From: Marinifilum sp.
Lineage (GTDB): Bacteria; UBA9089; CG2-30-40-21
NCBI GenBank assembly: GCA_020717845.1
Contig: DYDG01000015.1
Location: 1 to 39,103, forward strand
Direction: 5' to 3'
Length of the DNA stretch: 39,103 nucleotides
This document shows, in pieces, positions 1-39,103 of this stretch. How positions within the stretch are numbered: the first letter of the stretch is position 1; each line of letters begins with the position of its first letter. The notes beneath the pieces were generated by a model. That model had not been told where the DNA came from. It worked only from the letters and a program-made list of their open reading frames with translations, and did not search any database. Position numbers and translations under genes: made by a program.

Positions 1-146
1 CTGTCCGAAAATAAACTGTCTTGAATTTTACATTCCGTAACAGCCTGTCGTGGTTTATGTATGGTAAATGTGTCTATAATATATGAACAAATTATGCCAG
101 GGAAGAAAAGAAGCAAAAGTCTTATCGTGAATTCTGTTATATCCAT
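1..146 (-). CDS. Partial CDS, N-terminus of a membrane protein (MDITEFTIRLLLLFFPGIICSYIIDTF...), possibly DUF6338-like
   Basis: Reverse complement reads ATG (144-146) with GAGGAGG upstream and stays open to the window edge; hydrophobic N-terminus. Confidence 0.55.
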   Translation of the reverse strand, partial: MDITEFTIRLLLLFFPGIICSYIIDTFTIHKPRQAVTECKIQDSLFSD

Positions 147-205
147 ATTTTTCAAACCTCCTCATTTTTCATTCTGTCTAACAGCTTAGAGATTATCTAC
201 CTGTT

Positions 206-3200
206 TCACTTCACCACCCCAATCTTCCTGGTCATAACCACATCACCCGATGGATATTTAATAATCACCCGGCAGATATAGCTGCCATTGCCAACCATCT
301 CGCCATCACCATTCCTGCCATTCCATGGTATTTGTTGCGTCCCTTGCTCTCTTGCCATAATATTTCTCATCCAGACCAATTCGCCAAACAGGTTGTATAC
401 TTGAATAAGCACGTCAGCTGAACGAGCAAGATAATACTGAATAGTTGTCTCTTCCATAGTCGGGTTGAATGGGTTAGGAAAGTTTATCAGCTTTTCTGTC
501 TGAATGGGTGAAACATAGATACTGGCAGTATACTCGTATCCAGGATGACCGCTTGCATCTACATAGCGATAACTGAGGACATGCTCACCAGGTGAGTCAA
601 TGGTAAAGGCTTGAGAAAAGCTCGTGTATGAACCAGAATCCAGCTTGTATTCGCATGTCCAGCTGCCAGATAGTGTTAAGGAAAATGGTGTAGCCGGGGT
701 TACGTATATTATCCCTTCCCTGACAAGGCTGCCTTTGCCAGCAGAAAGCTCTGGGGAAGGGGAAATAACCTGAAAGCTTCCTCGTTGCACATTGAACAGC
801 CCATACTTTGCCTCAATTGTTATAGTCCCAATGGTTGTGCCTGCTGGGTTGATATATGCCTGACCGTTTCCATCAGTATAGGCAGTCGCAAAAATTGTTT
901 GACTACCGGTTATCACAGAAAAGTCAACAGGCTCGCCGCTCTTTGGCTCGTTTGTTGGCTGGTAGATAAGTTTAGCCGTAACCGTTGCTGCCCCACCTGG
1001 CAGGACTTTATCTGTTGAGACATGACAGATAAGAATATATGCTGTAATGGATACCTCTGAGTCGCCATCAATTGCCTCTTGCGTCAGGACTATTGCCCCC
1101 TGTTTGCCAGTAACCATGGATGTCCATTTGGCAGGATTCTGTTCGTCTTCTTGAGTAGAGACTGTAATGGGGACAGTTAAGATAGCATTTTGCGGCAGAT
1201 AGTTATTAATGTCAGATGGGGTTAAAAGAATACACTTCCCATTGCTAGTGCCTGCAGCCAACCATGACTGCTCGGTTGACACCTGCGGAGTACCAGCATC
1301 AATATAGGTAAAGCCGTTTGGTATGTTTATGCGTATCTGGCTAATCTCGTTATCACCCATATTAAGGACAGAATAGTTAATCGTCTGGGTAGCATTCGCA
1401 TAAACCTCATGTGGCCAGACTAAGCAGCCTGCCTTTAAGGCAACAACCTCGATTCGGCTGGATGTGCCACGAACATCATCATCATGAAGGGTAATGCACA
1501 CGGTTTCAGGTTTTTTCAAGGTAATGGTCATAGGCATGATCAGGGTTGAGCTGGCCACACCCTGCTCAAAGAGAATGGTTGTTGGATAAGACGGCTTATT
1601 GCCATAGCTGTCTGTGCCTGGCCCTGAAAAATTAAGCGGCATTGTGCCAGAGTAGTCAGTAGCAATGTTGCCAAAGTTATCCTTTGCTATAAGGCTTGCG
1701 ATACGAAACGGCTGGTTAATGGTTACTGGTGACGGCAGCCTGATATCAAAATATGATGCCCTGTCTGGTATAACATTGATGGTTATTGTGCCAGAAAGGA
1801 TATAGTCAGAGACACATATCCTTGTCTGGGCAGCGTTGGTGAGGATAACCCCTGAAACACTGCCTATCCCGCCATCAAACCTTTGATTGCCATTAGCTGG
1901 CAAAAACCCGGTTATGCCTCTGGGTGATAGAGTTGCATCCCATGACCAGATAAGTGGATGAAGACCCGTATAACCCCTGGACTCATTGCCAAAGCTATCC
2001 CTGGCAATGATGGTTATGGTAAAGGTATGCCCTGCTGTTTCAGTGCCCTGATTTTCTGTAGACAGGATAAACCTGCCCGGACTGGCAGGCTCAACCACAA
2101 TCTTTGGAGAATAACCTGAGATATTGCCCTGTTCCACCCTTATCGCTGTCTCCTCAGCCCGAACAAGCCTCATCTCAAGACACTGAACAGAAATGCCAAA
2201 GGCAAAATTGACTGTTTGCGGCGGATATGTTGGCTGGCCAGATAGTGTCCCTGAGCCTGGCCCACTGTAGCTAAGAGACTTTGTCCCGCTGTATTCTGTG
2301 GCAATATTCCCAAATGCATCCAGGGCAGTGATGCTATTCAATGTCCAGCTTGCTCCGGCTGTTACCCTGTCCGGAGCCGTTATCCTGAATGAGTTAGCCT
2401 CATTAGCTTTGACAATTATTCCATGAGAGCTGCCAGTAAGTTTTTCACTGCCAACCATGGCTGTAATGCTTGGAAATTCTCCAGCACGGGTAAGGGTAAA
2501 GCCATTGATTGTAGCTCTTCCATTTACAAATGATTGATTACCGTCAGCAGGCTTGCTTGGTGTGCCATTGTTGGGTGAATTCCCAGCTGTCCATGACCAG
2601 ATAACAGGGGTACTTGCGGTGTAGTCGGTTACTGTATTACCAGATCTGTCCTTGAGTGTCAAAATAACGGAAAATGAGGCACCAGCCCTCTCTTCGCCCT
2701 CTACGCCCTGATGCTCGGTAGTAACCTCAAGAGAGGTTATGCTGCCTGGCTTAACAGTGATAGGATTAGAGGTGCCAGAGATAGTCCCATCAGTAACCTG
2801 AAGCTGCAATGAGAGTTCTGCCTTAGTCAGGGTAGTCTGGAGTGTAGTTTGAGATACGCCTTGTTCAAAGTAAACCGGGCTGGTGTAGGATGTCCCTGTC
2901 CCTGCTGGCTTGTAGATCAATACCTTGCTGCCTGTATGGGTTGTGGCTGTATTCCCGCAAATATCATAGGCAGTGATACTGGTAAGATTGAAAGAAACAT
3001 CCATGGTTACTGGTGTTGGGGCAATAATCTTGAAATAGTTAGCCTGCCCTGGCAAGATATTGATTGGGGATGATGTGCCAGTAATTGCTCTAAATGCAGC
3101 CCGAATAACTGGTCTATCCTGTGCATTGGTTATTTTCCATCCACCTATGGTCAAACTTCCTGATATGAATGTGTAGCTGCCAGATAGCGGCAGGCCAAAA

Positions 3201-5053
3201 GGACTGGTGGCATTGTCCAATGACCAGGTAATCCGTTCAGTCCCCATATACTCAGTAGAATTACCCAATTGGTCACAGACAATAACCTTGACTGTAAACG
3301 GCACGCCAGCGGTTTCTGTGCCTGAATGCTCAGTGATAATTCGCAAATGGTGGATACTTTGGGCTGGTTTAACCGTGATTGGACTGGTTGTCCCGCGGAT
3401 ATTCCCTTCAGGGACAGAAGAGACAGAGATGATTGGTGTTTGCCCGGTATTGGTAAGGATAAAGCCGTCAACTGCAGCCTGTCCATGATCAAATATTGTT
3501 ACAACAACATCTGGTTTTACAGGCTGGTTGCCTTCAACAGAGGTTGCATTCCACCAGCAACTGATAGCACGACTGCCCTCATATTTAGTCGCTATGTTGC
3601 CAAATATATCCATGGCCATAATATCTATTGAAAATTGCACACCAGCGGTTTCAACATTGTTGTGCTTTGTCTGGACATCAAAGCAATTGGCACTGCCAGG
3701 CAAGACATTAATCATGCCTGAGGTGCTTTCCATGCTGTCTACTTGAGCCATAATTGTTGTTGTTCCTGCACAGACTAAGGTAGTCAACAGTGGGGTTATG
3801 GATATGCCACGGTCAAAGAAAACATCTGTAGCATAAGAAGGCTTGCCCGTTTTAGGTCCATCATTTGGCCCGCTATAGGTTACACTCTTGCTTCCGCTGT
3901 AGGTTGTCGCCGTATTACCAAAGGCATCATAGACAGTGATAGTCCCAAGCCGGAAGGCATCACCAGCTGTTGTTGTGCCTATATTAAAAAGCTGTATTGC
4001 CGTCGGAGATGATGCATTGACCATGATGGTTGATGATGTGCCAGAGATTAGTGCGCCTGAACGAACAGTAATACGAGGCATTTCCCTGGAATTGGTTAAG
4101 ATAAATGTGCCCAGAAAGGCTCTGCCAGAGGCAAAATCCATATCTTTGTCATCTGGCTTTTTGGGAGCAGTTCCATTGGAAGAGGTCGCCGCATCCCAAT
4201 CACAGGAAACACGAAGCATATTGCTTGAGGTGCCGATCAGGTTGCCGTAAGGATCAATAATAGTCAAATTAACACCAAAACCTATGCCCGCTGTCTCAAT
4301 ATTATTGTGCTCAGTAGTAACATCAAAATGGTCATTTTTGCCTGGATCAACCTTGATCTTAATCGAGCCTGTCATCAAACCATCACTAACGCTGATAATA
4401 GGTGTTTCACTGGCATTAAACAAGACAAATCCAGGGATAGTCGTCTTTCCCTGTGTAAATATTCTGATGCCGTTCGTTGGAATGACTGGGGATTCTGTGC
4501 CATAGGGTGCCCTGCTTGCAGTAGATGTCCAGCTAAGAGATTTATTGCCCTCATATGTATCAGCTGTATTCCCATAAATATCAACCGCTGTCACGGTTGC
4601 TGTCCAGGGATAGCCAGCATTTATCCCTGAATGTTCAGGCACAATCATAAGGGCATGAGGGGATGCAGGCAAGGGACTGAGTGTCAAACTGCCAACTATA
4701 TTTGTATTGTTTGAATCCTTTACCCACAGGGTTGTTGTTTCAGCACGCACCAGGGTGGTCAAGAGCCTTGTAGTGTTTACACCATTTGTAAACTGCACCG
4801 CTGTAGTATAGGATGGTGTGCCAGATATTGGTCCATTTTGAGGACCCCAGTAAGAAAGGGTATGAGTGCCGTTATAGGTTATGTCAACATTCCCATCCCC
4901 ATTAATCGCAGTCAGTGTTGGCAGCTCAAACGAATCGCCTACCCTGGGATTTTGAGCAAGCGGACCAAACCTGAATGCTGTCGCGGCACCAGATATATTG
5001 GCTGAAAGTAGCAATAATAGAATAATCGCAGTTTGTTGCAGAGTATAAGGCAT
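206..5053 (-). CDS. Large secreted/surface protein with about 10 repeated Ig/invasin-like domains and a C-terminal FlgD-like/T9SS-type sorting domain
   Basis: 1615 aa ORF with N-terminal signal peptide. Recurrent motif 'aG..f.l..i.a.D.fGN.at.Y.G'. C-terminus INFPNPFNP...VYNLFGELVW...WNGRNGDGEMVGNGSYICRV. Confidence 0.88.
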   Translation of the reverse strand: MPYTLQQTAIILLLLLSANISGAATAFRFGPLAQNPRVGDSFELPTLTAINGDGNVDITYNGTHTLSYWGPQNGPISGTPSYTTAVQFTNGVNTTRLLTTLVRAETTTLWVKDSNNTNIVGSLTLSPLPASPHALMIVPEHSGINAGYPWTATVTAVDIYGNTADTYEGNKSLSWTSTASRAPYGTESPVIPTNGIRIFTQGKTTIPGFVLFNASETPIISVSDGLMTGSIKIKVDPGKNDHFDVTTEHNNIETAGIGFGVNLTIIDPYGNLIGTSSNMLRVSCDWDAATSSNGTAPKKPDDKDMDFASGRAFLGTFILTNSREMPRITVRSGALISGTSSTIMVNASSPTAIQLFNIGTTTAGDAFRLGTITVYDAFGNTATTYSGSKSVTYSGPNDGPKTGKPSYATDVFFDRGISITPLLTTLVCAGTTTIMAQVDSMESTSGMINVLPGSANCFDVQTKHNNVETAGVQFSIDIMAMDIFGNIATKYEGSRAISCWWNATSVEGNQPVKPDVVVTIFDHGQAAVDGFILTNTGQTPIISVSSVPEGNIRGTTSPITVKPAQSIHHLRIITEHSGTETAGVPFTVKVIVCDQLGNSTEYMGTERITWSLDNATSPFGLPLSGSYTFISGSLTIGGWKITNAQDRPVIRAAFRAITGTSSPINILPGQANYFKIIAPTPVTMDVSFNLTSITAYDICGNTATTHTGSKVLIYKPAGTGTSYTSPVYFEQGVSQTTLQTTLTKAELSLQLQVTDGTISGTSNPITVKPGSITSLEVTTEHQGVEGEERAGASFSVILTLKDRSGNTVTDYTASTPVIWSWTAGNSPNNGTPSKPADGNQSFVNGRATINGFTLTRAGEFPSITAMVGSEKLTGSSHGIIVKANEANSFRITAPDRVTAGASWTLNSITALDAFGNIATEYSGTKSLSYSGPGSGTLSGQPTYPPQTVNFAFGISVQCLEMRLVRAEETAIRVEQGNISGYSPKIVVEPASPGRFILSTENQGTETAGHTFTITIIARDSFGNESRGYTGLHPLIWSWDATLSPRGITGFLPANGNQRFDGGIGSVSGVILTNAAQTRICVSDYILSGTITINVIPDRASYFDIRLPSPVTINQPFRIASLIAKDNFGNIATDYSGTMPLNFSGPGTDSYGNKPSYPTTILFEQGVASSTLIMPMTITLKKPETVCITLHDDDVRGTSSRIEVVALKAGCLVWPHEVYANATQTINYSVLNMGDNEISQIRINIPNGFTYIDAGTPQVSTEQSWLAAGTSNGKCILLTPSDINNYLPQNAILTVPITVSTQEDEQNPAKWTSMVTGKQGAIVLTQEAIDGDSEVSITAYILICHVSTDKVLPGGAATVTAKLIYQPTNEPKSGEPVDFSVITGSQTIFATAYTDGNGQAYINPAGTTIGTITIEAKYGLFNVQRGSFQVISPSPELSAGKGSLVREGIIYVTPATPFSLTLSGSWTCEYKLDSGSYTSFSQAFTIDSPGEHVLSYRYVDASGHPGYEYTASIYVSPIQTEKLINFPNPFNPTMEETTIQYYLARSADVLIQVYNLFGELVWMRNIMAREQGTQQIPWNGRNGDGEMVGNGSYICRVIIKYPSGDVVMTRKIGVVK

Positions 5054-5366
5054 ATTGTTTCCTCATATGTTTGGCAAGCAAAAACGGTTCATGAACCATA
5101 CTTATATTGTAACATATTAAATGGGATAGGTCAATAGAAAAAAACTAATCGGTTAATCATTGTGCAACAGATTGGATAAAGCTGGATAAAATAGTCCGCC
5201 CCAATGATTGGGGATACAAACAGTCCATGTCCAATACTTGAACACAATTTCTGAACACAATGTCCCAAATCATGTCCAAAAGTCATACATCTTTGCAACA
5301 GCAAACATCTACATTTTATCTACTAACCTACTGTAATGTATGAGCTTGTTGACATGATTCCATATC

Positions 5367-5382
5367 TGGCATGAAATTTGCA
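5367..5382 (+). promoter_or_regulatory. Candidate sigma-54 (-24/-12) promoter TGGCATG-AAAT-TTGCA
   Basis: Matches consensus TGGCAYR-N4-TTGCW with GG-N10-GC spacing, about 300 bp upstream of the 1827 aa surface protein. Confidence 0.4.
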
Positions 5383-5677
5383 TACATAACTATGCGTGGA
5401 AGATGAATGTGGTAGAGCAGAAACCTGCCTTTTTGGTATCCAACAACAATAAAAGGATAGCCATTCCTTCTGTTATTTCCTCTTCCATAACCATTCTATT
5501 GATACAACCTGTTGCAAGGGTTAGCAGTAGCTTGCCAGAGATGCCAGACTTGTCTAAAGATGTCTCTGCATGTTTGCTTATCTATGCAATAGCTGTGTGT
5601 CCATATAGCACATACAATATATTTTAGCCTATGGCATAGCCGTAGCATTAAACACATCAATCCCGGAGGCTAAATGA

Positions 5678-8600
5678 ATGAAGAAATGCGTCCCTTTCTT
5701 TCTTTGCGTCCTTATGCTTGTTGCGACATTGGGTCATGCACAACAGATGAAGAATGTCATCCCTTCTGATGCAGGCGATACTAACCCCTTCACGTTCAAG
5801 TTTATGCCTGACAACATAGATAAACAACTGGCCAACATAGAAAATGCACCACTTTCTATGGCTCAGATTTCCTTAAACGATGGAAGTATTGCCATCTTTG
5901 TTGACGGCCAGAATCTTTGCCATGAATCTACACCAATTGAACTAAGAAAAAAACTTATGGCAATGGATCTTTCTACTGCCGCTGGCTGGCCTGAGATAAA
6001 GGTCCACCCTGGCTGCATTGCCATTGACCCTGAGCTGGGCAGGTTTAAGTTTGCTGCTGGTGATCTGGAGAAATCAAGATTAGCAAGCAAGTGTGATGCC
6101 CTGCACACGGCTTATGGTGTCCATGTGCAGGATGGGTATGCCTATGTAGCCAATTTCCAGCAGGGATTGGAGATAATAGATATTTCGACTATCTCCAATC
6201 CTGAGAAATCTGAAAAACCTGTCCCAATAGGCAATTATAACACAGACGGCTGGGCATATGAGGTGTTCGTTTCAGGCAAATATGCCTTTGTCGCGGACGG
6301 CTATGCTGGGCTGAAGATCATTGACATCTCTTCTCCCAAAAATCCAGTCCTGCTTGGCAGCTGCGATACCCCAGGCTGGGCTTATGATGTTCAGGTTGTT
6401 GGCAGATATGCCTATGTAGCGGATTATCGATCAGGGTTGCAAATAATAGACATCTCTAACCCGCTTGATCCCTTTATCGTTGGCAAGCTGGAGATTGGCG
6501 GGGCACAGTTTCGCGGACTATATGTGTCAAATAATTATGCCTACATAGCGGATGATAAAAGCGGAATGTTTATTGTGAATGTTTCTAACCCTGCCAATCC
6601 TGCTCTGTTGTCAACCTACAAAAACAATGCTAAGGCAAAAGGGGTGTTTGTCAGTAATAATTATGCATATTTAGTTAATTATCAATCACTTTTAGAGGTC
6701 ATAGATGTTTCAAACCCTAAAAATCCTTTAGTCAAGGCAAGGCTCAGCCTGCCCGGCAATCTTTATGATATTGTTGGCTTTGATAAATATGCCTATATTG
6801 CTGCCGGCAGCGGCGGCATTCATACCATTGATCTTATTGAGCCAGCTAATCCGAAACTAATCGAGACATTTAAGACAGACGGCAAGGCATTTGATGTGCA
6901 CGCATCTAATGGATTTGTCTTTGTCGCAGATGATTATCAGGGTTTAGAGGTAGTTGATACCCCATATCCTTATGAATCACCCATTGGCAGGATAACCGTA
7001 GATTTTTACCAATCAGACCTGAAGGCATCCCTGACCTCTCCAGATGGCGGTGAAGTCTGGACAATAGGAAGTCAGCAAAATGTCGTCTGGAACATCCTTG
7101 GCGGTATCCCGCCATACAATGTAACTCTTTCATACGCTAAAGATGGAGCATATCCGGTAAATCCAAATATTGTTAAAGGGATGAAACAGGAGTCATCAGG
7201 TCCAAATGCCTATATCTGGACATTACCGCCAGTAGTTTCAGACAGAATGGGGGTTATGGTCTCAGTGATTGACTCTAAGGGCAATCGGGCAGCAGATATT
7301 AGTAATTCTTACTTTAGCCTTAAGAATGGTGGAGCAGTTCTTTTAGAGAAAAAGGCGCCGCTATTGATCCTATTGAAAGGGATAACTGGCAAGGAATGCC
7401 TGATGGGTAGCGGCAAATTGAATATCAACTGGCTAATTTCTGGTGGCATTTCACCCTATACAGTAGATTTATACTATTCCATTGATGGGGGCAAGACATA
7501 CTCTGTCATGGATAGCAGCCTGTCTCAAGACTATTATCCATGGACACTGCCACATGTTGATTCTCAGGCAATACGGGTAAAGGCAATGGTTACCGATGCC
7601 CTGGGTGAGAAGGCAACCGCAGTAAGTGAGACATTCAGACTGGATGCGACATCGCCAATTGTAGTTCATACCAATGTTCCTGATGGGCAGACAGGCATCG
7701 AACATGGAACAATACCATTTTTTATTCAGTTTAGTGAACAGATGGATAAAAATCAGCAGAATATCATTGGTTTTTCTCCCTTTGCCAGCTATACTGCTGC
7801 CTGGAATGATAGCGGCAATATCCTGACCATTACCCCAAACATCTCTCTGCCAGATGCAACGTATACCTGCACACTCTATAGTATTGCCCGGGATGTGGTG
7901 GGTAACAACCTGGCTCAGCCGTCTAAGTGGTCATTTAAGACAGCCAAAGAGGATGAAATAACTTTTTCTCCCAATGTTGCAAGTTCTAACTCCGGGCTAA
8001 CGATTAGCGGTGATTATAAGTATACATCTGATCATGGGGAGAGCATTAACCTTGGTGTAGAGATATTAGATAAGGCCGGGTTGATATTGGATCAATATCA
8101 AATAACCCCAGTGATGATTAAAAAGGAGAAGGGAGGCTTTAAGATAGGGGTGCTTTACACTGGCACTGGAGCCATTAATAGTGAAGGCATCCGACTGATA
8201 ATGTCTGCTAATGGCAGGCCATTCTATACTAAATACAGCCTCTACCCAATGGAATGGGCATCTCCAATAACAGCAGCGGTTAAAACAGACAATCGCACCT
8301 ATTATCAGGGTGATTATGCAAACATTAGCCTTGTCGTAAATACCAATAATTTGCCGCTTAACCTGAGAGAGCTAACCTTTGATACCGCAATAGGGGATAT
8401 GGTCATACGTGATAGCAGTAATAACATTGTCTTTCAATGGAGCAAGCAAAATCTGATTCCTGCCAGGGCAACAACCCTTGTTGATAATGGGACAAAGGTA
8501 TTGCTTCAGTCAACATGGCTATGTGATAAACCGGGTGAATATGTGCTTGAGGGCTGGCTGAACAAAAGCAATATCTATCCGCAGATACAGTGCTTAAAGC

Positions 8601-11161
8601 TAAGGTTTGAGGTGCAGCAGATGCGGTCTGGAAGAGTGTCTGGCAAGATTATTGATGCTGTAACCAAACAGCCGATACAGAATGCTACCGTAACCCTTGG
8701 TAAATATAGTGCGGTTACAGATAAGAATGGGGACTATTCGTTCATAGCGGAAGGTCCGCTGCCAGCGGAAGGTTCGCTACCAGCGAAAGGTCTGCTACCA
8801 GATGTTGAGCCAGGGGTATATTTATTAGTGGTTCAGGCAAAAGGGTATCAACCCTATCAAAAGCAGGTAACCATAAAGAGGGGTGAGCAGAGACAAGATA
8901 TAGCAATTACCTCTACAAGCGAGCTTCAGTTTGAGGTTGTTTTAGACAAGAAGGTGTTTGCTGTGGATGAGCCTATCATAGCTATGGCTGTATTGAGATG
9001 CAGCGGAACAAAGGCAGTAACAGTCAGTAGCTTGAGTTTAGAGGCTGAATCTCTACGCCTTGAAATAGAAACATTGTCGTCCAATCGTATAGTCCGCTAT
9101 ATTGGACCATTTTCAAGTGGTCTGCCAGCGGCAATTACCCTTAAACCAGGTGAACAAATATCCTTAAGGATAGATATCGGACAGATAGCCTTTGGCAATA
9201 GACCTGAGCTTATTTCAGGCTATAAAATTATCTCTCCTGGCAAATATGCCTTAAAAGCAACCTATAATTCATGGGGAAACCAGCCAAAAAGATGGATTGG
9301 GACATGTCAGGCAGATACTGTCTGGTTTGAGATTGGGACATCAACGGTTGTCAATAATCAACCCAAACCAGATACAGGTGCTGCTGCAGAGACTGCAGAA
9401 ATAGTGATTCCTCAGCCTCAGGAAGAAAAACCGTCAACCGCTGTCCAATCGAGTGATTGGGAGATACAGATTACTGCTCAGGCTAAACAAACAACCTCAA
9501 CGGCTGTTCTGGGCATGTCTTCTACAGCAAATAACGGCTTTGATGCTGAATTTGATGAGCCTCTGCCGCCAGCACCAGCCGATAAGGCAGGCATTCAGAT
9601 ATACTTCCAGCGACCGGAATGGGGCATGATATTTGAAAACTTTAGCCGTGATATTCGAGGATATTCACGTGATGCTGTCTGGGCTTTTCAGGTGAAAGCT
9701 CCCTCAAACGATACCGCTGCAACGCTTTCTTTTTCAGGGCTTCCTGATGGATATGATATTGTCCTTAACAGTATGGATGACAGCCGCTCCTGGAACCTGA
9801 AGACAACAGATAAATGCAATATCTCTGGCAGGACGCTCTACAGCTTTGAATTGAGACTCAAGGCTTACTCCACAGGAAATACTGCCCAGACAAAAAGCCT
9901 GGCACATACCTTTGGCTCTGGCTGGAACCTCATCTCTGTCCCGGTTGGCTCTAATCAGCAGGCAAGCAATATCTTCAAGGGTATCAGCACCTATTACCTG
10001 TATGGATATAATCCCAGCAAACAGGGATATGGAGAGGCAGCCATGATTAGTAAAGGAAATGCCTACTGGCTGGGTATGCTGGGAACAACAACAATTACAA
10101 TAGAAGATGATCCAGCAGCAGGAGACATCAGTATTCCCTTAAAGCCTGGCTGGAACATGCTGGGCTGCCCGTTTAATTTTACACCTGATTGGTCAGGGGT
10201 AATGGTCAGGAAGGATGGGGTAAGTAAGAGGCTGACAGATGCGGTTGCCGCTGGATGGGTGATGAACATGCTTTATCAATATATTAAGGGCAGTTATCAA
10301 CCAGCTGACAAAATGGAGGCATGGTGCGGATATTGGTTTGCCAGTCTGACAGACTGTGAATTGATTATCCCGGCAATATCATCTACAAATAAAGCTGCAA
10401 TTCAAGCAGCACCATTTGAAACGGTTAATAATGGAGGCTGGCAGGTGGATTTGAATATTTCAACTGGCAAATATTCTGACACAGCCAACATTAACCCATG
10501 TTTTGGTGTCCATCCCAGTGCCTGTCCTATGTTGGACATGGTTGACAGATTAGAGCCACCAGAGCCGCAGGGCGGATTTGTTACGCTTTACTTTACACAT
10601 CCAGAGGAGAAGATATTTGATAAATTTGATTGGGATATTAAACCGATAGCAGACTCCATTGACTGGGAGTTTGAGGTAAAGACCAACCTGTCAGGTGAGG
10701 ATGTATCTATTTCCTGGGACATGGAATGCCTGCCCCAGGGCTATAACCTGGTCTTGTTAGACAGGGATACACAGACAAGCGTGATCATGGATAGCATAGG
10801 TAGCTATACCTATACTGGTTGCTCGGATAATAATCTGTCTGTCAGGCATTTTATGGTGCAGGCAACAAAGGCAGAGACTGTGCATGTCCATGCTGAAATG
10901 GGTGGTTTTGATGGGCTAAAGATATATCCCAATCCAACGACAACATCACCCATGCGTTTTACTGGATTTGTTGGCAAGGCACATATCAAGATATTCACCC
11001 TGAATGGTGAATTGGTCAAAGATCTTGTAGATGTGTCAGATGGCGATAAGTGGATGCTTGATAATGATAACCATGAGCCAGTTGCCAGCGGGCTATATTT
11101 TTATATCATTAATGATGGGTTGGCAAATAAACGGACAGGAAAACTGGCGGTGATAAGATAA
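5678..11161 (+). CDS. Large secreted protein: LVIVD-type beta-propeller repeats, Ig-like domains, CarboxypepD_reg-like domain, C-terminal sorting domain
   Basis: 1827 aa; signal peptide MKKCVPFFLCVLMLVATLGHAQ; repeats 'YVADY.SGLQIIDISNP'; 'GKIIDAVTKQPIQNATVTLG'; C-terminal 'IYPNPTT...GLYFYIINDG...KLAVIR'; GGAGG RBS. Confidence 0.88.
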   Translation: MKKCVPFFLCVLMLVATLGHAQQMKNVIPSDAGDTNPFTFKFMPDNIDKQLANIENAPLSMAQISLNDGSIAIFVDGQNLCHESTPIELRKKLMAMDLSTAAGWPEIKVHPGCIAIDPELGRFKFAAGDLEKSRLASKCDALHTAYGVHVQDGYAYVANFQQGLEIIDISTISNPEKSEKPVPIGNYNTDGWAYEVFVSGKYAFVADGYAGLKIIDISSPKNPVLLGSCDTPGWAYDVQVVGRYAYVADYRSGLQIIDISNPLDPFIVGKLEIGGAQFRGLYVSNNYAYIADDKSGMFIVNVSNPANPALLSTYKNNAKAKGVFVSNNYAYLVNYQSLLEVIDVSNPKNPLVKARLSLPGNLYDIVGFDKYAYIAAGSGGIHTIDLIEPANPKLIETFKTDGKAFDVHASNGFVFVADDYQGLEVVDTPYPYESPIGRITVDFYQSDLKASLTSPDGGEVWTIGSQQNVVWNILGGIPPYNVTLSYAKDGAYPVNPNIVKGMKQESSGPNAYIWTLPPVVSDRMGVMVSVIDSKGNRAADISNSYFSLKNGGAVLLEKKAPLLILLKGITGKECLMGSGKLNINWLISGGISPYTVDLYYSIDGGKTYSVMDSSLSQDYYPWTLPHVDSQAIRVKAMVTDALGEKATAVSETFRLDATSPIVVHTNVPDGQTGIEHGTIPFFIQFSEQMDKNQQNIIGFSPFASYTAAWNDSGNILTITPNISLPDATYTCTLYSIARDVVGNNLAQPSKWSFKTAKEDEITFSPNVASSNSGLTISGDYKYTSDHGESINLGVEILDKAGLILDQYQITPVMIKKEKGGFKIGVLYTGTGAINSEGIRLIMSANGRPFYTKYSLYPMEWASPITAAVKTDNRTYYQGDYANISLVVNTNNLPLNLRELTFDTAIGDMVIRDSSNNIVFQWSKQNLIPARATTLVDNGTKVLLQSTWLCDKPGEYVLEGWLNKSNIYPQIQCLKLRFEVQQMRSGRVSGKIIDAVTKQPIQNATVTLGKYSAVTDKNGDYSFIAEGPLPAEGSLPAKGLLPDVEPGVYLLVVQAKGYQPYQKQVTIKRGEQRQDIAITSTSELQFEVVLDKKVFAVDEPIIAMAVLRCSGTKAVTVSSLSLEAESLRLEIETLSSNRIVRYIGPFSSGLPAAITLKPGEQISLRIDIGQIAFGNRPELISGYKIISPGKYALKATYNSWGNQPKRWIGTCQADTVWFEIGTSTVVNNQPKPDTGAAAETAEIVIPQPQEEKPSTAVQSSDWEIQITAQAKQTTSTAVLGMSSTANNGFDAEFDEPLPPAPADKAGIQIYFQRPEWGMIFENFSRDIRGYSRDAVWAFQVKAPSNDTAATLSFSGLPDGYDIVLNSMDDSRSWNLKTTDKCNISGRTLYSFELRLKAYSTGNTAQTKSLAHTFGSGWNLISVPVGSNQQASNIFKGISTYYLYGYNPSKQGYGEAAMISKGNAYWLGMLGTTTITIEDDPAAGDISIPLKPGWNMLGCPFNFTPDWSGVMVRKDGVSKRLTDAVAAGWVMNMLYQYIKGSYQPADKMEAWCGYWFASLTDCELIIPAISSTNKAAIQAAPFETVNNGGWQVDLNISTGKYSDTANINPCFGVHPSACPMLDMVDRLEPPEPQGGFVTLYFTHPEEKIFDKFDWDIKPIADSIDWEFEVKTNLSGEDVSISWDMECLPQGYNLVLLDRDTQTSVIMDSIGSYTYTGCSDNNLSVRHFMVQATKAETVHVHAEMGGFDGLKIYPNPTTTSPMRFTGFVGKAHIKIFTLNGELVKDLVDVSDGDKWMLDNDNHEPVASGLYFYIINDGLANKRTGKLAVIR
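8746..8801. repeat. In-frame 18-nt tandem repeat x3 (AGCGGAAGGTCCGCTGCC) encoding (A-E/K-G-x-L-P)3
   Basis: Three consecutive 18-nt units with 5-bp complementary blocks, read directly inside the 1827 aa ORF. Confidence 0.9.
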
Positions 11162-11200
11162 TCGGTAGCAACAGGCTTCCAGCCTGTTCACTGACCGATT
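11160..11200. terminator. Hairpin at the stop codon: ACAGGC-TTCCA-GCCTGT nested in AATCGGT...ACCGATT
   Basis: Nested perfect inverted repeats starting at the stop codon of the surface protein gene. Confidence 0.5.
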
Positions 11201-11225
11201 ATCATGGTAATAAGTAATAGCTATT

Positions 11226-11397
11226 ACTCGATGTTCAAAGTTTTTGTGGCTCATAGTAACCACAAGAATAAAGCGGTAAAATGCCCGCTGATATTCTTGT
11301 AGCTGCGACCTGCCAGAGATGCTATCTCCCGCAGCTACAAATATGCTAAGCCGTTCTATTCTGACTATCACAGGTTGAAAAAACTTGAACATCGAGT
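11226..11397. mobile_element. MITE-like palindromic element, termini ACTCGATGTTCAA, possible 5-bp TSD TATTA
   Basis: Terminal inverted repeats at both ends; TATTA at 11222-11226 and 11397-11401; internal TTGTAGCTGCG...CGCAGCTACAA stem; a partial copy at 12906-13119. Confidence 0.7.
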
Positions 11398-11429
11398 ATT
11401 AGCTAAACAAACATACGAGGAGGAAATGT

Positions 11430-12356
11430 ATGATGAACGCAAGAAATGCAAGAAACGTAAAGAAAACACTGGTTGGTGTATGTATCCTGGCAATTACTGC
11501 CGGGCTATCCCTGCATGCCGAAGCGACAAACAGCAAAGCAGGCACAAAGGGCGGACAGTTTCTCAAGATAGCTGTGGGGGCAAAACCGGCAGCACTTGGT
11601 AGTGCCTTTACAGCGGTTGATGGGGATGTGAACTCTATCTGCTGGAATCCGGCAGGTCTTGGCAATATCAAGCAGCCGCAGGCAAGCTTTATGCACAGTG
11701 AATGGCTCAGTGGTGTCAGGTATGAGTTTGCAGGTTATGCCAAACCGCTGTCTGAGGGCAGGGTGATTGCCGGCAGTATTAATTATCTTGGAAGCGGAAA
11801 CATAGAGGGCTGGAAAGACGCAGATAACCGCAGTGATTTCACGGCAGGTGATATGGCTCTAACCATGGGCTATGGACGTAAGATGAATGAAAAGATGCTG
11901 GTTGGTTGTAATGTCAGGCTCATTCATCAGAGGATCAAGGATAGCTCTGCCACAGGAATGGCTGTAGATATGGGCATACTATGCTCAACAAGGGTTAAGG
12001 GATTGATGATTGGTGCTGCCTTGCGAAACCTGGGAACAAAGATGAAGTTTGAGAGCAAGGCAGACAGCCTGCCACTGGAGATTAATGGCGGCATTGCTCT
12101 TAATCTGCCAAAGCTGCTTTGTGTCATGGATGTAACCATACCGACAGACAATGACCTAAGAATAAACGCCGGCATAGGCTATCAACTAACACCGCGATTG
12201 AACCTGCGGGCTGGCTATGGTTCTGATAATGACCTCAGAGATGGAGTGAGTGCTGGCATAGGGATTAATGCAGAGGTTCTCCAGTTTGATTATGCATATG
12301 TGCCATATGGGGATGTGGATAATACCCATCGAGTGTCTGTGGGAAAGAGTTTCTAA
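11430..12356 (+). CDS. PorV/PorQ (UPF0164)-like outer-membrane protein
   Basis: 308 aa; signal peptide; 'GGQFLKIAVGAKPAALGSAFTAVDGDVNSICWNPAGLG' N-terminal signature; GAGGAGG RBS. Confidence 0.85.
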   Translation: MMNARNARNVKKTLVGVCILAITAGLSLHAEATNSKAGTKGGQFLKIAVGAKPAALGSAFTAVDGDVNSICWNPAGLGNIKQPQASFMHSEWLSGVRYEFAGYAKPLSEGRVIAGSINYLGSGNIEGWKDADNRSDFTAGDMALTMGYGRKMNEKMLVGCNVRLIHQRIKDSSATGMAVDMGILCSTRVKGLMIGAALRNLGTKMKFESKADSLPLEINGGIALNLPKLLCVMDVTIPTDNDLRINAGIGYQLTPRLNLRAGYGSDNDLRDGVSAGIGINAEVLQFDYAYVPYGDVDNTHRVSVGKSF

Positions 12357-12417
12357 TGTTTTTGCAAAACAACAGGTTGAATAAGCGTGTTGTTTAGGCT
12401 GCCTATCTCCTTGATTT

Positions 12418-12483
12418 TTAGACAGGATAACAGGATTGAACAGGATAATTTTTTAATCCTGATTATCCTGTTATCCTGTCTAA
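12418..12483. repeat. Palindromic repeat TTAGACAGGATAACAGGAT...ATCCTGTTATCCTGTCTAA
   Basis: Long inverted repeat read directly. Confidence 0.8.
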
Positions 12484-12491
12484 TTTCTCCC

Positions 12492-12875
12492 CTACTACTT
12501 CAGCACCACTGCTCGTTTGGTCATCATCTTGCCACCTGCCTGCATTTGATAGAAATAAACACCTGAGGCTATTTCTTCACCATCTTCGTTTTTTCCGTTC
12601 CAGTATGCTGCTTGTGACTGGGCTGTGTAGTCACCGGCTTCTTTTTCGCCAATGTCCAGGGTCTTTACAAGCTGCTGTTTGGTGCATCACCAAAATCGCC
12701 GCAAGAAATCAGGTTAAAAGCAGCACCTGCTGTCTTGAGAGAGCTGATACCTGTCACAGTAATGGTAAGCGTTCCTGAAAGGTGTTGGGGAATGGCGAAT
12801 GTGGTAAAGAATGCACCGTTCTCATTGGCATCTGTCGTCAGGCTGGTTGTCCCTGCCTGAATGGATATGGATTCA
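12492..12875 (-). pseudogene. Remnant of a surface protein: FlgD-like C-terminus (…YWNGKNEDGEEIASGVYFYQMQAGGKMMTKRAVVLK*) plus upstream Ig-like fragment in another frame
   Basis: Reverse-strand reading gives a C-terminal sorting-domain tail. The upstream part 'SHESISIQAGTTSLTTDANENGAFFTTFAIPQHLSGTLTITVTG' continues in a different frame and ends at a stop; no complete ORF. Confidence 0.7.
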
Positions 12876-12905
12876 TGCGACTGATATAGTAACCACCAGT
12901 CCAGA

Positions 12906-13119
12906 ACGGTAAAATGCCAGCCAGCATTTTTGTAGCTGCGACTTGCCAGAGGCAGGTGAGAGTCTCACTGCCAAAGGTCTGCTGCCAGTGCTATCTCCTT
13001 GTGGTCGCTTTTTGGATAAGCGGGGACAAGCTCGCCAGAGGTGCTACCTCCCGCAGCTACAAATATGCTAAGCCGTTCTATTCTGACTATCACAGGTTGA
13101 AAAACCTTGAACATCGAGT
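12906..13119. repeat. Partial second copy of the 11226-11397 element, expanded internally by extra palindromic units
   Basis: 13051-13119 matches 11329-11397 at 68/69 nt; 12906-12951 resembles 11273-11318; the left terminus is missing. Confidence 0.8.
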
Positions 13120-13120
13120 T

Positions 13121-14827
13121 TTACAACTCCACAATAATAGGCAATATCATAGGTCTACGTTCAGTCATCTCAAACAGGTATTTACCCAAGGTATTTCTGA
13201 TCCCTGACTTTATTGCTGGCCAGTTGCTTGTTCCCTCCTGAACCAATTCTTCAAAGAGTTTTTTTACCCTTGTTCTTGCTTCATTCATCAATTCATCTGC
13301 CTCGCGAACATAGATAAAGCCGCGTGAGATGATCTCTGGACCAGCTAAGAGCTTTGCATTCTGACGATCTATGGTAACCACGACTATCAGCATTCCATCC
13401 TGTGCCAGTTGCTGTCTGTCCCGCAGCACAACCGTGCCTATATCCCCAACACCCTTGCCGTCTATTAATATCTGACCTGCTTCAACCTTTTCACCAATCG
13501 CTGCCTTTTCATGGGTTATCTCAAGTTTTGTCCCATTTTCCATGATAAAGATGTTTTTAACCGGAACACCCATCTTTTGAGCAAGCTTTGCATGATGAAC
13601 CAGGTGCCGATACTCACCGTGAACAGGGATAAAATATTTAGGCTTAACCATGGTAAACATCAGCTTAAGCTCTTCCTGACTGGCATGCCCTGAAACATGA
13701 ACCTCAGAAACATTCTCATAAACAACCTCTGCCCCCAGCTTGAAGAGATTATTTATTGTGCGGGAGATAGAGACCTCATTGCCTGGTATCGCCCGAGCTG
13801 AGATAATCACGGTATCACCCTTTGAAATTTTGATGTGTCTATGGGTATGCATAGACATTCTGGTCAGGGCAGACATGGGTTCACCCTGGCTGCCGGTAGT
13901 AATAATAACCGTCCGTTTCAACGGCACATGCTTTAATTCATCAACAGTGATAAGTGTTTTGGGCGGAATGGTCAGATAACCAAGCTCATTGGCCATGGCC
14001 GTCACATTTTCCATTGATCTGCCAACAACACAAACCTTGCGGTTATAGATAGCACTGGCATCTATTGCCTGCTGGATACGGTAGACATTGGAGGCAAAGG
14101 TGGTAACAATTATCCTGCCTGCAGCACCCCTGAACACCTGTTTAAAGATCTCTCCAACCTCTTGCTCTGAAATAGTATATCCCTCTTTTTCCACATTGGT
14201 ACTGTCAGAGAGCAGTGCCAGGGCACCGTCCTTGCATATCTCTGCAATCTTATGAAAATCTGTCCCTTCCCCATTAATTGGGGTCTGGTCAATCTTGAAG
14301 TCTCCAGTATGAATGATTACCCCAAATGGTGTATGTATCCCCAAACCTACACCATCAGGAATGGAATGACTTACTCGAAAGAATTCTACCTTAAACACAC
14401 CAAGCTGAACACTTGTCCGCGGTTTGACACAATTCAACTCCACTGAAATCGCTGGCTCAAGCTCAGATAGCTTGTTCTGGATAAGCCCCAGGGTTAGCTT
14501 TGTGCCATAGATAGGAGCCTGCAGCTTTCGCAGAACATAGGGTAATGCCCCGATATGGTCCTCATGTCCATGGGTAATAATTATCCCCCGAATATTTTTT
14601 GCCTTTTTTTCCAGATACCTAAAATCAGGGATAATAAAATCCACACCCAACATCTCATCCTCAGGGAACATCATGCCAGCATCAATAACAATAATATCCT
14701 CACCATACTCTATAGCCATCATGTTCTTGCCTATTTCACCAAGACCACCCAAGGGAATAATATTGAGTTTTTCATTTTTTTCATTCTGTTTTTGTTTCTG
14801 TTTCTGTTTTTTTCTGGCTATAAACAT
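13121..14827 (-). CDS. rnj: Ribonuclease J (metallo-beta-lactamase / beta-CASP)
   Basis: 'IIPLGGLGEIGKNMMAIEYG', 'ITHGHEDHIGALPYVL', 'GDFKIDQTPI', 'HVSGHASQEELKLM'; likely start MFIARKK at 14827. Confidence 0.93.
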   Translation of the reverse strand: MFIARKKQKQKQKQNEKNEKLNIIPLGGLGEIGKNMMAIEYGEDIIVIDAGMMFPEDEMLGVDFIIPDFRYLEKKAKNIRGIIITHGHEDHIGALPYVLRKLQAPIYGTKLTLGLIQNKLSELEPAISVELNCVKPRTSVQLGVFKVEFFRVSHSIPDGVGLGIHTPFGVIIHTGDFKIDQTPINGEGTDFHKIAEICKDGALALLSDSTNVEKEGYTISEQEVGEIFKQVFRGAAGRIIVTTFASNVYRIQQAIDASAIYNRKVCVVGRSMENVTAMANELGYLTIPPKTLITVDELKHVPLKRTVIITTGSQGEPMSALTRMSMHTHRHIKISKGDTVIISARAIPGNEVSISRTINNLFKLGAEVVYENVSEVHVSGHASQEELKLMFTMVKPKYFIPVHGEYRHLVHHAKLAQKMGVPVKNIFIMENGTKLEITHEKAAIGEKVEAGQILIDGKGVGDIGTVVLRDRQQLAQDGMLIVVVTIDRQNAKLLAGPEIISRGFIYVREADELMNEARTRVKKLFEELVQEGTSNWPAIKSGIRNTLGKYLFEMTERRPMILPIIVEL

Positions 14828-16089
14828 TATTTCCCCGCTTGTTTCATAATCTGAACACAATCCTTTTGTTTTATTGGCCCAATAGCTACAAGATTAAAAT
14901 ATTTTTCATCAAGCAGCAAACATATCAACCGGTTAAGATCATCCAGGGTTACCTTATTGATCTTCTTCAATATCTCATCGACAACAAAATGCTTTCCAAA
15001 GAAGAATTCCTGCTCTGCCAGACGGCTCATCCGATAGCTACTATCCTCCATATGGAGAGCAATGACACTTTTCATTCGCTCCTTAGCCTTTTCAAGCTCA
15101 GAAACCTTGACACCATTCCTTTTTACTTCATCAAACTCTTTCAGGATCAGCTCAATACACTCCTTGTATTTTTCAGGGCTTGTTCCAACACTTACGGCAA
15201 ATATCCCTGCCTCCTGATGAGAGGCACAATAGGAATGAACATCATATGCCATACCCCTTTCTTCCCTTATGGTCTGAAAGAGTCGGGAACTCATCCCGCC
15301 GCCCAGAATAACACTCAATAACCGTAACGCAAATCGGTCAGCATGAGTATATGAAAGACCTATTGTTCCCAGACAAAAGTGCACCTGCTCTAAGTCCTTT
15401 TCCTGAACCATAATATTGGCAGACACCTCTGGCTGTTCAATTTTTCTCATCATTAATCCCTCACTTTTAAGTTGTCCAAATGGAGAGAACAGGTCAACTA
15501 TTCTTTGGTGAGAGACATTGCCGGTAGCAGAGACAATAATCCTGTCCGGCGTATAGTAATCATTGCAAAATGTAAAAAGCATATTCCGTGTTAATGAATT
15601 TACCACCTTTTGGCTGCCCCAGATAGGTCTGCCCAATGGATGTTTTCCCCACATACTTTGCACAAACAGATCATGAACCATCTCATCTGGTGAATCCTCA
15701 TACATCTTAATCTCTTCGCCTACGACCTCTTTTTCCCGCTCTATCTCTTCAGCCGGAAAGGTTGATTCAAAGAATATCTCAGAGAGGATATTTATTGCCT
15801 GAGGCAATTTAGAGTCAATAACCTTTGCATAGTAACAGGTATACTCCCTGCCGGTCGAGGCGTCAACATGACCGCCCAATTCGTCTATCACCTCAGATAA
15901 CTCCTTGACAGACCTCTTATTTGTCCCCTTAAATCGCATATGTTCAACAAAGTGCGAGATACCACAATTTTCTGATGTTTCATCCTTTGATCCCACACCA
16001 ATCAATACTCCCAGACAAGCAGAATGAAGATACGGCATCTCTTCAGTGACGATCCTCACCCCATTGTCAAGGACTGTTTTTTGATACAT
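14827..16089 (-). CDS. M16 family zinc peptidase (processing-peptidase-like)
   Basis: 'LDNGVRIVTEEMPYLHSACLGVLIGVGSKDE', HFVEH zinc motif, downstream EEI. Start MYQKTV at 16089 with RBS AGGAGG. Stop overlaps the RNase J start. Confidence 0.92.
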   Translation of the reverse strand: MYQKTVLDNGVRIVTEEMPYLHSACLGVLIGVGSKDETSENCGISHFVEHMRFKGTNKRSVKELSEVIDELGGHVDASTGREYTCYYAKVIDSKLPQAINILSEIFFESTFPAEEIEREKEVVGEEIKMYEDSPDEMVHDLFVQSMWGKHPLGRPIWGSQKVVNSLTRNMLFTFCNDYYTPDRIIVSATGNVSHQRIVDLFSPFGQLKSEGLMMRKIEQPEVSANIMVQEKDLEQVHFCLGTIGLSYTHADRFALRLLSVILGGGMSSRLFQTIREERGMAYDVHSYCASHQEAGIFAVSVGTSPEKYKECIELILKEFDEVKRNGVKVSELEKAKERMKSVIALHMEDSSYRMSRLAEQEFFFGKHFVVDEILKKINKVTLDDLNRLICLLLDEKYFNLVAIGPIKQKDCVQIMKQAGK

Positions 16090-16328
16090 AATTCCTCCTG
16101 TAAAATTTATAACAGACAATAAGAGCATATTATCATACACCACTACTAAAAGTATATCATATCCATGGTTAGAAGTCAAGAAAATTTTGGCATGATTATG
16201 GCTGAACACCCCCTGGATACCGTGCACCTTCCCTCTTTCACTAAATCTCACAATTTCTGTTGACATAGGCTAAGTTTTTTGGTAAAATATTGTTAAGTGA
16301 AGGCAATTGGTTATAGAAAAGTTATAGA

Positions 16329-16403
16329 AAACCTGTAGCTCTAAAAGGATAGAGCAGCGGTTTCCTAAACCATTGATCAGAGGTTCGAATCCTCTCAGAC
16401 ATA
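16329..16403 (+). tRNA. tRNA-Arg(CCU)-like, probably degenerate
   Basis: Good D stem (GCTC/GAGC), anticodon loop TTCCTAA, T arm AGAGG-TTCGAAT-CCTCT. Acceptor stem pairs at only about 4/7 positions and the anticodon stem has a mismatch. Confidence 0.5.
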
Positions 16404-16423
16404 TTTATTGCAAGGAGGATAAG

Positions 16424-16999
16424 ATGAAAAAAGTAGTTTTTTTGGGAATTTTAAGTTTACTGTTAAGTAGTTGTGCTGCTGTTAGTCCGTATCGAGTGAC
16501 TAATTCCTTTGTAGATAAAGAGGCAGTAACGCAATTACGAGCTCAGCAAATAGCGGTTTTGCCTTTTCAGAATTCAAGCAGTAATCACTCTGCCGGATTA
16601 AAGGTTACCGATGAATTCAATCTTCAATTAGGAAAACTCGGTAAGTTTGACTTAGTCGAACGAATAAAGATTGATGAACTTTATAAAGAACAGGATCTTG
16701 ACCCAAATCGAATTGATAAAAATACTGCCGTCAAAATCGGCAAGATGTTAGGTGCTCATGGTGTAATCCTTGGCAGTGTCCTCGAATACAGCAAGGGTAA
16801 GATAGGGATAAGTATCAGGTTAGTCAATGTAGAGACCGGAAAACAAATCTGGCAGGCAAGAGATACCCTTTACGCAAGTGATAGACGGGTAAAGGTATTG
16901 GTTGATGGTTTTCAGCAAAAAATGCGATTAAAAAGTGATAAGGAATTCTTAGCCCAAATCCTGTGCCAATTATTAGTCCAAACCTTTGTAGAGGAATAG
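16424..16999 (+). CDS. CsgG/LpoB-like lipoprotein
   Basis: Lipobox LLSSC; 'IAVLPFQNSSSN...EFNLQLGKLGKFDLVERIKIDEL...GAHGVILGSV...GISIRLVNVETGKQIWQARD'; RBS AAGGAGG. Confidence 0.75.
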   Translation: MKKVVFLGILSLLLSSCAAVSPYRVTNSFVDKEAVTQLRAQQIAVLPFQNSSSNHSAGLKVTDEFNLQLGKLGKFDLVERIKIDELYKEQDLDPNRIDKNTAVKIGKMLGAHGVILGSVLEYSKGKIGISIRLVNVETGKQIWQARDTLYASDRRVKVLVDGFQQKMRLKSDKEFLAQILCQLLVQTFVEE

Positions 17000-17009
17000 G
17001 AGGAATAAC

Positions 17010-17777
17010 ATGAGAATCTATTTGAAACCGTTAAGTCTCCTTCTTATTCTATCTTTGTTTAACCTGACAGGTTGTGTAGGAACAACACCATATCGTATGA
17101 ATAATTTTTTTATCACTGACTCAATAAATAAATTAGAACAGACAAAAATAGCAGTTTTGCCCTTTGAGAATTTGACTGCTAATAAGCAAGCCGGTCTCTC
17201 AGTTACAGATGAGTTCAATCTCCAATTAGGCAAACTCGGTAAGTTTGACTTAGTCGAACGAATAAGGATAGATGAACTTTTTAAGGAGCAGGATCTTCCC
17301 AAAGATAGAATTGATGAGGCAACCGCAGTTAAAATCGGCAAGATGCTTGGTGCTCAGGCAGTTGTTTTAGGGGTAATTACTAAATATAAATCTCGTGAGC
17401 AAGAGGAACAGATAGCCCAATCACAACAATCTACAACGATTCCTGTGATCATAGAAAATAAAAGTTGCTCAAAGAAAGAGGATAAAGAGGAAGGTGACTG
17501 GTTAAGTGCACTTCTCGTTACTGGAATGATAATTACAATTGTTGGAGGTATTGTCTATATTTCATTCCTACAACCATCAGCTGAGGTAGGAATCAGTGTG
17601 AGAATGATTGATGTCGAGACAGGTCAACAACTATGGCAGGCAAGGGATACATTTAAAGGCAATCGTCCATCTATAAAATCATTGGTTACAACAAAGGAAG
17701 AACGTAAAAGATTACGAAAAGATATTGATTTCTTGAGCCGACTGCTATGCCAGGAATTGGCTGAGACACTTAAATAA
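17010..17777 (+). CDS. CsgG/LpoB-like lipoprotein, paralogue of the preceding gene with an internal TM-containing insert
   Basis: Lipobox LTGC; near-identical core block 'TDEFNLQLGKLGKFDLVERIRIDELFKEQDL'; extra segment 'DWLSALLVTGMIITIVGGIVYISFL'. Confidence 0.75.
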   Translation: MRIYLKPLSLLLILSLFNLTGCVGTTPYRMNNFFITDSINKLEQTKIAVLPFENLTANKQAGLSVTDEFNLQLGKLGKFDLVERIRIDELFKEQDLPKDRIDEATAVKIGKMLGAQAVVLGVITKYKSREQEEQIAQSQQSTTIPVIIENKSCSKKEDKEEGDWLSALLVTGMIITIVGGIVYISFLQPSAEVGISVRMIDVETGQQLWQARDTFKGNRPSIKSLVTTKEERKRLRKDIDFLSRLLCQELAETLK

Positions 17778-17787
17778 TGGAAGAGGG

Positions 17788-17898
17788 AAGGCACACGATG
17801 AGCTGATAATATGTCGAAAAACTTTGCCTAACCCCTAATCCCTAATCCCTAACCCCTTCCCAGCAAGGCACACAAGGAGCTGATAATATGTCGAAAAA
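17788..17898 (+). repeat. Direct repeat of a ribosome-binding/start region (17788-17821 and 17865-17898)
   Basis: AAGGCACACgatGAGCTGATAATATGTCGAAAAA vs AAGGCACACaagGAGCTGATAATATGTCGAAAAA; 34 nt with 2 mismatches. Confidence 0.85.
17827..17856. repeat. Short (C)CCTAAY tract between the direct repeats
   Basis: CCTAACCCCTAATCCCTAATCCCTAACCCC read directly. Confidence 0.8.
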
Positions 17899-20071
17899 GG
17901 TAAAGCAAAAACCAAAGGCAGCACAAAAAATCCAAGGACAAGAAAAAGGAAAAGAAAAATCCTGGCTGCCGATAGAGACAGGGATTGAGGCTGTCAGGGT
18001 AAAGGGAATGGAATACCTGTGGGGAATATTGATATTCCTTGGTGTGCTTGGATGTTATCTTCATCTGCTCCCTCCAACCGTAACCTTTAGCGATAGCGGT
18101 GATTTTATTACCTGTGCCTATACACTGGGCATTGCCCATCCTACCGGGTATCCTACATGGACAATGCTGGGACACATACTTACCTGGATTCCATTGTCAA
18201 ATATCGGGATGCGGGTTACATTGCTTTCATGTATCGCTGGTGCCTTAGCCGTGATGCTGGTTTATTTTTGCCTGCTTAAACTAACCAGAAAATTGGTGAT
18301 CTCTATCGTTGGAGCAGGTGTTTTTGCCTTTTCCTACACCCATTTTCGTGTATCACAGATAGCTGATGTTTATTCACTCTATGTCTTTTTTGCTGCTCTG
18401 GTTGTCTTGATACTGCTCATCTGGCGTGAAACAAAAAAATCGTTTCATCTATATCTTGGAGCATTTGTTTATGGGCTTGGCTTTACCAATCACCTTTTAA
18501 TCATTACCCTTTTCCCGGCAATAATCTATCTAATCTGGACAGTAGACAGAAGTAGAGACGCAAAATTTTGTGTCTCTGCCTTTTCTGCCCGTAGCATGGG
18601 TATGTTGACCCTGTGCTTCTTTCTGGGCTTACTCCCCTATAGCTATCTGCTTATTAGAGGGTTTCAGCAGCCATTGATTGACTGGGGGGAGCCAACCACT
18701 ATCACCAGCTTTTTGCGGCTTATTACCGGCGGAATTTACAAAGAGAGCATGTTTAAGGAGGCTTCTTCCCCTTCTCAATTATGGGAAACATATGGGTATC
18801 ATCTTTACCTTCTGGGAAAGCAATTTACGTTCTGGCTTTCACCATTTATCATCCTGGGATTATGGAAGCTCTACCGCACAAGCCTCAGCCTGCTGATATT
18901 TTTGTGCCTTATCTTTTTGTGTAACACACTCTATGCACTTGGATTACAAAAGGTTATCCAGGGATTAATAGACCATGAATCATATCATTTACCATCAATT
19001 ATGGTTATGTCCATACTGCTGGGATATGGGATACTATTTGTGTGTGAGCTGATTAAACCCAAAAAGATTGCCTATTTCCTTGCATCTCTCTTGCCAATCA
19101 TTCCCTTAACCTCGTATTATCATCAAGCAGATGTGAGCAAATATTTCTTTGCTCATGACTATGGCATGAATCTGTTGAGGCATCTCCCAAAAAAGGCAAT
19201 GATGTTTAATCAAGTAGACTATAACGTGTTTCCATTGTGGTATCTCCAGTATGTGGAGAATGTTCGTCTGGATGTTCCGGTATTTAGTGTCTTATTCCTG
19301 ACCAGGCCATGGTATGTGGAAAGGATTCTTAAACTCTATCCTGAGGTCGCTTTGGGCTGCAAGCCAACCGATCCATACAGCCAGATATTTTCCAGTATCA
19401 TTAACAACAATGCCAATGATTATCAGATCTACTTTACCCATGATTTTGCTACTCAAAAGGATGCAAATGCTCCTATGCCCAATGAGGCAGTCAAGGATGG
19501 TATCCTTTACTGTCTGCGAGGCAAGGGGACAGGGGAAGAATTAGCCTATAACTATCGTGGGGTATTTGACCCATGTATTTATAAAGAGGTGTGGGCGGAT
19601 GAGGTCATAGGTGTTTATGGATATTATTATGCCTGGCTGGGACAGGAGGCTCTTCAAGGCAACAATTTTCCCAAAGCAATTAATTACCTAAAAAAGGCAA
19701 TGGAGTTTGACAAGGATAATGTCTCTTATTACCCTAACCTTGCCCTTGCCTATAATTCTCAAAAGAAACATACAGAGGCAATATCTATCCTGAAACAAGG
19801 GGTAAAGATACATGCAGATAAGGTTGAAATATGGTATCATCTGGCAATGACATATTACTACATGCAGAAATATGATGAAGCCATATCTAACCTGCAGCAC
19901 GCACTGAGTATTAATCCAAACGATGCCTCAAGTTATGACCTGCTTGGTGTTTGTTATCATTTTAAGGGGCAAAAGCAGCAGGCCATTGAGGCAATCCAGA
20001 CAAGCCTGAGACTCAATCCCTCCTCGCAGGAGGCAATGATGCATTTAGGGATGATTCAGGGGCAGCAGTAA
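17888..20071 (+). CDS. DUF2723 (GT117-like) polytopic membrane protein with C-terminal TPR repeats
   Basis: 'LPPTVTFSDSGDFITCAYTLGIAHPTGYPTWTMLGH' DUF2723 signature; multiple TM segments; C-terminal TPRs. Confidence 0.87.
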   Translation: MSKKVKQKPKAAQKIQGQEKGKEKSWLPIETGIEAVRVKGMEYLWGILIFLGVLGCYLHLLPPTVTFSDSGDFITCAYTLGIAHPTGYPTWTMLGHILTWIPLSNIGMRVTLLSCIAGALAVMLVYFCLLKLTRKLVISIVGAGVFAFSYTHFRVSQIADVYSLYVFFAALVVLILLIWRETKKSFHLYLGAFVYGLGFTNHLLIITLFPAIIYLIWTVDRSRDAKFCVSAFSARSMGMLTLCFFLGLLPYSYLLIRGFQQPLIDWGEPTTITSFLRLITGGIYKESMFKEASSPSQLWETYGYHLYLLGKQFTFWLSPFIILGLWKLYRTSLSLLIFLCLIFLCNTLYALGLQKVIQGLIDHESYHLPSIMVMSILLGYGILFVCELIKPKKIAYFLASLLPIIPLTSYYHQADVSKYFFAHDYGMNLLRHLPKKAMMFNQVDYNVFPLWYLQYVENVRLDVPVFSVLFLTRPWYVERILKLYPEVALGCKPTDPYSQIFSSIINNNANDYQIYFTHDFATQKDANAPMPNEAVKDGILYCLRGKGTGEELAYNYRGVFDPCIYKEVWADEVIGVYGYYYAWLGQEALQGNNFPKAINYLKKAMEFDKDNVSYYPNLALAYNSQKKHTEAISILKQGVKIHADKVEIWYHLAMTYYYMQKYDEAISNLQHALSINPNDASSYDLLGVCYHFKGQKQQAIEAIQTSLRLNPSSQEAMMHLGMIQGQQ
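18554..18577. repeat. In-frame palindrome AGAGACGCAAAATTTTGTGTCTCT inside the DUF2723 gene
   Basis: Inverted repeat closely matching the intergenic palindrome GTAGAGACGCAAAATCTTGCGTCTCTAC at 35580-35607. Confidence 0.85.
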
Positions 20072-20143
20072 TCAGAAATAGAACGAAATAGAACACGGAT
20101 AACACGGATTAGACAGATTTTCACAGATTGATTTTTAGTAATA

Positions 20144-20294
20144 GTTCACCGCAGAGACGCAGAGGCACAGAGAAATTAACAAAAATTAGAATCCAGAACA
20201 CAGAAAGGCAAAAAGAAAGAATCTGTAGTCTCTCATCTGTGCTCTGTCCTCTAATTTTTTCTCAGCGTCTTTGCGTCTCTGCGGTTAGCTGAAC
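20144..20294. repeat. Long imperfect palindrome GTTCACCGCAGAGACGCAGAGG...GCGTCTCTGCGGTTAGCTGAAC between convergent genes
   Basis: Inverted ends read directly; lies between the DUF2723 and KUP stops. Confidence 0.8.
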
Positions 20295-20305
20295 GGTTAC
20301 GATTT

Positions 20306-22126
20306 TTATATCTCTACGCGGGTAATTACACCATGCAGTTTATTTGAAGGAAGTTTGTAGAACTGACCAAAGGATGGGGTTAAATCCTTAATCATGGCAA
20401 ATATCTTCCAGATAACGTTTCCAGTGGCAATATCGTCAAGGCCATAGAAGATTGCCTTAGGATTTATTTCGGCCTGCTGTAATATCTCACCTACATCGAT
20501 AATCTGCATGTATCCCAGTTGTATCTCAAATACACTTATACCTTCTGCAAGGTCCTCTTTGAAAAAACCTATGGCTTCAAAAGGGTCATCCAGCGTGGTT
20601 ATGGAGACAAACACATTATCCTCATAGATGATATTGTTGGTAAACATGGTATTAGCAATATACGGCGGGATAACCTTTGTCCCTCTGGTGAAGAAAATGG
20701 CTGTGCCTTTAATCTTATTCATTGTTTTATATGCCTCATTATATTTTTCAAGAAAAACATCAACATCCAGCATCTTAATTGTGTTATAAAGAGTTTTCTG
20801 TCCCAGGGTATAAATCATAATTATGCCAAATGGAATTAATGCCAGGATAATTGACCAATAACCGCCATGAGGTATTTTATATATATTTGATGCCATAAAT
20901 ATTGCAGCTACAACAGTCACGAAGAAAGAGATGATGGCTGATGGGATTTTGCCTTTTAACCAGAATATCCAGACCATCATAATCCCGGTTAGGACCATTG
21001 TTCCTGTAACCGCAAGTCCATAAGCCGCACTGAGACGGTGTGATTCCTTAAACTCATACATAATAAATAAAACAGCCCCTAATAAAAACCAATTCACCAC
21101 TCCAACATATACCTGTGATTTTAACTTAGCAGATGTATAATCAACCTTAAGCAGAGGCATGATATGGGTTGTTATCCCTTGATATACAATGGAAAACATT
21201 CCGCTAATCAAAGCCTGTGAGGCGATAACTGTTGCTATTACACTGAGAATAAGGAATGGAACATAGAGAGATTGTGCCTGATGAAATACCATGGCAAAAA
21301 GAATGTTCTGTGCCTCTGGATGCTGAATAACATAAGCACCCTGTCCAAGATAAGTTAGCAAGAGGGCAGCAAACACAAAATACCAGGCATTAACAATGGG
21401 TTTTCGTCCTAAATGTCCCATGTCAGCGTATAATGCCTCACCACCTGTGGCACAGAGGATAACCCCTGAAAGCACAAAAAAACCGCTAACACCATTTTCT
21501 ATAAGAAACTTAAAGGCATAGTATGGATGAACAGCCATTAGCACTGATGGGTAGTGTGCTATTGCAATAATCCCTGAAATGGCTAATGCTAAAAACCAGA
21601 TGAGCATCAAGGGTCCAAAAACCCTGGCAACCTTTTCCGTTCCCTTACGCTGAAAGGCAAACAATACTATGGCAATTAGAGCAGCAATAAGGATAAGTGT
21701 TGTCTGCTTCGTGCTTTCCAATCCTGGAATCAGAAGCAAGCCTTCGACAGCACTCAATATACTTATGGCTGGGGTAATTATCCCATCACCGACAAAAAGG
21801 GAGATGCCGATAAAGGAAAGCAGGGTAATAAATGCTGCCTGTCTGCTTGACTTCAAAAGGGGAACCAGGATTTCACGAAGCACAATTATCCCGCCCTCAC
21901 CCTTTTTGCCAAGGCTTGTGGCCAGCCAGGCATATTTAACAGTAACAAGCATAATCAAAGTCCAGACAATAAGAGAAAGGACGCCCATCACATTTTCTTG
22001 GGTTGGCTTTGTGAGGAGAAATATAACTGTAAGCGTATATATCGGACTTGTTCCAATGTCTCCAAAGACAAGACCAAGTGATTTTATGATGCCCTTTAGA
22101 GGCGATTCTTTTTCTTTTTCAAGCAT
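20306..22126 (-). CDS. kup: KUP/HAK/KT-family potassium transporter
   Basis: 'LGLVFGDIGTSPIYTL', 'GEGGIIVLREI', 'SFIGISLFVGDGIITPAISILSAVEGL', 'ATGGEALYADMGHLGRKPI'. Confidence 0.95.
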   Translation of the reverse strand: MLEKEKESPLKGIIKSLGLVFGDIGTSPIYTLTVIFLLTKPTQENVMGVLSLIVWTLIMLVTVKYAWLATSLGKKGEGGIIVLREILVPLLKSSRQAAFITLLSFIGISLFVGDGIITPAISILSAVEGLLLIPGLESTKQTTLILIAALIAIVLFAFQRKGTEKVARVFGPLMLIWFLALAISGIIAIAHYPSVLMAVHPYYAFKFLIENGVSGFFVLSGVILCATGGEALYADMGHLGRKPIVNAWYFVFAALLLTYLGQGAYVIQHPEAQNILFAMVFHQAQSLYVPFLILSVIATVIASQALISGMFSIVYQGITTHIMPLLKVDYTSAKLKSQVYVGVVNWFLLGAVLFIMYEFKESHRLSAAYGLAVTGTMVLTGIMMVWIFWLKGKIPSAIISFFVTVVAAIFMASNIYKIPHGGYWSIILALIPFGIIMIYTLGQKTLYNTIKMLDVDVFLEKYNEAYKTMNKIKGTAIFFTRGTKVIPPYIANTMFTNNIIYEDNVFVSITTLDDPFEAIGFFKEDLAEGISVFEIQLGYMQIIDVGEILQQAEINPKAIFYGLDDIATGNVIWKIFAMIKDLTPSFGQFYKLPSNKLHGVITRVEI

Positions 22127-22366
22127 TGAAAAAAACCTCTTCCACCTTAAAAATGAATTTCCTTTAAACTGAAGAAAGGGTATCCGGTAATAGCCTGTTC
22201 ATCATTAATTATATTCCATCTCTTGATAATTGTCAAACAATTTTTGCAGGAAATTTAATGAACAAAGCCTATTAGATGGCTAAAAATGTTTAACACATTA
22301 AAAACAAAGGAAGTTACAGTAGTTGCGATGGAATTCTCAATTTCTCCCTTCCTTTGTTTTTATTTG

Positions 22367-22395
22367 TTGACAATCCATTTATGGTATGATAAAAT
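22367..22395 (+). promoter_or_regulatory. Sigma-70-type promoter TTGACA-N17-TAAAAT
   Basis: Perfect -35, 17-bp spacer and near-consensus -10, about 60 bp upstream of the 1912 aa ORF. Confidence 0.6.
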
Positions 22396-22457
22396 ATCAG
22401 GTATTAGTGAAAGGTGTATCTTGTGTTACAAGTCTTTAATGTGGAGAGTTTCTTTAT

Positions 22458-25400
22458 ATGACCATTAATGCTTGCATTAATAATAAAATACGATGTGCGG
22501 TCATTATTGCCTATTTGTTGTTGTCATGCTTGAATCTTCATGCAGTATCATCACAAATACAAGGAGTGGGCCACTCTGGCGGAGTGAGCCACTCTGACGA
22601 AGTGAGCCCTTCTGGCAATGGTATCGTCTCGATTAAGTCCTTACCGCAATCATCATTTGCCAGAGGAGTGGCTATCTCATGGCCATGCCTTCAACAAGAT
22701 GCCCAGCATACTGGCAGGAGCACCCTTTCTGGACCTGATACCATGCCAATAATAAAGTGGCGTAAGCATGTTCATGGATATATAAGCGGACAGCCGATTG
22801 TTGATGAATCCGGTCGAGTTTATTTTTGCAGTTCAGTAGGTATGTTCTTTGTTGTTAAACCAGATGGCAGCGAGTCTTCAATAAACCTTGGCAGCAGTGT
22901 GGATTCTACCTGTGCCCTGGGGCAATCTGGAACAATCTATGTCTTGTGTAAAGATGGCAGCCTTTGTGCGATTGACAAAGAAACACTGCGTATTAAATGG
23001 AAATATGCTGCCAATGTCCCCTGTTCATGGGCATCTCCTGCTGTTGTGGGTGATATAGATGAAGTAATATACTTTGGCACAAATGACGGTAATCTATATG
23101 CCATAGACAGGGATGGCAGGCTGCTCTGGAAGGTTCTGCTTGGCGCATCTATTCAGTCAACACCAGCTATTGATAAATCAGGAATAATCTATATCTCATC
23201 AAACCTTGGCAGTTTACATGCTGTCTTTCCTGATGGCAAGATAAAATGGGAAAAAGGGATTCGTGTCTCACCGTTCTCTTCCCCATGTATCTCTCCGGAT
23301 AATGAATATATATACGTTACTACCCTTGATAATACCCTTGCTGCCATTGACAAGGATGGCAGTATAAATATCACAGAGATAAATTCCTCTATCTATTCCT
23401 TGCCTGCCTTTGGCCATAATCAGGAGATATACATAGGAACACAGGATGGGCTTTGTATCATTACCCCAAAAGGGATACAGCAGGTTCCTACAGGGGACAT
23501 CTTTCGCTCTCATCCGATAGTGGATGCAAAGGGTGTGGTCTATATTGCCTCCCGTTCTGGAAACATCTATGCTGTCCTTCCTGATGGTATGATAAAATGG
23601 AAATATCAGATTGGAATGACACCCGGACCCATATCTCTTGGTCCGGGCGATACGCTCTATATTGGGGACAGAAATGGTGATGTTTATGGGCTTGTTAGTA
23701 TTCAGAAGGCGTTATCGCAAAAGACGCAAAAAGAGATTAAGCTGCCTGATAGCCCCAAAGATTTGCAAATCTCTCTGAAAGGACTCGAGAATACCCTCTT
23801 CTGGAAGGATACAGGAAACAGAGAGGATGGTTTTATTATCGAACGAAAAACCCCGGACAGTGATTATGCAGAGATAGTCAGGGTAAATAAAAATATCACC
23901 AGCTTTAAGGATACCAATTTGTCTCCGGCTATGGATTATTCCTACAGGGTCTGTGCCTATAATAGCGGTGGTATCTCTAAGTATAGCAATGAGTCGATCA
24001 TTACCACCCCTCAGATGCCGCCATCTGCACCGTTGAACCTTCGGGTCACTGTCCAGGGAGGGACAGGGACAAGCCTTTTGTGGCAGGATACATCGTCTAA
24101 TGAATCAGGATTTCTCCTGGAACGGCTAAAGGGGACAGATGACGAGGGCACATACACAGAACTGTGCCGTCTTACCTCAAATACAGTTGAATATCAGGAC
24201 AACAATCTTTTGCCTGATACAGATTATTCCTATCGGATCCTGGCATACAATGATGCTGGACTTTCAGGATATTCAAATGAGTGCATGGTTCGGACACCAC
24301 AGATTCCGCCATCTGCCCCAGATATGCTTGTCTTAATGAAATTTAATAAACATGAGGTTACCCTGTCCTGGCGTGATAAATCTCAGGATGAGCAGGGCTT
24401 TATCCTTGAAAGAATGACAGACAAAGGGACATGGACAATTCTTTCGACCTTTTCTGTCCTAGAGCCAAACTCTTTGCAGTTTATAGACAAACAGATTAAG
24501 CTGAACAACAGATATTCCTATCGAATATGTGCCTATAACCCTGTTGGCAGGTCAGGATATAGCAATATTCTGGAGATTCACACTATCCCAAATCTACCTG
24601 CCATACCTACTGATCTTAAGGCAGCCTTTGTCTCTGCCAGTGGCGTCCTGCTTACATGGATGGATAACTCTGCTAATGAGAATGGGTTCAAGATAGTTAA
24701 GGCAGTCAAGGGTCAAAAGGATTATAAGCTTGTTTGCACCCTTGCTCCGAATACAACTACCTATGAAGATGCAAGGATAATCCCTGGAACAACATATCTT
24801 TACCGTATCGTTTCCTTTAATGACTTTGGACGAACAGAATATAGTAAACCGATAAGTATCACTATTCCAGCAGCCCCTCCGTCAAAACCAGAGAACATAG
24901 AGGCTTTACTTGTTGAATCAACACGAGTAAAGATTACATGGAAGGATACATCTGTGGTTAAGAGAGGAAGCATCTCTGTCAGAGGAGCTTCCTCATTCAA
25001 AATACAGAGAAAAGATCCTGGCAAAGAAGGATTTGAAACCATTGCTGCGGTTGGGCCTGGCAGCATTTATTATACAGATACAAATCTTTTGCCTGATACA
25101 AACTATTCATATCAGGTAATTTCCTGTAATAAAGATGGAGAAGGGGTATCTGATGCAGTTAATATTAAAACCTCAAGGGGATTGCCACAACCGCCATCAG
25201 GATTGAAGATTATGGATGTTTCTCAAACAGACATTAGTCTCTCCTGGGCTGGAAATTGTAGTGAGACAGGTTTTAGGGTAGAAAGAAGGAAAGGGAATAC
25301 CCCTTATGAAGAAATTGCTATCATGGGTGCAGATATAACAAGCTATAGAGATACAGATGTCATCTCAAATACCACCTATTCCTATCGGGTTTGTGCCTAT

Positions 25401-28196
25401 AACCTGAGCGGAGACTCCAAATACTCTTCAGAAGCACAGGCAACAACAAAGGATACGCAACCATTTTTCCCTTCAGAACTTAAGGCAATTGTAGGAGAGG
25501 ATGGCATTGAACTTTCATGGCAGGATAATTCGTCAAATGAAAGAGGATTCAGGATCGAACGCAAACATGATACTACTCAATTTGAAGAGATAGCCATGCT
25601 TGAGGCAAACAAAAGATATTATGAGGATAAAAACATCAGCCCCAAAACAACCTATATCTATCGTATCTATGCCTATAATGACATTGGTAATTCCCGTTAT
25701 AGCTACGAGGTCAAGGTAATTACACCAGCTCCACCAAATCCGCCATGTCTACCGGCTGAATTGAAAGGGATGGCGACAAGTCCGTCTCAGATAAACCTTT
25801 CATGGCTGGATAATTCCAGTGATGAGGAAGGGTTTGTTATCGAAAGAAAAATTCGTAAAAAATTCTATGAGATGGGAAGGGTATCGAAAAACAATACCAT
25901 ATTTACAGAGATAAACCTTATGCCAAAAACAGATTATACCTATCGGATAAGCAGTTACAACAGATTTGGTGCATCTGATTATTCCAATGAGATAACCATT
26001 ACTACCCTTGAGCCGCCCCTGCAGTCTCCAGATCAGCTTGTAGCAGCTGCAATTCATGATGGTTGCGTTCAGATTACATGGCAGGATAACTCTGATGGGG
26101 AAACAGGATTTATCATAGAGAAAGCATCACGGACAGGAGACTTTCAGGAGACAGCCATCATTGCTCCAGAGGGAATATCATATATGGATATCAAGCTCCT
26201 TCCTGACAGCATCTATCATTATCGGATACGAGCTGTTAAAGGGAACGAGTATTCAGGCTATTCAAATACAGCTATGGTTAGAACTCGCAATGCCCTTCCA
26301 AAACCGCCAGATAATCTGGTTCTGGTTACTACATCCAGAAATGGAATTACCATTGCATGGAAGGATAACTCTCTAAATGAGACAGGCTTCCGTATTGAAC
26401 GGGCAGATGGGACAAGTACTGAATATAAGACAATAGCAACCATTGGACAGGATATAAGAAGCCTTGAGGATAAAGATGTTCTGGGTGGAGCAAGTTATCA
26501 ATACCGTGTGGCTGCTTGCAATGAGATGGGTGAGTCTCAGATGTCAAATGTCCTGATTGCTGTTGCCCTTGCACCGGGTGAGATTAGCTTGCTGCAAAAA
26601 TCTATTCAGCACTCGCCTGGTCAGGAGGAATTTGCACCAAGATTGAAATGGAGCTTTCAAACCGGGCAGGGCATAAGAAACTCATCTGCTGTTCTTACAC
26701 AGGATGGAAAGATGTTTTTTGGCTCTACAGATGGTAAGGTTTATTGCCTTAAGGCAGGGACAGGGGAACAATTATGGGCTTATGAAACCCTGAAATCCAT
26801 TGTCTCTTCACCGGTATTGGATAATGATACAATATACGTGGGATCCCGAGATGGATATTTATACAGCCTGTCTACAGACGGCAGATTGAGATGGAAATAC
26901 TATGCTGGTGATTCTATTGAATCCTCTCCAACCATCCATAATGGGGTAGTATATGTTATCTCTGTCTCAGGAGACTTTTATGCTATTCTAACAAATGGTG
27001 ATGTCCGCTGGAGAATCCGGTTAAAGGGCATGGGATTTTCTTCACCTGTAATTGGGTTTGATGGCGGGATATTCGTTGGTGTCAATGGGGATCAAGACAC
27101 CAGTGCCCTTTATGCCCTTTCTGAAGAGGGAAAGATTATGTGGAAATACCCTATTGTTTATGGCATTCGAGCAGCAGCCGGGGTAGGTTATGATGGCTCT
27201 ATCTATGTAGGAGTTAAGGATAAAAACGGTGATAACCTCTATTCCTTTTCAGAGAGTGGTGATCTGAAATGGAAGTATGCCACATCAGGCTGGATAAATC
27301 AATCCATTATGGTTGGACCTGATGGCAACATATTCGTTGTCTCAAACGAGCCAACTGGAACAAGCAAAATCTATCGGATAAATGCTGTTGGGCAGCGTGA
27401 TTGGTCACGTCAGATTGGCTGGATATATTCTGCGGCTGCCATTGATTCTTCGGGTATAGTATATATCAGCGGGGAAAAAACCATATATGCCCTGGATAAT
27501 GATGGTGAGATTGTATGGGCATATACAGCAGATAGCCGTATTGCCTCCTCACCAGCTATAAGCAAGGATGGTATCGTGTATTTCGGCTGCATGGATGGAA
27601 AGATATATGCCTTAGAAAGAGGCAGCTCTCCTCCTGATGCACCTTCAGCCTTAAGTATAAAGGCTTGTTCATCTTCGTCAATAGAACTTTCATGGGTTGA
27701 TAATGCTAATGATGAAACAGGGTTTGTTATTGAGAGAAGGATTGGTGAGGATGAATTCAATGTGGTAACCACTGTCCCGGTAAATACAACTAAGTGGACA
27801 AATACCGGGCTTATGGCTGCTACCAGATATGAATACCGCATGTCAGCCTATAATGCCAGGTTTGAGTCAGATTATTCTGACTGCTGTGCCTGTAAAACAT
27901 TTCTTCAATCCTTAGAGGGGATAAAGAATGTGCAAATCATGGATACAGGTAAAGGCAATAGCCTTCAGATTAGCTGGAAAAATCCGAGCAATGACAACTT
28001 TTCCCATGTACGGATGTATCGTTCTATTATTCAGAGAGAAACCGGTAGCTTGATTAAAAATAACATCACTACTGATTATATTATAGATGAAAACCTTGTA
28101 GCTAATCTAATGTATTATTATACGCTCAGTGTTGTAGACAAGCATGGGATTGAGGTGTTATCGCAAGAACAATATTCTGGAGCAGTAAGCAAGTAA
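22458..28196 (+). CDS. Secreted protein with N-terminal PQQ-type propeller, FN3 array, second PQQ-type propeller and terminal FN3 domains
   Basis: 1912 aa. 'WPCLQQDAQHTGRS', 'GTNDGNLYAIDRDGRLLWK'; about 10 FN3 units ('LSWQDNSSNERGFRIER...YSYRVCAYN..G.S.YS'); second propeller from about residue 1390. Confidence 0.88.
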   Translation: MTINACINNKIRCAVIIAYLLLSCLNLHAVSSQIQGVGHSGGVSHSDEVSPSGNGIVSIKSLPQSSFARGVAISWPCLQQDAQHTGRSTLSGPDTMPIIKWRKHVHGYISGQPIVDESGRVYFCSSVGMFFVVKPDGSESSINLGSSVDSTCALGQSGTIYVLCKDGSLCAIDKETLRIKWKYAANVPCSWASPAVVGDIDEVIYFGTNDGNLYAIDRDGRLLWKVLLGASIQSTPAIDKSGIIYISSNLGSLHAVFPDGKIKWEKGIRVSPFSSPCISPDNEYIYVTTLDNTLAAIDKDGSINITEINSSIYSLPAFGHNQEIYIGTQDGLCIITPKGIQQVPTGDIFRSHPIVDAKGVVYIASRSGNIYAVLPDGMIKWKYQIGMTPGPISLGPGDTLYIGDRNGDVYGLVSIQKALSQKTQKEIKLPDSPKDLQISLKGLENTLFWKDTGNREDGFIIERKTPDSDYAEIVRVNKNITSFKDTNLSPAMDYSYRVCAYNSGGISKYSNESIITTPQMPPSAPLNLRVTVQGGTGTSLLWQDTSSNESGFLLERLKGTDDEGTYTELCRLTSNTVEYQDNNLLPDTDYSYRILAYNDAGLSGYSNECMVRTPQIPPSAPDMLVLMKFNKHEVTLSWRDKSQDEQGFILERMTDKGTWTILSTFSVLEPNSLQFIDKQIKLNNRYSYRICAYNPVGRSGYSNILEIHTIPNLPAIPTDLKAAFVSASGVLLTWMDNSANENGFKIVKAVKGQKDYKLVCTLAPNTTTYEDARIIPGTTYLYRIVSFNDFGRTEYSKPISITIPAAPPSKPENIEALLVESTRVKITWKDTSVVKRGSISVRGASSFKIQRKDPGKEGFETIAAVGPGSIYYTDTNLLPDTNYSYQVISCNKDGEGVSDAVNIKTSRGLPQPPSGLKIMDVSQTDISLSWAGNCSETGFRVERRKGNTPYEEIAIMGADITSYRDTDVISNTTYSYRVCAYNLSGDSKYSSEAQATTKDTQPFFPSELKAIVGEDGIELSWQDNSSNERGFRIERKHDTTQFEEIAMLEANKRYYEDKNISPKTTYIYRIYAYNDIGNSRYSYEVKVITPAPPNPPCLPAELKGMATSPSQINLSWLDNSSDEEGFVIERKIRKKFYEMGRVSKNNTIFTEINLMPKTDYTYRISSYNRFGASDYSNEITITTLEPPLQSPDQLVAAAIHDGCVQITWQDNSDGETGFIIEKASRTGDFQETAIIAPEGISYMDIKLLPDSIYHYRIRAVKGNEYSGYSNTAMVRTRNALPKPPDNLVLVTTSRNGITIAWKDNSLNETGFRIERADGTSTEYKTIATIGQDIRSLEDKDVLGGASYQYRVAACNEMGESQMSNVLIAVALAPGEISLLQKSIQHSPGQEEFAPRLKWSFQTGQGIRNSSAVLTQDGKMFFGSTDGKVYCLKAGTGEQLWAYETLKSIVSSPVLDNDTIYVGSRDGYLYSLSTDGRLRWKYYAGDSIESSPTIHNGVVYVISVSGDFYAILTNGDVRWRIRLKGMGFSSPVIGFDGGIFVGVNGDQDTSALYALSEEGKIMWKYPIVYGIRAAAGVGYDGSIYVGVKDKNGDNLYSFSESGDLKWKYATSGWINQSIMVGPDGNIFVVSNEPTGTSKIYRINAVGQRDWSRQIGWIYSAAAIDSSGIVYISGEKTIYALDNDGEIVWAYTADSRIASSPAISKDGIVYFGCMDGKIYALERGSSPPDAPSALSIKACSSSSIELSWVDNANDETGFVIERRIGEDEFNVVTTVPVNTTKWTNTGLMAATRYEYRMSAYNARFESDYSDCCACKTFLQSLEGIKNVQIMDTGKGNSLQISWKNPSNDNFSHVRMYRSIIQRETGSLIKNNITTDYIIDENLVANLMYYYTLSVVDKHGIEVLSQEQYSGAVSK
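22564..22617. repeat. In-frame 18-nt tandem repeat x3 (GAGTG-AGC-CACTC-TGGCG type)
   Basis: GAGTGGGCCACTCTGGCG / GAGTGAGCCACTCTGACG / AAGTGAGCCCTTCTGGCA; encodes VGHSGG-VSHSDE-VSPSGN. Confidence 0.92.
24964..24994. repeat. In-frame palindrome GAGGAAGCATCTCTGTCAGAGGAGCTTCCTC inside an FN3 domain
   Basis: 31-nt palindrome; encoded residues SVVKRGSISVRGAS lengthen the FN3 unit relative to its neighbours. Confidence 0.85.
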
Positions 28197-28197
28197 T

Positions 28198-28241
28198 ACA
28201 AGCTTCAGGCTTGTGAACAGTAATGCGAGCTTCCAGCTTGC
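28198..28241. terminator. Two consecutive hairpins ACAAGC-TTCAG-GCTTGT and GCGAGC-TTCCA-GCTTGC after a stop codon
   Basis: Stem N6-TTCCA-like loop, same architecture as 11171-11187. Confidence 0.5.
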
Positions 28242-28278
28242 ATATATCGTTGAAATAATAATAAAGGGAGCAATTTTC

Positions 28279-29811
28279 ATGGAACTATTACCAAACATTC
28301 TATTTGTAGATGACGACACAGATATTCTTGAGCTTTATCATATCACCTTGCAGAATGAGACAATAAATATTTATACCGCACCCAATGGGTTTGATGCCTG
28401 CAAAACAGCAGAAAGGTGTAAGATAGATGTTGCCTTTATAGATTTAATGATGCCTGGCTTGAATGGGATAGAGACATTCCAGCGGCTAAAGGACATAAAC
28501 CCTGATATAGATGTGGTTATGCTTACAGCTTATGGCTCTGTTGAGTCTGCGGTTGATGCAATGAAAAAAGGGGCATATGATTATCTCCATAAACCTCTTG
28601 AAATAGATAAGCTCAAGACAACAATAAAGAATATAATTCAGAAGAGACAGCTTTCCTTTAATCTGGATAAAAAGATAGCTGAACTTTCGGCTATACATGA
28701 AGCCACAAGGATATTAAGCTCAACCACAGATTTTGATGACCTTGCTTCAGTGATTATGAGCACAATTGTCAGGGTTATGCATGCTGATGAGGGCATGTTG
28801 ATGCTTTTAGATAAGACAGATGATGAGCTTTATATCAAGATAGGCAAAGGGATTAGTGAAGAGATTATCAGAGAGCAGAGGATAAAAAGGGGTGAGGATG
28901 TAGCTGGCTGGGTGTTGGAGCAGAATGAGCCATTACTCATGGCTGGCAATAATATAGCTGCTGACCCAAGGTTTATTAAGGTAACAAAGCGACAGGAGAT
29001 ACTGTCATCTATATACGTCCCTTTTCAGATTAGAGATGATGCTGCTGGTGTTTTAGTCATAAATAGAACAAAATCGAGAATAATCTTTAATATGGATGAC
29101 TTGATGCTTACCTCTATATTTGCGACAGAGATTGGGAGTGCTATCGAACGATCCAGTACCTATGCTACCTTAGAGGAAAAGATGGCTGAATTGATAGATT
29201 TGAATGCCAAGCTCAAGGATTTATTCTTAAATACGGTTAAAGCATTATCATCAGCCATTGATGCCAAGGATCCATATACCATGGGGCATTCATCTCAAGT
29301 GCAGAGGCATGTGATAGCTATTGCCAATGAAATGGATTTCCCTCAAGATGAGAAAAACCTCATGGGAATAATCGGACTTCTTCATGATATTGGCAAGATA
29401 GGGATAAAAGACGGGGTTCTTACAAAACCAGGTGTTTTAGAGCAGGATGAATGGGAACAGATAAAAAAGCACCCATCCATTGGCTCAGAGATAATCAAGC
29501 ATATAGATATGTTTGAGGATGTATCTGAGATAATCCTGTGTCATCATGAGCGATACGATGGCAAGGGTTATCCATGTGGCTTAAAGGGTGAGCAAATCCC
29601 ACTCAAGTCAAGGATATTGAGCGTGGCTGATGCCTTTGATGCTATGGTATCCAAACGCCCCTACCGCGACTCAATGCCAAGAGAAAAGGCAATCATGGAG
29701 ATTAAAGCTGGTTCAGGCACCCAGTTTGATCCCCATGTAGTGGTTTTCTTTTTGCAAGTTCTGAAAAAAGAAGATATGGCAATAAGGGCAATAGAGGATT
29801 TGGTGGCATGA
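28279..29811 (+). CDS. Response regulator with REC, GAF and HD-GYP domains (predicted c-di-GMP phosphodiesterase)
   Basis: 'NILFVDDDTDILELY', 'DVAFIDLMMPGLNGIE', GAF region, 'LLHDIGKIGIKDGVL...HHERYDGKGYP...RILSVADAFDAM'. Start ATG 28279 with RBS AAAGGGAG. Confidence 0.92.
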   Translation: MELLPNILFVDDDTDILELYHITLQNETINIYTAPNGFDACKTAERCKIDVAFIDLMMPGLNGIETFQRLKDINPDIDVVMLTAYGSVESAVDAMKKGAYDYLHKPLEIDKLKTTIKNIIQKRQLSFNLDKKIAELSAIHEATRILSSTTDFDDLASVIMSTIVRVMHADEGMLMLLDKTDDELYIKIGKGISEEIIREQRIKRGEDVAGWVLEQNEPLLMAGNNIAADPRFIKVTKRQEILSSIYVPFQIRDDAAGVLVINRTKSRIIFNMDDLMLTSIFATEIGSAIERSSTYATLEEKMAELIDLNAKLKDLFLNTVKALSSAIDAKDPYTMGHSSQVQRHVIAIANEMDFPQDEKNLMGIIGLLHDIGKIGIKDGVLTKPGVLEQDEWEQIKKHPSIGSEIIKHIDMFEDVSEIILCHHERYDGKGYPCGLKGEQIPLKSRILSVADAFDAMVSKRPYRDSMPREKAIMEIKAGSGTQFDPHVVVFFLQVLKKEDMAIRAIEDLVA

Positions 29812-29975
29812 TACACCTCAAACGGCCACAAATTGTGATTTTTCGCTGGCTCTGAACATCGATAGCTGCGTTGCTCAGGTTCGAAATAGCATAGGCTATT
29901 ACTCACCTTCGCACCTTGCTATCGATGCCCATTGCTCACCGAAAAAATTTACAATCTATGACCGTTTGAGGTATA
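29812..29975. mobile_element. MITE-like long palindrome, ends ACCTCAAACGG / CCGTTTGAGGT, possible TA target duplication
   Basis: About 160-bp imperfect inverted repeat starting at the HD-GYP stop codon; internal ATCGATAGC...GCTATCGAT. Confidence 0.65.
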
Positions 29976-30010
29976 ATTGACTCATTCATCATCTGACTAC
30001 TATTTTTCTC

Positions 30011-30039
30011 TTGACAAAATCAATATGATATGGTATTAT
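30011..30039 (+). promoter_or_regulatory. Sigma-70 promoter TTGACA-N17-TATTAT of tRNA-Gly
   Basis: Perfect -35, 17-bp spacer, good -10, 12 bp upstream of the tRNA. Confidence 0.75.
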
Positions 30040-30050
30040 ATTTCTTATTA

Positions 30051-30125
<75 letters not shown>

Positions 30126-30198
30126 ACTTTTAATTTATCCAACCAAATGATAACTAAAAAATCTTACAATTTGTGCTATCAATACAAGGCAGGGAAAA

Positions 30199-30666
30199 AT
30201 GAAAATCAGAAAGGTTGATATTCGAGAAGTCCCTCTTATTCAGGCAATTATTAATCAATATGCCAAAAGGGGAAAACTATTGCCAAGGGCATTAGGGGAT
30301 ATTTATGAGAGCATACGGGATTATTTTGTGGCTGAAGTAGATGGAAAGATAGTTGGGTGCTGTGCCCTTCATGTTGTTTGGGAAAACATTGCTGAGGTTA
30401 AGTCTCTGGCTGTATTAAAGGAGTTTTCTGGCCAGGGGATAGGCTCGGAATTGTTAAGTTCTGCCCTCAAAGAAGCCAAATCATTGGGAATAACAAAGGT
30501 TTTCACATTGACCTATGAACAGAATTTCTTCTCCAAAAAAGGATTTAACCCCATCCCCTCATCCTCCCTGCCACATAAAATCTGGGGTGAGTGTATCCGC
30601 TGCCCATTGTTTCCAAATTGTAAAGAGGTTGCTATGGAGTATGTTTTTGAGGAGGCGGCAGAATAA
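30199..30666 (+). CDS. GNAT N-acetyltransferase, short ArgA-like (N-acetylglutamate synthase-like)
   Basis: 'MKIRKVDIREVPLIQAIINQYAKRGKLLPRALGDIYESIRDYFVAEVDGKIVGCCALHVVWENIAEVKSLAV...GQGIGSELL' and FF.KKGF. Confidence 0.85.
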   Translation: MKIRKVDIREVPLIQAIINQYAKRGKLLPRALGDIYESIRDYFVAEVDGKIVGCCALHVVWENIAEVKSLAVLKEFSGQGIGSELLSSALKEAKSLGITKVFTLTYEQNFFSKKGFNPIPSSSLPHKIWGECIRCPLFPNCKEVAMEYVFEEAAE

Positions 30667-30667
30667 C

Positions 30668-30871
30668 TGGTAGTGTCCAATTTACCATAGAGACACAGAG
30701 ATCGCAGAGAAGTGTATCCAAGCAATATGAAAAACTATGAATAACCACGAAAGAAACACGAATTAAATCCACATTATTAGTGAAAATTCGTGGCTAATCT
30801 CTGTGTACTCTGCGTCTCTGCGGTAAGAAAATCTCAAAATTAATAAAGTAAGCTAATATAGGACACTACCA
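30668..30871. mobile_element. MITE-like element with termini TGGTAGTGTCC / GGACACTACCA
   Basis: 11-bp perfect terminal inverted repeats 204 bp apart; internal inverted segments (CGCAGAG.../CTCTGCG). No clear TSD. Confidence 0.65.
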
Positions 30872-31046
30872 AAAATCTGCGAGAATCTGCATGCAAAACA
30901 AAGTAAAAATTTCAGCATTTTTCGTATATTTGCAGTAAAGCACCTTAATTGCACAGGTCGAAATATTTCCATAATGAGCAAAAGTGAAGGTAACACATCC
31001 AAAATGCTCCAAAAGCAAATTTTATCAGTATACCTTATAGAGGTTT

Positions 31047-31120
31047 GAGTTGTGTGCGGGGAAATCCGCTTGCATAGTTTTTAGAGGGCAAGGGAGGCGT
31101 GATCCTTCTAATCTAATCGG
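31047..31120 (+). ncRNA. Group II intron domain V/VI-like relic
   Basis: GAGTTGTG-T-GCGGG-GAAA-TCCGC-TTG-CATAGTTT folds like a 34-nt domain V (GAAA loop, lower stem fully pairable with wobbles), followed by GAGGGCAAGGGAGGCGTGATCCTTCT. No RT ORF present. Confidence 0.45.
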
Positions 31121-31132
31121 TGGAGGAAGAGA

Positions 31133-32815
31133 ATGTTTACTCGCAAAATAGTAGCTGTTAATTTTGAATATGTTCCGTCTGTACAAGTTGGTGGTTTAGC
31201 AAATATAGTTGGTACACTACCTGCGTATAAAAAAATATCAAATCTCTTGTTGTTGCTGATGTTGCTCTTTACTTTATCAACCAGTTGTGTAATAGCACCT
31301 GCGGCTGCATCTGTATCTAAGCAGCAAAAGTCTCTTTTATTCTGGGATAAGTCCGCTGGTACTCCTGCTATGCGGTTTGAAGCGGCAAAAAGTTCAATAC
31401 CAGAATTGATTGCATTTGTCAGGCAGATGCCAAAGGGTGCTGACCTGCACAACCATGTGAGCGGTGCAACATACAGTGATTATATTCTTGATTCAGCAGA
31501 AAAAAATGGACTCTCATATGATCTGGGAACTAATCTCTTTTTTAATCCTAATGATCCTACCTATAAACCGGTTAATCCTGTATCCATAGCGGATCTAAAA
31601 AAGAATTCGGTCTACCTTGCCCAGTTTCTAAATATTTATAGTATGAGGGGATGGTTTCCCAATACAGCAAATGGCCATGACCATTTTTTTGATACTTTCA
31701 ATTTTATGTGGTCTGGTCTACGTACCAATGATGATATGATCCTGGAAGTAGCCAGGCGGAACATCTATGAAAATGTCCAGTACCTTGAATTGATGGTTGG
31801 TTCAATACCGAATGAGGTATTTGCTCTCTTTAACCAGACAGCCCTGGATTTTGATATTAATAATCTCGACAAAGCATATGACCAGGCTGTTGCTGCTCTT
31901 AAAATCGCTTTCTTTGATGTGGATGCCTCAATCCGTGATTTTATGGACGCACGGGAAAAGAACCTGAAAGACAATGGAATATTGATCGGTCTGGGTCAAG
32001 ATATCCAGATTCGCTATCTCCAGCAGCTTAAACGTTCTACAGATGATATGCGAAACTTCTTTCTTTCCGCGTTTTGTTCTGTATATGCGACTAAAGTCGA
32101 TAGCCGGTTAGTTGGTGTAAACCTGGTTCAGGCCGAGGATACCCCCCTTTCCAGGACTTATTTTAATGATGAGATGACAATCCTCAATTATATATGGAAC
32201 AAAATGGACAAGCCGCTTTTTAGCCTGCACGCCGGTGAACTGGTTTTAAGAGAATCCCCTATTGAATCCATGCAGTCCCGGATTAGTGATACCATTAAGA
32301 AGGGTCATGCATTAAGAATTGGTCATGGCGTCTCAGTGGCCTGGGAACAGGATGTAGCCGGGCTTCTTTCCTATATGCGAGATAACCATATTCTTGTTGA
32401 AATCTGCCTTTCCAGCAACGAAGCTATCCTCGGCGTCAAAGACAATGAACATCCCTTTAGCCTCTATCGTAAAGCTGGTGTTCCAACTGCTATTTGTTCC
32501 GATGATGAAGGGGTTAGCCGCGGTAATTTAACTCTCGAATATGTCAAGGCTATTGATCGATATAAGTTAAGTTATGCGGAAGTCAAGGATTTATCCCGCA
32601 ACAGCATTGAATACAGCTTCCTGCCCGGTCAAAGCCTTTATGTTAATCATGATTACACTAAAATCCGTGATGAATTCAAGGGAATGGAGAAAATCGATTG
32701 GCATCCGACCGAAGCTGCGCAACAGCTTTTGAATGAAAATCTTAAACTGGAACGCGAATATAAATTGGAGCGACAGTATGTGATTTTTGAGAATAATCTG
32801 ATAAAAGGGAAGTAG
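31133..32815 (+). CDS. Secreted adenosine deaminase-family protein with an atypical glycogen-synthase-like N-terminal leader
   Basis: 'MPKGADLHNHVSGA', 'FSLHAGE', 'RIGHGVSV', 'LVEICLSSNEAI', 'ICSDDEGVSRG' are ADA-family motifs. An internal lipobox-like segment LLLLLMLLFTLSTSC follows the first ~33 aa. Confidence 0.87.
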   Translation: MFTRKIVAVNFEYVPSVQVGGLANIVGTLPAYKKISNLLLLLMLLFTLSTSCVIAPAAASVSKQQKSLLFWDKSAGTPAMRFEAAKSSIPELIAFVRQMPKGADLHNHVSGATYSDYILDSAEKNGLSYDLGTNLFFNPNDPTYKPVNPVSIADLKKNSVYLAQFLNIYSMRGWFPNTANGHDHFFDTFNFMWSGLRTNDDMILEVARRNIYENVQYLELMVGSIPNEVFALFNQTALDFDINNLDKAYDQAVAALKIAFFDVDASIRDFMDAREKNLKDNGILIGLGQDIQIRYLQQLKRSTDDMRNFFLSAFCSVYATKVDSRLVGVNLVQAEDTPLSRTYFNDEMTILNYIWNKMDKPLFSLHAGELVLRESPIESMQSRISDTIKKGHALRIGHGVSVAWEQDVAGLLSYMRDNHILVEICLSSNEAILGVKDNEHPFSLYRKAGVPTAICSDDEGVSRGNLTLEYVKAIDRYKLSYAEVKDLSRNSIEYSFLPGQSLYVNHDYTKIRDEFKGMEKIDWHPTEAAQQLLNENLKLEREYKLERQYVIFENNLIKGK

Positions 32816-32856
32816 TAGAAAGAAATAGGAAGTCGCATCTTACAGAAGCTGGCACT

Positions 32857-34635
32857 GTGACTATTCAATTTCTGAAATATATCACAGGAAAACCGATGAA
32901 AACCGATTTATCTCAATCTAAAATAGCATTAAAGCCATATCTGGAAATCATTAAAAATCATTGTGAACAATTGACGAATGAGGAACTTGCGGATGTTATC
33001 CTTCGTCTTGCCCAGGAGGTTCCTGTTGAAAAACGAGTGAGCTTCCTGAATAAGATTGAATCTTGTCTGCCTGGTTCGCCATCAATTAAGAAAACTGACC
33101 CCAATCTTCAAGAAGAAATTCTCATCAATATCACCGCTCTAAGGGAAGAGATTGAAGAGAGAATAGCCTCTATTGATGATGGAAGTTATTGGGATGACAA
33201 TTGTGATGATGAGGATTATAACGATAACGAGGACCCGGAATATATAACCGATGATAATATCAGTGAATTAGACCAGTTCTTCCTGGAGGCAGAGAGCTTC
33301 TTTCTGGAAGATCAACTACAGACAGCCCGGAAAATTTATCAACATCTTTTTCATGTCCTTAATGATCTTGATGGCATAGAGGACTCTTTTTTGGGTAGGA
33401 GTTCTATAGATATCAGGGAAGCGAGGGCAAGGTATTGCCGCTCGATTTATGAGACCTCAGATGGGAAGCAACAAATAGATGAACTCCTTAAGGCAATGAA
33501 TATCCATGCTCCGATGAGTCGCTATGGCTTGAATCTATCCGAAGAAAGTTATCCCCTGATGCAGGATGTTATTGATGCGAAAAGGGATGATCTGAAATCC
33601 TGGGACTCTTTTTTACCAGCCTGGAAGGAAGCGTTAACAGGTTGCCAGACTGATAGAGCCGAAGTTTTATTGATGGAGGCAGTCAACTGGCTTGAAGGAA
33701 TTGAAGGTGTTGCTCGTCTGGCAAGAAACTGGAAGGCAGCACAGCCTCGGGGCTATCTGTTCTGGATTCAGTTTCTTGCAGAAAAAGGTGATTGGACAGG
33801 TGTTCTGGCAATAGCTCAGGAGGCATTGGATTCCTTACCCAAAGATGGCTTTCGGGTCCAGGTCTCACAATATCTAATTCAAGCTGCTCAGGAGCTTGGG
33901 GAAGAAAAACTCATTTTGCAGGGAAAACGCGAGAGGTTTTTCTCTTCTGAGGAGGAACAGGATTTGCTCGGTTTGCTCGATGAGGCTATAAGACAAAATC
34001 TGCGTACCAAGGAGCTTGAAAATGCACTGGAATTCTTACAGGAACACAAACGTCCAGGGGATACTGGAAATGAATTATATGTTAAGGCATTGTTAATGTC
34101 CGGGAAGTTGAACGAGGCGTTTTGTGAGGGGAAAAAGGAAGAGGCTGTTGGCTGGTCCAATGGGAAAGCAGGAATCGTTTTTGGCAGCACCTTGTTTGTG
34201 CTCACAGATTACTCTAAGCAGGCAGTGACGATTACAAAACTACTGCAACAATATGCTGAAAGCAAGTCACGGTATTATCCCTCTGCCCAGAATCAGGAAA
34301 TCAGCACAACCGTTTATAAGGAGATCCTGAAAGGACTGGAGCAGTTTAGCCCTACAGAATCAGAAAAGAATGAGTTCCTTGACTGGGCAGCCAAAATCGG
34401 TTGTAACCGCATCAACCACATCGTCTCTAACAAACATAGAGCGGCTTATTCAAGGGCAGCCGAAGTCCTTGGGGCATTAGCTGAATGTTATCTCTTGCTG
34501 GGCGATAGGAATAAAGCGGATAACATATTACGAGATTTTTATGAGATTAAGTTTAAGCGTTACAGCGCCTTTCGCGATGAGGTAAAACAAGTTATGAAGT
34601 CCTCCGAATTGCTCAAAGGTCTTCACTTTATATAG
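32857..34635 (+). CDS. Uncharacterised acidic protein with helical/TPR-like repeats
   Basis: 592 aa ORF with acidic stretch 'IDDGSYWDDNCDDEDYNDNEDPEYITDDN'; the likely start may be the internal Met near 32896. Confidence 0.65.
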   Translation: MTIQFLKYITGKPMKTDLSQSKIALKPYLEIIKNHCEQLTNEELADVILRLAQEVPVEKRVSFLNKIESCLPGSPSIKKTDPNLQEEILINITALREEIEERIASIDDGSYWDDNCDDEDYNDNEDPEYITDDNISELDQFFLEAESFFLEDQLQTARKIYQHLFHVLNDLDGIEDSFLGRSSIDIREARARYCRSIYETSDGKQQIDELLKAMNIHAPMSRYGLNLSEESYPLMQDVIDAKRDDLKSWDSFLPAWKEALTGCQTDRAEVLLMEAVNWLEGIEGVARLARNWKAAQPRGYLFWIQFLAEKGDWTGVLAIAQEALDSLPKDGFRVQVSQYLIQAAQELGEEKLILQGKRERFFSSEEEQDLLGLLDEAIRQNLRTKELENALEFLQEHKRPGDTGNELYVKALLMSGKLNEAFCEGKKEEAVGWSNGKAGIVFGSTLFVLTDYSKQAVTITKLLQQYAESKSRYYPSAQNQEISTTVYKEILKGLEQFSPTESEKNEFLDWAAKIGCNRINHIVSNKHRAAYSRAAEVLGALAECYLLLGDRNKADNILRDFYEIKFKRYSAFRDEVKQVMKSSELLKGLHFI

Positions 34636-34785
34636 TCAAAAGGGCACGGACAGCGTTTTAATAAGAAAGTATTGACGCAATATCTCTCCCAGATTTAGAA
34701 CGTTTCGCTTTTGAAAAATCGTAACTATAGAGTGGGCACAGCCTAATGGCATTAACTTAAGCATAACCCATTATCTCTCAATAGA

Positions 34786-36301
34786 TTAGGCAGCGAGACG
34801 GTCAGATTGAGCATAGTGTCCACCTCCTTTGTTTTTGGCTTTTCCATCATTAGGACGTGGATAATATCGACCAGGTCGTTTAAGTATTTTAGCTGCCTTT
34901 ATCCGTTTTATAGTATCTCTGTAAATCCGAATCAATTTGAGAGGTGCACCAACAGCCATTTGTGGTAAAGCATCCTGAATAGCTCGTACTGCTTCCAAAA
35001 AACTTAAATCCACAGCATAACACCCTTCTTCTTCAGCTGCCTCTGTCATTAGCCAACGAACCAGATTGTTCAACATTAGTTGAGTGTAATTCTCTTTTTC
35101 TACACCCTCCTTAGTCTGTGAACGTATATTTTGAATATCTATAACATGCTTAAGCTCACGATAAACTGTCTCTATCTGCCAGCGTCTATGATATAAAGCT
35201 ACAATCTCCTCTGCTGTCGCAACAGACTCATCCATAATACTCGTAAGCAAATAGGATGCTCTAAATCCTGGAAACTGGTACTTGATCCATCGAACCTGAA
35301 AACTTTCAGGAAGTTCAGGCCAATCTTTTCTAACTGACTTGCTGGGACAAAATTCTATAATCGCTTCATTATCACTTATCCAGCGAATTACTTTATAATG
35401 TAAATCCTTAGGTGCTCGCATCACAAAGGCAATCTTTCCATTTAACATCTTCCAAATAGCCCAATAACTGAAAAAACCACGATCCAATAAAAGTAAATCT
35501 CCTAACTTTCGTTTCAAAAGCAACTTATACAATGCTGCATGCTCACTAGTGTCGCGTCAAGCTTAATCTGTCGCATGTAGTAGAGACGCAAAATCTTGCG
35601 TCTCTACATTAGGAAAAGGCAGGGACAAGCCCTGCAGCTACATTATAAACTATCCGACACTTGAGACTTGACATGACACTAGACTTATAAGGAGCTATTA
35701 CAAAGTCTATGCAAAATCCAGTAAATACAGAAATCACTGCCACTAACCGAGCCTGAGCTTTTTTGCTTTGTCCTTTCTGGTTAGATGGTCCTCCAAATTC
35801 CTTCAATATCTCTTTGCTTGGAGGCAAATCCTCGACAGTTCCATCTACTGCGTAAACTTGATAACCTTTCCATTCCAACATAGCTGGGAATTTCTCTAAA
35901 AAACGTCCTCTTAGAACCTCAAACAACTTGCAAAAAAACTCAATTGGTAACTTGCTTCGGGCATTACAAAAAGCTGCTGGGCTTACTGCTTTCAACGGCA
36001 TATCTGCAAAATTGAGACGAATTGCTTCCCAAAATTCTGACAGTGCATTTGCCATTGAGCTACACTCTAAACTTGCAAGCATCATTAACCATACTATTAC
36101 TTCAGGAATTAGAATCCGTTGCCGCTTGGGCTTTTCAATAGTTTCATTCGCTACTCGTTTAAACTCTAAAGGTTCTAAAATGTTACGAAATATAGTCAAC
36201 CCATGCTGGCAAAATAATCCTAAAGCTTTCCTATGCACATTGCCGATATATACATTATCAGTATATTTCATAATTACCCCTCCTACCGATGGTTTTCTCA
36301 A
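34786..36301 (-). pseudogene. IS4-family DDE transposase split by insertion of 35550-35678
   Basis: Two ORFs (35609-36301, 34786-35532). Deleting the insert plus one CTAG gives continuous ...FCIDFVIAPYKSSEHAALYKLLLKRKLGDLLLLDRGFFSYW...; Y-REL-type motif 'YRELKHVIDIQNIRSQTKEGVEKE'. Confidence 0.88.
35550..35678. mobile_element. 129-bp MITE with TIRs TGTCGCGTCAAG/CTTGACATGACA and TSD CTAG
   Basis: CTAG at 35546-35549 and 35679-35682; contains palindromes at 35580-35607 and 35619-35635. Confidence 0.85.
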
Positions 36302-36413
36302 ACTAATATAACCTTCGGTTTTGGAGGGGTTTTTCTTTAATCCCTTAAGTTAATGCCATTAGGCGATGTCCCCAGTTTCGCCAGTTTCGCTGTCAAATCA
36401 CAAGTGACATGGC

Positions 36414-38054
36414 TTAGTTTGCATTTTCTATAAGATACTGTAAAACCTCAAGTTCATGCTTGTCAAACCAAATATAATTACAGCAGCCACAAAAGTCTAT
36501 TTCAATTGGATAGACCAGTGAATAAAATTTTCGTATCATCATCTTTTTACAAGATGGGCAATTAAGGGAAAATTTAGCCTCCACTTGCTCAGTTTTCTTT
36601 CTCCTTTCTTTTTCTCTTATCTCAAGCTGATAAAATTTTGCAAATTTAGCTATTTCTTCTGAAAAACCTTGCTCCCTTCGCGAGAGAATCCTCATTACCT
36701 TAGACTTTTCCACAAGTAGCCCTTCACAGTAATTACAACGCCAAATAGGTGCTCCCTCGTAAAGTATTTCAGCAAGCTCCATCTTGCAGTGGGGACATAA
36801 AAAATTAGATACCTGATCATCTTTAAGATATCCTTTAAACATTCGGCGTAAGCTTTCGTCCTCAAAGGCAGGAATTACTTTATCTTCACCTTCCTTATGT
36901 ACCCAATTATCTGGTCTAAGCCAGCTTAGTTTAGAAAGCTCTAATAGAGAAAACGGCCCTGTCCACTTGCCCTCTTCATCAAGAGCAAGCCACCCCTGTT
37001 TTTTTAGAGAAGCCTTAGAGGGAAGGACTGTACTATCAGCAGGGCTTATTAATCTATCCGGGGCTTTCATTGCTTCCTCTAATATCTCAATATCTGCTTT
37101 AACCATTTCTAATAAAATATCAATCCGTTTTTTTACCGGTGGATGGGTAGAGAAAAGATATCCCAACAACCCATTATTTTCATCAAATGAACTACAAAGA
37201 GGGTTCATAAAGAAGATAGGAGATAGAGCCCCATAACCTATCATTCTATTGTTTCTTGAGATAGTATATATAGCCTCAGCTAAGGATAATGGATCTCGAG
37301 TTAATCTCACTGCCACAGCATCAGCTCGATATTCATGCTGTCTGGAAATAAATATTTTCATTGCTTCGCTCATAGTCTGAACAATAGAAGTGATAATATA
37401 AACAATAATGAAAAAAGGTATATCTTCTCCATTCAATCTATCTTTAATCATTGCCCGACTGCCTTTTAATATTTCGGCATATAAACCAAAGAGGACGCTG
37501 ATTATCGTAGTTATAAGGCAGTCGCCAGAAATAATATGAGCCATCTCATGACCAATTATCGTCACAAGCTGTTGTCTTTTGAGTTTAGAAAGAAGACCTT
37601 CAGTTACTCCAATAATTGGAGTTTCTTTAAAATACATTATAGAAAAAGCATTCATCGAAGTTGTAGGAATAACCACACATCTTACTTCCTGCCCTCCTGT
37701 AGCTACTCTCACTTCTTCAACAATATTTCTCAACCGTTGATGATAAGTATCATTAATATCCAAAGACTGGGCATTGAGAACTCTCAATATTTTTGGGACA
37801 GTATCTCTATTAAAAGATATGTGCCAATGAATAATACCAACAATGAGAGCAATGCCTAAAATCACCGTTATTCCATTAAAACCAAGGAAAAGACTCTCAG
37901 CAAAGGGATGCTTCCAAATGATTATAACAGTTGGGAAGCTAATTACAATTGCTAAAATCCAGATAAAAAAGAAGTAACAAACAATCAACATTAGCAAAAG
38001 CAAACCTATAACCCATTTCTTTCTTTGCTCAATCTCAACATGAGACAAGTGCAT
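36414..38054 (-). CDS. HtpX-like M48 metallopeptidase with C-terminal GYF_2-like and two zf-TFIIB-like domains
   Basis: TM segments, 'TIIGHEMAHIISGD', 'RQHEYRADAVAVRLT'; 'GKWTGPFSLLELSKLSWLRPDNWV'; 'CPHCKMELAEILYEGAPIWRCNYCEGLLVEK' and 'CPSCKKMMIRKFY..IDFCGCCNYIWFDKHEL'. Confidence 0.87.
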   Translation of the reverse strand: MHLSHVEIEQRKKWVIGLLLLMLIVCYFFFIWILAIVISFPTVIIIWKHPFAESLFLGFNGITVILGIALIVGIIHWHISFNRDTVPKILRVLNAQSLDINDTYHQRLRNIVEEVRVATGGQEVRCVVIPTTSMNAFSIMYFKETPIIGVTEGLLSKLKRQQLVTIIGHEMAHIISGDCLITTIISVLFGLYAEILKGSRAMIKDRLNGEDIPFFIIVYIITSIVQTMSEAMKIFISRQHEYRADAVAVRLTRDPLSLAEAIYTISRNNRMIGYGALSPIFFMNPLCSSFDENNGLLGYLFSTHPPVKKRIDILLEMVKADIEILEEAMKAPDRLISPADSTVLPSKASLKKQGWLALDEEGKWTGPFSLLELSKLSWLRPDNWVHKEGEDKVIPAFEDESLRRMFKGYLKDDQVSNFLCPHCKMELAEILYEGAPIWRCNYCEGLLVEKSKVMRILSRREQGFSEEIAKFAKFYQLEIREKERRKKTEQVEAKFSLNCPSCKKMMIRKFYSLVYPIEIDFCGCCNYIWFDKHELEVLQYLIENAN

Positions 38055-38063
38055 CTTTTGCTC

Positions 38064-38615
38064 CTAAAACTTGACTTTGGGCACTGCTTTTTGAGAAGAA
38101 TCATCTATTTTGAAAAATTCCTCTCCGGTGAATTTAGAAAGGTTGGCAATGATGTTAGCTGGTATGCTTTGAATCATAGCATTATATTTCATTACTTCAT
38201 CATTATAAAACTGGCGTGCAAAGGAAATCATATTCTCGGTTGAGGTGAGTGATTCCTGCAAAGAAAGCATATTTTGATCAGCTTTTAGGTTAGGGTAATT
38301 CTCTACCACAGCAAATAGAGATCTGAGACTCTGGGTAAGAAAGTTTTCTGCCATGGTCTGCTCCTGTAGTCCAGAAGCATCTACAGCCTGACTCCTGGCC
38401 TTGATTACCTCTTCTAATGTTCCTCTCTCATGGGACATATACCCCTTGGCTACCTCAACTAAATTGGGAATAAGGTCATATCTTCTCTTCAATTGAACAT
38501 CAATCTGTGACCAGGCATTTTTGATACTCGTTCTGTATCTGATTAGCTGATTATAAGTAACGATAAACCAGACGATAGGTGACCCCAATACTATTAATGG
38601 TATAATAGACTCCAT
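38064..38615 (-). CDS. lemA: LemA family protein
   Basis: 'YNQLIRYRTSIKNAWSQIDVQLKRRYDLIPNLVEVAKGYMSHE', 'YPNLKADQNMLSLQESLTSTENMISFARQFYNDEVMKYN'. Confidence 0.95.
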   Translation of the reverse strand: MESIIPLIVLGSPIVWFIVTYNQLIRYRTSIKNAWSQIDVQLKRRYDLIPNLVEVAKGYMSHERGTLEEVIKARSQAVDASGLQEQTMAENFLTQSLRSLFAVVENYPNLKADQNMLSLQESLTSTENMISFARQFYNDEVMKYNAMIQSIPANIIANLSKFTGEEFFKIDDSSQKAVPKVKF

Positions 38616-38647
38616 CTTTTTCCTCCTTAAAAAATTTATTGACCTAC

Positions 38648-38795
38648 TTAAAATGCCTTTTTCACTGCCCTTATGGTTTCTTCAATATCCTCAAATGTAT
38701 GGGCTAATCCTATAAACCATGCCTCAAGCCGTGATGGGGGTAGATAGATGGCATTATCCAGCATATAATTAAAAAATGAGGCATATCTCTTGGGA
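38648..38795 (-). pseudogene. hemL: 3' remnant of glutamate-1-semialdehyde aminotransferase
   Basis: Reverse strand reads NFPKRYASFFNYMLDNAIYLPPSRLEAWFIGLAHTFEDIEETIRAVKKAF*, matching the HemL C-terminus; similarity stops at about 38796. Confidence 0.78.
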
Positions 38796-38874
38796 AATTG
38801 GGGGAGAATTCGGGACAGCGACTATTTATCGTATCTTGGTTCAAGCTATTGAACTTTTTTGGGTCTACCTATAG

Positions 38875-39017
38875 TGGTTCATAACATTTGAATTTGCAAG
38901 TTAAAGGGGCAGGGACAAGCCCTGCAGCTACAATGTAGCTGCAACCTGCCAGAGGGGGGCTCCCTCCTTGTAGTTGCGACTATTAAAGCAGCCCACAAAT
39001 TCAAATGTTATGAACCA
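38875..39017. mobile_element. 143-bp MITE with 22-bp perfect TIR TGGTTCATAACATTTGAATTTG and TSD ATAG
   Basis: ATAG at 38871-38874 and 39018-39021; internal GGCAGGGACAAGCCCTGCAGCTACA identical to 35618-35642. Confidence 0.85.
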
Positions 39018-39103
39018 ATAGGCTTTGCCATTAATATCCGACCCAATAATCCCTCTAATCTTCAGAACTCCTGACATCACTCTGCTAACCTCCCGAAAAA
39101 TAA

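Follow-up and report, generated by a model that had tools for sequence, protein, structure and literature searches.

Introduction

Palindromic repeats of bacteria usually lie between genes, and their mode of spread is still debated. Among the closest described systems are the GTAG/CGTC REPs that go with TnpA-REP/RAYT transposases, which are short, high-copy palindromes with complementary stem variants, loop-defined subfamilies and some intragenic copies (PMC3733652). Rickettsia palindromic elements (RPEs), of ~150 bp in the cited kind, form in-frame palindromic insertions in many unrelated housekeeping genes (PMC10969869). Fungal mitochondrial GC clusters, double-hairpin elements and ultra-short elements are tiny hairpin repeats with presence/absence polymorphism, whose driving enzyme is not established (PMC4478555, PMC7218506). 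Insertion without duplication and hairpin recognition are features of the TnpA-REP relatives among IS200/IS605-derived elements (PMC8266576), and coding tandem repeats with dyad-symmetric DNA have been described as a protein motif of 25 residues in ORFs without an assigned function (PMC2996958).

Here we analyse an 18-bp repeat from a 39,103-nt stretch of DNA (the window), contig C17 of the 2.55-Mb, 94% complete MAG G000, a Candidatus Desantisbacteria-type assembly whose host belongs to the Desantisbacteria lineage. The genus set comprised G000 and three congeners, G001, G002 and G003; the window and all relatives compared are draft assemblies, and the named relatives are MAGs. The main unit, GAGnn-AGC-nnCTC-TGGCR, has a 5-bp stem, a 3-nt loop and a 5-nt tail. 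It shares the listed features of REPs, whereas REP stems measure 6–13 bp and the 18-mer has a 5-bp stem, lacks GTAG and CGTC, forms head-to-tail 18-bp arrays, lies mostly in ORFs and uses REP tips as insertion sites. No GTAG (GYAG/GTRG) stands at its hairpin foot: the unit begins with GAG and ends with TGGCR, and its flank at −4 to −1 is not GTAG. As RPEs do, it sits in frame in housekeeping genes (PolA, RecQ, PurL, PurF, AroA, RsmE and RnpA), but it spans 6 codons, differs in sequence and forms tandem arrays, and at 18 bp with a 5-bp stem it has neither the CGTC tag, the 8–9-bp stem nor the ~150-bp length of CGTC repeats and RPEs. It resembles the fungal elements in being a tiny hairpin repeat with presence/absence polymorphism, unlike GC42, which is 42 nt long, flanked by AG/ACT direct repeats, organellar and largely non-coding. 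With the dyad-symmetric coding repeats it has that symmetry in common, while encoding 6 residues in several frames and occurring in housekeeping genes and intergenic DNA. It is a single hairpin, without the terminal inverted repeats and target-site duplication of MITEs. No description of this 18-bp hairpin family turned up in the literature searched, which covers few subscription papers, in agreement with an earlier note on this DNA that knew of no named family with this architecture.

An 18-bp hairpin family in the window and its genus

The array that first drew attention lies on the + strand in a gene for a 1912-aa fibronectin-III/PQQ beta-propeller protein (22458–28196, +) and holds three units, GAGTG-GGC-CACTC-TGGCG (22564–22581), GAGTG-AGC-CACTC-TGACG (22582–22599) and the partly decayed AAGTG-AGC-CCTTC-TGGCA (22600–22617), translated in the host protein as GVGHSG GVSHSD EVSPSG. 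The same site in relatives carries one decayed unit each (AAGGCAGCACTTCTGACA in G001, GAGTCAACACATCTGGCA in G002), making the three-unit G000 array ~36 bp longer. The gene also contains the unit GAGGA-AGC-TCCTC-TGACA (24977–24994, −) and a degenerate unit, GAGATAGCCACTCCTCTGGCA (22658–22678, −), which is absent from the G002 ortholog and adds to those previously listed. A second coding array, a 54-bp insertion at 8747–8800 (+) within a 1827-aa ORF (5678–11161, +), consists of the AGG-loop units GCGGA-AGG-TCCGC-TGCCA, GCGGA-AGG-TTCGC-TACCA and GCGAA-AGG-TCTGC-TACCA.

Further units include GAGAT-AGC-ATCTC-TGGCA (11311–11328, −), within the palindrome GTAGCTGCG...CGCAGCTAC (11299–11338), and GAGGT-AGC-ACCTC-TGGCG (13033–13050, −), at the tip of a REP-like palindrome whose joined flanks match empty REPs at 23/24 bases. 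An AGT-loop unit, GTGAG-AGT-CTCAC-TGCCA (12956–12973, +), is nested amid pieces of other units, and a unit whose loop is two bases longer (38947–38966, −; TGCCA-GAGGG-GGGCT-CCCTC on the + strand) adjoins the empty REP GGCAGGGACAAG/CCCTGC. All hairpins listed in the earlier note were present at the positions it gave, with some redrawing of the family. Its unit had the right components but placed TGGCR first, whereas the oriented form has the hairpin first and the tail last; 8746–8763 is related but belongs to the sister subfamily GCGGA-AGG-TCCGC-TGCCA; the hairpin at 38952–38966 exists with the longer loop; and its intergenic examples are real, several being nested within larger GTAG..CTAC palindromes. 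Subfamilies with AGG or AGT loops and a TGCCA tail bring the general form to GnGnn-AGn-nnCnC-TGSCR.

Several loci (L088 8558, L241 19247, L197 5706, window 12940–13050 and L035 29–64) contain composite units, formed by an 18-mer embedded in one of a different subfamily, and the embedding position recurs from locus to locus. A coding palindrome at window position 18563, GTAGAGACGCAAAATTTTGTGTCTCTGC, missing from the G001 ortholog, is a second, larger palindrome family inserted in genes.

The window by itself is weak evidence for a family, barely above chance: perfect 5-3-5 hairpins number 64, where Markov shuffles give 47.7 ± 7.7, and those with an AGC/GCT loop number 4, where shuffles give 1.5. 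Genome-wide data decide the matter. The flagged unit, GAGTGAGCCACTCTGGCG, had 42 matches across the genome at up to 3 mismatches and its reversed control 0, and the commonest variant, GAGGGAGCCCCTCTGGCR, had 137 at up to 2 mismatches, with 92, 238 and 19 in the three congeners, 0–7 in relatives from the order and phylum, and no clear excess over control beyond the phylum. TGGC directly followed perfect 5-3-5 hairpins 53 times in 583 kb, against 0–5 for each other arrangement of the same four letters, and counts after such hairpins reached 186 for TGGC and 76 for TGCC, the median over all tetranucleotides being 16. A covariance model, with 150 candidates scored per genome and counts that are lower bounds, found at least 57 copies in G000, 41 in G001, 46 in G002 and 3 in G003, and 3 in one order relative. 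Its matches in G013 scored weakly, and the one inspected, in an accD-like coding region, was taken as chance. Among 84,980 named species, TGGCRGAGnnAGCnnCTCTGGCR was found mainly in the MAGs JASEHA01, JAHIZN01, JASEHU01 and Candidatus Desantisbacteria CG2_30_40_21 (MNYI01), alongside scattered single matches in unrelated taxa at about chance level, and no 18-mer matched in viral contigs. The 18-mer thus has ~90–240 copies per genome in G000 and two congeners, fewer in the third, a few in other members of the phylum and practically none outside it. These searches, among them the structure-aware one that the earlier note had proposed, bear out its real family in coding and intergenic DNA, with copies by the hundred in G000 and related MAGs.

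Insertion with exact ends at a preferred target

Ortholog alignments, with relatives at ~70–92% nucleotide identity, revealed inserts of exactly 18, 36 or 54 bp with fixed ends (at the stem start and after the tail) in either orientation, and no target-site duplication or deletion was seen at empty/filled comparisons. Clean cases include an 18-bp insertion in the gene for DNA polymerase I (PolA; L243 against L221) and 36-bp insertions at L237/L068, L048/L066, L224/L064 and the RNase P protein gene (L069 against L086). The otherwise clean RecQ insertion (L049/L226) measures 21 bp rather than 18, which counts against the explanation favoured below. Arrays also grew by 18 and 54 bp between species. 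The array at 8747–8800 is precisely absent from G001, G002 and G003, and was therefore most simply gained in the G000 lineage.

We then excised each array and searched for the joined flanks, requiring at least 20 of 24 junction bases. Among intergenic arrays 37 of 66 had an empty site and among coding arrays 16 of 132, compared with 22 of 1913 random excisions (1.1%). About one array in three has an empty site that can be recognised. At a loose cut-off of 18/24, ~5% of random windows also match, and chance accounts for some of the weaker cases. The sites share a target preference, AAD|RNKG; across 117 non-redundant coding sites, C at −1 fell to 6% and T at +1 to 5%, while G at +4 reached 64% and A at −2 41%. 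The preferred bases are already present in empty alleles.

Intergenic copies often stand at the tips (loop edge) of GTAG-type REP hairpins, which hold either 0 or mostly exactly 18, 36 or 54 extra bases. The REP GGCAGGGACAAG^CCCTGC was empty 23 times and filled twice, GCGACCACAAG^GGTCGC was empty 17 times and held 18 bp 7 times, and GTAGCTGCAG^GGCTTG was empty 30 times and filled twice. The right flank of the target, GnKG, resembles the start of the unit, GAGG. Neighbouring units had the same stem in 48 of 78 cases against 24% expected, and 38% differed, so tandem copying and fresh insertion are both likely.

Copies inside genes

Sampled stretches covered 852 kb of G000, 416 kb of G001 and 199 kb of G002, with ORFs called mechanically; those of G001 and G002 and part of those of G000 were picked around matches, and their densities are not genome averages. 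In contrast to the mainly extragenic REPs, 102 of 128 units in G000 lay inside ORFs, as did 80 of 117 in G001 and 53 of 81 in G002; ORFs make up 87% of the sampled G000 DNA. Each coding copy adds six in-frame amino acids, and the hosts include, beyond the housekeeping genes named above, a secretin-like protein and a sensor kinase. Array phases were uneven (sense 43/38/5, antisense 4/19/23). Frames yielding stops or Trp- or Cys-bearing peptides were depleted and the favoured frames are rich in Gly, Ser, Ala and Pro; stop-bearing combinations of strand and phase are excluded by definition, and the stop-free sense phase 2 was also rare.

Codon differences in shared units comprised 44 nonsynonymous and 15 synonymous changes, so the peptides are mostly under weak constraint. 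Purifying selection on the peptides as a general rule was rejected on this count, and holds in one gene: in the secretin-like gene (L103/L196), all five codon differences between two-unit orthologs are synonymous. PurF (amidophosphoribosyltransferase, L074 3771–5216) is strikingly loaded for a housekeeping enzyme, with several units close to the N-terminus and one more close to the C-terminus. At L104/L077 and L101/L124, 18-mers in one species face 9-bp AATGCGGAA-type tandem repeats in another at the same variable protein positions, which behave as if accepting any in-frame filler.

Origin of the stem covariation

To avoid circularity, units were sampled by exact tails on both sides and an AGC loop with the stem disregarded, giving 66 places with 29 distinct 13-mers. 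Stem pair 4 was Watson–Crick in 60 of 66 against 37.5 expected from composition, and stem pair 5 in 56 of 66 against 24.3. Among 41 distinct units, both-side-changed cells numbered 31 against 10.4 when shuffled (0 of 500 shuffles), and the signal collapsed once stem partners were slid. The covarying stems that the earlier note had described are thus significant.

At orthologous units across species, one-sided pair changes numbered 31 and compensatory changes 7, with ~1.6 compensatory changes expected. Because one-sided changes dominate, upkeep of hairpins in place was rejected as the source of the covariation, which comes mainly from the spread of perfect-palindrome variants. It mostly reflects several separately amplified palindromes (GG, GT, AG, GA, TG and AT), along with a degree of concerted replacement where copies are shared, and does not demonstrate that every copy is maintained as a hairpin. 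Where the earlier note had offered selection or a replication mechanism acting on hairpin structure, the data favour a mechanism of spread acting on hairpins over selective upkeep in place. Of units in arrays with an empty site 55% were perfect, and of shared units 61%, which counts against the explanation favoured below. Greater decay of older copies was not seen, and this comparison gave no ordering of copies by age or decay.

Discussion

We read the 18-bp repeat as a non-autonomous, single-hairpin dispersing DNA element moved in trans by a putative enzyme, and put the probability of this reading at roughly 70%. We infer enzymatic insertion because the element combines fixed ends, a lack of duplication, a two-sided target motif and a hairpin. 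Insertion occurs in exact 18-bp multiples with fixed ends and a preference for AAD|RNKG, into genes and REP tips. Arrays would grow by tandem duplication and by new units landing against old ones, the latter made possible by the likeness of the target to the first bases of a unit, and genic copies would survive where six added residues are tolerated. Covariation would arise as several perfect-palindrome variants are those that spread. The enzyme would recognise hairpin and tail; the simplest candidate is an HUH/Y1-like single-strand transposase, a class that uses hairpins and leaves no duplication.

IS200/IS605 elements more widely recognise hairpins and insert without duplication. The 18-mer likewise inserts without duplication at a preferred short target; unlike them, it has no transposase gene and no paired left and right ends. 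A lagging-strand HUH mechanism would predict a replication-strand bias, and none was seen for the lagging template among intergenic arrays (26 of 49, judged by contig GC skew only). Counting against the trans-mobilised element, no transposase-like ORF flanked by intergenic units, as an autonomous version would be, appeared in the sample, and known transposase substrates are, to our knowledge, far longer than 18 nt.

Could the 18-mers simply be REP/RPE-type palindromes mobilised by a resident Y1 transposase (TnpA-REP/RAYT), with no separate system? Y1 genes are present, and one of them, at L082 (G000:C69 near 13762–14094), lies between GTAGCTGCAGGG...CTAC palindromes, which are GTAG REPs of the sort that carry 18-mers at their tips; this locus is likely a REP/RAYT unit (REPtron) of G000. 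Published REPs also include copies within ORFs and families whose stems change in a complementary way (PMC3733652). Yet the 18-mer has no GTAG or CGTC tag and enters REPs as a separate unit. Across the 21 Y1 loci examined, no main-form (GAG..AGC..CTC) unit lies beside the transposase gene; the REPs beside one are GTAG palindromes without it, and one locus adjoins a palindrome holding a composite unit. Nor did copy number track Y1 genes, a check that the earlier note had proposed: G002 has 5, G000 4, G001 2, G003 1 and G004 6, with only 3 units in G004. We consider this account unlikely. An ordinary minisatellite, in which slippage and gene conversion make and shuffle 18-bp units and hairpin template switching corrects stems, would fit the tandem arrays of 1–5 units, the above-expectation likeness of neighbouring stems, the 18- and 54-bp length changes between species and the above-chance compensatory changes at shared sites. 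It cannot account for units starting up at fresh sites with constant ends and a preferred target, or for single units inserted at many different sites; the empty sites disfavour it, making it improbable as the whole explanation, and it likely contributes to array length.

Readings that place selection on the repeat itself fare worse. That the hairpin is kept as an RNA or DNA signal, such as a terminator, an mRNA stability element or a protein-binding site, would suit the strong covariation among copies, but ORFs contain most of the copies, in both orientations, pair changes at shared sites are mainly one-sided and Rfam matched nothing in the window besides two tRNAs, leaving this very improbable. 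Slightly less probable still is selection of the units as protein linkers with the Gly/Ser/Ala/Pro-rich hexapeptide as the functional unit: the strong frame preference and the five of five synonymous differences in the secretin-like gene speak for it, whereas units occur on both strands and in several frames with different peptides, 20–35% of them are intergenic, and nonsynonymous differences prevail in shared units.

If moved in trans as we propose, the dispersing element would rank with the smallest mobile-like DNA elements on record. More tentatively, it may be an active 18-bp element served by an enzyme of its own, yet to be recognised, that responds to hairpin, tail and AAD|RNKG, and may routinely add six residues to housekeeping proteins; if so, few mobile DNA units known from bacteria are as small. 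Owing to its small size and exact ends, insertion sites, target preference and protein effects can be read from dozens of empty/filled pairs. Set against bacterial palindromic repeats that are usually intergenic, this mostly genic 18-mer shows six-residue insertions entering essential enzymes, and its 18-nt hairpin offers a simple substrate for finding the enzyme.
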